From Chloroflexota bacterium (GTDB taxonomy: Bacteria > Chloroflexota > Anaerolineae > Aggregatilineales > Phototrophicaceae), in contig WTGJ01000024.1 of assembly GCA_011523615.1 (NCBI GenBank), positions 1 to 64,000 of the forward strand: 64,000 nt of DNA, in the 5' to 3' direction. Both the position numbers and the translations under genes were made by a program. Below are positions 1 to 64,000 of this stretch, in pieces. How positions within the stretch are numbered: position 1 is the stretch's first letter; every line of letters begins with the position of its first letter. The notes under the pieces were generated by a model that was not told where the DNA came from, did no database searches, and saw only the letters and a program-made list of their open reading frames with translations.

Positions 1-105
1 GCAGATTATAGCGTGGGAGGGGGTGGGGCCAGTTTAAACACGGTTGTACAGCGGAGTATTACAATAACCGGGATGTCGTTTTGCCCTTCGGTATGAGGCT
101 TGGTT

Positions 106-984
106 ATGGCTGTTTTTGGGTTTGACGAAAGGACAACACACGTCGGCTTCACCGACGAATCTTCCTGGAATGAACCCAACTTAACTTTTCGTTCGGTTGC
201 CTGTGTTTCCGCACGAGTGGAGCATTATTGTGAGATTGAGTCCCGGCTCTATGCGGCGCGCTGTAGGGCAGGGGCAAAGATGGCGGAGTTGAAATGGAGT
301 GAGGACAGAAGAGAAACTCATAGAAGTGGTGAGGGTCATCAGCGGGATGCGGAATATATTTTAAATACAGCATTAGAATTAGCTTTTGAACAGAAACTGC
401 GCATGGATGTAGTAATTTGGAATAAACATGATCAGGCATCGTTGGAAAAAGGAATCAAAATCCGTGAAAAGCCAGATGAGTGGCAATTACATGACAAGTA
501 CGTCGAATTACTCACATTCTTGATCAAACATTGGCGCTCAGACGATGACTCAAGCTCGCATTTTTGGTCTATAGCTACGGATCAGCATTCAGGATTGAGA
601 TTTAATTTGATGCAAAACCAAGTGCAAAGAGATGTTATTTCAGAGATTGGACAGACTGTCGTTGAAATCTTGGAGGAGGAAAAGACACCAAATTATTCAC
701 TTCAGTTGGTCGACGTATTTGCCGGTTTGGGAGCCTATTCTCATAATCACTGGCGTGGTTATGATTTGTGGCTACAGCGAAATAAACAAACCCTTTCAGA
801 ATTGTCTCCCCCACAAGCACATCTGAGATTCCCTCTACTGAACCATTTACACGAGCGGTGTAAAGTTAACAATTTTGGCGTATCTATTCTTGAGCCGATA
901 ACCGGCTTTCGTGGTAAAGGTTTGTGGACAAGTGACTATAGAAAGCTAGAACATTACGTAAACTTTTGGTGTTATACTTCTTGA
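106..984 (+). CDS. DUF3800-like protein
   Basis: The protein of about 292 residues begins with an FTDESSW segment, which resembles the acidic [Y/F]xDESG opening of DUF3800 proteins, and has a late QLVDVFAGLGAY segment matching the usual QLADxxAG helix of that family. DUF3800 is thought to have an RNase H-like fold and is frequent in mobile and defence loci, but its substrate is not established. I chose the ATG at 106; an in-frame TTG at 100 is possible. The gene is A+T-richer than the Ca2+ ATPase downstream. The small gene at 995 follows ten bases later, so the two are probably cotranscribed. The family call rests on short motifs only. Confidence 0.6.
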   Translation: MAVFGFDERTTHVGFTDESSWNEPNLTFRSVACVSARVEHYCEIESRLYAARCRAGAKMAELKWSEDRRETHRSGEGHQRDAEYILNTALELAFEQKLRMDVVIWNKHDQASLEKGIKIREKPDEWQLHDKYVELLTFLIKHWRSDDDSSSHFWSIATDQHSGLRFNLMQNQVQRDVISEIGQTVVEILEEEKTPNYSLQLVDVFAGLGAYSHNHWRGYDLWLQRNKQTLSELSPPQAHLRFPLLNHLHERCKVNNFGVSILEPITGFRGKGLWTSDYRKLEHYVNFWCYTS

Positions 985-994
985 TCAAAGAGCA

Positions 995-1399
995 TTGCGG
1001 TCAGACGGTGGTCATGTAAAAGGGGCTGATTCATTGGCTGTAGAGAAAAGTCTAAGTTTCGAGGATTGGCGCCAGTCTCGAATCCATTTAGCAAAGGTGG
1101 CCGGCATTGATGTTTTGTTTCGAATAGTGTCCGTCAATCTATTGTTGAATAAAGGAGAAGATCTACTGAGTCAAATATCCGCAATTGAAGATTACAAGTC
1201 GCAAAGCTGGTCCGATAATAATACGTTGTGGCTAGCTACCGTTATGCGGGAAGTGCTCGATACAATATTGCCAGATGTACTTCAATCTCCGAAGTGGCTT
1301 ACAGAGGCATTAGATGATTTCGAAGAAAGCGAAATTATCAAATTATACAACGCAGTAATGTATGGTGTTGGAGTTCAAAAGCAAGCTGCTGGAAAGTAA
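995..1399 (+). CDS. Hypothetical small protein downstream of DUF3800-like gene
   Basis: This frame of about 134 codons follows the DUF3800-like gene after ten bases and shares its low G+C. The predicted protein is soluble, mostly helical and acidic, without a signal peptide, membrane segment or motif I recognise. The start is uncertain: TTG at 995 opens the frame, and TTG at 1034 is an alternative; no ATG lies near the front. It may be a partner of the upstream gene, but that is inferred from spacing alone. Confidence 0.5.
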   Translation: MRSDGGHVKGADSLAVEKSLSFEDWRQSRIHLAKVAGIDVLFRIVSVNLLLNKGEDLLSQISAIEDYKSQSWSDNNTLWLATVMREVLDTILPDVLQSPKWLTEALDDFEESEIIKLYNAVMYGVGVQKQAAGK

Positions 1400-1562
1400 T
1401 GAGAGAAAGACGAATTGAAAGACCCCGACGACATCCCCATTACATAAGAGTCTTTTAGTGGTTTTCTTAACTTAATCCTAAATTATTTACCAAAGCGATA
1501 ATTCTTCAGCTTTGAGATTCTGTTGCAGCTGTTGGTTACAGATACCTGAGTTTGTCTCCCTC

Positions 1563-4484
1563 TCAAGTTGACGTTGGTGTCCGTCGCTGTGAAAACACCC
1601 GCGCCAACTCCCCCAACCAAAACACCGGCGAAGTAGCCAGGGCGATGAGCAACCAATCTTCTGCGCGGAGGGGGGTGGTGCGGAAGAGATCACCACCCCA
1701 ACTGACGAGGATGACCTGGCCGAGCAGGATGATGGCGAGGATGAAACTGAAACTGGGATTCACGCGCCAACCCTGCCAGATGGAGCGGCCGCTGCCACTG
1801 GCGCGGGCGTTGAGCAGGTTCCAGAGTTGCAGGAAGACGAACGTGGTGAAGAAGGCGCTCTCGGCGTAGCGCTGCTGGGCGCCGCCGTCGTAGAATTGAG
1901 CATCGAAATGGAGCAGCAGCGCGGCCAAGGCGGTGATGAAGGCGGCGCCGACGGCGAGGATCTGGCGGGCGATGGGACGAGTGAGGATGAAAGCGGCGGG
2001 GTCTCGCGGCGGGCGGCGCATGTCGCTGGGCTGGGGCGGATCGGTGGCCAGGGCGAGGGCGGCTAAAGTATCCATGATCAGGTTGACCCAGAGCATCTGG
2101 GGGATGGTGAGCGGGAAGGGCACGCCGAGGAAGGGGCCGAGGAGGGCGACGCCGAGGGCGGTGAAGTTGATGGTGAGCTGGAAGAGCAGGAAGCGCTGGA
2201 TGTTGGCATAGAGGGCGCGGCCCCAGCGGACGGTGCGGACGATGCTGGAGAAGGCGTCGTTGAGCAGGATGATGTCGCTGGCTTCTTTGGCGATCTGGTC
2301 GCCAGAGCCCATGGCGAGGCCGACGTGGGCGGCGTTGAGGGCGGGGGCATCGTTGACGCCATCGCCGGTGACGGTGACGATTTCGCCCTGCGCGCGCAGC
2401 AGGTTGACGAGGCGGGTTTTATCGTGCGGGCGGGCGCGGGAGAGGATGCGTAGGCGGCTCAGCTGGGGGATGATCTCGGCATCATCCATGGCCGCGAAGG
2501 TGGGGCCATCGAGGTGGAGCGGCGCTGCGCCATCAGGGTTTTCCTCTGACCAGAGACCGCACTGACGGGCGATTTCCTGCGCGGTGAGGGCCGTATCGCC
2601 GGTGACGATCTTGATCTCGACGCCGGCTTGTTGGCATTCGGCGATGGCGTCCTGGACGTCGTGGCGCAGGGGGTCGCTGATGGCGACGAGGCCGAGCCAA
2701 TGGAAACCGGTGGGGATTTCGCCCTGGCGCAAGGCTTCCCAGGTGGCGTCGTCAGCGGAATCGGTTTCGGCAGAACGCCTGCCTTTGCCAGGGAGCCAGA
2801 TGAAGGCGAGGGTACGCATGCCGCGGCGCTGATAATCGGCGAGCTGGTGCTTGATGGCGCTGCGTTGTACTTCTGGCAAATCGGCGCAGGCGGCCAGGGC
2901 GAGCTCCGGTGCGCCTTTGACGTGGATGTGCGCATTTTCCAGGCGGGTGGCCATGAACTTGCGTTCGGTGGAGAAGGGGACCTGGCCAATGATCGGCGTG
3001 GCAGCGCGAGTGGCGGCGTAATCTTGGCCCCGCTCTTCGTGGAGCCAGCGGAGCAGGGCACCTTCGGTGCGGTTGCCGATGATGGTGGTAGCACCGGCTT
3101 CATCCTGTCCCAGGTTGGCAGTGGAATTGGTGGCGATGGCCTCGGCGATGAATGCCGTTTCTGCTGAAGCGGGCGCCTCTGCTGAAGCGGGCGCTCCCGG
3201 TGAAGCGCGGTCGACCGCGGCGAAATCGACTTCATGGACAGACATGGTGTTTTGGGTGAGGGTGCCGGTTTTGTCGGTGCAGATGACGGTGGCGGCGCCG
3301 ACCGCTTCGGTGGCGTTCATGCGCCGCACGAGGCTCTGGGCGGCCATGAGACGGCGCATCGAATGGGCCAGGCTGAGGGTGACGCTCATGGCCAGGCCTT
3401 CCGGCACGGCGACGACGATGATGGTCACGGCGATCATGAAATAATGCAGCAACTCAACGCCGGCTTCGGCGGGCAGCCAGTGGGCAAGGTCGGCGGGGAG
3501 GGCACCGCTGAGGCGGGCGAGGAGGAGCAAAGCGGCGGCGAAGGCCAGGGCGGAGCTGATGGCGATGGGCCAGCGCGGTTGGGCGAAGCGTTTCGTGCCG
3601 AAGGGCAGCATGGGGCGCCAGACGGGGGCGAGCGCGACGAAAGCGGCGGTGCTGAGCGCGGCGATGGTCCACCATTGTCCACCGGCGAGAGGGAGGGCGC
3701 CGCTGAGGGCACCCTGGAGGACAAGGGCGAAATAGATCAGGGCGGCGACGGCCAGACCGACGACACCGATGAGGCGGCTGAGGCGTTCGAGTTGGGCAGT
3801 GAGGGGGGAATCTTCGCGTTGGGTTGGCGCGGTGCTGCTCTGCAAAATGCCGGCGATGTAGGTGCCATCGCCCACGGCGCGGAGGCGCAGGGTGGCGCGG
3901 CCATCGACGACGAGGGTGCCGCGGAAGACGTGATTACGGGGGAAGGTGATGTCTTCGAGCGTTGCCGTGGCGGCGGTTTCCGCGGGCATTTTGCTGACCG
4001 GGATGGATTCGCCGGTGAGGCGCGCTTCGTCGACGCGCAGGGAGAGTGCAGCGAGCACTTCGGCATCGGCGGGGATGCCGGCGCCGCGCTCGACGAGGAC
4101 GACATCGCCCACGACGAGTTCATGGCGGGGGAGTTCGACGATGGCGCCTTCGCGGCGGACGACGACGAGGGCTTCGTCATCGACCTGGCTGAGCAGGTCG
4201 AATTCGCGGCCGGCGCGGTACTCGTTGAAGAAGCTGAGGGCGGTGGCGAGGAAAATGGCGAGGAGGATGCCGAGGGCTTCAAGGAGGTTGCCTTCGATGG
4301 CGCCGACGGCGAGGGAGACGAGGGCGGCGAGGCTGAGGATGCGGATGATGGGGTCGTCGAATTTGCGCAGGTAGAGGCGCCACCAGGGGGTACGCGGCGG
4401 TGGGGTGATGCGGTTGGCGCCGTGTTCGGCGCGGCTGGCGGCGACTTCCGCTGCGCTGAGGCCAGGGACGTCACTGGATGGCAT
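1563..4484 (-). CDS. P-type Ca2+-transporting ATPase
   Basis: This 973-residue P2-type ATPase should couple ATP hydrolysis to Ca2+ export across the cytoplasmic membrane. Domains in order: N-terminal cation-ATPase segment (1-60), actuator domain with TGES (157-160), the M4 PEGL site (361-364), the phosphorylation motif DKTGTLT (404-410), nucleotide-binding domain with KGAPE (523-527), the hinge GDGVNDAP (707-714) and C-terminal helices. The M5 and M6 segments carry the Asn and Asn/Asp ligands seen in plasma-membrane Ca2+ pumps (WVNLIMDTLAALALATDPP). Two oddities are a longer than usual region between M3 and M4 (about 275-345) and a low-complexity Ala/Ser/Glu stretch (431-442) encoded by a short tandem repeat near 3160-3210. 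Ca2+ specificity is inferred from these motifs; Mn2+ is possible. Confidence 0.93.
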   Translation of the reverse strand: MPSSDVPGLSAAEVAASRAEHGANRITPPPRTPWWRLYLRKFDDPIIRILSLAALVSLAVGAIEGNLLEALGILLAIFLATALSFFNEYRAGREFDLLSQVDDEALVVVRREGAIVELPRHELVVGDVVLVERGAGIPADAEVLAALSLRVDEARLTGESIPVSKMPAETAATATLEDITFPRNHVFRGTLVVDGRATLRLRAVGDGTYIAGILQSSTAPTQREDSPLTAQLERLSRLIGVVGLAVAALIYFALVLQGALSGALPLAGGQWWTIAALSTAAFVALAPVWRPMLPFGTKRFAQPRWPIAISSALAFAAALLLLARLSGALPADLAHWLPAEAGVELLHYFMIAVTIIVVAVPEGLAMSVTLSLAHSMRRLMAAQSLVRRMNATEAVGAATVICTDKTGTLTQNTMSVHEVDFAAVDRASPGAPASAEAPASAETAFIAEAIATNSTANLGQDEAGATTIIGNRTEGALLRWLHEERGQDYAATRAATPIIGQVPFSTERKFMATRLENAHIHVKGAPELALAACADLPEVQRSAIKHQLADYQRRGMRTLAFIWLPGKGRRSAETDSADDATWEALRQGEIPTGFHWLGLVAISDPLRHDVQDAIAECQQAGVEIKIVTGDTALTAQEIARQCGLWSEENPDGAAPLHLDGPTFAAMDDAEIIPQLSRLRILSRARPHDKTRLVNLLRAQGEIVTVTGDGVNDAPALNAAHVGLAMGSGDQIAKEASDIILLNDAFSSIVRTVRWGRALYANIQRFLLFQLTINFTALGVALLGPFLGVPFPLTIPQMLWVNLIMDTLAALALATDPPQPSDMRRPPRDPAAFILTRPIARQILAVGAAFITALAALLLHFDAQFYDGGAQQRYAESAFFTTFVFLQLWNLLNARASGSGRSIWQGWRVNPSFSFILAIILLGQVILVSWGGDLFRTTPLRAEDWLLIALATSPVFWLGELARVFSQRRTPTST

Positions 4485-4632
4485 GAGGGTTCATGATAGT
4501 CGGGATGGGGAAAGGGCGTGAGGGTTGAATGAGGGGGATGTATTTCAAGTGGTGAGTAGCAGAGCCCATTCAAAGAAACAACCGTAAAAGAAGTTGCAAC
4601 ATAGTGTCATGATTGGTATCATATCTGCAGAC

Positions 4633-4887
4633 ATGCGAACGAAGCACCAACGCACCTTAGAGCGGATATTCAAAAGGCCTACGCCGGCAAATATCCGCTG
4701 GTTGGATATCGTTGCCCTGTTGCAAGCGATAAAAGTCGAAGTCAGCCAAAGGTCAGGATCCAGAGCACTCTTAAAAAAGGGTGGGGTTCGGATGGTGGTT
4801 CATCGACCACATCCAGAACCACAAACAGGAAAAGCGACGGTGCGAGCCATTGCTGAGTACCTTGAAGCGTTGGGAGAAAAACCATGA
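4633..4887 (+). CDS. hicA: HicA-type toxin (mRNA interferase)
   Basis: The 84-residue protein begins MRTKHQRTLERIF and continues with PTPANIRW, a basic core GSRALLKKGG and a VVHRPHP segment carrying the conserved His, the usual order in HicA toxins, which cleave mRNA. I chose the ATG at 4633 because the family starts at this Arg/Lys-rich segment; an in-frame upstream start at 4594 would add 13 unconserved residues. The last codons overlap the hicB start as ATGA (4884-4887), indicating translational coupling. Type II toxin-antitoxin operons of this kind are normally repressed by the antitoxin. Confidence 0.85.
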   Translation: MRTKHQRTLERIFKRPTPANIRWLDIVALLQAIKVEVSQRSGSRALLKKGGVRMVVHRPHPEPQTGKATVRAIAEYLEALGEKP

Positions 4888-5216
4888 TGGAATATCGAGG
4901 ATATCAGGCGGAAGTGGTTTACGATGATTCGGTCGGTCGTTTGCATGGGCGGGTGATCAACAGTGGTGCCTACCCGATCGCAACGTTTGAGAGCGCGAAT
5001 GTGGCGGATCTGCAGCGTGAGTTTGAGCGGTCGATCGATGAGTACCTGGCGAGTTGTCGAGAAGACGGTATTGAACCGGTGAAACCGTTTTCTGGGCGAC
5101 TGAGCCTGCGGCTAGGCTCGGCTTTACACCAGCGGGTGGCGCAGGCTTCCGCGGAGAGTGGGGTTAGCGTGAATCGCTGGATCTCGCAGGCGTTGGAGGA
5201 GCAGCTGGGGCGGTGA
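4884..5216 (+). CDS. hicB: HicB-type antitoxin
   Basis: This 110-residue protein has the HicB fold (EYRGYQAEVVYDDSVGRLHGRV at the front, then a TFESANVADLQREFERSIDEYL helix) and a C-terminal ribbon-helix-helix DNA-binding part (LSLRLGSALHQRVAQASAE, then VNRWISQALEEQL). It should neutralise HicA and bind the operon promoter. It overlaps hicA by four bases. Its last 60 codons are repeated almost exactly at 5998-6178, beyond the PIN module, so this gene was the target of a local duplication. Confidence 0.87.
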   Translation: MMEYRGYQAEVVYDDSVGRLHGRVINSGAYPIATFESANVADLQREFERSIDEYLASCREDGIEPVKPFSGRLSLRLGSALHQRVAQASAESGVSVNRWISQALEEQLGR

Positions 5217-5217
5217 G
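5037..5217 (+). repeat. 181-bp direct repeat, copy 1 (within hicB)
   Basis: The segment from codon 52 of hicB to one base after its stop recurs at 5998-6178 in the same orientation with a single mismatch (A to G in the GTGAAACCG context). The 961-base offset exactly encloses the PIN toxin and its partner gene. Confidence 0.95.
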
Positions 5218-5234
5218 ACCCTAAAATGGGGGGA

Positions 5235-5678
5235 TCAGACTTCGTAAAGATCTACCGTGATGGAAAGTTCGCCTAGATCACAGAATTGGGGGAAATGGCG
5301 TTGGTTGCGGGTAACGACGCGCAGGTCATATGAATGGGCGCTGGCCGCAATATAGCAGTCGTTGAATTCTGGGATTGAGCGTTTGTTCTTCCGTCGCTCA
5401 TTCTTTTCCTGCAAACGATGTTGCATCTGCTCCGCTAACTCACCGATATCAGGATGCAAGCCGATCATGGGGAAGGGCTTGAGCAAAATATACTGTTCAT
5501 CCTCGGACCATTCGGAATCATTGATTTTTAGTTCCCAAAAGGTGACAAAAGAATAATGGATTTCATAATTCGGTTCTCCTGCCTGACGGATCAGTTCGAC
5601 CGCGGTTTGACGACGGTACGTGAAATCTCTGAATACGGTGGTATCAAAGAGATAACGCTCCCCGGGGATTAGGCGCAT
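5235..5678 (-). CDS. PIN-domain toxin, VapC-like
   Basis: The 147-residue protein has the PIN nuclease layout: a first acidic residue in YLFDTTVFRDF near the N-terminus, a Glu in FVTFWELKI in the middle, and FNDCYIAASA plus DLRVVTRNQRHF in the C-terminal half. VapC-type PIN proteins are Mg2+-dependent RNases, often cutting tRNA or rRNA. The gene begins eight bases after the stop of the small gene at 5687-5932, which is its probable antitoxin. The pair runs opposite to hicAB and lies between the two hicB repeat copies. The RNA target cannot be read from sequence. Confidence 0.82.
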   Translation of the reverse strand: MRLIPGERYLFDTTVFRDFTYRRQTAVELIRQAGEPNYEIHYSFVTFWELKINDSEWSEDEQYILLKPFPMIGLHPDIGELAEQMQHRLQEKNERRKNKRSIPEFNDCYIAASAHSYDLRVVTRNQRHFPQFCDLGELSITVDLYEV

Positions 5679-5686
5679 CGGATCGG

Positions 5687-5932
5687 TTATGTTTTTCGGG
5701 GATTGCCTTTACGAAAATCTCCACTAAGGGTGGATTCTTCTTTCCAGTTATCGAGTTCACCCTGAGCGGACATACGAGCCCAAGCCTGCTCAGAGGCCTG
5801 CCACAGCTCCTGCCACATCGGATGATCGGGCGGGGGTTTGCCGTTTTTCCACCGCTTTGGCTGAAGTGATGATGGGGCCGCGGTGGTTTCATCCTGGGCG
5901 TCGGCAGTGTGATTGGTTTTTTTCTTCTTCAT
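5687..5932 (-). CDS. Probable antitoxin of the PIN toxin
   Basis: This 81-residue, charged, proline-containing protein starts with a lysine run (MKKKKT) and has one likely helical stretch (MWQELWQASEQAWARM). I do not recognise a DNA-binding fold. Its place directly ahead of the PIN gene, with eight bases between them, is the standard antitoxin-toxin order, and a perfect 13-bp inverted repeat lies just upstream. The role is inferred from context alone. Its coding sequence has G+C close to the surrounding genes. Confidence 0.6.
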   Translation of the reverse strand: MKKKKTNHTADAQDETTAAPSSLQPKRWKNGKPPPDHPMWQELWQASEQAWARMSAQGELDNWKEESTLSGDFRKGNPRKT

Positions 5933-5945
5933 CGCAATCGGATGA

Positions 5946-5958
5946 CCTCGCTGCGAGG
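5946..5958. promoter_or_regulatory. Inverted repeat, candidate operator of PIN module
   Basis: CCTCGCTGCGAGG is a perfect 6-1-6 inverted repeat beginning 14 bases upstream of the antitoxin-like start codon. Autorepressed toxin-antitoxin operons usually have an operator here. I see no clear -35/-10 pair. Confidence 0.4.
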
Positions 5959-5997
5959 ACTTGCTTTGTAGTCTACCACAAGTTCGCAGAAAGTGAG

Positions 5998-6178
5998 GAT
6001 GAGTACCTGGCGAGTTGTCGAGAAGACGGTATTGAACCGGTGGAACCGTTTTCTGGGCGACTGAGCCTGCGGCTAGGCTCGGCTTTACACCAGCGGGTGG
6101 CGCAGGCTTCCGCGGAGAGTGGGGTTAGCGTGAATCGCTGGATCTCGCAGGCGTTGGAGGAGCAGCTGGGGCGGTGAG
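5998..6178 (+). pseudogene. hicB 3'-end remnant (direct repeat copy 2)
   Basis: This is a truncated copy of the last 60 codons of hicB plus its stop, 180 of 181 bases identical to 5037-5217. It has no hicB start, no N-terminal HicB domain and no hicA. An open frame continues upstream to 5857, but that part is antisense to the antitoxin-like gene and bears no resemblance to HicB. With copy 1 it frames the PIN module, which suggests that the module entered hicB together with a long duplication of the target. Confidence 0.88.
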
Positions 6179-6188
6179 GGGTGTATTT

Positions 6189-6911
6189 TCAGCGGTAATG
6201 CGTGCGGTATTTTTCCCAGCAGCGATCTGCACGTTTTCCCCAATCAGAGGCTAATTTTTTCCATTTCTGGCTCTTATCTACGTAATCGTGTTTCAGATAT
6301 TTTGTGACACATCTAGCCGATTTTTGAGCCTCTCTAAACGCATAACCTGCCTTACAATAGTTTCCGTCTTGTTCAGCACGTTTGCCCCTACTTACCGCAT
6401 TCTCAAATTTCTCACGATATTCTCTCAGATATTCGTGTGGATCATGCGAAGCATTAAGATTTATACCAATATCAATTGCTGTTTGTCGTTCGCGCAACGC
6501 GGATGAGCGCTTACGTAACTCGGATTCTACTGTTGCATTCTTGATCTGATTTTCGTATAAAAACCCGATATACCCCTGTTTACCAAGCCACTCTGATTGC
6601 TCACCGCACGCATGTAACTTTATCTGATCTGCAAGATAGGGTGCACCAGAGATGTAACCGGCCACGACAAAATAGCACTCGACACCGAAATAACATTGGA
6701 TCGCTGACAATTTGCTCTGGTCATGAATGCCAATTTTTACTTCTACGGGATATGCTTTCCCGCCACAGTAGACCATTAGATCCGGATGGCCTTTCGACCC
6801 CGATAAAGGGTTGATGGCATAAACGGCCAATCCCTCTTTACGTAGTTCGTCAATAATTTCTTGCTCATTTCTATCTCGTCCACGCAATTGATTGTCGCGA
6901 TACTCGACCAT
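6189..6911 (-). CDS. PD-(D/E)XK-type nuclease domain protein
   Basis: The 240-residue protein starts with an EQEIIDELRKEG helix, then GSKGHPDLMVYCGGKAYPVEVKIG, which gives the catalytic Asp and the E-x-K of the PD-(D/E)XK (VRR-NUC-like) fold. The C-terminal two-thirds is helical and charged, without known motifs, and may bind nucleic acid or a partner. The ATG at 6909-6911 is the only good start. The gene is A+T-rich and faces away from the broken MT-A70 methyltransferase at 7001; the two could once have formed a restriction-modification pair, but this is speculation. Confidence 0.65.
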   Translation of the reverse strand: MVEYRDNQLRGRDRNEQEIIDELRKEGLAVYAINPLSGSKGHPDLMVYCGGKAYPVEVKIGIHDQSKLSAIQCYFGVECYFVVAGYISGAPYLADQIKLHACGEQSEWLGKQGYIGFLYENQIKNATVESELRKRSSALRERQTAIDIGINLNASHDPHEYLREYREKFENAVSRGKRAEQDGNYCKAGYAFREAQKSARCVTKYLKHDYVDKSQKWKKLASDWGKRADRCWEKYRTHYR

Positions 6912-7000
6912 AAACGAATCTCCATTGTTAACACGCCTACAAAGTATTGTAGATGGGTCGTTGCACTGGGAGAAAGTTCAGACTGCGTTAAAATTCGTGG

Positions 7001-7288
7001 ATGGAATCGTCGAAGATCTTCCCCCTTTTGCCACCGGGCCCCTACGCGATCCTCTATGCGGACCCGCCCTGGGATTACCGCGGGCAGTTGCAGCACGCCG
7101 GCCGGGGCAGCGGCGATACTGGCGGGGCGATCCGCCATTACCCGACGGTGACGCTGCGGGATTTGCAAGTTTTGCCGGTGGCGGAGCTGGCGGCGGTGGA
7201 TTGCCTGCTCTTCCTCTGGGCGACGAGTCCGCATTTGGATCAGGCGATCGAGCTGGGGAAGGCCTGGGTGCGCGTTCGGTGTTGCTAG
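7001..7288 (+). pseudogene. Truncated MT-A70-type adenine methyltransferase
   Basis: The first 85 or so codons match the N-terminal half of the complete methyltransferase at 7434: YADPPWDY, GDTGGAIRHYPTVTL and CLLFLWATSPHLDQAIELGK. After GKAW the similarity stops and the frame ends within six codons. The target-recognition and C-terminal parts are missing, so it is very unlikely to be active. It is G+C-rich like the host genes, whereas the complete copy is A+T-rich, so it is not a recent duplicate of it. It may be what is left of an older methyltransferase gene. Confidence 0.8.
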
Positions 7289-7363
7289 GGGATGGGTTTG
7301 ATGTGGAGAATACAGTTTGTCGTTGAATATAGCAGCTTTACAAACATTACTAGCATTACTACG

Positions 7364-7390
7364 TTGAGGTGATTATAATCATGCTATAAT
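7364..7390 (+). promoter_or_regulatory. Candidate promoter of the MunI-like system
   Basis: Two TATAAT hexamers (7374-7379 and 7385-7390) lie 11 bases apart in an A+T-rich stretch ahead of the methyltransferase. A weak -35 (TTGAGG, 7364-7369) is 15 bases from the second. Overlapping short inverted repeats around TAATGAT and ATCATAA could be an operator. The tandem -10 elements are clear; the rest is tentative. Confidence 0.4.
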
Positions 7391-7433
7391 GATCAGGTTA
7401 TCATAATAGCTTAAGCAGTTTGAGTGTCCGCCC

Positions 7434-8012
7434 ATGCACACAAACGGTCTAAGTACAGAGTTATTCCCTCCCCTGCCTGATGGTGAATTTGAGATAATTT
7501 ACGCCGATCCGCCATGGGATTACAAAGGTCAATTGCAACACAACGGACCTGGGGGCATAGATACAGGTGGGGCGATCCGACACTATCCAACAGTAACATT
7601 AGATACTCTTAAAAACCTTGATGTGGCAAGCATCGCTGCCAAAGACTGTCTCTTATTCTTATGGGCTACAAATCCACATCTTGACCAGGCAATAGACCTC
7701 GGGAAATTTTGGGGGTTTAAATGGGCTACAGTCGCATTCGTATGGGACAAGAAACGCACAAATCCAGGACACTATACACTTAGCCGTTGCGAACTGTGTC
7801 TAGTCTTCAAGCGTGGGCGTATACCTAGACCACGTGGAGCTCGTAATATTCACCAACTTGTAAGTGAGAAGCGGGGCCGTCACTCTGAAAAACCAAATGT
7901 CGTTCGAGTGCGAATAAATAAAATGTTTCCCGAACAGCGTAAGATTGAACTATTTGCTAGAGAAGCTGTTCAAGACTGGTATTCATGGGGACTTGAAATT
8001 AATGGGGCGTAA
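7434..8012 (+). CDS. MunI-like DNA adenine-N6 methyltransferase (MT-A70 family)
   Basis: The 192-residue enzyme has the MT-A70 catalytic DPPW (YADPPWDYKGQL, about residues 26-29), the GGAIRHYPTV segment and a C-terminal RKIELFAREAVQDWYSWG segment, which lies in the cofactor-binding region of this family. M.MunI, which methylates adenine in CAATTG, belongs to this family, and the next gene resembles R.MunI, so this is probably the protective partner with the same specificity. Its end overlaps the nuclease gene by 11 bases. It is far more A+T-rich than the flanking genes, which points to acquisition. Confidence 0.9.
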   Translation: MHTNGLSTELFPPLPDGEFEIIYADPPWDYKGQLQHNGPGGIDTGGAIRHYPTVTLDTLKNLDVASIAAKDCLLFLWATNPHLDQAIDLGKFWGFKWATVAFVWDKKRTNPGHYTLSRCELCLVFKRGRIPRPRGARNIHQLVSEKRGRHSEKPNVVRVRINKMFPEQRKIELFAREAVQDWYSWGLEINGA

Positions 8013-8544
8013 GTCCTTATCCGAAAGAGACAATTGGCAAGGTAAAAGTGCAGCACGCGGGCATGGTGCTGAAGATGTATTTCACACAATAATGAAAATG
8101 CATTTAGAGCACACTGATTTTCTGACTGTGCATAAACCGAAAGATCTAAAGGGAATATACGGGGAGCGTAAAGACAAACGAGGCAGAGTTTCACCGCATG
8201 GAATTCATCCTGAGTATGCAATTACGTCAAAGACATCTGGCAGATCAATTTATGTTGAAATCAAGAGACAGCGAGCGCAAGGGAACGCACATGAACGTGC
8301 GTGTAAATATTTTACGCCTGGGATTTTAAACTCATTGCGTCAACACGCAAACCAACCTGCTGAAATTATTCCCTTTTGGTGGATATTTACAGATGGAATC
8401 GCGAACGACAAATATTATAGGCAAGAGATCATGCACTGGTTCCGAGGCATCGAGGCTCATGTGTTGCTTTGGAAGAATGTTCATGATGTGGATGTTGTTC
8501 GCAACCACTTCGACCAACATATACGGCAACTCTTAAATAACTAG
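8002..8544 (+). CDS. MunI-like type II restriction endonuclease
   Basis: The 180-residue protein resembles R.MunI along its length: MGRKSLSERDNWQ at the start, HKPKDLKGIY, GNAHERACKYFTPGIL, EIIPFWWIF and a final HFDQHIRQLL. I chose the ATG at 8002 because it aligns with the MunI N-terminus; the frame itself is open from 7945. MunI cuts at CAATTG with Asp83, Glu98 and Lys100. Here the spacing is kept (residues 71, 86 and 88), but the first acid is Glu (HPEYAI instead of PDxxI). That change could lower activity or be tolerated. Recognition of CAATTG is a prediction from homology. Confidence 0.87.
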   Translation: MGRKSLSERDNWQGKSAARGHGAEDVFHTIMKMHLEHTDFLTVHKPKDLKGIYGERKDKRGRVSPHGIHPEYAITSKTSGRSIYVEIKRQRAQGNAHERACKYFTPGILNSLRQHANQPAEIIPFWWIFTDGIANDKYYRQEIMHWFRGIEAHVLLWKNVHDVDVVRNHFDQHIRQLLNN

Positions 8545-8564
8545 ATAAGCACTGACGACTAATC

Positions 8565-11012
8565 TTACGCCCCCGCCGGCAGCCAGGTGTTCTTGACCTG
8601 GGTGGCCTGGCGCAGCAACCACTCGCTGGCGTTGGCCGTCTCGTCCAGCCAGGGCCAATCTTCCTCGCGCAGCGCCCAGGTGCGCTTGAGGTTGCTGGCG
8701 GAGCGGCGCTCGACAGCGGTGCAACCCGTTGCGCTGCCAAAATACCAGAGGGCATCGACATCGTCGTGGTCGGCGAGCACATCGCGCAGTTCCGCGCGCG
8801 GGCCGCTGACGAGGTTGACGGCGCCGGGCGGCAGGTCGGAAGTATCCAGCAGCTGGTAGCTATCGAGGGCGGGCAGGGGGTGGCGCTGCGAAGGGACGAT
8901 GACGGTCGTGTTGCCGCGGCAGAGGGCGGCGCCGAGCAGGGTGAAGAAGGCGAGCAGCGGGTGGCTTTCGGGGCAGACGATGCCGACGACGCCGATCGCT
9001 TCGTGCTGGGCGGCGACGATGCCGCGCAGGGTGGTTTCCTGGAGCTGGCCGCCGAACTTATCGGCATGAGCGGCGAAGGTGAAGAGGCGCTCCTGGCTGA
9101 GGGCGACTTCACGCTCGGCAGCGGCGGGATCGCCGAGGAGGCGGGCGAGGCGCTCGCTGAATTCGGCGGCGCGGAGGTTGAGATTTTCGGCGAGGTAGAA
9201 GAGGATCTGGGCGCGCAGATGGGGCGAATAACGGGCCCAATCGCGGTGGGCGCGGGCGGCACTGACCGCATCGCGGATGTCTTTGCGATTGCCGGCGCCG
9301 GCCATGCCCGCCAACTGGCCATCGGCATCATGGACGGGGTAGGAGTAATTGCCGTCGGGTCGGCGTTGGCTGCCGGCGATGTAGAGCTTGTGCGTGCGGT
9401 CGATGGTGTGGGGCGCTTGCGGGGTACCCAGCGGGGCGGGGTGCGCGACGGGAGGGGGCCACTCACTCCGTTCCGCTGCAGGGTCGCTGGTGGATGGCGG
9501 TAACCAGCGTGTGCCCCCGATCCCCGGATCGGCACTTCGCGGCCGTAAGAAGCGGGGGCGCAGGTATTCCAGCAGTCCTTCGCGGCCGCCCTCACGGCCG
9601 AAGCCACTTTCGCGGTAGCCGCCGAAGCCGCTGGCGGCATCGAAGCGGTTGGTGCAATTCACCCAGACGCTGCCGGCGAGCAACTGGCGGGCGACATCCA
9701 GGGCGAGGGGCAAATTCTCGCTCCAGAGGCTGGCGGCGAGGCCATAGCGGGTGTTGTTGGCCAGTTCGATGGCTTCGGCCGGTGTGCGGAAGCTCATCGC
9801 GACGAGGACCGGGCCGAAGATTTCCTCCTGGCAGACGCGGGCGCTGGGCGCGACGTCAGTGAGCAGGGTGGGCGGGTAGTAGCAGCCGTTTTCGGGCAGT
9901 GGCGTGTCGGGTTGGAACAGGGTGGCGCCCTGGGCGACGCCTTCTTCGACGAGGCTGGCGATGCGGTCGCGCTGGGACGGGTCGATGACGGCGCCGATGT
10001 CGATCCCTTTATCCAGGGAATCGCCGAGCCGCAGATTCGCCATGCGCGCGCGCAAACGTTCGAGGAAGGCTTCGGCGATGCTTTCCTGGACGAGGAGGCG
10101 CGAGCCGGCGCAACAGACTTCGCCCTGGTTGAACCAGATGGCATCGATGAGGCCTTCGATGGCCGCTTCCTGGTCGGCGTCGTCGAAGACGAGGAAGGGT
10201 GATTTGCCGCCGAGCTCCAGGGTGAGGCGCAGGCCGCGGCCGGCGGTTTCGCGGCGGATGAGGCGGCCGACTTCACTGCTGCCGGTGAAGGCCAGCTTGG
10301 CGAGGCCTTCACTCGCCACGAGAGCGGCGCCGCATTCGTCGCCACCGGTGATGATGTTGACGACGCCGGGGGGTAAGCCGGCCTCGGCGAGGATTTCGGC
10401 GAAGCACAGGGCGCTGAGGCAGGTCTGGGGGGCGGGTTTGATGACGACCGTGTTGCCGGCGGCGAGGGCCGGCGCGATCTTCCAGGCCAGCATGAGCAGC
10501 GGGAAATTCCAGGGGATGATCTGGCCGACGACGCCGAGCGGTTCGTATTCAGCGAGGGTGTGGGGCAGGAGCTGCGCCCAGCCGGCGTGGTGGTAGAAGT
10601 GACGGATGGCGAGGGGGAGATCCAAGTCACGCGTTTCGCGGATGGGTTTGCCATTATCGAGCGCTTCGAGGATGGCGAGGAGGCGGGCGTGCTTTTGCAG
10701 GGCGCGGGCGATGGCGTAGAGGTGGCGAGCGCGCTGCTGGGTGGGCAGGGCGGCCCAGGCGGGAAAGGCGGCCCGGGCGGCGGTGACGGCTTCGCGGACC
10801 GCGGCGGCATCGGCATCGACGCAATGAGCGAGCAACTCGCCGCTGCTGGGGCTATGGGCGGCGAGGCGGGCGGCATCGCTGGGGAAATGCCACTGACCCG
10901 CGATGAAGAGGCCGAAATTGCGCTCGTGTGATTCGAGCCACTGCTGGGCGATGGCGTCTGATTCGGGAGCAGGGCCGTAGGGGAGGGTTTGAGAGAGGGT
11001 TTCGAGAGTCAT
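8565..11012 (-). CDS. ALDH16-type double-domain aldehyde dehydrogenase
   Basis: This 815-residue protein contains a complete aldehyde dehydrogenase domain (about 30-505) followed by a second, degenerate one (about 555-800), the layout of the ALDH16 family. The first domain has PWNFPLLM, FTGSSEVG, LELGGKSPF with the general base Glu, and the catalytic Cys in FNQGEVCCAGSR. The second lacks an equivalent catalytic Cys, as in known ALDH16 members. It should oxidise an aldehyde with NAD(P)+; the nearby deoC suggests acetaldehyde or another aldehyde from deoxyribose breakdown. The gene is cut off from deoC and the channel gene by an inserted toxin-antitoxin pair, and its present start has only a weak ribosome-binding site. 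Its first 37 codons are duplicated at 11925-12036. Confidence 0.9.
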   Translation of the reverse strand: MTLETLSQTLPYGPAPESDAIAQQWLESHERNFGLFIAGQWHFPSDAARLAAHSPSSGELLAHCVDADAAAVREAVTAARAAFPAWAALPTQQRARHLYAIARALQKHARLLAILEALDNGKPIRETRDLDLPLAIRHFYHHAGWAQLLPHTLAEYEPLGVVGQIIPWNFPLLMLAWKIAPALAAGNTVVIKPAPQTCLSALCFAEILAEAGLPPGVVNIITGGDECGAALVASEGLAKLAFTGSSEVGRLIRRETAGRGLRLTLELGGKSPFLVFDDADQEAAIEGLIDAIWFNQGEVCCAGSRLLVQESIAEAFLERLRARMANLRLGDSLDKGIDIGAVIDPSQRDRIASLVEEGVAQGATLFQPDTPLPENGCYYPPTLLTDVAPSARVCQEEIFGPVLVAMSFRTPAEAIELANNTRYGLAASLWSENLPLALDVARQLLAGSVWVNCTNRFDAASGFGGYRESGFGREGGREGLLEYLRPRFLRPRSADPGIGGTRWLPPSTSDPAAERSEWPPPVAHPAPLGTPQAPHTIDRTHKLYIAGSQRRPDGNYSYPVHDADGQLAGMAGAGNRKDIRDAVSAARAHRDWARYSPHLRAQILFYLAENLNLRAAEFSERLARLLGDPAAAEREVALSQERLFTFAAHADKFGGQLQETTLRGIVAAQHEAIGVVGIVCPESHPLLAFFTLLGAALCRGNTTVIVPSQRHPLPALDSYQLLDTSDLPPGAVNLVSGPRAELRDVLADHDDVDALWYFGSATGCTAVERRSASNLKRTWALREEDWPWLDETANASEWLLRQATQVKNTWLPAGA
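10901..11012 (-). repeat. 112-bp direct repeat, copy 1 (ALDH16 5' end)
   Basis: The first 37 codons of the ALDH16 gene recur 1024 bases away at 11925-12036 in the same orientation with three mismatches. The RelE-type toxin-antitoxin pair lies between the copies. Confidence 0.93.
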
Positions 11013-11174
11013 GGCATCCCATGATACTGGGTTAATGTAATTTTACCTTGCTCGTCTTACCACCGCGAAGTGAAGGGACGAAACGCAGTTTCGGCGAAAC
11101 TCAGTTTCGCAGGCTCTTCTTACCGCTGTGGATGGAGGGCTCGGCCGGACGGGTGGCGGCGCAGGAGAGTGGGA

Positions 11175-11507
11175 TCAACGAACCGCAGCGATGCGCTGTC
11201 TGATTTCCGCATCGGTGATATCGACGTGCTCCGTTTTGGCATAGATTGCGATGAGAACCAGATGTCTTTGCGATTTGACATGATATAGGATGCGGAATCC
11301 GCCCCGTTTCCCACGCCTCGCGGAGGGATTGGGCAGACGCACTTTGTGAACTGTAGCTGCCACCCGCGGCACTCGGGTGCCCGGGCGCTGCCCACGTTCC
11401 AGCTCGTCTGCGAGATTCGCCAGTGCATCCGTTATCGCAGGGTATTTGCGGTGTAGCGTTTTTACTTCTCGATCAAAGATAGAGAGCGTATCAACCCTCG
11501 TCGGCAT
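11175..11507 (-). CDS. RelE/ParE-family toxin
   Basis: The 110-residue protein begins MPTRVDTLSIFDREVKTLHRKYP and has the RelE-like pattern of two N-terminal helices followed by strands: VHKVRLPNPSARRGKRGGFRILYHV, then LVLIAIYAKTEHVDIT. Toxins of this type cut mRNA in the ribosome or act on gyrase. I chose the ATG at 11505-11507, which overlaps the antitoxin gene by 17 bases; the longer open frame upstream is antisense-like and implausible. The pair sits between two copies of the ALDH16 5' end. Confidence 0.8.
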   Translation of the reverse strand: MPTRVDTLSIFDREVKTLHRKYPAITDALANLADELERGQRPGTRVPRVAATVHKVRLPNPSARRGKRGGFRILYHVKSQRHLVLIAIYAKTEHVDITDAEIRQRIAAVR

Positions 11508-11811
11508 CCGTTGCCGCCAACGCTCGCAACTCGGCGAGCAATTCGTCCACCGGGCGAAGACCGACACCACTGTGCGACTGTTGCAACCCTTCCAGAACCT
11601 GATCGACGATGGTCTCGAGATCGGGATCGTACCCGCCGCCGGGTTCCTCATCTTGCTCGATCCAGGCTCGCACTTCTTCCCGCGTGGGGAGCAGCGCGGC
11701 GCGTGAGGAGTTTCGGGCCGGACGGCCGCCTGCTTGCTTGCTTGAGTGTTTTTGCTCTGCAGTCATTTTGGGCTGATTGAGGCTCGCTTTGCCAGGATCG
11801 TCTCCCTTCAT
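11491..11811 (-). CDS. Antitoxin partner of the RelE-type toxin
   Basis: This 106-residue hydrophilic protein has a basic, disordered-looking N-terminus (up to about residue 40), a helical REEVRAWIEQDEE segment and an acidic C-terminal half ending in TDADEG. No DNA-binding fold is evident. It directly precedes the toxin, overlapping it by 17 bases, so the two are translationally coupled and the antitoxin role is inferred. The start could also be the Met at codon 16. Confidence 0.65.
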   Translation of the reverse strand: MKGDDPGKASLNQPKMTAEQKHSSKQAGGRPARNSSRAALLPTREEVRAWIEQDEEPGGGYDPDLETIVDQVLEGLQQSHSGVGLRPVDELLAELRALAATDADEG

Positions 11812-11924
11812 TCTAACACACCCACCCCCTCACAACACCACCTTGCTCTTCTTGCCGCCGTGGATGCTCGCTTCTCTGGCGAGTTTCTCTCGCAAGGCTT
11901 GTGGTAGGAAGCACCATGCTCAGC

Positions 11925-12036
11925 CGATGAAGAGGCCGAAATTGCGCTCGTGTGATTCGAGCCACTGCTGGGCGATGGCGTCTGATTCGGGAGCAGGGCC
12001 GTAGGGGAGGGTTTGGGTGAGGGTTTCGAGGGTCAT
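11925..12036 (-). pseudogene. ALDH16 5'-end remnant (direct repeat copy 2)
   Basis: This stretch encodes the first 37 residues of the ALDH16 protein, up to FGLFI, and then reads Gly-stop. It is preceded on its strand by a strong ribosome-binding site (AAGGAGGTG, 5-7 bases before the ATG) and lies 30 bases after the K+ channel gene, so this is most likely the original start of the ALDH gene before the toxin-antitoxin insertion. The present intact gene starts at 11012. Between 11811 and 11925 I see only short imperfect repeats. Confidence 0.87.
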
Positions 12037-12066
12037 ATGGGCACCTCCTTCGCCAGGCGTCATCCT

Positions 12067-12771
12067 TCATTGTAGGCTTGATTCGTTTGGGCTGCGCCGT
12101 TCTTGCGCCGCTTTACTTAAGGCAGTGGCCAGTAACGCAGAGGGCACCGATACAACGCCCATCCCGACCAATAGCATGAAACTGGTGAATATTTTGCCTC
12201 CCGTGGTAATGGGATAAGCGTCGCCATAGCCGACCGAGGTCAGGGAAACGATCGCCCACCACAGGGAGGCAGGGACGGAGCGGAAATATTCGGGTTGGAC
12301 GGGATTCTCGAAATGGTAGATACCGAATGCGAGCGCGAGGACGACCATGATGGGGAACACCAGGAAGAGCACCAACTCCTCTATGATATCCCGTAAGGCA
12401 ACCTGAAAGAGGCGGATGGCGCTGGAATATCGTGAAAGTTTGAAGAGGCGAATCAGGCGGAAGACACGCAAAAGCCGCACCACGCGCACACCGGAAGCGG
12501 CCGGTAAGAGGAGTGCGGGAAGAATCGCCAGCAGGTCGATTATGCCGTAGAAGCCGAAAATATAGGCGCGGCGGGGACGGCTAACAAGCACACGTACCAC
12601 GTATGCCACGATGAAGATGACCACGAAGGCGAGCTCCAACCTGAGGAAGATGCGCTGCAGGCTGGCCAGCTCGGGCATAGTCTCCAAGATCATCAAAACC
12701 ACAGAAATGATGATCAAAAACACCATCAAGAGGTCGAATTTGCGGCCCAGACTGGGGTTTTGGCCGTTCAT
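12067..12771 (-). CDS. Voltage-gated K+ channel (Kv type)
   Basis: The 234-residue membrane protein has six predicted transmembrane segments. S4 (about 96-118) carries arginines at roughly every third position (RVVRLLRVFRLIRLFKLSR), and the pore loop has the K+ selectivity filter TSVGYGD (178-184). This is the Kv/KvAP architecture, giving voltage-dependent K+ flux. Its start overlaps the deoC stop as ATGA, so the two are translationally coupled, an unexpected partnership for a nucleoside catabolic gene. It ends 30 bases before the original ALDH16 start. Confidence 0.92.
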   Translation of the reverse strand: MNGQNPSLGRKFDLLMVFLIIISVVLMILETMPELASLQRIFLRLELAFVVIFIVAYVVRVLVSRPRRAYIFGFYGIIDLLAILPALLLPAASGVRVVRLLRVFRLIRLFKLSRYSSAIRLFQVALRDIIEELVLFLVFPIMVVLALAFGIYHFENPVQPEYFRSVPASLWWAIVSLTSVGYGDAYPITTGGKIFTSFMLLVGMGVVSVPSALLATALSKAAQERRSPNESSLQ

Positions 12772-13652
12772 CAGCTCAGCGGGATATGGTGGGCGGCGGC
12801 GTAGCGGCCGGTGGCATGGTGGTGCAGCTGGCGCCCGATATCGGCCAGCAGGCCGCTGGCGCCGATGCGGAAGCGACTGGCCGCCAACCAGGGAGCGCCC
12901 AACTCCTCCCGCATGAGGACTTGCCAGGCGAGGGCCTGTTTGGCGCTGCGGATGCCGCCGGCGGGCTTGAAGCCGATGACCTGACCGGTGCGTTCGTGAT
13001 AGCTGCGGATGGAGCGAGCCATCACCAAGCCGACGGGCAGGGTGGCGTTGACGGCTTCCTTGCCGGTGGAAGTTTTGATGAAATCGGCGCCGGCCATCAT
13101 GCAGACCAGGCTGGCGCGGGCGACGTTGGTGAGCGTGCCGAGCTCACCCGTGGCCAGGATCGCCTTGAGGTGCGCATCGCCACAGCGTTCGCGAAAAGCA
13201 GCCACCTCGTCATAGAGGGCGGGCCAATCGCCGCTGAGGACATGGGCGCGGGAGATGACGATGTCGATCTCGCTGGCGCCGGCTTCGACAGATTCCTCGA
13301 TTTCGAGCAGGCGCGAGCGGAAGGAGGTCTGGCCGCTGGGGAAACCGGCGGAGACGGCGGCGATGGGGATGTCGCTGCCGCGGAGGGCGCGGCGCGCATC
13401 GTGGATGCGGCTGTGGTAGACGCAGACGGCGGCGACTTGCGGGGTTTGGGAGAGGCCGAGGGCGGCGATCAGCTCCGCGCGGAGCGGTTGGCGCGCTTTG
13501 GCGCAGAGGCGCAGGACGCGGGCGGGGGTGTCGCTGCCTTCGAGGGTGGTGAGGTCGATGCAAGAAAGCGCGCGCAGGAGCCAGGCGGCCTGCCACTGGC
13601 GTTTGATGGAGCGGCGGGCGGTGAGGGTGATTATTCGTAAGACTAAACACAA
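12771..13652 (-). CDS. deoC: Deoxyribose-phosphate aldolase
   Basis: The 293-residue enzyme should split 2-deoxyribose 5-phosphate into acetaldehyde and glyceraldehyde 3-phosphate. It shows the DeoC landmarks: IDLTTLEGSDT near the front, VCVYHSRI, AAVSAGFPSGQ, EIDIVISRAHVLSG, LKAILATGELG, the Schiff-base Lys segment ADFIKTSTGK and GFKPAGGIR. The usual ILETG reads ILATG here. It is the first gene of the deoC - channel - ALDH16 group, and the ALDH could oxidise the acetaldehyde. The first 20 or so residues are basic and unconserved, so the true start may lie a little downstream. Confidence 0.92.
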   Translation of the reverse strand: MCLVLRIITLTARRSIKRQWQAAWLLRALSCIDLTTLEGSDTPARVLRLCAKARQPLRAELIAALGLSQTPQVAAVCVYHSRIHDARRALRGSDIPIAAVSAGFPSGQTSFRSRLLEIEESVEAGASEIDIVISRAHVLSGDWPALYDEVAAFRERCGDAHLKAILATGELGTLTNVARASLVCMMAGADFIKTSTGKEAVNATLPVGLVMARSIRSYHERTGQVIGFKPAGGIRSAKQALAWQVLMREELGAPWLAASRFRIGASGLLADIGRQLHHHATGRYAAAHHIPLS

Positions 13653-13670
13653 ATGCCTAATTCAAACGAA

Positions 13671-14111
13671 CTAAAAGCGAACCACAAGCAAGAAGGCAAT
13701 TGGAAAGCCCGTTTGGACGCTCCACTCAAGTTGCGCTGAACATCTAACCTCCAGGGCACCGCTTCTCCAGGTATCGCCTAGTTCTTTTACACAGCGTGAA
13801 GGGTAGGCTTCGTAGTTAAAATCATCTGTCACCCAACTGGTACGATCATCGCCGCCCACGCCGATGGCTACAATCAACCAATCACCTACCTCAATATCGA
13901 AAACACCCTCGGTCAAATAGTAATCCGAACGAAACGGGCGTTCGACTTTTTCACCTTCCACCAAGTAAAGACCGCTTCCTACCTCGTCAATAAGAAACGA
14001 CAACAATATACCAGTGGTAACTTCGAAGTCGAGGAGCTTAGTTTCAGATTCCTGCGCAGAAACAGCTGTACCAAGAACAAGTAGCAAACTAAGGATCATG
14101 TAGCGTAGCAT
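13671..14111 (-). CDS. Hypothetical secreted protein
   Basis: The 146-residue product has a clear signal peptide (MLRYMILSLLLVLGTAVSAQ) and then an acidic, beta-rich domain with two Cys (in SRCVKEL and EVRCSAQ) that could form a disulfide. I chose the ATG at 14111 because GGAGG stands six bases upstream; the frame opens at 14138. No family is recognised. It lies between deoC and the divergent methyltransferase gene. Confidence 0.7.
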   Translation of the reverse strand: MLRYMILSLLLVLGTAVSAQESETKLLDFEVTTGILLSFLIDEVGSGLYLVEGEKVERPFRSDYYLTEGVFDIEVGDWLIVAIGVGGDDRTSWVTDDFNYEAYPSRCVKELGDTWRSGALEVRCSAQLEWSVQTGFPIAFLLVVRF

Positions 14112-14242
14112 TTTTTCCTCCCTGTGGGCGTGTCTCATGCTGAGTTTGAATTATAGCATGGGGGGAAGGGGGATTCTTGGGTGGTTGTGCTAGGATATGA
14201 GAATGAAATAAGGGTTAATCCACACTGGACGAGGCCAAGTAT

Positions 14243-15493
14243 ATGTCGGTTGCCGTATCTGAAGCGAACTGGGCGAATCGGACGCTGTGGACGGGCGACA
14301 ATTTGGACATCATGCGTGGCATGAATTCCGACAGCGTGAACCTGATTTATTTGGACCCACCTTTCAATAAGAACGAGATGTTCTCCGCTCCGATCGGCAG
14401 CGAAGCGGCGGGCGCTTCCTTCAAAGACGCTTGGACGCTGAACGATGTGGATCTGGCCTGGCTGGGCGAAATCGCCGACCGCAAGCCGGCGATCTACAGC
14501 CTCGCCAACACTGCGCGGGAAACGCATGGCGAAAGCATGCAGGCCTACATCATTTATATGGCGGTACGCTTATTGGAAATGCAGCGTATCCTGCAAGAGA
14601 CAGGCAGCATCTACTTGCACTGTGACCCGACGGCGGGACAGTATCTGAAACTGTTGATGGACGCGGTGTTCGGGAATCAACAATTTCGAAATGAGATTGC
14701 CTGGTGCTATTTCGGCCCTGCCAACACGCCGCGGTGGTTCCCGCGCAAACACGATACGCTTTTGTTTTATGTAAAAAACGATGAGGCAGGAGGAACCTTC
14801 AATCGAGATGCAGTGCGCATTGATTACAAACGCATCACTGGGATAGGAGAGAGTTCGTTCGCTTCAGGAGACAGAACAAAGGAAGAATTGTTAGCAATAG
14901 AAAAGGAATACGCTGAGCGCGGCAAAGTCCCTGAGGATCACTGGTATGACATTCCTTCAGGAAGTCATATTCCAGCCAGCGAACGCACGGGTTATCCCAC
15001 ACAAAAACCGCTCGCTTTATTGGATCGGATCATTCGCGCCTCATCCGACGCGGGTGATATCATCTTTGATCCGTTCTGTGGCTGCGCGACGGCCTGCGTG
15101 GCGGCAGAGCGGCTGGGGCGCCAATGGGTAGGGATTGATCTATCCGAGTTGGCGGCCAAGCTGGTCAAATCCCGTTTGAAAAAAGAGATGAAGCTCTTCT
15201 TCGACATCGTTCACCGAACGGATATTCCGAAGCGCACAGATCTGGGCGAGTTACCCAATTACAGGACACACAAGCACACACTGTTCGGCAAACAGGAGGG
15301 GATTTGCGCGGGATGCAGGATTGCGTTTCCGTTCAGAAACCTCACGATCGATCATATCATTCCTCAGTCCAAATCAGGGACAGACCATATCGAGAATCTG
15401 CAGTTGCTCTGCTCGGCGTGCAATTCACTAAAAGGATCGGGGAGGCAAGCAGAGTTGATCGTCAAGCTTACGGAACAGGGGATTCGCAGGTAG
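14243..15493 (+). CDS. DNA methyltransferase fused to HNH domain
   Basis: The 416-residue protein joins two activities. Residues 14-320 are a beta-class amino-methyltransferase: TGDNLDIM, catalytic LDPPF (DPPF at 38-41) and, late in the domain, the AdoMet-binding FDPFCGCATACVAAERLG followed by WVGIDLS. Residues 345-405 form an HNH unit with a Cys pair (CAGC), LTIDHIIPQS, and a second Cys and Asn in LLCSACNSLKG. The methyltransferase should modify N6-adenine or N4-cytosine. The HNH part could be a nuclease or a zinc-stabilised DNA-binding module. No separate restriction gene is adjacent. Confidence 0.87.
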   Translation: MSVAVSEANWANRTLWTGDNLDIMRGMNSDSVNLIYLDPPFNKNEMFSAPIGSEAAGASFKDAWTLNDVDLAWLGEIADRKPAIYSLANTARETHGESMQAYIIYMAVRLLEMQRILQETGSIYLHCDPTAGQYLKLLMDAVFGNQQFRNEIAWCYFGPANTPRWFPRKHDTLLFYVKNDEAGGTFNRDAVRIDYKRITGIGESSFASGDRTKEELLAIEKEYAERGKVPEDHWYDIPSGSHIPASERTGYPTQKPLALLDRIIRASSDAGDIIFDPFCGCATACVAAERLGRQWVGIDLSELAAKLVKSRLKKEMKLFFDIVHRTDIPKRTDLGELPNYRTHKHTLFGKQEGICAGCRIAFPFRNLTIDHIIPQSKSGTDHIENLQLLCSACNSLKGSGRQAELIVKLTEQGIRR

Positions 15494-15530
15494 CATCTCC
15501 AATCCTCCCATAGTGGAATAAAGGCATGCG

Positions 15531-15827
15531 TCAACCCGTAAGTTCGGGGTTGTAAGGCGTGACATGGATCTGGTCTTCGTGGCGGCGGGCCTGGGCGAGG
15601 TTGTAAGAAGTCTGAAGGCGGAGCCAGAATTCGGCGGTGGACCAACCAGCTTTTTCGAGGCGGATGGCCATTTCGGGCGAGATGGCGGCGTGCCCGTTAA
15701 GCAGGCGCGAGAGGGTATGGCGGGCGACACCGAGGATCTGAGCCGCTTCGGTCACGCTCAGGCCAAGGGGATCCAAGCAATCCTCCTTGAGTCCTGGTCC
15801 AGGATGCGGGGGATTCTTCATGGGCAT
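15531..15827 (-). CDS. higA: HigA-family antitoxin (XRE)
   Basis: The 98-residue protein is an XRE helix-turn-helix regulator of the HigA type: [40 protein letters not shown], followed by [19 protein letters not shown]. It should bind HigB and repress the operon. It follows higB by 18 bases, giving the toxin-first order typical of higBA. Confidence 0.9.
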
Positions 15828-15845
15828 GATCGCTGTCCTTCCTAC

Positions 15846-16124
15846 TCAGTGATAATCGACGAGGTTGACACCGTAGACGTTACCTTCTTCCAAGCGGAAA
15901 ATGATGCGCCAGTTGCCCGTGACGCGAATGCTCCAATAGCCTTTCCAAGTGCCTCTCAGCCGGTGGAGCCTCAAACCAGGTAGGTTGAGGTCTGATGGTC
16001 GAGCAGCGGCATCGAGATAGTTCAGGCATCGCATGATGCGATTCGCCATTGTGGGAGACACCCCGCCGTGATCGTTTTCATAGAAAAGGCGCCTCAAGCC
16101 ACGGTGCCGAAAACTCTTGATCAC
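15846..16124 (-). CDS. higB: HigB-family toxin
   Basis: The 92-residue RelE-superfamily toxin starts VIKSFRHRGLRRLFYEND and continues with LRLHRLRGTWKGYWSIRVTGNWRIIFR, the HigB core with the basic residues that cleave mRNA at the ribosome. I chose the GTG at 16122-16124 because family members begin with this IKSF segment; the frame opens nine codons earlier. It precedes higA and lies 45 bases after parB, on the same strand. Confidence 0.88.
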   Translation of the reverse strand: MIKSFRHRGLRRLFYENDHGGVSPTMANRIMRCLNYLDAAARPSDLNLPGLRLHRLRGTWKGYWSIRVTGNWRIIFRLEEGNVYGVNLVDYH

Positions 16125-16169
16125 GAGGAAGTGTACCGCATACCGATACACATGTCAAATCCTATGGCG

Positions 16170-17354
16170 TCAATCTTCACTTAAAGCAGCGAGCAAGCCC
16201 TGCAGCCATTCGCGGAGTTGTTGGCGCTGGTGGGCGGGGAGGCGGCGCAGTTTGGTAGGGTTCAGCTGGCGCTGCCAACGGGCGAACTGGCGCTCCCAGG
16301 GGGTAGGGGCAGCGGGGGTGCCGGCAGCGTCTGTGGTATCTGGCAGCTGCGAAGGGCGTTCCTTTGGGTCACTTGCACGCGCGGCCTGGAGGAGCTGGTC
16401 TTCGCGCCAGTTTTCTTCGTCGCCGCGTTCCCAGAGCGCGCGGGGCAGGGCGAGCAACTGGCGGCAGCGGAGGAAGGCATTGCGGTGCTGGCGGCCCATG
16501 GCGTTGAGGAGGCGAGCGCCGGCGCCATAGGGGATGCGGAGATCAACGGCCTGGGCGTAGAAATCCTGCTCATGCGGGAAGGCGTGGATGGGCTGGAAAG
16601 GTGCTTCCTTCTCACGTTCGCGCCAGAGGTCCATGAGGAGCAGGGCGTACTGGCGGGCGCGGGCGATGGCGTTGAGGTCATCGCGGGCGCTGTTCTCGCT
16701 GGCCTGGCGCCAGACGTCGCGCTCGGGCTGGATGTTGGCGGGAATGCGAGCCCAGCGTTCGCCGGCTGGGTCGTAAAGGGACAGGAAATGGAAGGCGAGC
16801 CAGCGCCGTTCGCCGCTCTCGAGGAGGAAGCCAGGCGCTTCGGCCCGGGCAGCCCTTTGCGCTGGGGTGGCGGCGGCGCGCGCCACGGTGATGGGGTGTT
16901 GCAGGCCATCGCGCCGGATGCTGGCAGCGAGGGCGAGCAACTCGCGGAAGGCCGGCTCCGCAATGGTTTCGGCCCTTTCTTCGTCGCTGAGGGCGAGGGC
17001 GGCGTGCAAGTTGAGATCGGCGGCGACGGTTTCGCGCCAGTGCATGAGCAGATCCGGGAGGGTAGCCACCTGGCTATCCCATTGCTGGCGCAGGGCACGG
17101 GGCAGGCTGCGGCGGGGCTGCTGGGGATCGGGCTGGACGTCGTGGATATCGAGGAGGCGCAAGGTAGGGCGGCCGCCTTCGCGGGTGCGGATTTCGCCGA
17201 AAAGAGCGGCATCGGCCGCGCGGACGCTGAGAGGCGCGGGCTTGGGGGAACCTTCGCTCTGTGGCGCGGTCGATTCGGCGAAGAGGGGGTGACTGTTCCA
17301 GTCGCTGGCCGCGCGCAGGCGGCGTTTGCGGGCGGTATCGGTATCTTTGGTCAT
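16170..17354 (-). CDS. ParB-like partition protein
   Basis: The 394-residue protein has a long N-terminal region, a ParB/Srx-like domain (IHDVQPDPQQPRR, IRRDGLQHPITV, SGERRWLAF) and then ENSARDDLNAIARARQYALLL, which corresponds to the EN-x-R-x-x-L helix of ParB proteins. A large insertion separates the first strand from the IRRDGLQHP segment. It should bind a centromere-like site and, in many ParB proteins, CTP. The ATG at 17354 overlaps the parA stop as ATGA. I did not find a canonical parS in the upstream region. Confidence 0.8.
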   Translation of the reverse strand: MTKDTDTARKRRLRAASDWNSHPLFAESTAPQSEGSPKPAPLSVRAADAALFGEIRTREGGRPTLRLLDIHDVQPDPQQPRRSLPRALRQQWDSQVATLPDLLMHWRETVAADLNLHAALALSDEERAETIAEPAFRELLALAASIRRDGLQHPITVARAAATPAQRAARAEAPGFLLESGERRWLAFHFLSLYDPAGERWARIPANIQPERDVWRQASENSARDDLNAIARARQYALLLMDLWREREKEAPFQPIHAFPHEQDFYAQAVDLRIPYGAGARLLNAMGRQHRNAFLRCRQLLALPRALWERGDEENWREDQLLQAARASDPKERPSQLPDTTDAAGTPAAPTPWERQFARWQRQLNPTKLRRLPAHQRQQLREWLQGLLAALSED

Positions 17355-18145
17355 GCCGGTGGTTCGGCCAGCCAATGTTGCATGCGAGAGACGAGGGATT
17401 CGGCATCGGCGGCGGCGGGGCTGCTGGGAGCGAAGCGGAAGATGAGCTGGCCGACGGTGGAAGCTTCCGCCCAGATGGTGCGCAGGGCGATGGGCGGCCA
17501 GACTTTTTCGCCGAAGCGTTCGCGGAGCTGGTGCAAATTTTCAGTATGGACGAGGGTGTTGGGGCGGAACATGGTGGGAATGATGGCCAGCACTTGCAGC
17601 GGCGGCATCCCCCAGCGCTCGCGCGTGGCGGCCATCATTTCGCGGTGGGTGAGGCTCTCGCTGAGGCCATCGAAACTGAGGTATTCGCATTTGGTGGGGT
17701 AGATGAGGGCGTCGGTGGCGAGGTAGATGGAGCCGTGGAGCATGGAGGGGGTGGGAGGCGTGTCGACGACGACGAGGTCGAAGAGATCGCGCAGTTCCTG
17801 GATGCGGTCGGCGACGACGAAGGCATCGGAGATTTGGATGGGGATGCTGCGGGTCTCGATGTTGGAGGGGATGAGGTGCAGGGCGCCTTGCGGGTCTTCA
17901 TCGGGGAGGCAAAAGCGGGTGGGGTCGGCGGGGCACAGGACATCTTGAAAGCGGGCATCGCGCACGAGGAGGTCATAGAGGCCGGGCGCTTTTTCGACGC
18001 CGAGGGAGAGGGTGGCGTGGCCCTGGGGGTCGGCATCGAGGAGGACGACGCGCCGCCCGGCGCGGGCCAGGCCGGCGGCGAGGTGGGTAGCGAGGGTGGT
18101 CTTGCCGACGCCGCCTTTTTCGTTGAGGAAGGTGATGACTTTCAT
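17351..18145 (-). CDS. parA: ParA-family ATPase
   Basis: The 264-residue protein has the deviant Walker A KGGVGKTT (10-17), Walker A' LDADPQGHAT and Walker B LVVVDTPPTP, all typical of ParA/Soj ATPases, which position DNA with ParB. The ATG at 18145 fits the family start (MKVITFLNEKGG); six upstream codons are open. It is translationally coupled to the parB-like gene. Whether this is the main chromosomal par locus or an accessory one cannot be told, because no origin genes are present. Confidence 0.9.
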   Translation of the reverse strand: MKVITFLNEKGGVGKTTLATHLAAGLARAGRRVVLLDADPQGHATLSLGVEKAPGLYDLLVRDARFQDVLCPADPTRFCLPDEDPQGALHLIPSNIETRSIPIQISDAFVVADRIQELRDLFDLVVVDTPPTPSMLHGSIYLATDALIYPTKCEYLSFDGLSESLTHREMMAATRERWGMPPLQVLAIIPTMFRPNTLVHTENLHQLRERFGEKVWPPIALRTIWAEASTVGQLIFRFAPSSPAAADAESLVSRMQHWLAEPPA

Positions 18146-18221
18146 GGACTTCAGTATATGCAAGCGGGCGCAGGAGGCGACTCTGTGCAGCGATTGAGGT
18201 GAATCGGCGCGATACTTGCGT

Positions 18222-18250
18222 TATACTGCAGGACTGGTCAAGTAAAGGAG
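18222..18250 (+). promoter_or_regulatory. Candidate -10 and ribosome-binding site of sugar ABC operon
   Basis: A TATACT hexamer (18222-18227) precedes a strong AAAGGAG (18244-18250), seven bases before the ATG of the solute-binding gene. No good -35 is present at the right distance, so a regulator may be needed. Confidence 0.35.
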
Positions 18251-18257
18251 TTTTCAC

Positions 18258-19571
18258 ATGAAACATAAGCTGGTTTTCGTTTTCCTATTGCTGGGAGCGC
18301 TGGTATGGAGCGCGCCGGCGCTGGCCCAGGACGAAGAGATCGTGCTGGATTTCTATTATCCCGCGGCGGTCAGCGGCCCCTTGCAGGAGGCTTTCGAGCG
18401 CTACGCGGCGAGCTTCACGGAGATGCACCCGAATGTCAGCATCAACGTCGTGTTCACCGGTTCTTACGGACAAACGCGAGAGACGGTGCGCACCGAAATT
18501 GAAGGCGGCGGTGCCGGCCCGGATGTGGCGGTCATGCTATCGGTGGACCTATATTCCTTCATCGAGGATGGCACGATCATCTCGGCCCAGCAGTACATCG
18601 ACCTACTGGAAGACCCGCAGGACTTTGTGGATGATTTCTTCCCGGCTTTCATGCTGAATAGCGTGGATGCGGAAGGAAACGTCTGGACGCTGCCCTTCCA
18701 GCGCAGCACACCCATCCTATATTACAACAAGGAACATTTCGCGGAAGTCGGTTTGGATCCAGAGCAACCGCCGCGGAACCTGGACGAATTGATCGAATTC
18801 GCCGAGTTGTTGACCAACGATGAGCGCGACGGCATCCAAATCCCGTTGGCCGGCGATTTCCCGAGCTGGTTATTCCAGAGCTTCGCTATCGCCCATGGTC
18901 AGAACCTGGTGAGCCACGACCCGACGGAAGCCTTCCTGAATACGGAGGCGACGAAAGCGTCGTTGGCGGCGATTCAAGAGCTGGGTGACCGCGGCGTGAT
19001 GCCAGTGGGCGGTTCGGCCTGGGGCGATACGCCGACGAACTTCATCGCCGGTGCGGCCTCGATGATCTACCACACCACGGGCAGCCTCACCTTCATCCGC
19101 AACAACGCGACCTTCGAATTCGGCACGGGCTTCCTGCCTTCCGGGCCGCCGAATGAGGATGGCGAGGGCTATGGCGCCCCGACGGGTGGTGGTAACGTCT
19201 ACATCTTCGACAACGGCACGCACAGCGAAGCGGAACTGCAGGCAGCCTGGGAATGGGCCGTGCACCTCGCTTCTGCGGACATTCAGGCCGATTGGACGAC
19301 GACGACCGGTTACATCGCGACGCGGCCTTCCGCCTGGGAATCGGAAGCGTTGCAGAATCTGGTAGCCGAGTGGCCGCAATACACGACAGCGCCGGCGCAG
19401 TTGCAATACGCCGATAAGGAGATCGCCACGTATCGCTCCATCGATGTCCAGGTGATGATCAACACGGTGCTGAGCGATATCATTTCCGGCAACGAGAGCG
19501 ACCCGGATTTGGCGCTGGAGATTTACCAGGAACAGATCGACTCGCTGTTGGAGCCTTACCGCGGAGAGTGA
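18258..19571 (+). CDS. Sugar-type ABC transporter solute-binding protein
   Basis: The 437-residue protein has a signal peptide ending at ALAQ (about residue 22) and the family 1 extracellular solute-binding fold (UgpB/MalE type): EITLDFYYP-like first strand, PDVAVMLSVDLYSF, WTLPFQRSTPILYYNKEHF and MIYHTTGSL. There is no lipobox Cys. It is followed by two permeases without an ATPase gene, so a shared MsmK/UgpC-type ATPase elsewhere is expected. The ligand (a sugar or glycerol phosphate ester) is not determinable. Confidence 0.9.
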   Translation: MKHKLVFVFLLLGALVWSAPALAQDEEIVLDFYYPAAVSGPLQEAFERYAASFTEMHPNVSINVVFTGSYGQTRETVRTEIEGGGAGPDVAVMLSVDLYSFIEDGTIISAQQYIDLLEDPQDFVDDFFPAFMLNSVDAEGNVWTLPFQRSTPILYYNKEHFAEVGLDPEQPPRNLDELIEFAELLTNDERDGIQIPLAGDFPSWLFQSFAIAHGQNLVSHDPTEAFLNTEATKASLAAIQELGDRGVMPVGGSAWGDTPTNFIAGAASMIYHTTGSLTFIRNNATFEFGTGFLPSGPPNEDGEGYGAPTGGGNVYIFDNGTHSEAELQAAWEWAVHLASADIQADWTTTTGYIATRPSAWESEALQNLVAEWPQYTTAPAQLQYADKEIATYRSIDVQVMINTVLSDIISGNESDPDLALEIYQEQIDSLLEPYRGE

Positions 19572-19587
19572 GTGCGGAAAGGGTTCC

Positions 19588-19650
19588 GGCGGAGAGCGCT
19601 CCGAAAGAAATGAACCGAGGATGGCGGCGGCACGGTGAACACGCCGCCAT
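19588..19650 (+). other. Two hairpins between solute-binding and permease genes
   Basis: CGGAG/CTCCG with a four-base loop lies at 19588-19601, and a perfect 8-bp stem ATGGCGGC/GCCGCCAT at 19621-19650. Neither is followed by a T run. Hairpins here commonly stabilise or partly terminate the upstream mRNA, so that the binding protein is made in excess over the permeases; that role is inferred. Confidence 0.45.
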
Positions 19651-19710
19651 CCTGACGTTGTGGCTGGGCTGCTTGGCTGGGGACAGCTTAAGGAAAGCGG
19701 CGGCCCAGCC

Positions 19711-20643
19711 ATGACGGTGGTTTCGCCGGCGGCCGAACCCCGGCGGGGCAAGCCCTGGCTGCAGCGCGCGCTGCCTTACTTGCTGGTTGCGCCGACGCTG
19801 ATTTTCATCACGATGTTCACTCTGCGGCCCGCGGTGCAGGCGCTCTGGGATAGTGCGCATAGCCGGCCGCGGGCCAACCAACCCTTCGCATACGTCGGCA
19901 GCCAGAATTACGAAGATCTCTTCAACGAGCGGCATTTCATCGGGCGGCAATACGTCAAGATCCTGCACAACACACTGGTGTTCACCGGGGGCACGCTGGT
20001 GGTGAGTTTGCCGCTGGCCCTGTTGTTGGCGATGTTGCTCAACCGCAAGATTCGGGCGCTGGGGCTCTGGCGCTTCTGCGTGTTTTACCCGGTGCTGTTG
20101 CCGATGATCGGTGGGGCGACGATTTGGGCCTTCCTGTTTTCGGATAGCATCGGTCTGCTGAATACGATCCTGCGCAGTTTTAATCTGGGGACGGTGCCCT
20201 GGTTGTTGGACCCGGATACGGTGCTGCCTTCGGTGATCGCGGTGAACATCTGGAAGCAGACCGGTTATTTCATGCTGTTTTACCTGGCGGGTTTGCAGGG
20301 CATCCCGCGGGATATCTATGAAGCGGCGGAGCTGGACGGGGCGGGGCTGTTTCGCCAGTTCTGGAATTTGACCTTGCCGCTCCTGCGACGGACGACGCTG
20401 TTTTTGTTGATCATCGGCGTGACCTTTGGCTTTCAGACGGTGGAGCAGCTGGAGGTGATGGGGCGGGGCAACCCGGCCAACCGCAGCAACATGTTGCTCT
20501 ATTACATCTTTCAGTTGCGCAACGAAAAGTTGAACACCGGTCATGTGGCGGCGATGACGGTGATATTGGCTTTGATTTTGCTGATTTTTACGAGCAGCAA
20601 TTTCTTCTTGTTCGAGCGCGGGCGGCATGACGAGAAGGCTTAG
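19711..20643 (+). CDS. Sugar ABC transporter permease (UgpA/MalF type)
   Basis: The 310-residue protein has six predicted membrane helices starting with YLLVAPTLIFITMFTLRPAV and the inner-membrane EAA loop (IPRDIYEAAELDGAGLFRQFWNLTLPLL) that docks on the ATPase. I chose the ATG at 19711; a GTG at 19660 in the same frame would run through the hairpin region. It overlaps the next permease by 17 bases. Confidence 0.9.
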   Translation: MTVVSPAAEPRRGKPWLQRALPYLLVAPTLIFITMFTLRPAVQALWDSAHSRPRANQPFAYVGSQNYEDLFNERHFIGRQYVKILHNTLVFTGGTLVVSLPLALLLAMLLNRKIRALGLWRFCVFYPVLLPMIGGATIWAFLFSDSIGLLNTILRSFNLGTVPWLLDPDTVLPSVIAVNIWKQTGYFMLFYLAGLQGIPRDIYEAAELDGAGLFRQFWNLTLPLLRRTTLFLLIIGVTFGFQTVEQLEVMGRGNPANRSNMLLYYIFQLRNEKLNTGHVAAMTVILALILLIFTSSNFFLFERGRHDEKA

Positions 20644-21517
20644 GCGGCCGGGCGATGGCTGGCGGCTGATCGGCACGGCTTTGACGGTGGCTTTCGCCCT
20701 GTTGTGGTTGTTGCCGCTGGTTTTCAGCATCCTGATGAGCGTGCGGCCGACGCGTTCCTCGATCATCAATGGCAACATCTTCTTCGCCTGCGATTTGGAA
20801 GAGGAGCCGCCGGGGCCGACTGTGGGTGTGGGGCCCTGCTGGTTCACGGGCGATAATTACGCCGGCGCCTGGGAAGTCGCGCCCTGGCCGACGCATTACG
20901 CGAACAGCATCCTCTTCGTGACGGGGACGTTGATCGTGCAGATTCCGACGACCACGATGGCCGGCTATGCTTTCGCGCGGATGCAGTTCCGCGGGCGGAG
21001 TCTGCTGTTGGGACTGGTATTGTTGCAGATCATGATCCCGAGCGGGATTCTGATCATCCAGAATTTCGCGATGATTCGGCAGCTGGGGGTGTTTGATACG
21101 CAGCTGGCGTTGATGCTGCCTTATTGGGGTTCGGCCTTTGGCGTGTTGCTGTTGCGGCAGACCTTCCGCGGCGTGCCCCTCGAGTTGGAAGAGGCAGCGC
21201 GCATGGATGGCGCGAACTGGCTGCAGCTGATGCGGCATGTCTACGTGCCCTTGAGCATCCCGGCTTACATCTCTTTCGCGCTGATTTCGATCAGCAGCCA
21301 CTGGAACGAATTTTTGTGGCCCTTCATCGTGACGCGGAGCGAGAGCGTACGGCCGCTGACGGTGGGCTTGAACAAGCTGTTCCACACGACGGACCTGGGC
21401 GCGAATTACAACCAGATGATGGCCGGAACGCTGATCGTGATCGCGCCGCTGGTAGTGGTGTTCCTGCTCTTCCAGCGGCGCTTCTTGGAGAGTTTCGCGC
21501 AGAGTGGCTTGAAGTAA
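20627..21517 (+). CDS. Sugar ABC transporter permease (UgpE/MalG type)
   Basis: The 296-residue protein has six predicted membrane helices and an EAA loop reading GVPLELEEAARMDGANWLQLMRHVYVPLSIP. It has a rather long periplasmic loop after TM1 (about residues 35-85, with three Cys, including DLEEEP and GPCWF segments). It forms the membrane channel with the preceding permease. No ATPase gene follows; the next gene is on the other strand and converges after 22 bases. Confidence 0.9.
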   Translation: MTRRLRRPGDGWRLIGTALTVAFALLWLLPLVFSILMSVRPTRSSIINGNIFFACDLEEEPPGPTVGVGPCWFTGDNYAGAWEVAPWPTHYANSILFVTGTLIVQIPTTTMAGYAFARMQFRGRSLLLGLVLLQIMIPSGILIIQNFAMIRQLGVFDTQLALMLPYWGSAFGVLLLRQTFRGVPLELEEAARMDGANWLQLMRHVYVPLSIPAYISFALISISSHWNEFLWPFIVTRSESVRPLTVGLNKLFHTTDLGANYNQMMAGTLIVIAPLVVVFLLFQRRFLESFAQSGLK

Positions 21518-21539
21518 GCGCGCCCTCGGGGGTACACCC

Positions 21540-22445
21540 TCAGAATTTGGCTTTGTGGAAGGCGTCCTCGTCGATGTCGTCGGGGGTGTAGGGGGATTCG
21601 CCATCGAGCTGGGCGACGGCGTATTGGTAGAGCTGGGCCGAGAAAGCGGTCGAGAAGACCCATAAGCAGAGGAAATAGCCCACGATGGCGACGAACAAAG
21701 CGAGGGCCCAGAGCGCGATCAGGGCGCGGGCGAAGGCGCCGAGGATGAGAAACAGGATGCCGGCGCCGATGGCGATGCCGATGGCAGCCAGGATGGCGCA
21801 GGCGATGAGCGCGATGGTGGCGAGGATGACGGTGCCGGGGATGGTGCGCACCAGCTGCCAACTGCGCTGGATGGCGACAATGGGGCCGGTCTCTTCGGCG
21901 ACGGCGATGGTCGGCATGAAATAGAGGAGCGCATAGGTGAAGAGCCAGATGACGAAGGAGAGCAAGACCGCCAGCAGGTCCGGGAAGATGACGAAAGAGA
22001 AGAAGGTGATGGCGGAGCCGAGCGCGGGGATCAGGAGGTGAATCAGGGTGAAGAGGAAGATGCGACCCAGGCGCGACCAGGCCCTTTCGTAGGCGCCGCT
22101 GACGGTATAGGTTTCGCCCGCCAGGACGCGGAAGACAGCGCTGAGCGTCGCGAAATAGAAGAAGTAGAAGATGAAGGTGGCCAGGAGATTCGGGAGCCAC
22201 TGGGTCGGCGAGGTTTCATCGAAGCTGGTTTCGTTGAGCGGGAAATCCGCTCCGCTCCAGCTGTCGATATTCTGGAGATCGAGGTCGCCGAGGTTGCCCA
22301 TGAAGAGGCCACCCAGGAGCAGGACGGCGCAGCAACCGATTAAGGCCGAGGTGATCATGGCGCCGAGCGGGAACAGCATGAGGCGCTTTTCGTCCCATAT
22401 GAGGCGCCAACTGTTGGCGAGGATTTCGGTGATCATGAGTTTCAC
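21540..22445 (-). CDS. Multi-pass membrane protein, DUF6159-like
   Basis: The 301-residue protein starts with ILANSWRLIWDEKRLMLFPLGA, typical of the DUF6159 family, and has about six membrane segments, with ERAWSRLGRIFLFTLIHLLIP and a cytoplasmic RSWQLVRTIPGT motif. The function is unknown. The C-terminus is acidic (YTPDDIDEDAFHK). It lies 41 bases after another membrane-protein gene on the same strand, with which it may be cotranscribed. Confidence 0.7.
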   Translation of the reverse strand: MKLMITEILANSWRLIWDEKRLMLFPLGAMITSALIGCCAVLLLGGLFMGNLGDLDLQNIDSWSGADFPLNETSFDETSPTQWLPNLLATFIFYFFYFATLSAVFRVLAGETYTVSGAYERAWSRLGRIFLFTLIHLLIPALGSAITFFSFVIFPDLLAVLLSFVIWLFTYALLYFMPTIAVAEETGPIVAIQRSWQLVRTIPGTVILATIALIACAILAAIGIAIGAGILFLILGAFARALIALWALALFVAIVGYFLCLWVFSTAFSAQLYQYAVAQLDGESPYTPDDIDEDAFHKAKF

Positions 22446-22486
22446 TCCTTTGCGGTGATTCTATGTTTTGCTGCGAAACCACGCTG

Positions 22487-22960
22487 TCATGAGTTCCGTT
22501 CGCGTTTCATGAGCTGGAATTGGGGTGGGCGGCAATAGAGGTGATAGCTGCCCAGGACGAGCAGGAGGTAGGTGCCGTGCTCCCAGAGTTGAGTCTGATC
22601 GCCGATCAGAATATCGCCGAAGCTGAGGCCGATGAAGATGAAGGCGGCGGTCTTGAAGTTGCAGCGTTGTTGCGAGGCTTCGTAGCGGGCGCTGAAGAGG
22701 GCGGCGAGGAAAGAAAGGCCGAGGATGACTTCCAGGGCAGCGAGCAGATAGAGGGCGAGGCGGGCCAGGCTGGCGGGGAGGTGAAAGAGGGCGAAATGGG
22801 CGATCATATCGGCGAGGTGATCGTAGCCGAAGAAATCCGGGGCGTTGAAGAAGGCATCGAGGCCATTGAGGAACCAGAAGCCAGCCCAAAAGAAGGAAAG
22901 GATGGCGGGGAAGGGAATGCGCTCGTTCAACACGCGTTCGCCCCCAGTGTGTTCGCTCAT
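22487..22960 (-). CDS. Hypothetical four-helix membrane protein
   Basis: The 157-residue product has about four hydrophobic segments (FPAILSFFWAGFWFLNGLDAFF, FHLPASLARLALYLLAALEVILGLSFL, FKTAAFIFIGLSFGDILIG, GTYLLLVLGSYHLYC), roughly the size and layout of DoxX-like proteins, but I see no defining motif. I chose the ATG at 22958-22960 over upstream codons that lack a ribosome-binding site. Confidence 0.6.
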   Translation of the reverse strand: MSEHTGGERVLNERIPFPAILSFFWAGFWFLNGLDAFFNAPDFFGYDHLADMIAHFALFHLPASLARLALYLLAALEVILGLSFLAALFSARYEASQQRCNFKTAAFIFIGLSFGDILIGDQTQLWEHGTYLLLVLGSYHLYCRPPQFQLMKRERNS

Positions 22961-23127
22961 CGAGTGAATCTTTCGTTGGCCCATCTCCATCCGTCGACCC
23001 GTTGGCGACATCATGCTGGAGCCTGAGTGTAGCGCAGGGCGTAGCGCAACGCGGGGGCCAAGGATGGGGCAAACCTGCTATGATGAAAATGAGAGGGGCC
23101 AGGAATTGAGGGTTTAGGAGCACGGCG

Positions 23128-23967
23128 GTGGTGAAGGAAACGGTCGCTTTTCAGGGCATACCGGGGGCCTATTCGGAGCAAGCGGTGCGGCAGCATTTCG
23201 GTGCGCAGGTCGAACCGTTGGCCTGTTCGGAGCAAGCGGACCTGTTTGTTGCGGTGCGGGAGGGCCGGGCACAGCACGCCATGTTGGCGGTGGAGAACGC
23301 GCAGGCCGGCGCCGTATTGGGGGCCTACGAGCAATTGCTGGAGAGCGACTTGAGCATCCAGGGTGAGGTGATTTTGCATGTGCACCACGCCTTGTTGGTG
23401 AAGCCGGGGGTGAAGCTGGGCGATCTGCGCCGCGTGATCTCGCACCCGCAGGCGCTGAGCCAGTGCGAGCAATTTTTGCGCCGTCATGAGCTGGAGGCGG
23501 TGCCGCATTTCGATACGGCGGGCAGCGCACGCGACCTGGCGGCGGAGGGGCTGGATGACACCGCGGCGATCGCTAGCACGCTGGCGGCGGAGCTTTATGA
23601 GTTGGCAGTCTTGGAGCCGAACATCGAGGATGCCTCTTTCAATTACACGCGCTTTTTCGTGATTGGCGTCGATGATCCGCCACGAGGCAACTACAACAAG
23701 ACGAGCATCGTCTTCGCGACGCGGCACGAACCGGCGGCGCTTTACGTTTGCCTGGGCGAATTGGCGACGCGGGGCATCAACCTGACCAAGGTAGAGAGCC
23801 GGCCGCGGCGCAACCGACCGTGGGAACCGATCTTCTTCGTGGATTTTGAGGGCCATTGGCGCGATTCGCATTGCCAGGAGGCGCTGACGGCGCTGTTGCA
23901 GCGGGCCTCTTTTGTGAAGATGCTGGGCTCTTATCCGGCGGTGGAAGGGTCGCTGGTCGGGTTGTAG
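23128..23967 (+). CDS. pheA: Prephenate dehydratase
   Basis: The 279-residue enzyme decarboxylates and dehydrates prephenate to phenylpyruvate, the committed step to phenylalanine. It has the catalytic domain (VAFQGIPGAYSEQA, VENAQAGAV, SHPQALSQC, and NYTRFFVIG with the TRF motif) and a C-terminal ACT regulatory domain (LYVCLGELATRGINLTKVESRPRR, ESRP motif) that binds Phe. There is no chorismate mutase domain; that activity is encoded by aroH at 30410. The GTG start is placed by AGGAG at 23116-23120. A second, broken copy lies at 24977-25859. Confidence 0.95.
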   Translation: MVKETVAFQGIPGAYSEQAVRQHFGAQVEPLACSEQADLFVAVREGRAQHAMLAVENAQAGAVLGAYEQLLESDLSIQGEVILHVHHALLVKPGVKLGDLRRVISHPQALSQCEQFLRRHELEAVPHFDTAGSARDLAAEGLDDTAAIASTLAAELYELAVLEPNIEDASFNYTRFFVIGVDDPPRGNYNKTSIVFATRHEPAALYVCLGELATRGINLTKVESRPRRNRPWEPIFFVDFEGHWRDSHCQEALTALLQRASFVKMLGSYPAVEGSLVGL

Positions 23968-24000
23968 GGCGGTGGCGGCCCTTGCCTCGCAAGGTGGCAC

Positions 24001-24055
24001 ACGATACCATGGAAGTAACGACGGTGAACCGGAAAGTACACGCCGGTCGCGTCAG
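24001..24055 (+). repeat. Orphan copy of the T-box Stem I 5' half
   Basis: These 55 bases match 25900-25954, the 5' arm of the tryptophan T-box leader, with one difference (T for C at 24016). They include the CGAC base-pairing arm, the GGTGA kink-turn strand and the AAAGTAC specifier-loop strand. The rest of the T-box, including the specifier codon and antiterminator, is absent here, so this copy cannot act as a switch. Confidence 0.8.
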
Positions 24056-24140
24056 CCACCTTTGCACCTACCCGTGCGGCCGTGATTTTGCTACCTTAGT
24101 CACCGTAAAGAAATCTTGATTATTCGTGTATGGTGATGAA

Positions 24141-24914
24141 ATGAAATTTATAGCATTGATGGCATTACTTCTAATTTCAAGTAATGTAATTGCGCAAGAT
24201 GCATCTGATAGTGGTATTGCTTCAGCAAGTCAAGTTTGTGATGCTTGGCTCGAGTATATTACGAGCGATGAAGAGCAACAAGCATATGAATCTCATTGCT
24301 TAGTTGCGCCTACTAACGCGCCAACGCCAAGTGATGTGGAAAAGTCTAATGAAGAAACATTAGGAACTCTTTTTTGGGTGCATAATTTTGCGACTATTCG
24401 CAATGAGCCAAGTACAGCAGGTGGTGATACTACTGTTATCCGTACAGCAGGCCGTAACGAACAACTATTTGTTTTGGGGGAAGAATCTGGGGAAGTCCCC
24501 GCTGGATGGCGAGATAACGCTACTTGGTATATCGTGCAATTAGATGATGGCAATACTGGTTATGTGTATTCAGCACTTATTGCACCATTCCCCGCAGCAA
24601 GCACATCCTCTGTATCTACAGGCGATCCAAACGATGATGAATGTGGACCCCAGCGTGTAGGATTTTGTTTGCGCGATCTACAAAGACAGTATTGTCTTGG
24701 AACAGTATTCCACAATTGGTTCACACATTACTGGGGTGATGACCATTCGGTTTGGCTGTGCAGAACCGATAGTGTGGCGATACAGCTTGAATTTGCGACA
24801 GGGATTGTTAGCGAGAGAACAAGACCGTCATGTGGCAAAAGACATCTTGGCCAATTGCCTTGTGAATGGTATTTCCCGTTCAATGCACCAACATTTGAAG
24901 TGAAGGATGAGTAA
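24141..24914 (+). CDS. Secreted SH3b-domain protein
   Basis: The 257-residue protein has a signal peptide (MKFIALMALLLISSNVIAQ) and a bacterial SH3 domain at about 82-150 (ATIRNEPSTAGGDTTVIRTAG, then WYIVQLDDGNTGYVYSALI), a fold that often binds peptidoglycan or peptides. The C-terminal part has six Cys and may be disulfide-linked. The ATG at 24141 fits the signal peptide. The gene is strikingly A+T-rich for its surroundings and is wedged between the two pheA copies, so it was probably acquired. Confidence 0.7.
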   Translation: MKFIALMALLLISSNVIAQDASDSGIASASQVCDAWLEYITSDEEQQAYESHCLVAPTNAPTPSDVEKSNEETLGTLFWVHNFATIRNEPSTAGGDTTVIRTAGRNEQLFVLGEESGEVPAGWRDNATWYIVQLDDGNTGYVYSALIAPFPAASTSSVSTGDPNDDECGPQRVGFCLRDLQRQYCLGTVFHNWFTHYWGDDHSVWLCRTDSVAIQLEFATGIVSERTRPSCGKRHLGQLPCEWYFPFNAPTFEVKDE

Positions 24915-24976
24915 CCACACACTTATGTGTTAAGTATATTACTATTACCATAAAGATAGATAAGCGCATCCTTCCA

Positions 24977-25859
24977 ATGGATTTGACCGTCGCTTTTCAA
25001 GGAGTTCCGGGCTCGCATTCCGAACAGGCAGTGCGCCAGCATTTTGGCGACGAGGTCACACTGCTGGCACGGCCGAGATTCGCGGATCTGTTCGACGTTT
25101 TGGAAGAGTCGCTGGCACAACACGCCGTATTGCCAGTGGAGAATACCTATGCGGGCGGGGTCCTGAGCGCTTACGATCTACTGCTGGAAAACAACCTACA
25201 CATCCAGGGCGAGGTCATCCTGCGCGCTTACGATCTACTGCTGGAAAACAACCTACACATCCAGGGCGAGGTCATCCTGCGCGTGCATCATGCCTTGCTC
25301 GCGCGGCCGGGGGTAAAGCTGGACGATTTGCGTTATGTGCGCTCTCACCCCCAGGCGCTCGAGCAATGCGAGCAATTCCTGCGGCGGTATGGGCTGGAAG
25401 GTGTGCCACATTTCAATACGGCGGGCAGTGCGCGTGACCTGACGAGAGAAGCCTGGCAAGCGACGGGCGTCATCGCCAGCGCCCGCGCCGCCGAATTGTA
25501 CGGTCTCGAAGTGTTGGCGCCGAATATTGAAGACTCACCCCACAATTACACCCGTTTCTTCGTCGTCGGCGCCACGCAGCCGGTACAACAAGACCAGCAT
25601 CGTCTTCGCCACCCGCCACGAACCAGCAGCCCTCTATGATTGCCTCGGTGAACTGGCGACGCGTGGTATCAACTTCACCAAAGTAGAGAGCCGCCCACGC
25701 CGCAATCGCCCCTGGGAGCCCATCTTCTTCGTCGATTTCGAGGGGCACTGGAGCGACGACAATTGCCAACGGGCGCTGGTGGGTCTCCTGCAACGAGCCG
25801 CTTTCGTTAAGCTGCTCGGCTCATACCCAGGGGCGCGGGGTGAGCTCGTCGGACTTTGA
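24977..25859 (+). pseudogene. Decayed second copy of pheA
   Basis: The segment encodes a prephenate dehydratase similar to the one at 23128 (TVAFQGVPGSHSEQA, NYTRFFVVG, then ELATRGINFTKVESRPRR), but it has two lesions. A 57-bp in-frame tandem duplication (25169-25282) repeats 19 residues of the catalytic domain, and a frameshift near 25585, just after the catalytic TRF segment, moves the ACT domain into another frame. The two halves are open as 24977-25639 and 25527-25859. Many synonymous differences from pheA show that the duplication is old or that one copy came from elsewhere. Confidence 0.88.
25169..25282 (+). repeat. 57-bp perfect tandem duplication inside pheA copy 2
   Basis: 25169-25225 is repeated exactly at 25226-25282, adding 19 codons (AYDLLLENNLHIQGEVILR) in frame. 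The identity of the two units indicates a recent slippage or recombination event in a gene no longer under selection. Confidence 0.97.
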
Positions 25860-25899
25860 GCAAGTTTGCATAACTACCGCTTGCCGCAATGCTGCCAAC

Positions 25900-26275
25900 A
25901 CGATACCATGGAAGCAACGACGGTGAACCGGAAAGTACACGCCGGTCGCGTCAGTCAGAGAGGCGCCGCTGGAGCTGGGAGGGCGCTCTGGCGCGGGCGT
26001 GGAGTGGGCCGGGGAGTCGCTGCGGGGAACAGGGCCATGATGGTTAGCCTGGAGTATCCGCAGCCGGGAGGGCGCTTCCCAGCGTGGCTTCGAAAGCGCA
26101 ACGCCCCGTTACGGCGAAAAGTCTCCGACGGAGGGTGAGGCACACCTGACGCCGGGCGCTGCAGAGTGGGTGGTGAGGCGGCGAACCGCTTGCCGGCAGA
26201 CGCACTCCCACCAAACAGGGTGGCACCGCGGGAAAACCCCTTCTCGTCCCTGTCCGAAAGGATGGGGATGTTTTA
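25900..26275 (+). promoter_or_regulatory. Tryptophan T-box riboswitch leader of trpEG
   Basis: The T-box consensus AGGGTGGCACCGCG is at 26217-26230. Upstream, Stem I can be traced: CGAC (25918-25921) pairs with GTCG (26016-26019), GGTGA opposite GGA forms the kink-turn, CCGG (25928-25931) pairs with CCGG (26009-26012), and AAAGTAC faces GAGTGGG, placing the specifier codon TGG (Trp) at 26005-26007. The bulge TGGC complements GCCA, that is, a tRNA with discriminator G, as bacterial tRNA-Trp has. ACAGGG (26215-26220) can pair with CCCTGT (26248-26253) as antiterminator, which competes with the terminator at 26247. Uncharged tRNA-Trp should therefore switch trpEG on. Confidence 0.9.
26247..26274 (+). 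terminator. T-box-controlled terminator ahead of trpE
   Basis: TCCCTGTCC, a GAAA tetraloop and GGATGGGGA form a nine-pair stem (two G-U pairs), followed by TGTTTT. Its left arm is shared with the T-box antiterminator, so the two structures exclude each other. Confidence 0.82.
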
Positions 26276-26291
26276 TAGAAAGGGGCTGGGC

Positions 26292-27866
26292 ATGGAGGCG
26301 ACCCGACCAGGCAGGGAAGACATCGCGGCGTTGTTCGCCCAGGGAGACCTGGTGCCCGTATACCGGCGCTTGTTAGTGGATTTGGAGACGCCGGTCTCGA
26401 TTTATTTGAAGTTGCGGCAACGCTACCCACGGGCCTTCATTTTGGAGAGCGTGGAGGGGGCGGAGCGCGTCGGGCGCTATTCTTTCATCGGGGTGGAGCC
26501 GCAGTTGTTGATTCGCGTGCAGGGGCGCGAAGTGACCTGGGAGCGGCCGGAGGGCTGGGAGCGGCGCAGGCTGGCGGAGGGCGAAGACCCGCTGCATGTG
26601 GTGCAGGCGGAGCTGGCGCGCTTCCGGCCGGTGGTTCTGCCAGGCTTGCCGCGCCTGGTCGGTGGCCTGGTAGGCTACCTGGGCTATGAATGCGTGCGTT
26701 TTTTCGAGCGCTTGCCGGAAACGACGGTCGCCGAATTGGATGTGCCGGATGCGGTCTTCATGATGCCGGCGACGCTGGCGATTTTCGATCACGTGCGGCA
26801 TGAGCTGCTGATTTTATCGAACGCGCGGCTGGAAGAGACGGCCGCTATGTTAGCGGGCGCTGAATCAGCGGGCGATGCAGCGGGGGGCGATGCGGCTGCG
26901 CTGGCGGCTTATGATGCAGCGCGGGCGCGGGTGGATGCGGTGGAGGCGATCATCCGCGCGCCTTTGCCGCCGCTGGCCGCGGGGGCGGCCTTGCATTCGG
27001 CGCCATTGAATGAGCCGTTTCGTTCCAACATGACGCAGGAACGCTATGAAGCGATGGTGCGCCGGGCGCGGGAATACATCCACGACGGGGATATCTTTCA
27101 GGTGGTGCTCTCGCAACGATTCAGCACGCGGACTTCCGCGTCGGCGATGATGTTATATCGGGCATTGCGGGCGTTGAACCCCTCGCCGTATATGTTCATG
27201 CTGGACTTCGGCGCTGACCTGCGCTTGATTGGCGCATCGCCGGAGATGATGGTGCGGCTGGAGGATGGCATCGCCACCGTGCGGCCGATTGCGGGGACGC
27301 GCTGGCGCGGGCGCGACGCAGCGGAAGATGAGGCCCTGGCGGTGGAGTTGTTGGCGGATGAAAAAGAGCGGGCTGAGCATGTGATGCTGGTCGATTTGGG
27401 GCGGAACGACCTGGGGCGGGTCTGCGAATATGGCAGTGTGGCAGTGAAAGAGCAGATGGTGGTGGAGCGTTATTCACACGTGATGCACATCGTGAGTCAC
27501 GTGGAAGGGAAGATCCGGCCGGGGTTGAACGCCTTCGACTTGCTGCGGGCCACCTTTCCGGCGGGGACGCTTTCTGGCGCGCCGAAGGTGCGGGCGATGG
27601 AGATCATCGAGGAGCTGGAGGGAACGCAGCGCGGGCCTTATGGCGGCGCGGTGGGTTATTTCAGTTATGACGGCTCGATGGATACCTGCATCACGATCCG
27701 CACCTTGTTGATGCAGGAGGCGCGCTGCACGGTACAGGCGGGCGGTGGGATTGTGGCGGATAGCGTGCCGGCCCGGGAGCACCGCGAATGCGTCAATAAA
27801 GCGCAGGCTCTGGCGGCGGCGATACGCTTCGCCGAGAACGGTTTGCGGGAAGGAGGAGTGGAGTGA
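26292..27866 (+). CDS. trpE: Anthranilate synthase component I
   Basis: The 524-residue enzyme converts chorismate to anthranilate with TrpG. It has the N-terminal domain with the tryptophan feedback segment LESVEGAERVGRYSFIG and the chorismate-binding domain: FRSNMTQERYEAMVRRAREYIHDGDIFQVVLSQRF, IGASPEMMVRLEDG, RPIAGTRWRG, DLGRNDLGRV, LRATFPAGTLSGAPKVRAMEI and QAGGGIVADS. I chose the ATG at 26292 because it follows the T-box terminator and has AAAGGGG six bases upstream; the frame is open back into the leader. The stop overlaps trpG. The other trp genes are not in this window. Confidence 0.96.
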   Translation: MEATRPGREDIAALFAQGDLVPVYRRLLVDLETPVSIYLKLRQRYPRAFILESVEGAERVGRYSFIGVEPQLLIRVQGREVTWERPEGWERRRLAEGEDPLHVVQAELARFRPVVLPGLPRLVGGLVGYLGYECVRFFERLPETTVAELDVPDAVFMMPATLAIFDHVRHELLILSNARLEETAAMLAGAESAGDAAGGDAAALAAYDAARARVDAVEAIIRAPLPPLAAGAALHSAPLNEPFRSNMTQERYEAMVRRAREYIHDGDIFQVVLSQRFSTRTSASAMMLYRALRALNPSPYMFMLDFGADLRLIGASPEMMVRLEDGIATVRPIAGTRWRGRDAAEDEALAVELLADEKERAEHVMLVDLGRNDLGRVCEYGSVAVKEQMVVERYSHVMHIVSHVEGKIRPGLNAFDLLRATFPAGTLSGAPKVRAMEIIEELEGTQRGPYGGAVGYFSYDGSMDTCITIRTLLMQEARCTVQAGGGIVADSVPAREHRECVNKAQALAAAIRFAENGLREGGVE

Positions 27867-28486
27867 TCCTGGTCATCGATAATTACGACAGTTTTACCTA
27901 CAACCTGGTGCAGATGCTGGGGCAGTTGGGGGCGGAATTGGTGGTGCGGCGCAACGACCAGATTCAGTTGGCAGAGCTGGCGGAATTGCGGCCGACGGCG
28001 TTGGTGATTTCACCGGGGCCGGGCTACCCCAGAGACGCGGGGGTTTCGTTGGAAATGTTGCGCCGTCATGCCGGAATCCCGACGCTGGGTGTATGTCTGG
28101 GCAATCAGTGCATCGGCGAAGCCTTTGGCGCGCAGATCGTGCATGCGCGGGAGTTAATGCACGGCAAAACCTCACAGATCTGGCACGGGGGGCATCCGTT
28201 ATTTGCGGGGGTGTCATCGCCTTTTGTGGCGACGCGCTACCACAGCTTGATGGTGGAAGAAGCGAGTTTGCCGGCGGAGCTGGTCGTGATCGCGCGGAGC
28301 GAGGATGGGACGATCATGGGCTTGGCGCACCGTGAGCGGCCGATACTGGGGACGCAATTTCACCCGGAGAGCTTCCTGACGGAAGCGGGGTCGCGCCTGT
28401 TGCAAAATTTTTTGGCGGGGGCGGCGGAGGTGCGTCAAATGGGAGATACTGCATTGTATCGTGTTGACAAATGTAATATAATTTGA
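27863..28486 (+). CDS. trpG: Anthranilate synthase component II (glutamine amidotransferase)
   Basis: This 207-residue class I glutamine amidotransferase supplies ammonia to TrpE. It has DNYDSFTYNL, SPGPGYP, the nucleophile elbow GVCLGNQ and the His-Glu pair in QFHPES. The elbow usually reads GVCLGHQ, so the Asn is unusual; the catalytic Cys is intact. Such proteins may also serve p-aminobenzoate synthesis. The GTG start overlaps the trpE stop as GTGA. The last dozen residues run into the promoter of the XRE-ImmA gene and look unconserved, so the 3' end may have been altered by the islet insertion. Confidence 0.93.
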   Translation: MILVIDNYDSFTYNLVQMLGQLGAELVVRRNDQIQLAELAELRPTALVISPGPGYPRDAGVSLEMLRRHAGIPTLGVCLGNQCIGEAFGAQIVHARELMHGKTSQIWHGGHPLFAGVSSPFVATRYHSLMVEEASLPAELVVIARSEDGTIMGLAHRERPILGTQFHPESFLTEAGSRLLQNFLAGAAEVRQMGDTALYRVDKCNII

Positions 28487-28497
28487 CAACTTGTCAA
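28454..28497 (+). promoter_or_regulatory. Promoter and operator of the XRE-ImmA/MazF module
   Basis: TTGTAT (28454-28459), a 17-base spacer and TATAAT (28477-28482) make a good sigma-70-type promoter. A perfect inverted repeat TTGACAACTTGTCAA (28483-28497) covers the expected start site, and a third TTGACAA half-site (28464-28470) lies in the spacer. The XRE protein encoded next is the likely repressor. Confidence 0.7.
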
Positions 28498-28516
28498 CAT
28501 TTGGGGGTGAAGAGTC

Positions 28517-29695
28517 ATGATTGGCGCGCGAATTCGTTTGGCACGGCAATTGGCCGGATTGACGCAAGAAGGGGTTGCAACCGCCTTAAGCCTGGTAAAT
28601 GTTTCTGCTACAAAACAGGCGATTTCCAATTATGAGAACGGGAAAAGGGAGCCGAGCGCGCGGGTGTTGCTGGCGTTGGCGGGGTTGCTTGGGGTGCGTA
28701 CGGATTATTTTTTTTACTCACCCAAAACGGAAATCAATTGGCTCGCATATCGAGGTCGCAGCACACTTGGAGAAAAAATTAAACATTCTATTCAAGGATA
28801 TGCGAAAGATGTAGCAGCACTATACATTGAACTTCGTACATTACTCTATCCCAATGATGCGGTTAATTTTCCGAAACGTCGCGCCGTTCTCGATGTGGAA
28901 GCTGCAGAAACAGCGGCTCAGGATTTACGGGCCACTTGGGGATTAAGCCCCAATCACCCAATCGAAAACTTAACTTTTACCGCTGAATCAAATGGTGTAA
29001 TTGTAATCGATTGGAACAAACCAACTCGGCTTTTCGATGGCTTATCAGGCCGGTTGAATGATACCGTGCCAATCACGGTTGTAAATACAGTTCGTCAGGT
29101 AGATCGCATCCGTTTTAATTTGGCGCACGAGCTAGGTCATTTGCTCATGAGCACTACTGAAGACCAATCCGAAAAATTAGCACATCGTTTTGCCGCTGCT
29201 TTACTTGTGCCCGCAGAAGTAGCTCGTTACGAACTGGGAAGAAAACGACAGCGAATATCACTCCAGGAACTGGGAACGCTCAAACGACGCTATGGACTGA
29301 GTATCCAGGGTTGGATCTACCGAGCCATGGACTTAGGTATAATTTCCAAGGCCTATGCGAACTCACTCTGGCCACAGGTCAATCAACTGGGCTGGAAAAG
29401 GAAAGAGCCCGATGAATACGCCTATGTTGCGGATGAAGAGCCGGTATTGCTTGAGCAAATGATACAACGATGTCTGAAAGAACAGTTGGTCACGGGAGAT
29501 CGGATTCGGCAGGTGTTTCCCCAATACGGGAAATATGATGAACCTATGGTTATTGCAGAAGGAAAATTCCCTAGTAGCAGAGAAATTCTTGCAATGCCTC
29601 TGGGGGAGCGTGAGCGGTGGATTGCAAAATCGATAGCCGAGATTGATCTCAAGAACTACGAAATGGTAGATACAGTTGACGAGGATATTCTATAA
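28517..29695 (+). CDS. XRE regulator with ImmA/IrrE metallopeptidase domain
   Basis: The 392-residue protein has an XRE helix-turn-helix (about 3-62: RIRLARQLAGLTQEGVATAL, then AISNYENGKREPS) and an ImmA/IrrE zinc peptidase domain with HELGH (204-208). ImmA peptidases cleave repressors, while many XRE-ImmA fusions act as antitoxins or stress regulators. The mazF-like gene begins right after the stop codon, so this is the presumed antitoxin or regulator. The islet is A+T-rich and sits between trpG and the aro operon. GGGGGTGA upstream of the ATG is a weak ribosome-binding site. Confidence 0.87.
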   Translation: MIGARIRLARQLAGLTQEGVATALSLVNVSATKQAISNYENGKREPSARVLLALAGLLGVRTDYFFYSPKTEINWLAYRGRSTLGEKIKHSIQGYAKDVAALYIELRTLLYPNDAVNFPKRRAVLDVEAAETAAQDLRATWGLSPNHPIENLTFTAESNGVIVIDWNKPTRLFDGLSGRLNDTVPITVVNTVRQVDRIRFNLAHELGHLLMSTTEDQSEKLAHRFAAALLVPAEVARYELGRKRQRISLQELGTLKRRYGLSIQGWIYRAMDLGIISKAYANSLWPQVNQLGWKRKEPDEYAYVADEEPVLLEQMIQRCLKEQLVTGDRIRQVFPQYGKYDEPMVIAEGKFPSSREILAMPLGERERWIAKSIAEIDLKNYEMVDTVDEDIL

Positions 29696-30073
29696 ATGCC
29701 TGAAGCCAGGCAACTGAATCCGAAGCGAGGTGAGATCTGGACAGTTCGATTTTACCCACAAGTTGGAGCTGAGATCACAAAGATCCGTCCTGCGGTGGTC
29801 ATGAGCATGGATAACATAAATGCGCTGGGGCTGAGGATCATTGTTCCATTCACGACAGGTCATGTTGGTTTTGAGGGTGATTTTCTAAAAGTGAAAATAT
29901 TCGCTGACGAAGAAAATAGGCTAACGCAAGATACTTGGGCAGATGTGTTCCAGATAAAAAGCCAATCCATTGAACGATTTGGGAAGAGAATCGGGTTGCT
30001 AAATCACGCACAGATGGAACAAATTGCGGACGCTGTGGCCATCTGTGTAGGCTTTTCACCTTCTACACGTTAG
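29696..30073 (+). CDS. MazF/PemK-family toxin
   Basis: The 125-residue protein shows the MazF/PemK pattern: NPKRGEIWTVRF, then IRPAVVMSMDNINALGLRIIVPFT, DTWADVFQIKSQS and RIGLLNHAQMEQIADAV. Such toxins are sequence-specific mRNA endonucleases. The ATG follows the stop of the XRE-ImmA gene directly. A MazF-like toxin paired with an XRE-ImmA protein rather than a small MazE antitoxin is an uncommon combination, and the pairing is inferred from the tight linkage. Confidence 0.85.
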   Translation: MPEARQLNPKRGEIWTVRFYPQVGAEITKIRPAVVMSMDNINALGLRIIVPFTTGHVGFEGDFLKVKIFADEENRLTQDTWADVFQIKSQSIERFGKRIGLLNHAQMEQIADAVAICVGFSPSTR

Positions 30074-30089
30074 GTATACTGATCTGCCA

Positions 30090-30133
30090 CTTTTCCATTT
30101 GACTTGACAAATGGGAAAAGGGTGCGCTAGTAT
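30090..30133 (+). promoter_or_regulatory. Promoter of the aro operon within an inverted repeat
   Basis: TTGACA (30104-30109), an 18-base spacer and TAGTAT (30128-30133) form a good promoter. The -35 lies inside an imperfect inverted repeat, CTTTTCCATTTG (30090-30101) against CAAATGGGAAAAG (30108-30120), which may end the mazF transcript or act as an operator. TTGACAAATG here (30104-30113) is also found at 28464-28473, ahead of the XRE-ImmA gene. The expected transcript start, about 30140, coincides with the ATG of the leader peptide. Confidence 0.65.
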
Positions 30134-30139
30134 CCAATT

Positions 30140-30226
30140 ATGAGCAGCCGTTGGTCGTACTACTATTTTAGCAGCGCCATAGGAGCGATGGGGCGGACCC
30201 GCGTCGCGCGCAGGATGCTGTGCTGA
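30140..30226 (+). CDS. Aromatic-residue leader peptide (attenuator)
   Basis: This 28-codon frame opens with MSSRWSYYYFSS: one Trp, three consecutive Tyr and one Phe within six codons, the hallmark of a ribosome-mediated attenuator that senses charged tRNAs. No purine-rich ribosome-binding site precedes the ATG, and the promoter at 30104-30133 puts the transcript start at or next to it, so translation is probably leaderless. A strong terminator follows 27 bases after the stop. GTAGCC (30231-30236) can pair back toward GGT-TAC in the aromatic codon region, or GCCA (30234-30237) with TGGC (30251-30254) as antiterminator. The pairings are drawn by eye. Confidence 0.75.
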   Translation: MSSRWSYYYFSSAIGAMGRTRVARRMLC

Positions 30227-30252
30227 CGGCGTAGCCAGAACGAAAGAGATTG

Positions 30253-30288
30253 GCGCAGGGAGTTCCCCAGACTCCTTGCGCTTTTTTT
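30253..30288 (+). terminator. Attenuator terminator ahead of aroH
   Basis: GCGCAGGGAGT (30253-30263) pairs with ACTCCTTGCGC (30271-30281), 11 pairs with one G-U, around a seven-base loop, followed by seven T. It is a strong intrinsic terminator placed inside the operon leader, between the leader peptide and aroH, as expected of an attenuator. Confidence 0.9.
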
Positions 30289-30409
30289 ATGGCCGGGGGT
30301 GAGATGCCGATACAGAACATCGGGGCCGAAGCGGAACTTCAGGGCGAGGCAGGATATGCGAGGTGAAGCGGAATTGCGAGGAGAGCGAGGCGGCGACCGA
30401 GTGGAACGA

Positions 30410-30799
30410 ATGAGGCCGGAGTTGCGGTTGCGCGGGGTGCGCGGGGCGGTGCAGATCGAGCGCGACGATGCGGCGGCGATCCTGATCGGTGCTGCGGAAT
30501 TGTTGCAGGATCTGGTGGCGGCCAATGGCATTCGGGAAGAGGACGTGGTGAGCGTGTTTTTCAGCACGACGGCGGACTTGACAGCTGCTTACCCGGCGCA
30601 GGCGGCACGGCAACTGGGCTGGCATCGGGTGGCTCTTTTTGGCGCGCAGGAACAGACCGTCGCCGGGGCCTTGCCGCGCGTGATTCGGGTGTTGATTCAC
30701 TGGCAGACGGCGCGGGCACTGGACGAAATCCAGCACGTGTATCTGGGAGAGGCGGCCCGATTGCGGCCGGACCGGGAGCAAAAGGAGGAAGAATCATGA
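30410..30799 (+). CDS. aroH: Chorismate mutase, AroH type
   Basis: The 129-residue protein matches the small trimeric AroH chorismate mutases: [15 protein letters not shown] at the front with the catalytic Arg, [24 protein letters not shown], and [11 protein letters not shown] near the end. It converts chorismate to prephenate for Phe and Tyr. I chose the ATG at 30410, with a GTG at 30401 as alternative; the longer open frame upstream is basic and unlike the family. Its stop overlaps the aroF start as ATGA. Confidence 0.93.
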
Positions 30800-31812
30800 T
30801 CGTGGTGATGCAGAAAGGGTGCAGCGCAGAGGCCATTTACAACCTGATGGAGCGCATCAAGGGAGATGGTTACGACGTGCACCTTTCCGAGGGGGAAGAG
30901 CGCACGATTGTCGGCGTGGTCGGGCACAGTCCAACGCCCCTGAAAGAGGAGAATTACAGCAGCATGCCGGAAGTGGAGAAAGTGCTGCGGGTGACGGCAC
31001 CGTACAAGCTGGCCAGTTACGATTTTCACCCGAACGACACGCTGGTGCCCCTGAACGGCACGCTGCTGGGCGGCGAGAAGGTGCTGGTGGTGGCCGGGCC
31101 CTGTTCGGTGGAGAGCCGCGAGCAGATCATCGAGACGGCGCATGCGGTGAAGGAAGCCGGGGCGACGGCGCTGCGCGGTGGCGCATTCAAGCCACGCACT
31201 TCCCCTTACAGCTTCCAGGGGCATGGCGAAGACGGCTTAAAATGGATGGCGGAGGCACGTGAGCAGACGGGCCTGCCGATCGTCACCGAAGTGATGTCTT
31301 CGGAGTTGGTGCCGCTGGTGGCGGAATACGCCGATGTCTTGCAAGTGGGCGCGCGCAATATGCAGAACTTCCATCTGCTGAACGCCTGTGGCGAGAGTCA
31401 GCAGACAGTGCTGTTGAAACGCGGGATGAGCAGCAAGTTGGAAGATCTGCTGATGGCGGCGGAATACGTCCTTTCTCATGGCAACAGCCGCGTGATCCTC
31501 TGCGAGCGGGGGATTCGCACCTTCGAGACGGCGACGCGCAACACCTTTGACCTGGGCGCGATCCCCGCGTTGCAACAGATGACGCACCTGCCGGTGGTCG
31601 CTGACCCCAGCCATGCCACGGGCAAATGGGAGTATGTCGAGCCGGTGGCGCGCGGGGCGGTGGCGGCCGGCGCCGACGGCCTGCTGTTGGAGGTGCACCT
31701 GCAACCGGACAAAGCGCTTTCCGATGGGCGGCAGAGCCTAACACCGAAGCGCTTCCGCCAGCTGATGGAGAACGTGCGACAGGTCGCGCAGGCGATCGGG
31801 CGTGATGCGTGA
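30796..31812 (+). CDS. aroF: 3-deoxy-7-phosphoheptulonate (DAHP) synthase
   Basis: The 338-residue type I-beta enzyme condenses phosphoenolpyruvate and erythrose 4-phosphate, the first step of the shikimate pathway. It has an N-terminal ferredoxin-like regulatory domain (1-70, as in Thermotoga enzymes, where it binds Tyr and Phe) and the barrel with [52 protein letters not shown] and DPSHATGK. It overlaps aroH and aroA by four bases each, so the operon is translationally coupled. Confidence 0.96.
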
Positions 31813-33161
31813 TGACTGGTGAGGGCGTGGCAATGGGCGAGAGCAAGGTGCTCCGCGTGCAGCCTACGGGCGAATCGTTGCAGGGCCGGGCGACGGTGCC
31901 GGGCGACAAATCGCTCTCGCACCGCGCGGTGCTGCTGGGGATGTTGGCCGAGGGGCAGACGAAAATCCGCGGCTGGCTGGCGGCGGGCGATACCGAAGCG
32001 ACGTTGAGCGCCTGCCGTGCGCTGGGCGTGTCGATCGAGCGGGATCGAGATAGGGATGAGATACGTCTGCAGGGCGGGGCCTTGCGGGAACCCACGGAGA
32101 GCCTGGATTTGCGCAACGCGGGCACCGGTTTTCGCCTCCTGGCGGGTATCCTGGCTGGACAGGATTTTGCCAGCACCCTGGACGGCAGTGCGCAGCTGCG
32201 GCGGCGGCCGATGGCGCGGATCATCCAGCCTTTGCACACGATGGGGGCCAACATCCATGCGCTGGGGGATGTGGCGCCGCTGAAGATTCGGCCGGCCCGC
32301 TTGCACGGCATTTTTTACCACCTGCCGGTGGCCAGCGCGCAGGTGAAATCGGCCGTATTGCTGGCGGGCCTCTTCGCCTATGGGGCGACAGCGGTGGAAG
32401 AGCCGCAGGCCACGCGCGATCATACCGAACGAATGCTGGCATCGATGGGCGCGGACCTGGTGCGTGGCCAGGGCATCGTGGTTTTGCAATCGGGGCAGGA
32501 GTTGCGGCCGCTGGATTTGCGCGTGCCGGGCGATTTTTCGTCGGCGGCGTTTCCCCTGGTCGCGGCGACCTTGCTGACGGGCAGCGACATCACGTTGACG
32601 GGCGTGAATTTGAACCCGACGCGCACCGGCCTGCTGGATGCGCTGGGGGAGATGGGCGCGGATCTGCAAGTGTCGATCACAGGCGAAGAAGCGGGCGAAC
32701 CGGTGGGGGAATTGCGGGTACGTTCGGCGACGCTGCAAGGCGCGGAGCTGGGTGGCGCTTTGATCCCGCGGATGATCGATGAGATTCCGTTGTTGATGGT
32801 CGCGGCGACGCAGGCGGTGGGCGAAACGCGGCTGCGGGAGGCGGCGGAATTGCGGGTTAAGGAGAGCGACCGGCTGGCGGTGATGGCGGCGGCATTGCAG
32901 CAGATGGGCGCGGTGTTGGAAGAACGAGAAGACGGCTTCGTGATGAGCGGGCCGCAAGGGCTGCGCGGCGCACAACTGAATTGCCATGATGACCACCGCA
33001 TCGCGATGAGTCTGGCGATCGCCGGCATGCTGGCGGAAGGTGATACGACCCTGCTGGGGGCGGAGTGCACGAATGACAGCTTCCCCGGCTTCGCATCGTT
33101 GATGAGCGGGCTGGGCGCCGGGATGCAGGAAGCGACTGGGCCGGAAAGCGAGGCGACATGA
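31809..33161 (+). CDS. aroA: 3-phosphoshikimate 1-carboxyvinyltransferase (EPSP synthase)
   Basis: The 450-residue enzyme joins shikimate 3-phosphate and phosphoenolpyruvate. Landmarks are [49 protein letters not shown], the catalytic Asp-Glu region [23 protein letters not shown] and [15 protein letters not shown]. The [10 protein letters not shown] segment is nearer the class II type than the E. coli NAGTAMRPL, which may mean lower glyphosate sensitivity. The start is GTG at 31809 or ATG at 31812; both overlap aroF. Confidence 0.96.
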
Positions 33162-34012
33162 CCGGCGGCGGGACGCAGCGAGTCGGGATCATCGGCTGGC
33201 CGCTGGGGCACACGCTGAGCCCGGCGATGCACCGGGCCGCGTTTCAGGCGCTGGGGATGACGGATTGGCGGTATGACGCGCTGCCGATTCCACCCGATCA
33301 GTTGGGCAGCCACCTGCGCCAATTGCGCGACGAAGGTGGGTATCGCGGCCTGAACGTGACGATCCCCCTGAAAGAGGTGGTGCTGCCTTTTGTGGAGGCG
33401 GACGAGACGGCGGCGGCGCTGGGTGCGGTGAATACGATCGATTTTCGGACGAAGGGCGGCCACAACACCGATGTCGGTGGTCTGCTGGCTGATCTGGCAG
33501 CGCACGAGCTGCATTTGCCACGGCGGCGGACCCTAGTTTTGGGCGCGGGCGGCGCGGCGCGGGCGGCGGTCTATGCGCTGGCGCAGGCGGGGGCGGTGCT
33601 GGCGATGCACAACCGAACAGTGGCGCGAGCGGAACGCTTGATTGCTGAATTGGGCGCGCAGGTGGAACTGCTGCAAGCGCAGGAACTGGCGACCTGGCGA
33701 CCGCAGCTGGTGGTGAATTGCACCTCGGTGGGGATGATGAAGGAGGGAGAGCCGCGGGCGACGGAGCAAAGCCCCTGGCCGGCGGGGGTGCCGATACCGA
33801 CGATGATGACCGTCTACGATATGGTCTACCGGCCGGCGCGGACGAAGTTGATGGCGCAAGTGGAGGCGCAGGGCGGGCGCGGAATCAGCGGGCTGGGGAT
33901 GCTGGTGCAACAGGGGGCGTTATCTTTTGCGATTTGGACGGGGCGGGAAGCGCCGGTGGAAGTGATGCGCGCGGCAGCAGAACGGGATCTTTATGGCGGA
34001 GGCGAGGCATGA
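33158..34012 (+). CDS. aroE: Shikimate dehydrogenase
   Basis: The 284-residue NADP-dependent enzyme reduces 3-dehydroshikimate. It has the substrate domain (GIIGWPLGHTLSPAMHRAAF, GLNVTIPLKE with the catalytic Lys, GAVNTI and GHNTDVGG with the catalytic Asp) and the nucleotide-binding LVLGAGGAARAAVYAL followed by NRT and VNCTSVGM. It starts within the end of aroA and overlaps aroC, both by four bases. Confidence 0.96.
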   Translation: MTGGGTQRVGIIGWPLGHTLSPAMHRAAFQALGMTDWRYDALPIPPDQLGSHLRQLRDEGGYRGLNVTIPLKEVVLPFVEADETAAALGAVNTIDFRTKGGHNTDVGGLLADLAAHELHLPRRRTLVLGAGGAARAAVYALAQAGAVLAMHNRTVARAERLIAELGAQVELLQAQELATWRPQLVVNCTSVGMMKEGEPRATEQSPWPAGVPIPTMMTVYDMVYRPARTKLMAQVEAQGGRGISGLGMLVQQGALSFAIWTGREAPVEVMRAAAERDLYGGGEA

Positions 34013-35202
34013 TTCGCTTGTTGACGGCGGGCGAGAGCCACGGGCCGCAGGTCACGGCCATTTTGGAAGGAATGCCGGCGGGCATTCCAGTACCGCCAGC
34101 GATCATCGATGAGCAGTTGGCGCGGCGGCAGAAGGGTTATGGTTCGGGCGGGCGGATGCGCATCGAGCGCGATCGAGTGCAGGTGACCGGCGGCGTGATG
34201 GCCGGGCAGAGCACCGGCGCGCCGATTTCGCTGGTCGTGACGAACCGTGATTTTGCCAATTGGCAGGACCGCGCGATCGAGCCGCTGACTGTGCCGCGGC
34301 CGGGGCACGCCGACTTGACGGCGGCGGTGAAATATGGTTACCGGGAGTTGCGCCTCGGCTTGGAGCGGGCGAGCGCGCGGGAGACGACGATGCGCGTAGC
34401 GGCAGGGGCGATTTGCCGCGCCTACCTGGCGGAATTTGGCATCCGCATCGTCGGTTACGTGCGGCAGCTGGGGGCGGTGCAGGCGGATTTGCCTGCGCTG
34501 CAGGATGAGGCCGTTTACGAGGCGCGCTTTGCGGCGGCGGAGGAGAGCGACGTGCGCTGCCCGGATGCGGCGGCGGCGGCGGCGATGCGCAAGGCGATCC
34601 GCCAAGTGAAGATCGACCGCGATACGCTGGGCGGCGTCTTCGAGGTCGTGGCGCTGGGCGTACCGCCGGGTCTGGGTTCGCACGTGCATTTCGACCGCCG
34701 TTTGGATGGGCGGATCGTGGCGGCGCTGGTGAGCATCCACGCGATGAAGGGGGCGGAGATCGGGCCGGCTTTTGAGAACGCGGGGCGGCGCGGCTCGAAG
34801 GCGCACGACGCGATCCTGCGCGATGAAGCGGGGAATTTGACGCGGCGCAGCAACCGCGCGGGTGGCATCGAAGGCGGGATCACCACCGGTCAGCCCATTG
34901 TGGCGCGGGTGGCGATGAAACCGATCTCCACTTTGCTGCAAGGAATCGATTCGGTGGATCTGGCGACGGGCGAAGCATCGCCGACGGTATATGAGCGAAG
35001 CGACTTTTGCGCTTTGCCGCGCGCGGTGCCGGTCGGTGAGGCGATGCTGGCCTTCGTGTTGGCGCAGGAGCTGGCGGCGAAGCTGGGCGGCGATAGCCTG
35101 GCGGAGCAAAAGCCGCGTTTTGCAGCCTTAAGGCAGGCGCATTTGGATGATTTGCCGATGGCGGCACGGCGCTGGCGCTTCGATGAGGAAGGTGGCCTAT
35201 GA
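34009..35202 (+). CDS. aroC: Chorismate synthase
   Basis: The 397-residue FMN-dependent enzyme makes chorismate from EPSP. It shows the start MIRLLTAGESHGPQVTAIL, RRQKGYGSGGRMRIERD, GRPGH-like PRPGHADLTAAVKYGYR, ERASARETTMRVAAGA, FDRRLDG, GSKAHD, NRAGGIEGG and RSDFCALPRAVPVGEAM. The start at 34009 overlaps aroE by four bases; the frame is open upstream, but that part is a shadow of aroE. Confidence 0.97.
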   Translation: MIRLLTAGESHGPQVTAILEGMPAGIPVPPAIIDEQLARRQKGYGSGGRMRIERDRVQVTGGVMAGQSTGAPISLVVTNRDFANWQDRAIEPLTVPRPGHADLTAAVKYGYRELRLGLERASARETTMRVAAGAICRAYLAEFGIRIVGYVRQLGAVQADLPALQDEAVYEARFAAAEESDVRCPDAAAAAAMRKAIRQVKIDRDTLGGVFEVVALGVPPGLGSHVHFDRRLDGRIVAALVSIHAMKGAEIGPAFENAGRRGSKAHDAILRDEAGNLTRRSNRAGGIEGGITTGQPIVARVAMKPISTLLQGIDSVDLATGEASPTVYERSDFCALPRAVPVGEAMLAFVLAQELAAKLGGDSLAEQKPRFAALRQAHLDDLPMAARRWRFDEEGGL

Positions 35203-35212
35203 GGGATTCTCC

Positions 35213-35740
35213 GTGAAGGTCAGACGCTCGCCGCCGGTTTCGCTGGTCCTGACCGGGTTCATGGGCGTGGGGAAGACGACAGTGGGCGGAATCCTGGCCA
35301 AGCGGGGCCACCTGCATTGGTTGGATACCGACCAACTATTGGAAGAGCGGCATGGCTGCGCGGTGACCACCCTGTTCGTGCAGGTGGGCGAAAGTGATTT
35401 TCGCGAATGTGAAGCGGAGATATGCCGTGAGCTGGCGGAACAGGAGGGTTTGCTGATCACGACCGGAGGCGGGACGTTGTTGCAACCAGAAACGGCAGCG
35501 CTCTTTGCCAGGCGGGCGTTGGTGATCTGCCTGACCGCGCGCGAGGATACGGTCGCCCGCCGCCTGCCGCCGGCAGACCCCAGTCGTCCGCTCTTCAGCC
35601 AGGATTGGCGGAAATTGCTGGCGGAGCGGCAGCCACGCTACCTTGCATTTCGCCATCAAGTGGTCACAGATGACCGCTGCGCGCAGCAGGTCGCGGATGA
35701 AATATGGGCTCTATGGCAACAGGCGCAACGACCCGGCTGA
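35213..35740 (+). CDS. aroK: Shikimate kinase
   Basis: The 175-residue kinase phosphorylates shikimate. It has the P-loop GFMGVGKTT, the shikimate-binding DTD in WLDTDQLLEE, FRECEAEICRELAEQ and TTGGG. I placed the start at GTG 35213 because GAGGG lies seven bases ahead; an ATG at 35183 inside aroC is possible. It overlaps aroB by up to 37 bases. The lid region is PLFSQDW rather than the common RPLL. Confidence 0.92.
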   Translation: MKVRRSPPVSLVLTGFMGVGKTTVGGILAKRGHLHWLDTDQLLEERHGCAVTTLFVQVGESDFRECEAEICRELAEQEGLLITTGGGTLLQPETAALFARRALVICLTAREDTVARRLPPADPSRPLFSQDWRKLLAERQPRYLAFRHQVVTDDRCAQQVADEIWALWQQAQRPG

Positions 35741-36795
35741 CCGTACGCTCGCCGCAGGGCAGCTACCCCATCCATGTGGGGGCGGGGCTGCGCTGGCGCC
35801 TGGCGGAAATGGGCGCTCCACACGGCTTGCGCGGGCGGGTGGTGGTCGTCAGCAGCGAGGGGGCGGCCGCGGAGCACGCACAAGCGGTCATGGAAACGCT
35901 GCCGCAGGCCACGCTCCTGACCATCGCCGATGGCGAAGGAGCGAAGAACCTAGCCACTGTGGAGCGCCTGTATTCGCAGCTGATCGAGGCCGGCATCCAG
36001 CGAGACAGCACGATGTTGGCGCTGGGCGGCGGCGTGTTGGGCGATACAGCGGGCTTCGCGGCGGCGAGTTTTTTGCGCGGCATCCGTTGTGTGCAGATGC
36101 CGAGCACCTTATTGGCGATGGTGGATTCCAGCGTCGGCGGCAAAGTGGGCATCAATCTGCGCGAGGGCAAGAACCTGGTCGGCGCCTTCCTGCAACCGGC
36201 AGCGGTGATTTTGGATCCAGAGCTGTTGGAAACGTTGCCGGCGATCGAATGGCGCTGCGGCATGGCAGAGGTGATCAAGCACGGCTTGCTGGCAGATGAG
36301 GAGTTGCTCGCGCCGCGTTGGCTGAAAGATGGGCGGCCGGCCGCGAGTGATCTGCCGGAGCTGTTGCGGCGGGCCTTGCGCGTGAAGATCGATGTGGTGG
36401 AAGCGGACCCCTTCGAGCAGGGGCAACGGGCGCATTTGAACCTGGGGCACACCTTCGCGCACGCGATCGAGCGCGTGGCCGATTATCGCTGGAAGCATGG
36501 CGAGGCGGTGGCGGTCGGCTTGTTGGCGGCGGCGCAGCTCTCGGAGCGGCTGGGGATGTGCGCGGCCGGGCTGGCGGCGCGGGTCGAGCAGGTGCTGGAA
36601 CGGGCCGGCTTGCCGCGGCGCCTGGAAGCGGGGATGCAGGCGGGCGCGCTGTACGCGGCGATGGCGCGGGATAAGAAGTGGGTCAGCGGGCGCTCGCGCT
36701 TCGTGCTGTTGCGCGGGATCGGGCAACCGGAAGTCGTTTGGGACGTGCCGGCAGATGAGGTGGTGGCGGTGTTGCGGGCGCTGGGGGCCAGCTGA
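35704..36795 (+). CDS. aroB: 3-dehydroquinate synthase
   Basis: The 363-residue NAD+- and metal-dependent enzyme cyclises DAHP to 3-dehydroquinate. It has ALGGGVLGDTAGFAAASFLRG, PSTLLAMVDSSVGGKVGIN, GAFLQPAAVILDPELLETLP, the Glu of AEVIKHG and metal ligands in NLGHTFAHAIE and WKHGEAVAVGL. The first ATG is 35704, with a second at 35713. It is the last gene of the aro operon. aroD (3-dehydroquinate dehydratase) is missing from the cluster and must be elsewhere. Confidence 0.96.
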   Translation: MGSMATGATTRLTVRSPQGSYPIHVGAGLRWRLAEMGAPHGLRGRVVVVSSEGAAAEHAQAVMETLPQATLLTIADGEGAKNLATVERLYSQLIEAGIQRDSTMLALGGGVLGDTAGFAAASFLRGIRCVQMPSTLLAMVDSSVGGKVGINLREGKNLVGAFLQPAAVILDPELLETLPAIEWRCGMAEVIKHGLLADEELLAPRWLKDGRPAASDLPELLRRALRVKIDVVEADPFEQGQRAHLNLGHTFAHAIERVADYRWKHGEAVAVGLLAAAQLSERLGMCAAGLAARVEQVLERAGLPRRLEAGMQAGALYAAMARDKKWVSGRSRFVLLRGIGQPEVVWDVPADEVVAVLRALGAS

Positions 36796-36862
36796 GCGGC
36801 CTGGTGGGGGAGTTGGGATCTTCGTTTGAGCGATAGCAGCGGATATTGCTGGCTAACTCTTT

Positions 36863-37600
36863 CTAGGTGGGTACATTTAGATCACTTTGATCTTGCACCT
36901 GTTCGTTTAAGTGTTTGCGCCACAAATCAAAATCGTACCATCCACAACCAATACAACCGATAGGATCATACTTGTCGGTTGGAGCCCATTTCGCATTACC
37001 ACTATAGTAAAACCGAATGCCAAACGGTTCGCCCCGCTGTCCATTTTGAAAGCATCTCTCACACGCTCTGCTCTTGAGTAAATTATGACTCACACTACCA
37101 TTTGACTTCTTCAAGAGTTGAAAATGGCTTTTTATGTCATCATCACTCATGTTTCCATAATCAGTCAATTTCTCGCTAATTTCATTATTCCAGCGAATCA
37201 TAGGAAACTTGTGATCAATTGTTAGCTCGCCTATAGAACGTCTTGTACCTTCAACAACGTCCCGCCTAGCAAATATTCTCAACACTTTTTCGATGAATTT
37301 ATGTGGCATGGTGCCTGCATGAACAGAAAGCTGCAATTGTCCTTGCCATCTATCTTGTCGCGTTACTCTGTTACAGTTTGAGCAAGAGAGATTATCACTT
37401 TCGATGACCATCCCTGGCCGCTTATTCGTACCGCGCTGCAATCCCTGTATTCCCGAACCGCCGGCAATCTGTGTAATTCCTATATGTTGATATTCGCATT
37501 CCCTACAATGCCAATTTTTGTCTCTCAAGATATTGTATACTTGGTAAATCTTTGTACCTGGTTTGAAGTATTCGCCAATGCTATCTGGTAACTTAGCCAT
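36863..37600 (-). CDS. Putative HNH/zinc-type restriction endonuclease
   Basis: The 245-residue protein has four Cys pairs (CREC, CSNC, CERC and CIGC) that could bind zinc, and a central LTIDHKFPMIRWN resembling an HNH nuclease core with its catalytic His. It follows the beta-class methyltransferase by four bases on the same strand, so it is probably the nuclease of a type II system. I chose the ATG at 37600; a TTG at 37624 would overlap the methyltransferase. The recognition sequence is unknown. It is A+T-rich, unlike aroB beside it. Confidence 0.68.
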   Translation of the reverse strand: MAKLPDSIGEYFKPGTKIYQVYNILRDKNWHCRECEYQHIGITQIAGGSGIQGLQRGTNKRPGMVIESDNLSCSNCNRVTRQDRWQGQLQLSVHAGTMPHKFIEKVLRIFARRDVVEGTRRSIGELTIDHKFPMIRWNNEISEKLTDYGNMSDDDIKSHFQLLKKSNGSVSHNLLKSRACERCFQNGQRGEPFGIRFYYSGNAKWAPTDKYDPIGCIGCGWYDFDLWRKHLNEQVQDQSDLNVPT

Positions 37601-37604
37601 GAGA

Positions 37605-38654
37605 TTAATCTTGCATTGACGCAATTCTCTTTGCTGCCCTATGATAAATTTCTAAATCTTTTTCATAAGCAATAACTTTCCTGTGCAACCTATTAGCTGC
37701 AACAAGCGTAGTTGCACTTCCCGCAAATGGGTCGAAAACCAAATCGCCCTCACTACTAAAAAGCTCTACAAACTGTTCTATCAAGGGAAGTGGTTTTTGT
37801 GTTGGGTGAATGCGTTGTTGTGGCGATGGTGATTTGTGTACGAAAACATTGTGAACCACCTTGCCATTGAATTTTGTGCCCGGTCTTTTGCCTATCACAA
37901 GTGCTTCCCAAGCATTAATCGGTTTATATTTATGGTTAAATGGAACTGGGTTAGTCTTCTGCCATACCAGAGTCCCCACAGCAACAAAATTCGCCTCTTC
38001 TAAGATTTGACAATAATCACCAATCTGTGCCTGTGCGCAAAAAGTAACAAACCACCCACTTACTTTTGGTAAAACAGTATGCACCCAATCACATGGTAAA
38101 ATTGGATTGTCCCAACTACCAAAATTCCCCCTGGGCATAATAAAATCTGTTCCATCTTTACGGAGTCTCCTTGGGATTTGCTTTTCACATGTATATGCTT
38201 TGCTGATTCCATATGGTGGGTCTGTCAATAGTAGGTTAACTGAATTATTAGGTAGTGCTTTTGCCGCTTCAATACCATCCCCAAGTCGAAACTCATAGTT
38301 CGAACCAATGAGTTCACATACAACAGCAGATTCAAAATCACTGTCTGCCAACTTTTGATTAACTCTCTTTTCAATTGCTTCTACATCTGCTCCTTCGGCT
38401 ATTCTGCCCTCATTATCAATGATTAGATTACCCACAACTTCCGAAATATTCCCAAGATTCTTCGTTACAATTGGGATATTCCAACCCCCGTCAACATCAC
38501 AGTAATTCGGTGTAGTATGAGATAGAAATTTTCTGGTAGTCGGGAAACTTTGAGAAACCCACTTGTTCGCAGCAGCCCTGATCCTCAGTGTTGCTTCAAC
38601 TGAGACATCTTCTACAATTACTAGATTACTTTCAAATAGTTTTCGCTGGCGCAT
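37605..38654 (-). CDS. DNA methyltransferase, beta class (DPPY)
   Basis: The 349-residue protein has the catalytic LTDPPYGI near its middle, an N-terminal segment that may recognise DNA, and the AdoMet site FDPFAGSATTLVAANRL near the C-terminus, preceded by HPTQKPLPL. This DPPY-before-FxG order is the beta class of N6-adenine or N4-cytosine methyltransferases. Residues 1-125 have no motif I recognise. It should protect host DNA from the nuclease encoded immediately downstream. The ATG at 38654 or one six codons earlier is the start. Low G+C indicates acquisition. Confidence 0.88.
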   Translation of the reverse strand: MRQRKLFESNLVIVEDVSVEATLRIRAAANKWVSQSFPTTRKFLSHTTPNYCDVDGGWNIPIVTKNLGNISEVVGNLIIDNEGRIAEGADVEAIEKRVNQKLADSDFESAVVCELIGSNYEFRLGDGIEAAKALPNNSVNLLLTDPPYGISKAYTCEKQIPRRLRKDGTDFIMPRGNFGSWDNPILPCDWVHTVLPKVSGWFVTFCAQAQIGDYCQILEEANFVAVGTLVWQKTNPVPFNHKYKPINAWEALVIGKRPGTKFNGKVVHNVFVHKSPSPQQRIHPTQKPLPLIEQFVELFSSEGDLVFDPFAGSATTLVAANRLHRKVIAYEKDLEIYHRAAKRIASMQD

Positions 38655-38912
38655 AAGTTCACTATAACACATTGAGGGTTAGCAACCAATGGAGAGGGCG
38701 ATGGCTGAGAACGGTCCGGTCCATGCGGAGGCGCCGCTGCCGAGCGCCAGCGTGCTGGAAACGGCATGACGGCTGGCTCAGGATTATAAGACTCTAATTT
38801 ATTACGGATAACTCCCTTAAATTAGATACACAAATAGGGACAGAAACCGCGCGCGATCCGGGCCCATTCCATGCCAGGCTGGGGCGTCCAATCCATTAGA
38901 ACAGGAGGCCCT
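38655..38912. other. Intergenic region with short G+C-rich fragment
   Basis: This stretch changes from A+T-rich (restriction-modification side) to a short G+C-rich island at about 38690-38780. The island holds a 22-codon frame at 38701-38769 (MAENGPVHAEAPLPSASVLE at the start) that looks like the stump of a host gene, but it is too short to identify. The remainder is A+T-rich and leads to the ribosome-binding site at 38903. Confidence 0.35.
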
Positions 38913-39143
38913 ATGCAACTCCCTACCCATGAACCCCACACGAGCGGCGCGATCGAACAATTGACTTCACCGCGGGCGGTCAAAGCTTTTCTGGTGGTGC
39001 TTTTTGGTCTGGTCGCCGCCTACCTGGCTCTGCAATCGCAGGCCGTACCGGACTTGATCGGCTATGCGCTGAGCGGCATCATCGGCTATTACTTCGGCGA
39101 CGGCAGCGCGCAGCGGGCGCAAAATGGCAACGGCAGCCATTGA
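38913..39143 (+). CDS. Small single-pass membrane protein
   Basis: The 76-residue protein has one clear membrane helix (AVKAFLVVLFGLVAAYLAL), a second moderately hydrophobic stretch (DLIGYALSGIIGYYFG) and a polar C-terminus. A perfect AGGAGG at 38903-38908 sets the start at 38913. No family is recognised; the GYYFG segment recalls small phage- or holin-associated proteins, but only loosely. Confidence 0.6.
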   Translation: MQLPTHEPHTSGAIEQLTSPRAVKAFLVVLFGLVAAYLALQSQAVPDLIGYALSGIIGYYFGDGSAQRAQNGNGSH

Positions 39144-39202
39144 CGCAACGTTGACGCAGCCGAGGTGAATTCGGTATTTTATGGCGCCGGTAAAGGTGGT
39201 GA

Positions 39203-39607
39203 TTACTCTTCGGGCGGCGCGAATTCGGCCCAGAGATGGGTTTCCTGCGGCTCCCAATAATCGGTGGTCACCGATTCCACGATGAAGAATTGGTAGGGGT
39301 CGATTTCGCCATAGGCTTCGTAGGGGCCGCTGTAATCCTTGCGGCGCTCCTTGTAGGCGTGGTGCCCTTCCCGGGTGTGGAATTCGAAGAGCATGATGTA
39401 CCGGCCGACAGGGGTGCCATCGCGGTCGACCTGGCGATAATAGCGGATCGATTTCCACTCGGCGAACATGGATTCCTGGTTTTCGCGCACGAAGTTGAAC
39501 CAGGTGCGGATCATCTCGTGGTGCTGATCTTCGAGGCCGGGGCGGATGGTCCAGGTTTCGTATTCGACGAAAGTGCCGGGGCGGGGTGGGGGGTGGATTT
39601 CGAGCAT
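39203..39607 (-). CDS. Hypothetical protein, NIPSNAP/ferredoxin-like fold suspected
   Basis: The 134-residue protein opens with MLEIHPPPRPGTFVEYETWTIRPG and is rich in aromatic residues, with FNFVRENQESMFAEWKSIRYYRQ and GRYIMLFEFHTREGHHAY. The pattern of a strand, a long helix and a second strand-rich half recalls dimeric alpha-beta barrel (NIPSNAP-like) proteins. The ATG at 39607 follows GGAGA. It is downstream of the LLM oxidoreductase, probably the same transcript. Confidence 0.55.
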   Translation of the reverse strand: MLEIHPPPRPGTFVEYETWTIRPGLEDQHHEMIRTWFNFVRENQESMFAEWKSIRYYRQVDRDGTPVGRYIMLFEFHTREGHHAYKERRKDYSGPYEAYGEIDPYQFFIVESVTTDYWEPQETHLWAEFAPPEE

Positions 39608-39656
39608 GGGAGTCTCCTTTGCCGTTCCGGATCGGTCGATCAGGATCGGCCGATCA

Positions 39657-40667
39657 TTATCGGCTGAAATGGGGCAGGACGCGCTCCCCAAGCAGTTGGA
39701 GAGCGGCGGCGCTGCCACCGGGGCCGTGAGGCATGCCGAATTCCACGCGGGTCAGCGCGGTTTCGGCCGCAGTGCGCTCGATGCTGGCGATGACGTCGCC
39801 CGGCGTGCCGAAGAGGGCGAATTCCTGGAGCAGATCGTCTGAGATGAGGGCGGCCGCGCCGGGCAGATCGCCTTCGGCTTGACGCGCCTGGATGCGGCTG
39901 AGCTGCTCTTCCATGCCGAGGAACTGCGGCATCGGTGCGAGGTAGGGCAGGTAAAAGACGAGGGTCTGGCGAGCGCAGGCGGCGGCGGCGGCACGATCTT
40001 CGGCGATGGCGGTGAGGGGGCCGAGGACCAGGCCGCAGGTTTGGGTGTGGCGGCCGGCGCGTTCGCTGCCTTCCGTGATGTGATGCCAGAGGTGTTGAGC
40101 GTAACGCACGGACCAGAGGCTGCCGGCTTTGAGCTCGTCGGCGAGTTCACCGCTGAGGCGCGCGCCGCGTTCGCCCCAGGTACCGAGCATGATGGGGATG
40201 GCGCGCGCAGGCGGGGGGAAATGCAACGCGGCGCCGGGCCGGAGCGAGAAGATTTCACCTTCATAGGCGGCAGCATTGCCGGCCCAGAGCTGGCGGATGA
40301 GGGCGATGGCTTCACGCAGGGCGCGCAGGGGGCGGCTGATTTCGACGTGGATCTCTTCGAGGAAGGCGCCGCGGCCGATGCCGAGGTAAGCGCGGCCGGG
40401 GGCGACCTCCTCGAGGATGGCCGCATATTCGGCGATCAGGGCGGGGTGGGTGAGGTAGGGGTTAACCACCGAGGGGCCGAGGCCGATGCGCGTCGTATGT
40501 TGGGCGACGCTGAAGAGTGTCGGCCAGGCAGGGCGGAAGAAGAGATCATCGAAGGCGCTGAAATGGGAGAAACCGTGGCTTTCGGCGGCGCGGGCGAGGG
40601 CGATTTGCTCGCGGATGGCCGGCGCGCCGTTGCTGCCGAAGCTGAATTGGAGGTCGCGCTGGGGCAT
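39657..40667 (-). CDS. LLM-class flavin-dependent oxidoreductase
   Basis: The 336-residue protein has the luciferase-like monooxygenase fold: ARAAESHGFSHFSAFDDLF, TTRIGLGPSVVNPYLTHPALIAEYAA, GRAYLGIGRGAF, and a late EFALFGTPGDVIASIE. It probably uses F420H2 or FMNH2. It begins four bases after the end of the dipeptide permease gene on the same strand, so its substrate may be what that transporter imports, but this is inferred. Confidence 0.87.
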   Translation of the reverse strand: MPQRDLQFSFGSNGAPAIREQIALARAAESHGFSHFSAFDDLFFRPAWPTLFSVAQHTTRIGLGPSVVNPYLTHPALIAEYAAILEEVAPGRAYLGIGRGAFLEEIHVEISRPLRALREAIALIRQLWAGNAAAYEGEIFSLRPGAALHFPPPARAIPIMLGTWGERGARLSGELADELKAGSLWSVRYAQHLWHHITEGSERAGRHTQTCGLVLGPLTAIAEDRAAAAACARQTLVFYLPYLAPMPQFLGMEEQLSRIQARQAEGDLPGAAALISDDLLQEFALFGTPGDVIASIERTAAETALTRVEFGMPHGPGGSAAALQLLGERVLPHFSR

Positions 40668-40671
40668 GGGA

Positions 40672-41523
40672 TCAGCTGCTTTCTCTGCGGGTCGTCGGAT
40701 CCAGGATATCGCGCAGGGTATCACCGAGGATGTTGAAGGCCAAGGTGAGCAAAGCGATGGCCAGGCCGGGGTAGACCGGGTACCACCAGGAATCCAGGAA
40801 GTAATCGCGGCCGTCGCTGACCATGCGGCCCCATTCAGGGGTCGGTTGGCCGGCGCCCAAGCCGAGGAAACCCAGGGCGGCCAGGGAGAGGATGACGATG
40901 CCTAGGTTCAACGAAGCGAGGACGATGAGCGGCGGCAGGGCATTGGGCAAAACGTGGCGCGTCAAAAGGGCCAGCGGGCCGATGCCCAGCGCGCGGGCAG
41001 CCAGGACGAATTCGCGGGAGAGGACGACCAGCGCCTGGGCGCGCATGACGCGGGCGTATTCCGGCCAACCGATGAGCACCAATGTGAGCATGGTCACCTC
41101 CAGGCTGGGTTTCAGGGCGGTGACGACCACCATGGCCAGCAGGATGGGTGGGAAGGCGAGGACGACATCGGTGAGGCGCATCAGGATTTCATCGAACCAG
41201 CCGCCGCTTGCGGCCGCCGAAACGCCCACCGCGCAACCGAGGGTCAAACCAAAGGCGACTACGACGAGGGCGGTGAACAGCGAATAGCGCGCGCCATGGA
41301 GGACGCGGCTGAAGACATCGCGCCCGTAGTTATCGGTGCCGAAAATGTGGTCTCGATCGGGCGGGAGGAGGCGGTTGGGGAGATCCAGCGTATAGGGATC
41401 GGCGGTGGCGAAAGCGGCGGGGAAGAGGGCGACGACGAGCGTGATGGCGACCACCAGGAGGGCCAGCTGCGCGCTGGGGTTCAGACGGCGCAGGGCGCGG
41501 GCGAGGGGAGCGATGGCGTTCAT
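40672..41523 (-). CDS. Dipeptide/oligopeptide-type ABC permease (DppC type)
   Basis: The 283-residue protein has a first membrane helix, the GTDNYGRDVFSRVLHGARYSL segment characteristic of DppC/OppC, further helices and an EAA loop (EFVLAARALGIGPLALLTRHVLPN). The start overlaps the DppB-type gene by four bases. Together the two form the membrane channel. No DppD or DppF ATPase genes are nearby. Confidence 0.93.
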   Translation of the reverse strand: MNAIAPLARALRRLNPSAQLALLVVAITLVVALFPAAFATADPYTLDLPNRLLPPDRDHIFGTDNYGRDVFSRVLHGARYSLFTALVVVAFGLTLGCAVGVSAAASGGWFDEILMRLTDVVLAFPPILLAMVVVTALKPSLEVTMLTLVLIGWPEYARVMRAQALVVLSREFVLAARALGIGPLALLTRHVLPNALPPLIVLASLNLGIVILSLAALGFLGLGAGQPTPEWGRMVSDGRDYFLDSWWYPVYPGLAIALLTLAFNILGDTLRDILDPTTRRESS

Positions 41524-42557
41524 GTTGCCGCTGCACCGCTGAATTGGATGCGCGGGTCGAGGGTGACGTAGGCGATATCCACCAACAGGTTGACGAAGAG
41601 ATAGACGGTGGTGGTCAGCAGGGTGACGCCGACGATGGCGGGGTAATCGAGATTGAATACGGCGTTGAAGGCATATTGACCGAGGCCGGGCCAATTGAAG
41701 ATGGTTTCGACGAGGACGGAGCCACTCAGCGTGGAACCGAAGGCGATGCCCATGACGGTGACGGTGGGGATGAGGGCGTTGCGCAAGAGATGGACGGCGA
41801 GGATGCGCCTGGGGCGGAGGCCCTTGCTGCGCGCGGTTTGCGTGTAGGGCTGGCGCAGCTCTTCGAGCAAGGAGGCGCGTGTGAAGCGCATCAGACGGGC
41901 CAGCGACGCCAGGCCGAGGGTGACGGCCGGCAGGATGAGGTGGCGGGCGGCTTCGGTGAAGAGCGTGAAATCGCCAGCGAGCAGGGCGTCAACGAGCAGC
42001 AGGCGGGTGATGGGCGGCGCGCTGCGGCGGATCTGGGCCATGATTTCGAGGCGGCGCCCGCTGGGTAGCCAATCGAGGTGATAGAAGAAGATGAGGATGA
42101 GGACGATGCCGAGCACGAAGCTGGGGAAGGCCAGGCCGACCATCGCGCCGAGGCGCAGGCCCTGGTCGAGCCAGCTGCCGTGGCGCACGGCGCTGAGCGC
42201 CCCCAGAGGCAAGCCGAGCAAGATGGCGAAGATCATGGCCACCAGAGCCAGCTCGAAGGTGGCGGGGAAAAAGTGCCGCAGGTTATCGAGCACGGGCAGG
42301 TTGTTGAAGATGGAAGTGCCGAGGTCCCCACGGAGCAGATCGGCCACATACCGGATGAATTGTTCGCCGAGGGGGCGATCGAGACCCATGCGCTGGCGCA
42401 TCCGCTCGACTTCTTCGGCGGTGGCATCCATGCCGGCGCGGAGTTGGGCGGGATCCCCCGGGATGACGCGGGAGAGAAAGAAGGTGACAGCGACGACGGC
42501 GATGAGCATGAAGCACATCAGGAGCAGGCGGCGCAGGATGAAGCGGCTCAGCGGCAT
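41520..42557 (-). CDS. Dipeptide/oligopeptide-type ABC permease (DppB type)
   Basis: The 345-residue protein begins FILRRLLLMCFMLIAVVAVTFFLSRVIPGDPA, the usual DppB opening, then LGLDRPLGEQ-like MGLDRPLGEQFIRYV, and an EAA loop ending YTQTARSKGLRPRRILAVHLLRNALIP. Six helices are predicted. It lies 97 bases downstream of the binding-protein gene and is coupled to the DppC-type gene. Confidence 0.94.
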   Translation of the reverse strand: MPLSRFILRRLLLMCFMLIAVVAVTFFLSRVIPGDPAQLRAGMDATAEEVERMRQRMGLDRPLGEQFIRYVADLLRGDLGTSIFNNLPVLDNLRHFFPATFELALVAMIFAILLGLPLGALSAVRHGSWLDQGLRLGAMVGLAFPSFVLGIVLILIFFYHLDWLPSGRRLEIMAQIRRSAPPITRLLLVDALLAGDFTLFTEAARHLILPAVTLGLASLARLMRFTRASLLEELRQPYTQTARSKGLRPRRILAVHLLRNALIPTVTVMGIAFGSTLSGSVLVETIFNWPGLGQYAFNAVFNLDYPAIVGVTLLTTTVYLFVNLLVDIAYVTLDPRIQFSGAAAT

Positions 42558-42654
42558 CGCGCCACCGTATCTTTATGGGATGGAACGAACCGCGCCGTTT
42601 CGGATCATGCGAAGCAACGCGGTTCGGATGGGGTGGGTGTTGCGCGGTGGTTGA

Positions 42655-44205
42655 CTACTCAGAAGAATAGTGCACGTCGCGCATATCGAGATAGTTGTAG
42701 ACGCCGAAGTCATAACCTTCGACATTGGCGCGGGTCACCTGCGTTTCCTGATCCTGATAGAGCATCATCCAGACGGCATCTTCCATCAGCATCGCTTGCA
42801 TCTGATGGGCGAGCGCTTCTTGCTCGGCGGGGTCATCGGAGGCGCGGTAGGCATCCAGCAAGGCGTCGTATTCTTCATTCATGTAGCGGGAAATGTTGCC
42901 GTCGAAATCACCCGGGGTGATCGCTTCCGAGTCGAAGCGCTCCAGGACGGAAATGGCCTGTGGATAATCGGGGCCGGAAACCCAGGGGTATATGCCGGTC
43001 ACGTCGTTGCCGATGTTCTCCAGGAAGGGGCCGAAGGGTTGCTCCACCAGCTCGGCGGTGATGCCCACTTCGGCGAGGCTGGATTGGATGACGACGACGA
43101 TATCCTTCAGGATGCGCCAATCGACGTAGATCAGCTCAATTTCCAGGCCATCCGCGTAACCGGCTTCCGCCAGCAAGGCGCGGGCGCGCTCCTGATCCTG
43201 TACGGGTAGGGGGTAATCGGCATCGTGGAAGGGCATCGAGGCGAAGACGGGTGTATTCATACGGACGCCGAAATCGCCCACCAGATTCTCCATGAGGCCA
43301 TCGTAATCCATGGCGGCGACGATGGCCTGACGGACACGGACGTCATCGAAGGGTGGGATAGTGTGATTGAAGCTCCAGAAGGTAGCCTGGCCGGTAGCAC
43401 GGCGGTGGATGGCGATGTCGGGGTTATCGGCCAGAGCGTTGATGATGTCATTGGGAATTTGCGGGACGGCGTCGACCTCCCCCGCTTCGAGGGAGAGGCG
43501 CGTCGCGGTGTCGTCTTTGTTGATGAGGGAGACAACTTCGCGGATGGGGGCAGGGCCGCCGTAGTAATCATCGAAGCGTTCGATTCGGGCGAATTCGCTG
43601 GGCACCCATTCGACGAAGCGATAAGGGCCGGTGCCCATCATATTCGTGGCCATGAATTCAGTGGACCAGGGATCTTCTTCGGTGGCATTGGCGCTGACCC
43701 AGGCTTCGGAGACGATGCTGGTGCCGCGCGGGTAGCCGAGCAGGAGGATGAAAGCGCTGAAGGGTTCCGTCAACGTGAAGCGGACGCTGAGGTCACCGGT
43801 CGCTTCGACGCTGGCGATCCAGGACGAGAGAGAAGCGGCATCGCCCTCACCGATGGCCAGCAGGCGCTCGAAAGAATAGACGACGTCGCTGGCTTGCAGG
43901 GTGCTGCCGTCGTGGAAGAGCACGCCCTCGCGCAGCTCGAAATCGTAGATCAGGCCATCATCGGAGACAGTCCAGCTGTGCGCCAGATCAGCCTCGACGC
44001 TGCTGCCGTCATAGGCTGTATCGACCAGGCGGCTGTAGACGTTGCGCAGGACGAAACCGGAGAGCGATTCGGTCACGGTCGCCGGATCGAGCGAGATGAT
44101 CTCCAGCGGGCGGACGTAAATGAAGGTGTCGCGCTCTTGCGCGCCTGCGCTCAGGGGCAGGCAGAGCAAGGCCGCGAGCATCAGCAAGATGAATTTGCGT
44201 TTCAT
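42655..44205 (-). CDS. Family 5 solute-binding protein (DppA/OppA type)
   Basis: The 516-residue protein has a signal peptide (MKRKFILLMLAALLCLPLSAGAQ...) without a lipobox Cys, and the family 5 landmarks: PLEIISLDPATVTESLSGFVLRNVYSRLVD, DGLIYDFELREGVLFHDGS, GTGPYRFVEW and, later, VRQAIVAAMDYDGLMENLVG. It should deliver peptides, nickel or similar ligands to the DppBC-type channel. It heads the operon; the next gene upstream is divergent, 195 bases away. Confidence 0.93.
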   Translation of the reverse strand: MKRKFILLMLAALLCLPLSAGAQERDTFIYVRPLEIISLDPATVTESLSGFVLRNVYSRLVDTAYDGSSVEADLAHSWTVSDDGLIYDFELREGVLFHDGSTLQASDVVYSFERLLAIGEGDAASLSSWIASVEATGDLSVRFTLTEPFSAFILLLGYPRGTSIVSEAWVSANATEEDPWSTEFMATNMMGTGPYRFVEWVPSEFARIERFDDYYGGPAPIREVVSLINKDDTATRLSLEAGEVDAVPQIPNDIINALADNPDIAIHRRATGQATFWSFNHTIPPFDDVRVRQAIVAAMDYDGLMENLVGDFGVRMNTPVFASMPFHDADYPLPVQDQERARALLAEAGYADGLEIELIYVDWRILKDIVVVIQSSLAEVGITAELVEQPFGPFLENIGNDVTGIYPWVSGPDYPQAISVLERFDSEAITPGDFDGNISRYMNEEYDALLDAYRASDDPAEQEALAHQMQAMLMEDAVWMMLYQDQETQVTRANVEGYDFGVYNYLDMRDVHYSSE

Positions 44206-44400
44206 GGGAGCACTCCGTTTGAACATACGGGACGTTGCCAATTATAGACAAAGAAGGGCGATGAGCGCAAACCGCACGCAGCCAGCTGCCAGCGCGACGT
44301 CGCGGGCGCTATCTGGCCAGGCAATATCCCTTCCCTAATGCGCGGATTCTGCGTATCCTGCGAGAGTTCAAGAACATGGCTACGGCAACAGGAGAATGAC

Positions 44401-45753
44401 ATGCGAGGCGCGCAATTTCGGGTTCGGTTGGGTTGGCTCTGGGCGTTCGTCCTTTGCCTCGTGGGGGGCAGCGGCTGGGTAGCGGCGCAGGATTGCGATT
44501 TCGCCGCAGAACCGCTGCGCATCGGCGTCTTGGCGCCGCTTTCCGCGCCGGGCGCGGTGCTATCGGGGACGCAGGTGCAATGGGGGGCAGAATACGCGGC
44601 GGAGCAGCTCAACGCGGACTGTGGCATTTCGCTGGACGGGGTGAATCATCGGATTGAGCTGAGCGTGGGCGATTCCGAAGGTTTGCCGGAGCGCGGGCAG
44701 AACGCGGTGGAGTGGCTGATCTTCGAAAACGAGATCCACGCTCTGGTCGGCGGCTACCACAGCGCGGTCGCCCTGGCGACGATGGGCATCTTGCAGCAGC
44801 AGCAGATTCCGACCATCTTCGCCAACCCCTGGAACGACAACGTGACGATGAACGGCATCTTGCCTTATGGCAGCCAGGCGCCGCGGGTGAGTGTGCACGA
44901 GAACGGGCTGGATTACATCTTCCGCATCTCGCCGAGTTTCTCGTTGGCGGTGCCGGTGGTGAGCGATTGGCTGGCGGCGGTGGGCGTTTCGGACGTCGTG
45001 ATCATCGCCGAGAACACCGACTACGGTGTGCCCATCGCCCTCAAGCACCAGGAGGAGCTGGCGAAGCGCGGCATACCGGCGGATATCTTCCACATTGAGC
45101 TGGGCACAGACGACTTCCTGCCGCTACTGAGCCGCATCTTCGCGCGGCCGCAGGTGCCGGGCGCGATCCTCGCCGAGATCACCGGCGAGACGACGCTGAA
45201 TTTGACGCATCAGATGGTGGAGCTGGGGCTGGCGCCGAGCGAAGATACGATCTGCATCATCGATGAGATTGCCTACGCCTCCGAGACATATTGGCGCGCG
45301 GTGCCGGATGGCAATTATTGCACCTTCGTGCGCGATGGCACGATCCCGCCACTCTATACCGCTTTGACCGATCAGGTAGCCGAAGCGTATTTCGCCGATT
45401 TTCACGAAGAAATCACCAGCTATGCGCTCTCCGCCTTTGACGCGCTGATGCTGATGGCGGACGCGATCGAGCGCGCGGGCTCCGCTGAAGATGGGGCGGC
45501 GATCGTGCGGGCGATCGAGCTGAGTGATATCGAGCTGACGACGGGGCATTATTACTTCGCATACGGTTCGCACCAGCCGGAGTTGGCGGACGAGCGCGCC
45601 TGGCTCTGGCACCAATGGCCGGAGCCAATCATCACGGTGATGCAATATTTCGAAGAAGGGCAACGCGGCCCGGATGCCGCCGTGCTCTGGCCGCCGCAAT
45701 ATCAGACGCACGGCACATCATACGTGGAATACGGGGAACGGCCACCGGAATAG
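44401..45753 (+). CDS. LivK-like substrate-binding protein 1
   Basis: The 450-residue protein has a signal peptide ending at VAAQ, then the periplasmic-binding fold of the branched-chain amino acid family: LRIGVLAPLSAPGAVLSGTQVQWGAEYAAEQLN, GDSEGLPERGQNAVEWLIFEN, ALVGGYHSAVALATMGIL and PWNDNVT. AGGAG before the ATG at 44401 fixes the start. It is convergent with livF and transcribed opposite to the transporter operon, unlike the other three paralogues at 50571-55073. Confidence 0.92.
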   Translation: MRGAQFRVRLGWLWAFVLCLVGGSGWVAAQDCDFAAEPLRIGVLAPLSAPGAVLSGTQVQWGAEYAAEQLNADCGISLDGVNHRIELSVGDSEGLPERGQNAVEWLIFENEIHALVGGYHSAVALATMGILQQQQIPTIFANPWNDNVTMNGILPYGSQAPRVSVHENGLDYIFRISPSFSLAVPVVSDWLAAVGVSDVVIIAENTDYGVPIALKHQEELAKRGIPADIFHIELGTDDFLPLLSRIFARPQVPGAILAEITGETTLNLTHQMVELGLAPSEDTICIIDEIAYASETYWRAVPDGNYCTFVRDGTIPPLYTALTDQVAEAYFADFHEEITSYALSAFDALMLMADAIERAGSAEDGAAIVRAIELSDIELTTGHYYFAYGSHQPELADERAWLWHQWPEPIITVMQYFEEGQRGPDAAVLWPPQYQTHGTSYVEYGERPPE

Positions 45754-45797
45754 GGGGCAGACTACGGACCCTTCCTGCTGGTTTGGGGGAAGGGCCC

Positions 45798-46495
45798 TCA
45801 GGCCCAGAAGGCTTTCTTGAGGTCGGTGAATTCGCTGGTCGGCCCTTCGAATTTGTTGCGCCCGAGCTCCAGCACATAGACGTAATCGGCGATTTTCAGC
45901 GCCTGGCGGATCTCCTGGTCGACGAGGATGATGGTCAGGCCGTCCTGATCGCGCAGATCGACGAGCATGCGGTAGACCTCTTCGCTGAGTAGCTTGGCGA
46001 GGCCGGCGGTGGGTTCATCGACGAGGATGACGCGCGGCCCGGTCATGAGCGTGCGGCCGATTTCGACCATCCGTTGCTGACCGCCGCTGAGGGAGCCAGC
46101 GGGGTCGTTCCGCTTATCGCGCAGGACGGGAAAGCGTTCGTAATTTTCTTCGATTTTGCGGAGGATGCGCTCTTCATCCTTGCGGAAGGTCCAGGCGCCC
46201 ATCATGAGGTTCTCTTCTACGGACATGTACGGGAAGATGCCCGGCTGTTGGGGGATGTAGCTGATGCCGAGGTCGATGAGGCGGTGGGTGGGAGTGCCGA
46301 TGATATCCTGGCCGTCGTAGATGATTTCGCCGCTATGGGGGCGTAGGAAGCCGTAGAGCGCTTTGAGCAGGGTGGACTTGCCGACGCCGTTGGCGCCCAG
46401 CACGGTGGTGATTTTGCCGTCGGCCGCGGCGATGTTGAGCCCCTGTAAAATGTGTAGATCGGGGTAATAGCCGACGTAGAGGTCCTTGACTTCGA

Positions 46496-46499
<4 letters not shown>
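45798..46499 (-). CDS. livF: Branched-chain amino acid-type ABC ATPase LivF
   Basis: The 233-residue ATPase has Walker A GANGVGKST, the signature LSGGQQRMVEIGRTLM and Walker B VILVDEPTAGLA, with the LivF-type YIPQQPGIFPYMSVEENLMMG. It powers the LivHM channel together with LivG. The start overlaps livG by four bases. Confidence 0.95.
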
Positions 46500-47280
<781 letters not shown>

Positions 47281-47281
<1 letters not shown>

Positions 47282-48864
47282 TAGGTAGCCTCCTCATCAC
47301 CAAAATCGTCATCGGAGCGGACTCTGCGGATGGCGACGGTCTCTTGCATGGCAACATCCCGCCCCTGGAACCACTGCATGACGGGGTAGAGCAGGCCGTT
47401 GCGCATGAAGCGCAGGGTGAGGATCATGACGATGCCGAAGACGGCGTAGCGCCAGAAGCCGGGCTCAAAAGCGGAGGCGCCATGGCTGAGGTGGATGCCG
47501 ACGACGGGGAAACTCCATTCGCTCTGCTCCGCCAGCAGGGCATTCAGGAAGAGGACCAGCAAGACCAGCAGGCCGATGAAGAGCAGGATGAGAACGCCGT
47601 AATAGCGGGGGCGGCTGAGGTGAGCCAGGCGGACGTGCAAGAAGCGCAGTGATTGTTGGATGGCGAAGGTCGCCACGGCGAGGATCAGGAGGATATCGAA
47701 GAAGCGGGCCACCGAATCCGTGGCCGTGGTCAACACGGCGGGCACCAAGAAGCGAAGGATACCGATGATCACCAGCGTTACGACCAGAGCGCCGACCTGG
47801 AGCGGGGTTGGGTTCAGGGCGCGCTTTTCGGCCTCGAAATAACGTTGACTCAGCCGCAGGGCGACGCGCATCACAAAAGCCATGATGAGGACCGAAGCGC
47901 CCAAAAAGACGAGGCTGAACACGTCATAATCCAGTTGGATGGCGAAGGGGAGCGGGATCTCACGGAAGACTTCCAGCAGCAGGCGGGAAACGAAGGCGCC
48001 GGCGGCCGCGGCCAACATGCTTTCCATGCCGCCGAGCACGGCGTAGGTGATCAACAGGGAGGTGGAGAGGAGGCGCAGGGCATCCGGCGAGATGCGTTCC
48101 GCGCCGACATCGCTGAAATAGATGGAGCCGGTGATGCCGACGAGGATGGCGGTGAAGGTGAAGATGAAAATTTTATAGCGCACGATGTTGACGCCCAGCG
48201 CGGCGGCGGCGTCCTCATCTTCCCGCATGGCGCGCAAGAATAGTCCGACGCGCGAATTGGCCAGCAGGTACATCAAGATCAAGGAGATGACGAGCAGGAT
48301 GAACATCATGTAATAGCTGGCGTCGCGTTCGAGGATGCGCGCTTCGGGGGAACCGCCGAAATCGAAAAGCGGGCGCAGGGAAAGGCCATTCATGCCGCCG
48401 GTGATGGGTTCTTCGGCGACGATCACCTTGCGGATGATTTCCGAGAAGGCGATGGTGAACAGGGCCAGGTAAGAAGAGCGCAGGCGAAGCAGCAACCAGC
48501 CGACGATGACGCCCACAATGCCGGCGACGACACCGCCGATGAAGATGGCGACCACGGGGGAGAAGAAACTGGACGAGATGGAGAAGAAGCCATCCCGCGA
48601 GAGCATGCCGGCGGTATAAGAGGCGATGGCGACGAAACCCATGTGGGCGAAGGAGAATTGGCCGGCGACACCCGCCAACAAGGCCCAGCTGGCCGACATG
48701 ATGGCCCAGAAGAAACCGCTGAGCACCACCGTCTTCTGGTAGGGATTGACGCCGGAGATTTGGGGGAAGGTGACAAAGAAGATGGCCAGAGCGGCCAGGA
48801 TGGCGAAGCCAAGGAAGCGGCGGCGCGCGTGGATGTCTGTCGTTTCGGCGCGGATGACGGCCAT
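47281..48864 (-). CDS. livM: LivM-type permease with extra membrane region
   Basis: The 527-residue permease is well over the usual LivM length of 300-430. The canonical front is present (SWALLAGVAGQFSFAHMGFVAI, LRSSYLALFTIAFSEIIRKV, MNGLSL, AMREDEDAAAALGVNIVRYK, ITYAVLGGMESMLAAAAGAF). Between that point (about residue 300) and the usual closing segment (YAVFGIVMILTLRFMRNGLL, about 480-500) lies an added hydrophobic region of roughly 150 residues with about four more predicted helices. The role of the insert is unknown. It overlaps livH and livG. Confidence 0.9.
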
Positions 48865-50402
48865 CAGAGGCGCTCCCGCCCGAAGAGGCCGGTCGGTTTG
48901 ATGAGCAGGACGAGGGCGAAGATGAGCAGGCCGTAGACATCTTTATACGCGGCCGCGCGGTCACCACCGGCGAGGCAACCGGAGCCCATCGTCTCCATCA
49001 GGCCGACGATCACGCCTCCGATGAGGGCGCCGGGGATGGAGCCGAGGCCGCCGAGGACGACGATGATGTAGGCGCGGCCGGCGTTGATCTGCCCGATCCA
49101 GGGGACGAAGTTGAAGATGGGGATCAGGGCGGCACCGGAAATGCCGGCGAGCATCGCGCCCAGGCCGAAGGCGAGGGTATTCATGTTGAGCGGGTTGATG
49201 CCGGCGACGGCGGCGGCCTGCTTATCCATGCTGACGGCGCGGAGGGCGCGGCCGGTCCAGGTGCGGCGGAAGAAATACATGAGGGCCAAGATGAGCAGGA
49301 GGCCGATGAGGGCGGTGAAGGTACGGTCCCCCAAGAAACGGAGCGGGCCGATGATGCGGTCGCGATCGGCAGTGAGGACGAGTTCAAAGCGGCGGACATC
49401 CAAATAGCGGCCGACTTTGACAGGGAGCGGCCCCTGGGTGGAGAGGACGAGCGATTCCAAGAAGAAGCCGAAGCCAAAGGTGATGAGGATGGCGTATTCG
49501 TGGATGCGCTCGACTTTGCCCAGGTGCATGGGGCGCAGGAGCAAACGCTCGAAGACGGCGCCGATGATGAAAGTGACGACGGCGGCGACCGGAATGCCGA
49601 AGAGGGGGTTGATGGTGATGCCGAAGGAATTGGCGCCGATTTCCAGCAACCAGTAGGAACAATAGCCACCCAGCATGTAAAACTGGGCATGGGTGAAGCT
49701 GACGACACCCTGCACGGAATAGATGAGGGTGAGGCCGACGGCCATGAGGGCGTAGATGAGGCCGATGTTGATGCCGTTGATCAACTGTTGCGAGACATAA
49801 GTCACGTTGCCGGGGTAGAGGAAACAGAAAGTATCATCAAAACTGCGGGCGTAAAAGGAATAGAGCGCGATGAGCTGCCAGCCGCTGAGCAGGGCGAGCC
49901 AGGACGACCAGCGAGCGCTCAGTTTGGGCGCCTCATACCAGAGCGGGGCCAGCACCAGGGGGCCGGCCGCGAAGCCGCCGAGGGCGCCGATCATGAGCGC
50001 TTGCGTGTCATCGAGGCCGAGCTGGCGGTAGCGCCGGGGGGTGATGTAAGCGCCGAAGATGGCCCAGGCCGGGCCGGCCAACAACAGCCAGAGCAAGACG
50101 GCGAGGCGGATATCCGGCAAATTGAAGGCGACGATGGAGGCGAGCAGGACGCCGAGGAGCATACTGGTGGTGAGCCAGCCGCGCGGCATGCGCACCGGGC
50201 GGCGCCAATAGAGATAGCCGATGGCGAGCGGCCCCAGGGCAAAACCACCGGCCGCGCCACCCAGGCGGTAACTGGCATCGCCTTCGTGCAATTCGCTGGC
50301 ATGCCCTTCCTCTGGTTCGAGGAGGCGCGGGATGTACACCCCGCCGATCAGCGCCCATATGGGCCCCGCCAGGAGCAGCCAGACGATCCACCAATCCATC
50401 AT
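48864..50402 (-). CDS. livH: LivH-type permease with duplicated N-terminal module
   Basis: The LivH core begins around residue 200 of about 512 (QLINGINIGLIYALMAVGLTLIYSVQGVVSFTHAQ, then the EAA-like WTGRALRAVSMDKQAAAVAGIN). Ahead of it are about 195 extra residues made of two related units: WLLLAGPIWALIGGVYIPR...GAAGGFALGPL and WLLLAGPAWAIFGAYITPR...GALGGFAAGPL, each with hydrophobic helices. Normal LivH is about 290-310 residues, so this is a fusion with an internally duplicated membrane module of unknown role. The start is ATG 50402 or GTG 50417. It overlaps livM by ATGA. Confidence 0.9.
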   Translation of the reverse strand: MMDWWIVWLLLAGPIWALIGGVYIPRLLEPEEGHASELHEGDASYRLGGAAGGFALGPLAIGYLYWRRPVRMPRGWLTTSMLLGVLLASIVAFNLPDIRLAVLLWLLLAGPAWAIFGAYITPRRYRQLGLDDTQALMIGALGGFAAGPLVLAPLWYEAPKLSARWSSWLALLSGWQLIALYSFYARSFDDTFCFLYPGNVTYVSQQLINGINIGLIYALMAVGLTLIYSVQGVVSFTHAQFYMLGGYCSYWLLEIGANSFGITINPLFGIPVAAVVTFIIGAVFERLLLRPMHLGKVERIHEYAILITFGFGFFLESLVLSTQGPLPVKVGRYLDVRRFELVLTADRDRIIGPLRFLGDRTFTALIGLLLILALMYFFRRTWTGRALRAVSMDKQAAAVAGINPLNMNTLAFGLGAMLAGISGAALIPIFNFVPWIGQINAGRAYIIVVLGGLGSIPGALIGGVIVGLMETMGSGCLAGGDRAAAYKDVYGLLIFALVLLIKPTGLFGRERL

Positions 50403-50458
50403 TTGTACCGAAAGCACCTTCTACTTTGTGAGATTATAGTGCGAACCGCCAGATTAAG

Positions 50459-50488
50459 AAAACAGGGGGCGTTGCGGCCCCCTGTTTT
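50459..50488 (-). terminator. Hairpin between livK2 and livH
   Basis: AAAACAGGGGGC pairs perfectly with GCCCCCTGTTTT around a six-base loop. On either strand it ends in TTTT, so it can terminate in both directions. Placed between the binding-protein genes and livHMGF, it probably lowers permease expression relative to the binding proteins. Confidence 0.8.
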
Positions 50489-50570
50489 GAGTTATTGCGG
50501 GCGGACCTAGGTTCCGGCGGAGCTACGTTCCACATGAACTTCGTTCCGCTCCAACCGACTCCGGTTCAAC

Positions 50571-51926
50571 CTATTCTGCTTCCGGATCAGTGCCGTATTC
50601 GATGTAAGCCGTGTCGTGCGTCCAGTAGGCGGGCGGCCAGATGACGGCGGCTTCCGGACCGCGTTGCCCGGTGCGGAAGAACTGCATCATGGTGACCGCA
50701 GGATCCGGCCATTGGTGCCACATCCAGGCGGGGAGGCCATCTTCCAAGGGGCTCTTGGTCTGGGTGGTGTAGGGGAAGTGGTAGCGGCCCTGCGAGAGCT
50801 CGACATCGGAGCGCTCGATTTCCAGGGCGATGGTGGCGCCATCCAGCGAGTTGGCGCGGGTGATGGCGTCGGTCACCAGCCAAACGGCGTCGTAGGTGGC
50901 GAGGGCGAAGCTGGCGATATCGGCGCCGAATTCCGCATAGTGGTCATCATTGAGTGCTTGCGCGACCGGGGTCAAGAGAGCGGGGACGATGCCGACGCGG
51001 AAGAAAGCGCAGTAGTTGCCATCGGGGACGGTGGACCAGTAGGCATCCGCCTGGTATGCGTTCTGGTTGGTGATGCAGATGGTATCCTCATTCGGCGCGA
51101 GGCCGGCTTCGGTCATCTGGTTGGTGAAATTCAGCGCCGTTTCGCCGGTAATCTGAGTCTTGATGGCATCCGGCGGGGTGGGGCGGGCGAGGATGCGGTC
51201 GATGAGGGGCAGGAAGTCTTCCTGGCCCAGTTCGATGTGGAAGATATCAACGTTGTCTTCATCTAGGCCGCCGGCGATGAGCAATTCTTTGTCTTTGTCA
51301 GCCGCGGGGACGCCGTAGTCGGTATTTTCAGCGACGATGACGACATCATCCACGCCGAGGTAGAGCAACCAATCGACGGAAGCCTTGCTGGTCATCGAGC
51401 TGGCGGGTGAGATGCGGAAGATGTAATCGATGCCTTCTTCGTTGCTCTCGACGCGCGCCCCGGCGTTGCCGTAGGGCTGGATGCCGTTGGCCGTCACGTT
51501 GTCGTTCCAGGGCTCCGAGAAGACGGTGGGGATGGCGTTGGCTTGCATGACGCCCATGGTGGCGAGGCCGACGGCGCTATGGAAGACGCCGGCCATGGCG
51601 ACGACGCCATCTTCAAAGATCATGCGCTCGGCGACGGCCTGGGAGCGTTCCGGTAGACCTTCGGAATCGCCGATGATGGCCTCAACTGCCCAGTTCTGCC
51701 CATCGACAGTGACGCCGCAGGCTTCGTTGATGTCTTCGACCGCTTCCAGGATGATCCAGCGCATTTGCTCGCCACTCAAGACGGCGCCCGGCGCGGAGAG
51801 GGGCATGAGCGTGCCGATTTTCAGCGTCTCTTCGGCGAAGTTGCAATCATCCTGGGCGCCGACGAAACTCAGGCCGGGCAGGCTGAGTGCTAGCAACAGT
51901 AAGAGAAGCATGCCTTTCTTGATCAT
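50571..51926 (-). CDS. LivK-like substrate-binding protein 2
   Basis: The 451-residue protein has a signal peptide (MIKKGMLLLLLLALSLPGLS, cleaved near VGAQ) and the same fold and motifs as its paralogues: LKIGTLMPLSAPGAVLSGEQ, GDSEGLPERSQAVAERMIFEDG, FHSAVGLATMGVM, EPWNDNVTANGIQPYG and VDDVVIVAENTDYGVPAADKDKELLIAGG. AAGGAG precedes the ATG. It is the nearest of three tandem binding-protein genes to livH. Confidence 0.93.
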   Translation of the reverse strand: MIKKGMLLLLLLALSLPGLSFVGAQDDCNFAEETLKIGTLMPLSAPGAVLSGEQMRWIILEAVEDINEACGVTVDGQNWAVEAIIGDSEGLPERSQAVAERMIFEDGVVAMAGVFHSAVGLATMGVMQANAIPTVFSEPWNDNVTANGIQPYGNAGARVESNEEGIDYIFRISPASSMTSKASVDWLLYLGVDDVVIVAENTDYGVPAADKDKELLIAGGLDEDNVDIFHIELGQEDFLPLIDRILARPTPPDAIKTQITGETALNFTNQMTEAGLAPNEDTICITNQNAYQADAYWSTVPDGNYCAFFRVGIVPALLTPVAQALNDDHYAEFGADIASFALATYDAVWLVTDAITRANSLDGATIALEIERSDVELSQGRYHFPYTTQTKSPLEDGLPAWMWHQWPDPAVTMMQFFRTGQRGPEAAVIWPPAYWTHDTAYIEYGTDPEAE

Positions 51927-52275
51927 TGGATTTTCTCCTTATGTTCTTCGTTCACAACGTTTTGCATCGGTGGTGTGCCGTAGTGGCGCAGCGTTGCTGT
52001 GGGTAACGGTTTCCCGTCCAATGTGGCCCTGACTGGTGGGGCGATGCGCCTCTGGATCTTAGCCCGATAGCCAGCGCAAGTTCACGCTGCGCACAGGTTC
52101 ACACTGCGCTCGGCGGTTTGCCCAGACCACGGTGCGAGGTAGTCGATGGCTTTTCGCCTGGCCCGCGGCGACACAGAACCCACCGATGTTCATCCAACAT
52201 AGCGCAAAGCGCGAGCAAACGCAAGCCTGCGGGTTGCAGGGGTGGGCAGGGGCATGCCCGGGGGTTGCGCTTCCC
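51927..52275. other. 349-bp spacer between livK2 and livK3
   Basis: No gene is seen here. The part next to livK2 holds its ribosome-binding site. The part next to livK3 (52200-52275) is G-rich, with imperfect inverted repeats around GGGCATGCCC, and may form a terminator for livK3 without a T run. Its length allows an independent promoter for livK2, but I cannot point to one. Confidence 0.4.
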
Positions 52276-53622
52276 TCACTCGCCGGGGACGGTGCCGTAG
52301 GGGATGAGGGCGGTGCCGTGGGTTTGATATTGCGGTGGCCAGATCACGGCGGCTTCGGGGCCGGGTTGGCCTTCGCTGAAGTATTGCATCATGGTCAGGG
52401 CCGGATCGGGCCACTGGTGCCACATCCAGGCGGGTTCATCGCCGAGGTCGGGGTTGTGGGAGCCGTAGCGGAAATGGTAGTGCCCCTGGGCGAGGGTGAC
52501 ATCGCTGAGTTCGATCTGGCGGACGATGGCGGCTTTGTCGGTGATGGTATTGGCGCGCTCGATGGCACCGGCCATCAACCAGAAGGCGTCGTAAGCAGCC
52601 AGGGCATAGCTGGAAATATCATCACCGAAGGCCTCCAGGTAAGAATCGGCCACGAAATGGGTCATCTCGTTGAAGAGGGGTGGCACGATCCCTACGCGAA
52701 AGAAGACGCAGTAGTTGCCATAGGGGACGGTTTCCCAGAACGTCCTGCCAGCGTAGGCGATTTCATCCACCAGGACGCAGAGCGTATCTTCGTTGGGGGC
52801 GAGCCCGACTTCGGCCATTTGCTGGGCGAGGTTGAGCGAAGTTTCGCCGGTCATCTCCAGGATGACGGCATCGGGGAGTTCGGCTGCGGCCAGGATGCGG
52901 GTCAGCAGGGGGAGGAAATCTTCCTGCCCCAATTCGACATGGTAAATATCGCTCCGCGCGCCACCGGCGGCCAATAATTCGGCGTCCTTTTCGGAAGCGG
53001 GGACGCCGTAATCGGTATTCTCGGCGATGATGACGACGTTTTCGGAACCGACGTGTAACAACCAATCGATCATGACGGTGGCGGCGAAGGAGATGGCCGG
53101 GGAGATGCGGAAGACGTAATCGATCCCGGCTTCGTTGGTGGTGATGCGGGCGGGTTGCCCTTCAAAGGCCTGGATGCCGTTGGCGCTGATGTTGTCGTTC
53201 CAGGGGCCGCTGAAGATCATGGGGATGGCGTTCTGTTGGTAGATGCCCATGGTGGCGAGGCCGACCGCGCTGTGGTAATCCCCAACGACGGCGACGACGC
53301 CATCCTCAAAGATCATGCGTTCCAGGGCCGCTTGCGCCCGTTCGGGGAGGCCTTCGTTATCACCCACCGCCAGTTCGATGCGATGGTTGACGCCATCGAT
53401 TTCGATGCCGCAATTGGCGTTCCATTCGTCGACGGCGAGTTGCACGGCCCAGACGATCTGCTGGCCGAGCAGGACCGCGCCGGGGGCGGAGAGGGGGGCC
53501 ATCGTGCCGATGGGGATGGGCTCTTCAGCGAATTGGCAGGCTTCTTCCTGCGCGGTGGCGGCGGTGGCGAAGGAAGGCAATAGCAGGGCAAACACAAAGA
53601 GCGAGCGGCTGAAATGTTTCAT
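52276..53622 (-). CDS. LivK-like substrate-binding protein 3
   Basis: The 448-residue protein starts at ATG 53622 with a signal peptide (MKHFSRSLFVFALLLPSFAT...AQ) and shares the family pattern: IPIGTMAPLSAPGAVLLGQQIVW, NCGIEIDGVNHRIELAVGDNEG, DYHSAVGLATMGIYQQNAIP and ENTDYGVPASEKDAELLAAGG. The frame remains open far upstream (to 53871), but that part overlaps the end of the next paralogue in another frame. It is close in sequence to livK4. Confidence 0.92.
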   Translation of the reverse strand: MKHFSRSLFVFALLLPSFATAATAQEEACQFAEEPIPIGTMAPLSAPGAVLLGQQIVWAVQLAVDEWNANCGIEIDGVNHRIELAVGDNEGLPERAQAALERMIFEDGVVAVVGDYHSAVGLATMGIYQQNAIPMIFSGPWNDNISANGIQAFEGQPARITTNEAGIDYVFRISPAISFAATVMIDWLLHVGSENVVIIAENTDYGVPASEKDAELLAAGGARSDIYHVELGQEDFLPLLTRILAAAELPDAVILEMTGETSLNLAQQMAEVGLAPNEDTLCVLVDEIAYAGRTFWETVPYGNYCVFFRVGIVPPLFNEMTHFVADSYLEAFGDDISSYALAAYDAFWLMAGAIERANTITDKAAIVRQIELSDVTLAQGHYHFRYGSHNPDLGDEPAWMWHQWPDPALTMMQYFSEGQPGPEAAVIWPPQYQTHGTALIPYGTVPGE

Positions 53623-53675
53623 CTGAGCACCTCGTTTCTTGTGAGCGCCTGATGTCCCGATGTGAATGGAGAAGC

Positions 53676-53711
53676 CCTCCCGCCACCCCCTAGGAAAGGG
53701 ATGGTGGGAGG
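53676..53711 (-). terminator. Hairpin between livK3 and livK4
   Basis: CCTCCCGCCACCCC (53676-53689) pairs with GGGATGGTGGGAGG (53698-53711) with one mismatch and one G-U. It lies just after the livK4 stop and ahead of livK3. No T run follows on the minus strand, so it may act as an RNA-stabilising or partial terminator. Confidence 0.55.
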
Positions 53712-53723
53712 AATGGGTTGATT

Positions 53724-55073
53724 TTACTCGCCGGGGGCGGCGCCGTAGGGGATGAAGGCGGTGTCGTGCGTCCAGTAGGCCGGCGGCCAGACGACGGCGG
53801 CTTCGGGGCCGGGTTGGCCCTGGATGAAGTACTGCATCATCGTCACGGCCGGCTCGGGCCACTGGTGCCACATCCAGGCCGGATCATCGCCGAGGTCGGG
53901 GTTGTGGGAGCCGTATTGGAAGTAATAGCGGCCCTGGGTGAGGGTGACGTCGGTCTGTTCGATTTCGCGGACGATGCTGGGGCCGTCGGTTGCGCTGCCG
54001 GCGCGTTGGATGGCCTGCACCATGATCATGTAGGCGTCGTAGGTGGCCAGGGCGTAGCTGGTGATTTCGTCCTGGTATTCATCGCGGTAGGCATTCACGA
54101 CAGCCAGGGACATCTCATTGTAGAGGGCGGGGACGATGCCCACGCGGAAGAAGGCGCAATAGTTGCCATCGGGCACGCTGGCCCACCAGGTCTCGGTTTT
54201 GTAAGCCGTTTCGTCGACCAGGGCGCAGATGGTGTTTTCACTGGGGGCGAGGCCGCTTTCGGCCATCTGCTGGGTGAGGTTGAGCATGGTTTCACCGGTG
54301 ACTTCGACCATCACGGCATCGGGGAGATCAGGGCGGGCGAGGATGCGATCGATGAGCGGTAGGAAATCCTCCTGCCCCAATTCGACGTGGTAGATTTCCA
54401 CGTCATCATCGGCCAGGCCGCCCGCCATGAGCAGCTCCTTATCTTTTTGCGCCGCGGGCACGCCGTAATCGGTATTTTCGGCGATGACGATGGCACGCTC
54501 CACACCGAGGTGCAGCAGCCAGTTCATCGAGGTCGGGGCGGCGAGGGAGATGCTGGGTGAGGTGCGGAAAATGTAATCCAGACCGTCGTCGTTGGTGGAG
54601 ACGCGGGGCGCGCGCGTTTCGAATTCCTGGATGCCGTTGGCGGTGATGTTGTCGTTCCAGGGGCTGGCGTAGATGGTGGGAATCTCGTTGTCATGCAGGA
54701 TGCCCATGGTCGCCAGGGCCACCGCGCTGTGAAAACCGCCGATGACGGCGACGGCGCCATCATCAAAGATCATGCGCTCCACGGCGGCCTGGCCGCGCTC
54801 GGGGAGGCCTTCGGAATCGCCGATGACCGTTTCGACGCGGTGATTGACGCCATCGATGGCGATGCCGCAGGCGGCGTTGACGTGCTCCGCGGCGAGCTCC
54901 GCCACCCAGGCGATTTGGACGCCATCGAGCACCGCACCCGGCGCGGAGAGCGGGGCCAGGGTGCCGATGCGAATGACTTCTTCGGCAAAGTTACATGCTT
55001 CATCCGATTGCGCTGAGAGGGGTGATGCAAGCAGCAACAAGAGCGCACAAAGATAAATCGCAAGAGCTTTCAT
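53724..55073 (-). CDS. LivK-like substrate-binding protein 4
   Basis: The 449-residue protein has a signal peptide (MKALAIYLCALLLLLASPLS...), then IRIGTLAPLSAPGAVLDGVQIAW, DGVNHRVETVIGDSEGLPERGQAA, FHSAVALATMGILHDNEIPT and ENTDYGVPAAQKDKELLMAGG. It is the first gene of the run that continues through livK3, livK2 and livHMGF. A shared C-terminal pattern in all four paralogues (WMWHQWPEPAVTMMQYF, GPEAAVVWPPAYWTH) shows that they arose by duplication. Confidence 0.93.
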   Translation of the reverse strand: MKALAIYLCALLLLLASPLSAQSDEACNFAEEVIRIGTLAPLSAPGAVLDGVQIAWVAELAAEHVNAACGIAIDGVNHRVETVIGDSEGLPERGQAAVERMIFDDGAVAVIGGFHSAVALATMGILHDNEIPTIYASPWNDNITANGIQEFETRAPRVSTNDDGLDYIFRTSPSISLAAPTSMNWLLHLGVERAIVIAENTDYGVPAAQKDKELLMAGGLADDDVEIYHVELGQEDFLPLIDRILARPDLPDAVMVEVTGETMLNLTQQMAESGLAPSENTICALVDETAYKTETWWASVPDGNYCAFFRVGIVPALYNEMSLAVVNAYRDEYQDEITSYALATYDAYMIMVQAIQRAGSATDGPSIVREIEQTDVTLTQGRYYFQYGSHNPDLGDDPAWMWHQWPEPAVTMMQYFIQGQPGPEAAVVWPPAYWTHDTAFIPYGAAPGE

Positions 55074-55300
55074 AGTGAACCTTTCTGATCACGTCTCCTT
55101 AAGCCGGTGAGTGAATTGTACCCACAATCGCATGAACTGCCAATTGCAGGGAGTCGCCGCCCAGGAAAAGCGGGGTTTGGTTGGCAATTGCTTGCGATTT
55201 TGTTAGATTCACGGCAGCTATGGTGCGCCGATGAAACACAATCCAGCCTGACCATAGAATGATCCGAGTTGGGAAGTGAGAAATTTGAAGGAGAGGAGAA

Positions 55301-57238
55301 ATGAACGGGAAGTGGATCCTCTTGCTGCTGGCAGCGCTGCTGAGCGTGGTGCCGCTGGCGCAAGCGCAGGATCCCCGCCTCCCAACCCCCAAGAACGTTC
55401 GTGTTTCTGGCACGACTCTCTCCTGGAAAGCGGTGGCCAACGCCAGTGGCTATGAGCTGCGCTGGCGTTCCGGTGGTGGAACCTGGATGAGAGCCACCCT
55501 ACCGGCCAGCCAGACCCGCTTCACCATCCACAACCTCACTCCTAACGTCTACTATGCGGTGCAGGTACGCGCGCTGGCGGCCCGCGGTTCGGCTTTCCGC
55601 CACAGCAGCTGGAGCCGCCCCCTGGCGCTGCGGCGCAGGGTAAATGCCACGGCCACGCCCACCCCCACGGTGACTCCGTTGCCGACGCCATCGCCCACCG
55701 CAACTCCTACTCCTCCACCGCGCGACCTGCCGGCGCCCAGCAACTTGCGCCTGCTGCGGAGCGACAGTGATGCCGGAACAGCCACCATCGCCTGGCGATC
55801 AGTCGAACGGGCGGATGGCTACCGTCTTCGTTGGCGCCCGGTGGGGGGACGTTGGCGCGTCACGGACCTGCCCGCCACGCCAACCCGCTACACCCTGCAG
55901 AATCTCTCGCCAAACGCCAACATCACCGTGCAGCTGCGCGCGTTGGGTGATGGCGTGCTGAACGAGGCGCGTGGCCCCTGGAGCAAAACGCTGACCCTGC
56001 GCCTGCTACCGCTGCCCACGGGGACGCTCACAGCGACCACGTCTCAAACGCCGACGCCAACGTTGACCCCGACGAATACTGCCACCCACACTCCGACCTT
56101 TACCCCAACTTACACCCCCTCGCCAACTCTCACGCCTACTTTCACACCGACACCCACCTTCACGCCGTCGAACACGCCTACGCCCACCCCTACCTACACA
56201 CCCACGAATACCTCGACGCCTACACCAACCAATTCACCGACTCCTTCGCCTACTTTCACACCTACGCCAACCTCCACGCCGTCGAATACGCCTACATCGA
56301 CCCACACACCATCGCCCACATTTACGCCGACGAGTACTCCGACACCCACCTTTACCCCGTCGAACACACCGACTTTCACCCCCTCGCCGACCTTCACACC
56401 GTTACCGCCTCCGCCAGCGGCACCCATGTACCTAAACACCTACAGCTTCGCCGCCACCGAGCTCACCCTGTACTGGCAGCTCTCTCCCGACGCCACCCGC
56501 TACGAAGTGCGCGGCGGCAACCTGACCGCCTGGACGGACGCCGGCGCATTCAGCGGCGTTGTCGGTCAATACACTTTCCGTGGGCTCAGCGCTGACAGCG
56601 AATACAGCCTGAGTGTGCGCGCCGTGAATGCCGGTGGCGCTTCGTCGCCCGCCTCGATCCGCGGTCGCACCGTGCCGTTGCCGAGCGCTACGCCGACGCC
56701 TACTTTCACTCCGTCGAATACACCTACGCCCAGCCCTACTTTTACACCTTCCCATACCCCTACCTTCACTCCCACCTACACCCCCACACCGACGTTCACT
56801 CCTACATTGACACCCACAGCCACCTTTACCCCGACTGCAACACCATCGCCCACCCCGATCATCGAGCAACAGAGCAAAACGGAGAAGAAGACCGAGTGGT
56901 GCCTCAGGGAGGGGCGGGAAGCAGATTGCACCTTCAGCAGGGAGTGTCGCTATTCCTGCCAGCGCGCCTTACCGGGCGCCAGTTGTGAAAGGATCAGCGG
57001 CACCGAGCAGTGTGGCGATTGGAAACTCACTCATGTGGAGTATCGGAATCCGCCGCCAACGGCTTATCCGATAGAATCATTTAGTTATACGGAAACACGA
57101 ACTAGGAGAGGTGAATATATTGGTGTTCATGAAGAGAGAAGGGTATGCACCGGTCAATGCGAGCGCAGGTCACCCAATTTTTGCCCCATAATTTCAGGAA
57201 CTTTGTCATGCACTCCATGGGAAACAGTGCCGTTCTAA
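55301..57238 (+). CDS. Secreted fibronectin type III protein with TPT-rich linkers
   Basis: The 645-residue protein has a signal peptide (MNGKWILLLLAALLSVVPLAQAQ), two fibronectin type III domains (about 28-112 and 147-232), a long Thr-Pro-rich spacer (about 240-370), a third fibronectin domain (about 372-455), a second spacer, and a C-terminal domain with about a dozen Cys (540-645: WCLREGREADCTF, CRYSCQR, VCTGQCERRSPNFC). Such Thr-Pro spacers are common in extracellular proteins of Chloroflexota. It is probably a surface or secreted binding protein. The G+C drops in the last 150 bases. The gene is followed by the stump of a permease gene. Confidence 0.82.
   Translation: MNGKWILLLLAALLSVVPLAQAQDPRLPTPKNVRVSGTTLSWKAVANASGYELRWRSGGGTWMRATLPASQTRFTIHNLTPNVYYAVQVRALAARGSAFRHSSWSRPLALRRRVNATATPTPTVTPLPTPSPTATPTPPPRDLPAPSNLRLLRSDSDAGTATIAWRSVERADGYRLRWRPVGGRWRVTDLPATPTRYTLQNLSPNANITVQLRALGDGVLNEARGPWSKTLTLRLLPLPTGTLTATTSQTPTPTLTPTNTATHTPTFTPTYTPSPTLTPTFTPTPTFTPSNTPTPTPTYTPTNTSTPTPTNSPTPSPTFTPTPTSTPSNTPTSTHTPSPTFTPTSTPTPTFTPSNTPTFTPSPTFTPLPPPPAAPMYLNTYSFAATELTLYWQLSPDATRYEVRGGNLTAWTDAGAFSGVVGQYTFRGLSADSEYSLSVRAVNAGGASSPASIRGRTVPLPSATPTPTFTPSNTPTPSPTFTPSHTPTFTPTYTPTPTFTPTLTPTATFTPTATPSPTPIIEQQSKTEKKTEWCLREGREADCTFSRECRYSCQRALPGASCERISGTEQCGDWKLTHVEYRNPPPTAYPIESFSYTETRTRRGEYIGVHEERRVCTGQCERRSPNFCPIISGTLSCTPWETVPF
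56040..56405 (+). repeat. Degenerate Thr-Pro codon repeat
   Basis: Short units encoding patterns such as TPTPTFTPSNTP recur here, and again at about 56690-56850, with much variation at third positions. It is coding low-complexity sequence, prone to expansion and contraction. Confidence 0.85.
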
Positions 57239-57289
57239 TAACGAAAAACTGACATAAGGAGATCCAGACAAGCACACCTTTACCTGCCG

Positions 57290-57424
57290 ATGCATAGATT
57301 CTTGGTCGGAATTGACGGCGGCTTCCTGGCGCAGGGGGCGGCGATTTCGCTCTTCATCTTCCCGGTGCTGTTGGTGGTGGCGATCATCCTGCTGCGAACC
57401 GCCAGCCGCACGGAGATCCGATGA
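57290..57424 (+). pseudogene. 3' remnant of a sugar ABC permease (MalF/UgpA type)
   Basis: The last 44 codons read FLVGIDGGFLAQGAAISLFIFPVLLVVAIILLRTAS, the last membrane helix of a MalF/UgpA-type permease, ending ATGA into the next permease at 57421. The rest of this gene, and any binding-protein gene before it, is gone and replaced by the fibronectin-type gene. Confidence 0.75.
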
Positions 57425-58317
57425 TGGAGCTGGACGTGAGCGAACGACGCCCACCGATGGCCTCCCCGCGCGCTGGCTTGCGCTGGGAGCGGGTGCTGGG
57501 AAGTACCCTGCGCACTCTGGTGGTCGCTTTTTTCTGCTTCCTGGCCATCGCCCCGTTCTTTGCGATGGCGACGGGGCTACTGCAAAACGACAATGATCTC
57601 TACCGCAGCGGCAACCAGCTGTGGTTCACCGAAGCACCGACGCTGCGAAACATCCATTTCCTGTTTGAAAACACCAATTATCTGACCTTCGTGCGCAATT
57701 CGACGGTGGTGGGCGTCGCGGTGGTGGTGATCACGCTGTTATTTTCGCTGCCGGCGGCATACGCGCTGGCCCGCCTGACCGGGCGCTGGGGTGAGCGCGC
57801 GGGGATCATGATGTTCATCGTCTACCTGGTGCCGCCGACGCTGCTCTTCATCCCGCTGTTCCGCATCATCGTCTCGCTGGGGTTAAAGGACTCGCCGCTT
57901 TCCTTGATGTTGGTCTACCCGACGATCACGGTGCCGTTCTGCACCTGGTTGTTGATGGGCTTTTTCAAGTCCGTGCCGCCGGAGCTGGAGGAAGCGGCGC
58001 TGGTCGATGGCTACCACCGCTTCGAGGCTTTTTTGCGGGTGGTGTTGCCGCTGGCATGGCCGGGGATCATCTCGGTGGTCGTTTTCAGCTTCACCTTGAC
58101 GCTGCATGAGTACGCCTATTCGCAGGTGTTCATCTCTCGTCTGGAGTGGCGGACTCTGAGCACAGGGGTGCCTTCGGCGCTGATCCGGGGCGACGTGTTC
58201 TTCTGGCAGGCCTTGCTGGCGGCAGCCTTTTTCATCGCCATCCCGGTCGGTCTGGTCTACAACCTGTTCCTGGACCGCCTGATCCAGGGTTTCACGATGG
58301 GGGCGGTCAAGGGTTAA
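57421..58317 (+). CDS. Sugar ABC transporter permease (MalG type), orphan
   Basis: The 298-residue protein has six predicted helices, PAAYALARLTGRWG, and an EAA loop (VPPELEEAALVDGYHRFEAFLRVVLPLAWPG). It ends with LFLDRLIQGFTMGAVKG, the standard MalG close. Its usual partner permease is only a 3' stump, and no binding protein or ATPase is adjacent, so it is unlikely to work unless it pairs with subunits from elsewhere. The frame is intact, suggesting that the deletion is recent. Confidence 0.9.
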   Translation: MMELDVSERRPPMASPRAGLRWERVLGSTLRTLVVAFFCFLAIAPFFAMATGLLQNDNDLYRSGNQLWFTEAPTLRNIHFLFENTNYLTFVRNSTVVGVAVVVITLLFSLPAAYALARLTGRWGERAGIMMFIVYLVPPTLLFIPLFRIIVSLGLKDSPLSLMLVYPTITVPFCTWLLMGFFKSVPPELEEAALVDGYHRFEAFLRVVLPLAWPGIISVVVFSFTLTLHEYAYSQVFISRLEWRTLSTGVPSALIRGDVFFWQALLAAAFFIAIPVGLVYNLFLDRLIQGFTMGAVKG

Positions 58318-58350
58318 GCGCCGGCTGAGCGGTGATGGCTGGAGGTGCGC

Positions 58351-58779
58351 CTATCCGTTGGATCGGAGCTGGGCCAGCACCGCGTCCCGCAGGAAGACGA
58401 TGAAAGCGAGCGTGTGGCCATACACGATGTGGCCGTAGAAGATGGGGCCCAGCTCCAGGCGGAACAGCTCGCCGCCGCTGATCAGGGGCAGGATGATGTT
58501 GCCGCCGATGACCCACCAGAGGAGGCCGTAGAGCAAGCCGCCGACCACGATATTCAGCAAGGGGTTGCCAAAGTCTACGAAAGGCAGGAACAGCGCAGTA
58601 TAGAGCGCCGCGACCACGATGCTGATGGCGAGATGCAGGACGAAACCCACCAGGGGGCCGGCCCCGAAGGCACCACCCACCAGATCCTGCAGATCCGGCC
58701 CGGCATAAGCGAGGAAGAAATACCCGGCGATGACCCCCGGCAACAGCCCGCGGCACAAGTTTTCCTGCTTAAGGTTCAC
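58351..58779 (-). CDS. Small four-helix membrane protein A
   Basis: The 142-residue protein starts at GTG 58779, behind AGGAGGG. It has four hydrophobic segments, including LLPGVIAGYFFLAYAG, GGLLYGLLWWVIGGNIILPL and YGHIVYGHTLAFIVFL. It is clearly related to the protein at 61600-62013. The GNIILP and GHIVYGHTLA motifs recur in both, which suggests a small family; I do not know its function. Confidence 0.72.
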   Translation of the reverse strand: MNLKQENLCRGLLPGVIAGYFFLAYAGPDLQDLVGGAFGAGPLVGFVLHLAISIVVAALYTALFLPFVDFGNPLLNIVVGGLLYGLLWWVIGGNIILPLISGGELFRLELGPIFYGHIVYGHTLAFIVFLRDAVLAQLRSNG

Positions 58780-58914
58780 ATTCCCTCCTGGTCGGTATGA
58801 TCCAGCACACTGGCACGATTCACGATCGCAGACTACACTCCAATTCATCATACACATGCCTTGCACCTGGCAAAACGCAATCTGAGTCAGCGCTGAATGG
58901 ACGAAATGCAATGA

Positions 58915-58927
58915 CCCCCCCCCCCCC
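58915..58927 (+). repeat. 13-base poly-C tract
   Basis: Thirteen consecutive C lie 15 bases ahead of the ATG of the secreted LysM gene and just after an out-of-frame ATG at 58911. Loss of one C would put that ATG in frame with the gene. Confidence 0.9.
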
Positions 58928-58941
58928 GCAAAAATTTGGCG

Positions 58942-60918
58942 ATGAAGCCTTTTGCCTTCTCTTCGCGCTTGCGGGCCGCAAGGCGGGCGGCGCTGTTCCT
59001 GATCGCCTGCGTCTCATGGCTGGCCGTCCCCGCGCGTGCGCAGGTCAATCCAACCGTAACCTCCTGCGGCCTGCCGGCGGGGGGCAACATCAACGTTACC
59101 GTCACCTACACCTTGAGCGCGGATTGCACCTTGACGAGCACTCTGAGGATCGCCAACGCCACTCCGGGCATTACCCTGACCATCAACGGCGCCGGTCATA
59201 CCCTGAGCGGCCCGGCCAGCGGACATTTCATCTCGGGCATTGCCACCAGCACCCTCGTCGTCAACCAGTTGACTTTCGATGGCGGTGGGATCGCTCGCCC
59301 CTTAGGAATCCAGGCGGGTACGATCCGCCTGACCAACGTCAGTATCAAGCGGTTCAGGGGTTCTGCTCTGGCTGGTGTGGCCGGTGGAACCGTCCAGATT
59401 ACGAACACGCTCTTTGAAAACAATGTTTCGGCGGCGTTGTTAGTCGGCGATAATGGCTCCGGCATCCGAAGCCCCGCGAATGTGACGATGACCATGAATA
59501 ACGTCGTGATTCGCAACAACTCGCGTGGTGGTGCAGCCGTCACGATGTTGACGGGCGCTACGCTCACCACCAGTGGCTGCCTGACCTTATCGGGGAACCT
59601 CCCTTACGACATCTACGGTGGCACCTGGACGGACAACAGCAGCGGGCCCTGCAGCGGCACGATCGGCAACGGCGACCCGGCGTCCCTCCCGCCGGTCACC
59701 GCGGCGGCTTGCGGCTTTCCCGAGTCTGGCAATCTCGATGCATCCACCACGTACACTCTTTCGGCGGATTGTGTGCTCAGTGGCGACCTGCGGATCTCGG
59801 AAAAAGTTCACATTACCGTCCGCGGCAACGGCCGCCGCCTCCGCGTTCCGAGCGGCTTTCTGAACATTTACATCGCCGCCACCGGCTCGCTGAGCATCAA
59901 CAATCTCAGCGCGAGTGGGGTGCGGATCTATAATTACGGCAGTTTCACGGCGGATCGGTATCACGTAGAACAACTCACGACGAGCGCCATATACAATATA
60001 GGCAGCGCCACGATCAACCGGATCATCATCGAAAACCTCAACGCCCCGGGATCCAGCGGCGCGATCATCGCCTGGAATCCCTACGGGAAGGGAGATACGA
60101 CTCTCACCGACGCCATCATCCGCAATAACGTCAACCGCCGCGGCGCTCTGGCGAATTTCAACGCGAGCATCACCCTGACCGGCTGCATCACGTTGGAGAA
60201 CAACACGCCGATGGATTTCTTCGGCACCGTCACCGATCAGCGCAGCGGCGCTTGCGACGAGGCAGACATCCGGCCCAGAATCCCACCCATAACCCCGACC
60301 GGCGGTATCTTGCACCAACGTCGGCCGCTGAATTGCTTCCAGCAACTGGGCGCCATCGGCCTGATTTGCCACAACCAAAAAGAGGGGGCCAACAGCGCGA
60401 TCGAAGTCTGGGGCATTACGGACGACAGTACTGGTTACTTCATCCTCGAAGTCAGGCGAGCACAGCTGGACCTCATCCAGCCGCCCCGGGCCCTCGTCGC
60501 CTGCTCTGCAGATGGGCGCGTCGCCGTGCGCGTCTGGGCGGACCGCAACGTCACCGTCGCCATGGGGCCCAGCCCGGAAGGCAAGACGCATCACGTTACG
60601 TTGGCGAAACACCTCAAGGGCGAGGTGTTGGGCACCACCGATACGACGGACGGCCGCCCCTGCGAGCCGCTGACGTCGGTCGAGACCGAAGCGGTCACCG
60701 TAGCACCCGCGCTGCTGGCCCCCTGGGTAAGGCCCCAGACCGCACGCGCCGATGGATCGCTGGTCCATGTCGTCCAACCGGGCGATACGATTCACAGTAT
60801 CGCCGTCGCTTATGGGCTGGATCCACTCGTCATCGTAACGCTCAATCAACTGGATCGTGGCGGTCGTTGGATCTTCCCCGGGCAGGAGATTCTCATCCGC
60901 GCGGCAGACGAGGAATAG
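58942..60918 (+). CDS. Secreted beta-helix-like protein with C-terminal LysM
   Basis: The 658-residue protein has a signal peptide (basic start, RAALFLIACVSWLAVPARAQ), two related right-handed beta-helix-like regions (about 40-250 and 255-435; each opens with CG[LF]P.{2}GN and TYTLSADC[TV]L and ends with GCLTL or GCITLENN), a linking domain (460-590) and a C-terminal LysM (about 608-655: VHVVQPGDTIHSIAVAYGLDPLVIVTLNQL), which binds peptidoglycan or chitin-type glycans. It is probably exported and attached to the wall. I chose the ATG at 58942; a TTG at 58936 opens the frame. The poly-C tract upstream is notable. Confidence 0.82.
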   Translation: MKPFAFSSRLRAARRAALFLIACVSWLAVPARAQVNPTVTSCGLPAGGNINVTVTYTLSADCTLTSTLRIANATPGITLTINGAGHTLSGPASGHFISGIATSTLVVNQLTFDGGGIARPLGIQAGTIRLTNVSIKRFRGSALAGVAGGTVQITNTLFENNVSAALLVGDNGSGIRSPANVTMTMNNVVIRNNSRGGAAVTMLTGATLTTSGCLTLSGNLPYDIYGGTWTDNSSGPCSGTIGNGDPASLPPVTAAACGFPESGNLDASTTYTLSADCVLSGDLRISEKVHITVRGNGRRLRVPSGFLNIYIAATGSLSINNLSASGVRIYNYGSFTADRYHVEQLTTSAIYNIGSATINRIIIENLNAPGSSGAIIAWNPYGKGDTTLTDAIIRNNVNRRGALANFNASITLTGCITLENNTPMDFFGTVTDQRSGACDEADIRPRIPPITPTGGILHQRRPLNCFQQLGAIGLICHNQKEGANSAIEVWGITDDSTGYFILEVRRAQLDLIQPPRALVACSADGRVAVRVWADRNVTVAMGPSPEGKTHHVTLAKHLKGEVLGTTDTTDGRPCEPLTSVETEAVTVAPALLAPWVRPQTARADGSLVHVVQPGDTIHSIAVAYGLDPLVIVTLNQLDRGGRWIFPGQEILIRAADEE

Positions 60919-60936
60919 CCCGGGGGACGGGGTCGC

Positions 60937-61521
60937 TCAATCCGGCAGCTCCGGCAGGCGCCAATTGGCGGGGTGGCGGGGGTGGCCGCGGGCCGCATAG
61001 ACGGCGCGGATGAGGGCGAAATCGTGCCGGTAATCGCCACTGGGGTAGAAGGTGAGCGCGCAACCGACGCGCTTGCGGCGGTAGTCGATGTAAATGAGGG
61101 CGATGGGCACCTGAGTGGCGTGGGCGATGTGGTAAAAGCCGCTCTTCCACTGCTTGCGCAGGCGGCGCGTCCCTTCCGGGGTGAAGATAAGCACCATGCG
61201 GCGCGCGTTGCGCAGGCGGGCGCTCAATTGGAAGACCACATCATGGGAGCGGCTGCGGTCGATGGGGATGGCGCCGATGGCGCGCAGTAGGGCGCCGATG
61301 GGCGGGCGAAAGACGCTGTGTTTGATGGCGACGTGCGGCCGGCGCCCGGCGTGGAGGGCGATGGGCAGCAGGTGAGCGAAATCCCAGTTGCTGGTATGGG
61401 GGGCGCCGATGACGACGAAGCGGGGGATATTCGGGATGCCGGTTTCCAGGCGCCAGCCACAGGCCCACCAGAGCAACCAGAGCGGCCAACCGAAGAGCCG
61501 GGCGAGGAAGCGGCCGAACAA
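60937..61521 (-). CDS. Lysophospholipid acyltransferase-like protein (PlsC superfamily)
   Basis: The 194-residue protein has the acyltransferase motifs HTSNWD (HxxxxD catalytic pair, residues about 42-47), IDRSRSHD and FTPEGTR (substrate phosphate contact). It is shorter than PlsC, and the HTSNWD form is common in a bacterial subgroup of unknown substrate. It has an N-terminal hydrophobic helix and should act at the membrane in phospholipid synthesis or remodelling. It lies 78 bases upstream of membrane protein B in the opposite sense of reading (both on the minus strand). Confidence 0.85.
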   Translation of the reverse strand: MFGRFLARLFGWPLWLLWWACGWRLETGIPNIPRFVVIGAPHTSNWDFAHLLPIALHAGRRPHVAIKHSVFRPPIGALLRAIGAIPIDRSRSHDVVFQLSARLRNARRMVLIFTPEGTRRLRKQWKSGFYHIAHATQVPIALIYIDYRRKRVGCALTFYPSGDYRHDFALIRAVYAARGHPRHPANWRLPELPD

Positions 61522-61599
61522 GGGGATAGCTTAAATCAACGACGCGGCAGCTCGGCAGCCACCGCGTCGAACATTCATCCGTGCTTTTTCGGCCTTGCC

Positions 61600-62013
61600 T
61601 TATATTTCGTGCGAGGCGACGATCCAGGCCAGGGTATGGCCGAAGATGATATGGCCGATGAGGCTGGCTCCGTTGAAATCCAGCGAGAGGATATCGCCGC
61701 CGCTGATGGCGGGCATGATGATGTTGCCGCCGATGATCCACCAGATGAGACCGTAGATCAAGCCGCCGATGGCCACGGTGAGGAGCTGGTTGTCCCCGAA
61801 GAAATTGGCAGCCCCCACGTAGACTCCCGTGTAGAGCGCGCCGATCACTGCGCTGATGATGATGTGGATGATGAAACCGACGAGCGGCGTGTCGCCGGCG
61901 CCGATCATGCCACCGACATCCATATTCATCCCCGGCCCGGCAAAAGCGAGGAAGATGAACCCTGCGATGATGCCGGGCAGGATGCCCTTCATCATGTCTT
62001 CTTGCGATCCCAT
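61600..62013 (-). CDS. Small four-helix membrane protein B
   Basis: The 137-residue protein starts at ATG 62013, behind AAGGAG. It has four helices and shares GILPGIIAGFIFLAFAGPG, GGLIYGLIWWIIGGNIIMP and GHIIFGHTLAWIVA with the protein at 58351. Its N-terminus also has a Met/Asp-rich NMDVGGMIGAGDTP loop. The function is unknown. It runs in the same direction as the acyltransferase gene that follows it. Confidence 0.75.
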   Translation of the reverse strand: MGSQEDMMKGILPGIIAGFIFLAFAGPGMNMDVGGMIGAGDTPLVGFIIHIIISAVIGALYTGVYVGAANFFGDNQLLTVAIGGLIYGLIWWIIGGNIIMPAISGGDILSLDFNGASLIGHIIFGHTLAWIVASHEI

Positions 62014-62248
62014 TGGTTTCTCCTTTTGGTTCAACCCGACAAACCTTACTGGCGCGGAAACTCCGCCGCAGCCTTAGAGCGTAAGTCTATAACAATTTTC
62101 AAATAATGCGAATCTTGGACAAACCCTGGCGATTCATCGTCGAATTGCCTCGATCCGCCCTCTGGTGGGCCATGGCCGGCGAGCGGTGATAGCGGGTAAC
62201 TTCCAGCGCTTCCTCCCGCACCGTGGCCGGGGAACATGGGCCGGGTGA

Positions 62249-63430
62249 CTATCCTTCGGCGAGCAGGCGCCAGGCGGTTTCGGCCAAGACGGCGCTGCCC
62301 AGATGCAGGCAATCCTCGTTGATGTCGAAGATGGGCGAATGGTGCGGGCGGGAATGCTCGTCGTAGCGGGCGCCGAGGAAGACCATCGCGCCGGGCGCTT
62401 TTTGCGTCATGTATGAAAAGTCTTCCGCGCCCATGATGGGTTTGCCGGGGCGCAGGTTTTCCCCCCCGACGGTTTGTTCGGCGACGGCGCGGGCGATTTC
62501 GGCGACGGCGGGGTCGTTGTATGTGGCGGGGTAACCGGGGTGAATCTGCAGCTCATAATCGCCGCCGAAACTGCGCGTCAGGGCGAGCGCTCCTTCGAGC
62601 TGTTCGTGCAGGCTGGCGCGCGTTTCCTCGTCGAAGCTACGGATGGTGCCGTTCAGGTCCACTTCGTTGGGGATGACGTTGTGGGCGCTGCCGGCGTGGA
62701 CGGCGCCGAGCGAGATGACGGAGGGGGCGGTGGGATCCAGACGGCGGGAGCGGATGGCCTGGATGGCGTTGATGATCTGCGCGAGCATCCAGAAGGGGTC
62801 CAGACCGCTGTGTGGGGAAGCGCCGTGGCAACCGCGGCCGATGATGCGCGCATCGAAGGAATCCACGGCGGCCATCTGGTAGCCGCTGCCGATGCGGAAG
62901 GTGCCGGCGTCATTTTCGCTGGAGACGTGGAGAGCGATGACGGCATCCAGGTCTTCGATGGCGCCGTCCTCCATCATGGCGGTCGCCCCACTGATGCCCT
63001 CGGCATCGGCGCGTTCTTCGCTGGGTTGGAAGAGGAAGCGGATTTCGCCGGGCGGCGGTTCATCGCTCCGGGCGAAGAGGGTGGCGACGGCGAGCAGCAT
63101 GGCGGTGTGGGCATCGTGGCCGCAGGCGTGCATCTTGCCGGGCACCCGGGAGGCGTAGGGGACGTCGTTGGCTTCCTGAAGGGGTAGGGCGTCCATATCG
63201 GCGCGGATGCCGACGCGGCGGCCCGAACCGTCGCTGCGGCCTTCGATGCGCGCGACGACGCCGGTGCGGCCGACGCCCGTCTGCGTCTCCAGACCGAGCT
63301 CGTTGAGGTGGCGGGCGACGAGAGCGGCGGTTTGCTCTTCTTCAAAACCAAGTTCGGGGTGTTGGTGAATGGTGCGGCGCCATTCGACGATCTGGGGTTG
63401 CAGCGCGCGCGCTGCGGCGAGGAAATCCAT
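62249..63430 (-). CDS. M20-family amidohydrolase (N-acyl amino acid or hippurate type)
   Basis: The 393-residue metal-dependent hydrolase has the M20D layout: WRRTIHQHPELGFEE, GIRADMDALPLQE, the metal site HACGHDAHTAML, FQPSEE, an internal dimerisation domain (about 185-300), and GAEDFSYM near the end with the last ligand. It removes acyl groups from amino acids or short peptides. The exact substrate is not inferable. The start is ATG 63430. Confidence 0.93.
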   Translation of the reverse strand: MDFLAAARALQPQIVEWRRTIHQHPELGFEEEQTAALVARHLNELGLETQTGVGRTGVVARIEGRSDGSGRRVGIRADMDALPLQEANDVPYASRVPGKMHACGHDAHTAMLLAVATLFARSDEPPPGEIRFLFQPSEERADAEGISGATAMMEDGAIEDLDAVIALHVSSENDAGTFRIGSGYQMAAVDSFDARIIGRGCHGASPHSGLDPFWMLAQIINAIQAIRSRRLDPTAPSVISLGAVHAGSAHNVIPNEVDLNGTIRSFDEETRASLHEQLEGALALTRSFGGDYELQIHPGYPATYNDPAVAEIARAVAEQTVGGENLRPGKPIMGAEDFSYMTQKAPGAMVFLGARYDEHSRPHHSPIFDINEDCLHLGSAVLAETAWRLLAEG

Positions 63431-63528
63431 GAGGATGGGCTCCTTCCGGGTTGTATGAAGTCGTCAGGGGATTATAACGCGCGGCAACACACTGTGTCGC
63501 CTGGCCGGGGAAAGGCAACGCCGGCGGG

Positions 63529-64000
63529 TCAGGCGGAGGATTCGATTTCGCGACGGAGCTGATCCTCCAGGGCGGGCAGGGCGATGCGGGCGGTGAGGTC
63601 GAGGCTGAGGGGCGTCACGCTGACTTCGTGGACGACGTGGAGGGCGTGGGCGTCGCTATCGGGCTCGGCGAGGTGGCGCTCTTCGGCGTAGCGATAACCC
63701 ATGCCGACGCATTCATCGAGTGAGGCGCGCGCGGGTGGGGTGGGCAGGTAGACGCGGATGTGGGAGACGCGGGTCACCCGCCAGGGAGTTTCGGCGGTGG
63801 CCTGGTGGGGGAGGTCAATTTTGAGGACGGTGGCATCGCCAGGCAGGGCGTGATTCAGGAGCCAGGCGCCGAAACGACGGGCGAAAACGGCCGCGGCGCG
63901 GAAATCCACCTGTTTGGAGTAGGTATCTTGCAGGTGCAGGGCGGTTTGCTGGGAAATGGCGAGGGCGGGGATGCCGAAGCTGGCCCCTTCGAGGGCCGCG
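63529..64000 (-). CDS. surE: 5'/3'-nucleotidase SurE (partial, 5' end outside window)
   Basis: The visible 156 C-terminal residues begin AALEGASFGIPALAISQQ, the conserved SurE segment after the SGT(V/I)-A motif, and continue with VLKIDLPHQATAETPWRVTRVS and DAHALHVVHEVSVTPLSLDLTA. SurE dephosphorylates nucleoside monophosphates and needs a divalent metal; the metal ligands lie in the missing N-terminal half. The frame has no start codon before the window edge in this conserved region, so the gene continues beyond 64000. Confidence 0.9.
   Translation of the reverse strand, partial: AALEGASFGIPALAISQQTALHLQDTYSKQVDFRAAAVFARRFGAWLLNHALPGDATVLKIDLPHQATAETPWRVTRVSHIRVYLPTPPARASLDECVGMGYRYAEERHLAEPDSDAHALHVVHEVSVTPLSLDLTARIALPALEDQLRREIESSA

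Follow-up and report, generated by a model that had tools for sequence, protein, structure and literature searches.

A probable ribosome-mediated attenuator with an aromatic, apparently leaderless leader peptide upstream of an aro operon in Chloroflexota

In E. coli trpL and pheL, the choice between a terminator and an antiterminator depends on whether the ribosome stalls at codons for the end product (PMC11802643). A leader peptide with a Phe-Tyr-Phe run (aroR) is located 5' of the DAHP synthase gene aroF in C. glutamicum and acts by ribosome-mediated attenuation (PMC4046766; PMC11802643); according to PMC11802643, which cites Neshat et al. 2014, limitation for Phe leads to ribosome stalling at aroR and thereby to increased transcription. 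For the C. glutamicum ilvBNC leader, PMC4046766 states with reference to Morbach et al. 2000 that synthesis takes place in the absence of a ribosome-binding site. In S. meliloti, the ATG of the leader ORF forms the 5' end of the rnTrpL/trpL transcript, and a stall-dependent antiterminator competes with a terminator (PMC7298713), while in Streptomyces lividans trpL1, leuL and ilvL represent leaderless leader ORFs followed by a hairpin and a U-rich terminator before amino acid genes (PMC8079986). Leaderless genes have been predicted previously in Chloroflexi, i.e., in 4 of 12 genomes and for about 5% of genes (PMC3160421). None of the papers covered by our search describes an aromatic leader attenuator from Chloroflexota, which is not proof that such attenuators are absent.

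We analyzed a 64,000-nt stretch of Chloroflexota DNA (referred to here as the window), which lies on contig 27 of a 2.64-Mb genome and for which a previous sequence-only reading had proposed that an aromatic leader peptide attenuates a whole aro operon. Comparison with relatives strongly supports this proposal, and we consider it very likely that the element is a ribosome-mediated transcription attenuator of aroHFAECKB, probably carried on a leaderless mRNA and responsive to the charging of aromatic tRNAs; that the leader represents an attenuator is the part of this interpretation in which our confidence is highest.

Organization of the leader region and its surroundings

The promoter described in the sequence-only reading was found, with the -35 box at 30104-30109 and the -10 box at 30128-30133 separated by an 18-nt spacer. 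A promoter scan of the region yielded 2 sites as compared to 0.4 expected, and relatives carry TTGACR-N17-TATNNT at the equivalent relative place; the imperfect -10 box and the 18-nt spacer of the window were counted against our preferred explanation. The leader peptide begins MSSRWSYYYFSS, with its ATG at 30140 and its stop codon at 30224-30226, and no alternative in-frame start is present upstream of this ATG. While the ATG is indeed close to the -10 box, as previously noted, the gap between them is 6 nt (CCAATT) rather than seven; the reported lack of a ribosome-binding site agrees with our finding that no Shine-Dalgarno sequence is located at the right distance. The 28-codon frame was also confirmed, with Trp at position 5, Tyr at positions 7-9 and Phe at position 10. 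The terminator follows the stop codon after 25 nt and has a CCCCA loop and seven T after the hairpin; the 11 base pairs reported earlier form the GC-rich core of a hairpin with 13-nt arms (30252-30282). As a terminator scan of the region found 1 terminator with 0.8 expected, the hairpin by itself is not above chance. No Rfam element, including the T-box (RF00230), was detected at 30104-30288 with either gathering or relaxed thresholds.

The gene order aroH-F-A-E-C-K-B was confirmed with NCBIfam and Pfam (Table 1), with ATG 30410 as the most likely start of aroH. Metagenome assemblies of Anaerolineae and other Chloroflexota encode the closest relatives of the DAHP synthase, and the aroF gene of the window has a strong Shine-Dalgarno sequence (AAGGAGGAAGAATCATG), indicating that the organism does use such sequences. 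Type II dehydroquinase, the sole step of the shikimate pathway absent from the operon, is encoded on another contig (G000:C19:77048-77458).

Genes for an HTH and IrrE-like (Peptidase_M78) protein and a PemK/MazF-type protein, probably a toxin-antitoxin pair, occupy 28517-30073 between trpEG and the aro operon; the MazF-type gene ends at 30073, upstream of the aro leader promoter. A T-box (RF00230; 59.2 bits, E = 1.7e-11, below the Rfam gathering score) is located at 25914-26254, directly 5' of trpE-trpG, where no convincing Trp leader was found in relatives. The adjoining aromatic operons thus appear to use two unlike sensors of tRNA charging, i.e., a T-box for trpE and a leader peptide for aro. 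The prephenate dehydratase gene at 24977-25859 carries a frameshift, either natural or from assembly: its ORF ends at 25639 and the ACT-like C-terminal part runs on in another frame to 25859.

Table 1. Coordinates of features of the aro leader and operon in the window
Feature	Position	Strand	Basis or detail
Sigma-70-type promoter TTGACA-N18-TAGTAT	30104..30133	+	Sequence, promoter scan, relatives
Leader peptide ORF MSSRWSYYYFSSAIGAMGRTRVARRMLC, 28 codons, leaderless type	30140..30226	+	Position and aromatic content conserved in relatives
Regulatory codons Trp-Ser-Tyr-Tyr-Tyr-Phe (codons 5-10)	30152..30169	+	Sequence
Alternative antiterminator strand (predicted)	30173..30193	+	Complementary to terminator loop and 3' arm 30265-30282; -23.8 kcal/mol, z -2.6, P = 0.02
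GCGCCA, predicted antiterminator strand	30174..30179	+	Fold without terminator 3' arm; pairs with TGGCGC 30251-30256
CATAG element, 5-9 nt past last aromatic codon in own-family leader type	30178..30182	+	Conserved
TGGCGC, partner of GCGCCA, overlaps base of terminator 5' arm	30251..30256	+	Same predicted fold
Intrinsic terminator, arms 30252-30264 and 30270-30282, T run to 30288	30252..30288	+	-21.4 kcal/mol
aroH, monofunctional chorismate mutase, first structural gene	30410..30799	+	CM_1, TIGR01796
aroF, DAHP synthase, TIGR01361 type	30796..31812	+	NCBIfam/Pfam
aroA, EPSP synthase	31809..33161	+	NCBIfam/Pfam
aroE, shikimate dehydrogenase	33158..34012	+	NCBIfam/Pfam
aroC, chorismate synthase, start approximate	34015..35202	+	Family match from residue 100 of ORF 33718-35202
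aroK, shikimate kinase	35147..35740	+	NCBIfam/Pfam
aroB, 3-dehydroquinate synthase	35704..36795	+	NCBIfam/Pfam

Recurrence and start mode of aromatic leaders

As a single aromatic-rich short ORF could be luck, we examined 160 non-identical sequences located 5' of aroF homologues, most of them from Chloroflexota. In 51 of these regions, a short ORF with aromatic residues at 6 or more of 8 codons was present, as compared to 0-3 in ten dinucleotide-shuffled sets and 1 on the reverse strand, where the leader counts come from related sequences and hence are not independent. At the level of the window leader itself (5 of 8 aromatic), 62 of the 160 regions qualified as compared to 3-9 in the shuffles. 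The conservation of the small frame in relatives, which the sequence-only reading had put forward as a check, was thus observed. When the same 24 nt of each leader were read by frame, 373 aromatic residues contrasted with 94 and 100. An aromatic ORF followed by a terminator was found in 59 of the 160 regions; in these, the aromatic run and the stop codon are 10-21 codons apart, and the terminator follows the stop codon after 19-48 nt. Of 86 aroF loci sampled at the class level, which include second copies, 33 showed both leader and terminator. Judged from these sequence comparisons, the presence of aromatic leader ORFs before aro genes is not due to chance. Four ORFs that were AT-rich or lacked the arrangement (L046, L060, L072 and L075) were left out of the leaders, as was L059, which most likely represents the ACT-domain end of pheA. 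Outside Chloroflexota, a Planctomycetales MAG (L078) carries, approx. 165-195 nt 5' of aroF, a leaderless-type leader with the run FYWFYF and a terminator, with a -10 box (CATAAT) 7 nt before the ATG.

All 59 leaders contain Phe and 58 contain Tyr, while Trp is present in 17; most relatives' leaders hold only Phe and Tyr. Their codon content indicates that sensing of Phe and Tyr is general across leaders.

Among leaders with a callable promoter, the spacing between the -10 box and the start codon was bimodal. The first mode comprised 28 leaders with spacings of 6-13 nt (most commonly 9), all without a Shine-Dalgarno sequence, and the second comprised 23 leaders with spacings of 16-87 nt (mostly 23-45) and with a Shine-Dalgarno sequence. 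ATG was used by 28/28 leaders in the first mode as compared to 16/23 in the second (P = 0.002; Fisher's exact test), where start codons were chosen with a fixed rule and a small number of these assignments may be in error. Moreover, mean anti-Shine-Dalgarno energies were approx. +0.1 and -3.9 kcal/mol, respectively (P = 4e-6; Mann-Whitney test). The window leader, with ATG, no Shine-Dalgarno sequence and a spacing of 6 nt that lies within the approx. 6-9 nt expected for a leaderless mRNA, belongs to the leaderless type. Its sampled family members, on the other hand, are leadered, with 5' UTRs extending approx. 16-43 nt after the -10 box; start mode thus appears, from these sequences, to have switched within the family. 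The bimodal spacing, the lack of a Shine-Dalgarno sequence and the exclusive use of ATG provide good support for the leaderless translation proposed in the sequence-only reading, and we regard it as probable that the window leader is translated from a leaderless mRNA.

A leadered transcript carrying the same attenuator would make this leaderlessness only apparent. Such a transcript could start from a second promoter-like site upstream (TTTTCA 30053 / TATACT 30075-30080), giving a 5' UTR of approx. 50 nt, and would be in line with the 5' UTRs of the sampled same-family relatives. However, this site scores 9/12 as compared to 10/12 for TTGACA-N18-TAGTAT, no properly spaced Shine-Dalgarno sequence is present (the end of the sole purine run, GGGAAAAGGG, is located in the promoter spacer, approx. 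17 nt 5' of the ATG), and a spacing of 6 nt places the window leader in the leaderless mode, which comprises 28 leaders. We therefore consider a leadered origin unlikely.

Predicted antiterminator pairing and the proposed switch

Folds were computed without the 3' arm of the terminator, representing the moment before this arm is transcribed. In 16 of 16 sampled leaders of the leaderless group, a strand located 10-16 nt past the aromatic run was predicted to pair with the upstream flank and the 5' arm of the terminator, typically as AGCCGC-CUUGUU with AACAAG-GCGGCU, and the stop codon was often near the apex of the resulting long hairpin. The sequestered fraction of the 5' arm in this group averaged 0.64 as compared to 0.28 in shuffled sequences (P ≤ 0.1 for 18 of 27 leaders), and native partners outperformed swapped partners (P = 0.0003); the partner-swap test on the terminator 3' arm in the same group showed no such signal. 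In the alignment of the leaderless group, 89.5% of cells were paired as compared to 32-59% when the alignment was slid. Covariation, which had been proposed as another check, was limited in this alignment, as changes on both sides were few (2 pairs, with 149 of 500 shuffles as high). With MAFFT alignments as input, RNAalifold recovered no more than the terminator or a single 5-bp helix, owing to excessive variation in loops and spacings; folding of individual sequences, shuffling and partner swapping were more informative. Locus by locus, the duplex energies calculated for the downstream strand and the terminator arms gave a mixed picture. Overall, the folding models identify the pairing in the leaderless group as a classical antiterminator, which would be left free by a ribosome stalled on the aromatic codons and broken by a ribosome at the stop codon.

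In the window, the GCCA/TGGC pairing suggested by the sequence-only reading lies within the predicted 6-bp helix GCGCCA/TGGCGC, but for this leader alone sequestering of the 5' arm was not above chance (0.37 as compared to 0.29 in shuffles; P = 0.39); the other pairing suggested, between GTAGCC and the aromatic codon region, does not appear when the leader is folded. The alternative antiterminator strand listed in Table 1 represents a kind of pairing, with the terminator loop and 3' arm, that is common to the family group (P = 0.017 in the swap test; P = 0.07 without the window), and its topology would form late. The window's own antiterminator pairing, as modelled, is thus less certain than that of the leaderless group.

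With a 12-nt downstream footprint, ribosomes at Trp5 to Tyr8 are predicted to permit GCGCCA/UGGCGC, while most of the GCGCCA strand would be hidden beneath a ribosome that stalls at Tyr9 or Phe10; with a 15-nt footprint, coverage begins one codon earlier. As only the earlier stalls would expose this strand, the model accounts more readily for a response of this leader to Trp and Tyr than for one to Phe. With the ribosome at the stop codon, the terminator 5' arm is predicted to be free. In the equilibrium predictions, the terminator prevails whatever the ribosome position (P = 0.87-0.97), which means that a switch could only operate kinetically. The claim that the leader reads three aromatic amino acids at once is only plausible, given the predicted covering of GCGCCA by the later stalls and the presence of Trp in a minority of leaders, and we lean slightly against all three of Trp, Tyr and Phe being effective in this species.

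We propose that transcription would start at the ATG or no more than a few bases away from it and that the ribosome would start on the 5' end of the mRNA without a Shine-Dalgarno sequence. When charged Trp, Tyr or Phe tRNA is scarce, the ribosome would pause on the W-S-Y-Y-Y-F codons, leaving the downstream RNA free to pair, so that the terminator would be blocked and the operon read; for this step, leaderless relatives offer a conserved pairing. When the tRNAs are charged, the ribosome would reach the stop codon at 30224 and disrupt the antiterminator, and the terminator would form and stop transcription.

If the small ORF were accidental, the hairpin might instead end the upstream mazF-type operon, with the aro operon starting from a promoter further down. 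Chance-level expectation for the terminator alone and for the window's own antiterminator would fit this explanation, but the strongest promoter of the region sits between mazF and the hairpin, and an aromatic ORF with a terminator recurs 5' of aroH-aroF across the phylum, making an accident very improbable. An interaction between the exit tunnel and aromatic-rich nascent chains is possible in principle, and in a TnaC-type arrest such a peptide together with free amino acid would stall the ribosome. However, the aromatic run differs freely in F/Y/W order, length and gaps, no residue outside the run is conserved across groups, and synonymous codons are mixed within the runs (TTT 154, TTC 33, TAT 92, TAC 76), as expected for sensing by a codon run; we assign nascent-peptide arrest a similarly small probability. 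The CATAG element, which is also found in L010, L083, L084, L085, L088, L090, L091, L096, L104, L110, L116 and L143, occurs in more than one reading frame and is thus kept as RNA or DNA rather than as peptide. If an RNA-binding protein, T-box or riboswitch were responsible for attenuation, the ORF would be incidental. Such an explanation could draw on this conserved element and on the trpE T-box, which indicates that the genome uses other RNA switches, but it is the least probable one, as no Rfam match was found at the leader and the dense aromatic reading frame would be left unexplained.

Comparison with described attenuators

Leaderless attenuators, as well as a Phe-Tyr-Phe leader before aroF, are already known (Corynebacterium, Streptomyces, Sinorhizobium); what is noteworthy here is the mixture of start modes among leaders. 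We tentatively describe a Chloroflexota aromatic attenuator in which the start of the ORF switches between leaderless and Shine-Dalgarno modes among related lineages and which in some of these, possibly including the window, may serve as a three-input Trp/Tyr/Phe sensor, although we place this full description slightly below an even chance. These leaders point to a possible mode of control of the shikimate pathway in a large phylum with mostly uncultured members. Moreover, approx. 50 related leader ORFs of either start mode provide a natural series for the effect of start mode on attenuation and on the coupling of transcription and translation.

The E. coli trpL and pheL leader ORFs have a ribosome-binding site; their codon-stall decision is the one proposed for the window leader, but they respond to one amino acid each. 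The window leader does differ from these classic attenuators, as the sequence-only reading had stated, but it is not unprecedented when S. meliloti, Streptomyces and C. glutamicum are considered. Sinorhizobium meliloti trpL has a leaderless leader ORF, as the window probably does, but contains regulatory codons for Trp only and controls trpE(G). The S. lividans leaders show the same leaderless layout for other amino acids, with no aro leader among the eight found. The leader transcript of C. glutamicum aroR is leaderless, as that of the window probably is. Compared by arrangement, as given in the published papers, aroR resembles the window in that an aromatic leader peptide precedes a DAHP synthase operon. 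The Chloroflexota leaders, on the other hand, belong to another phylum and have longer aromatic runs, some with Trp, and the leader in the window precedes a seven-gene aro operon with aroH as its first gene.
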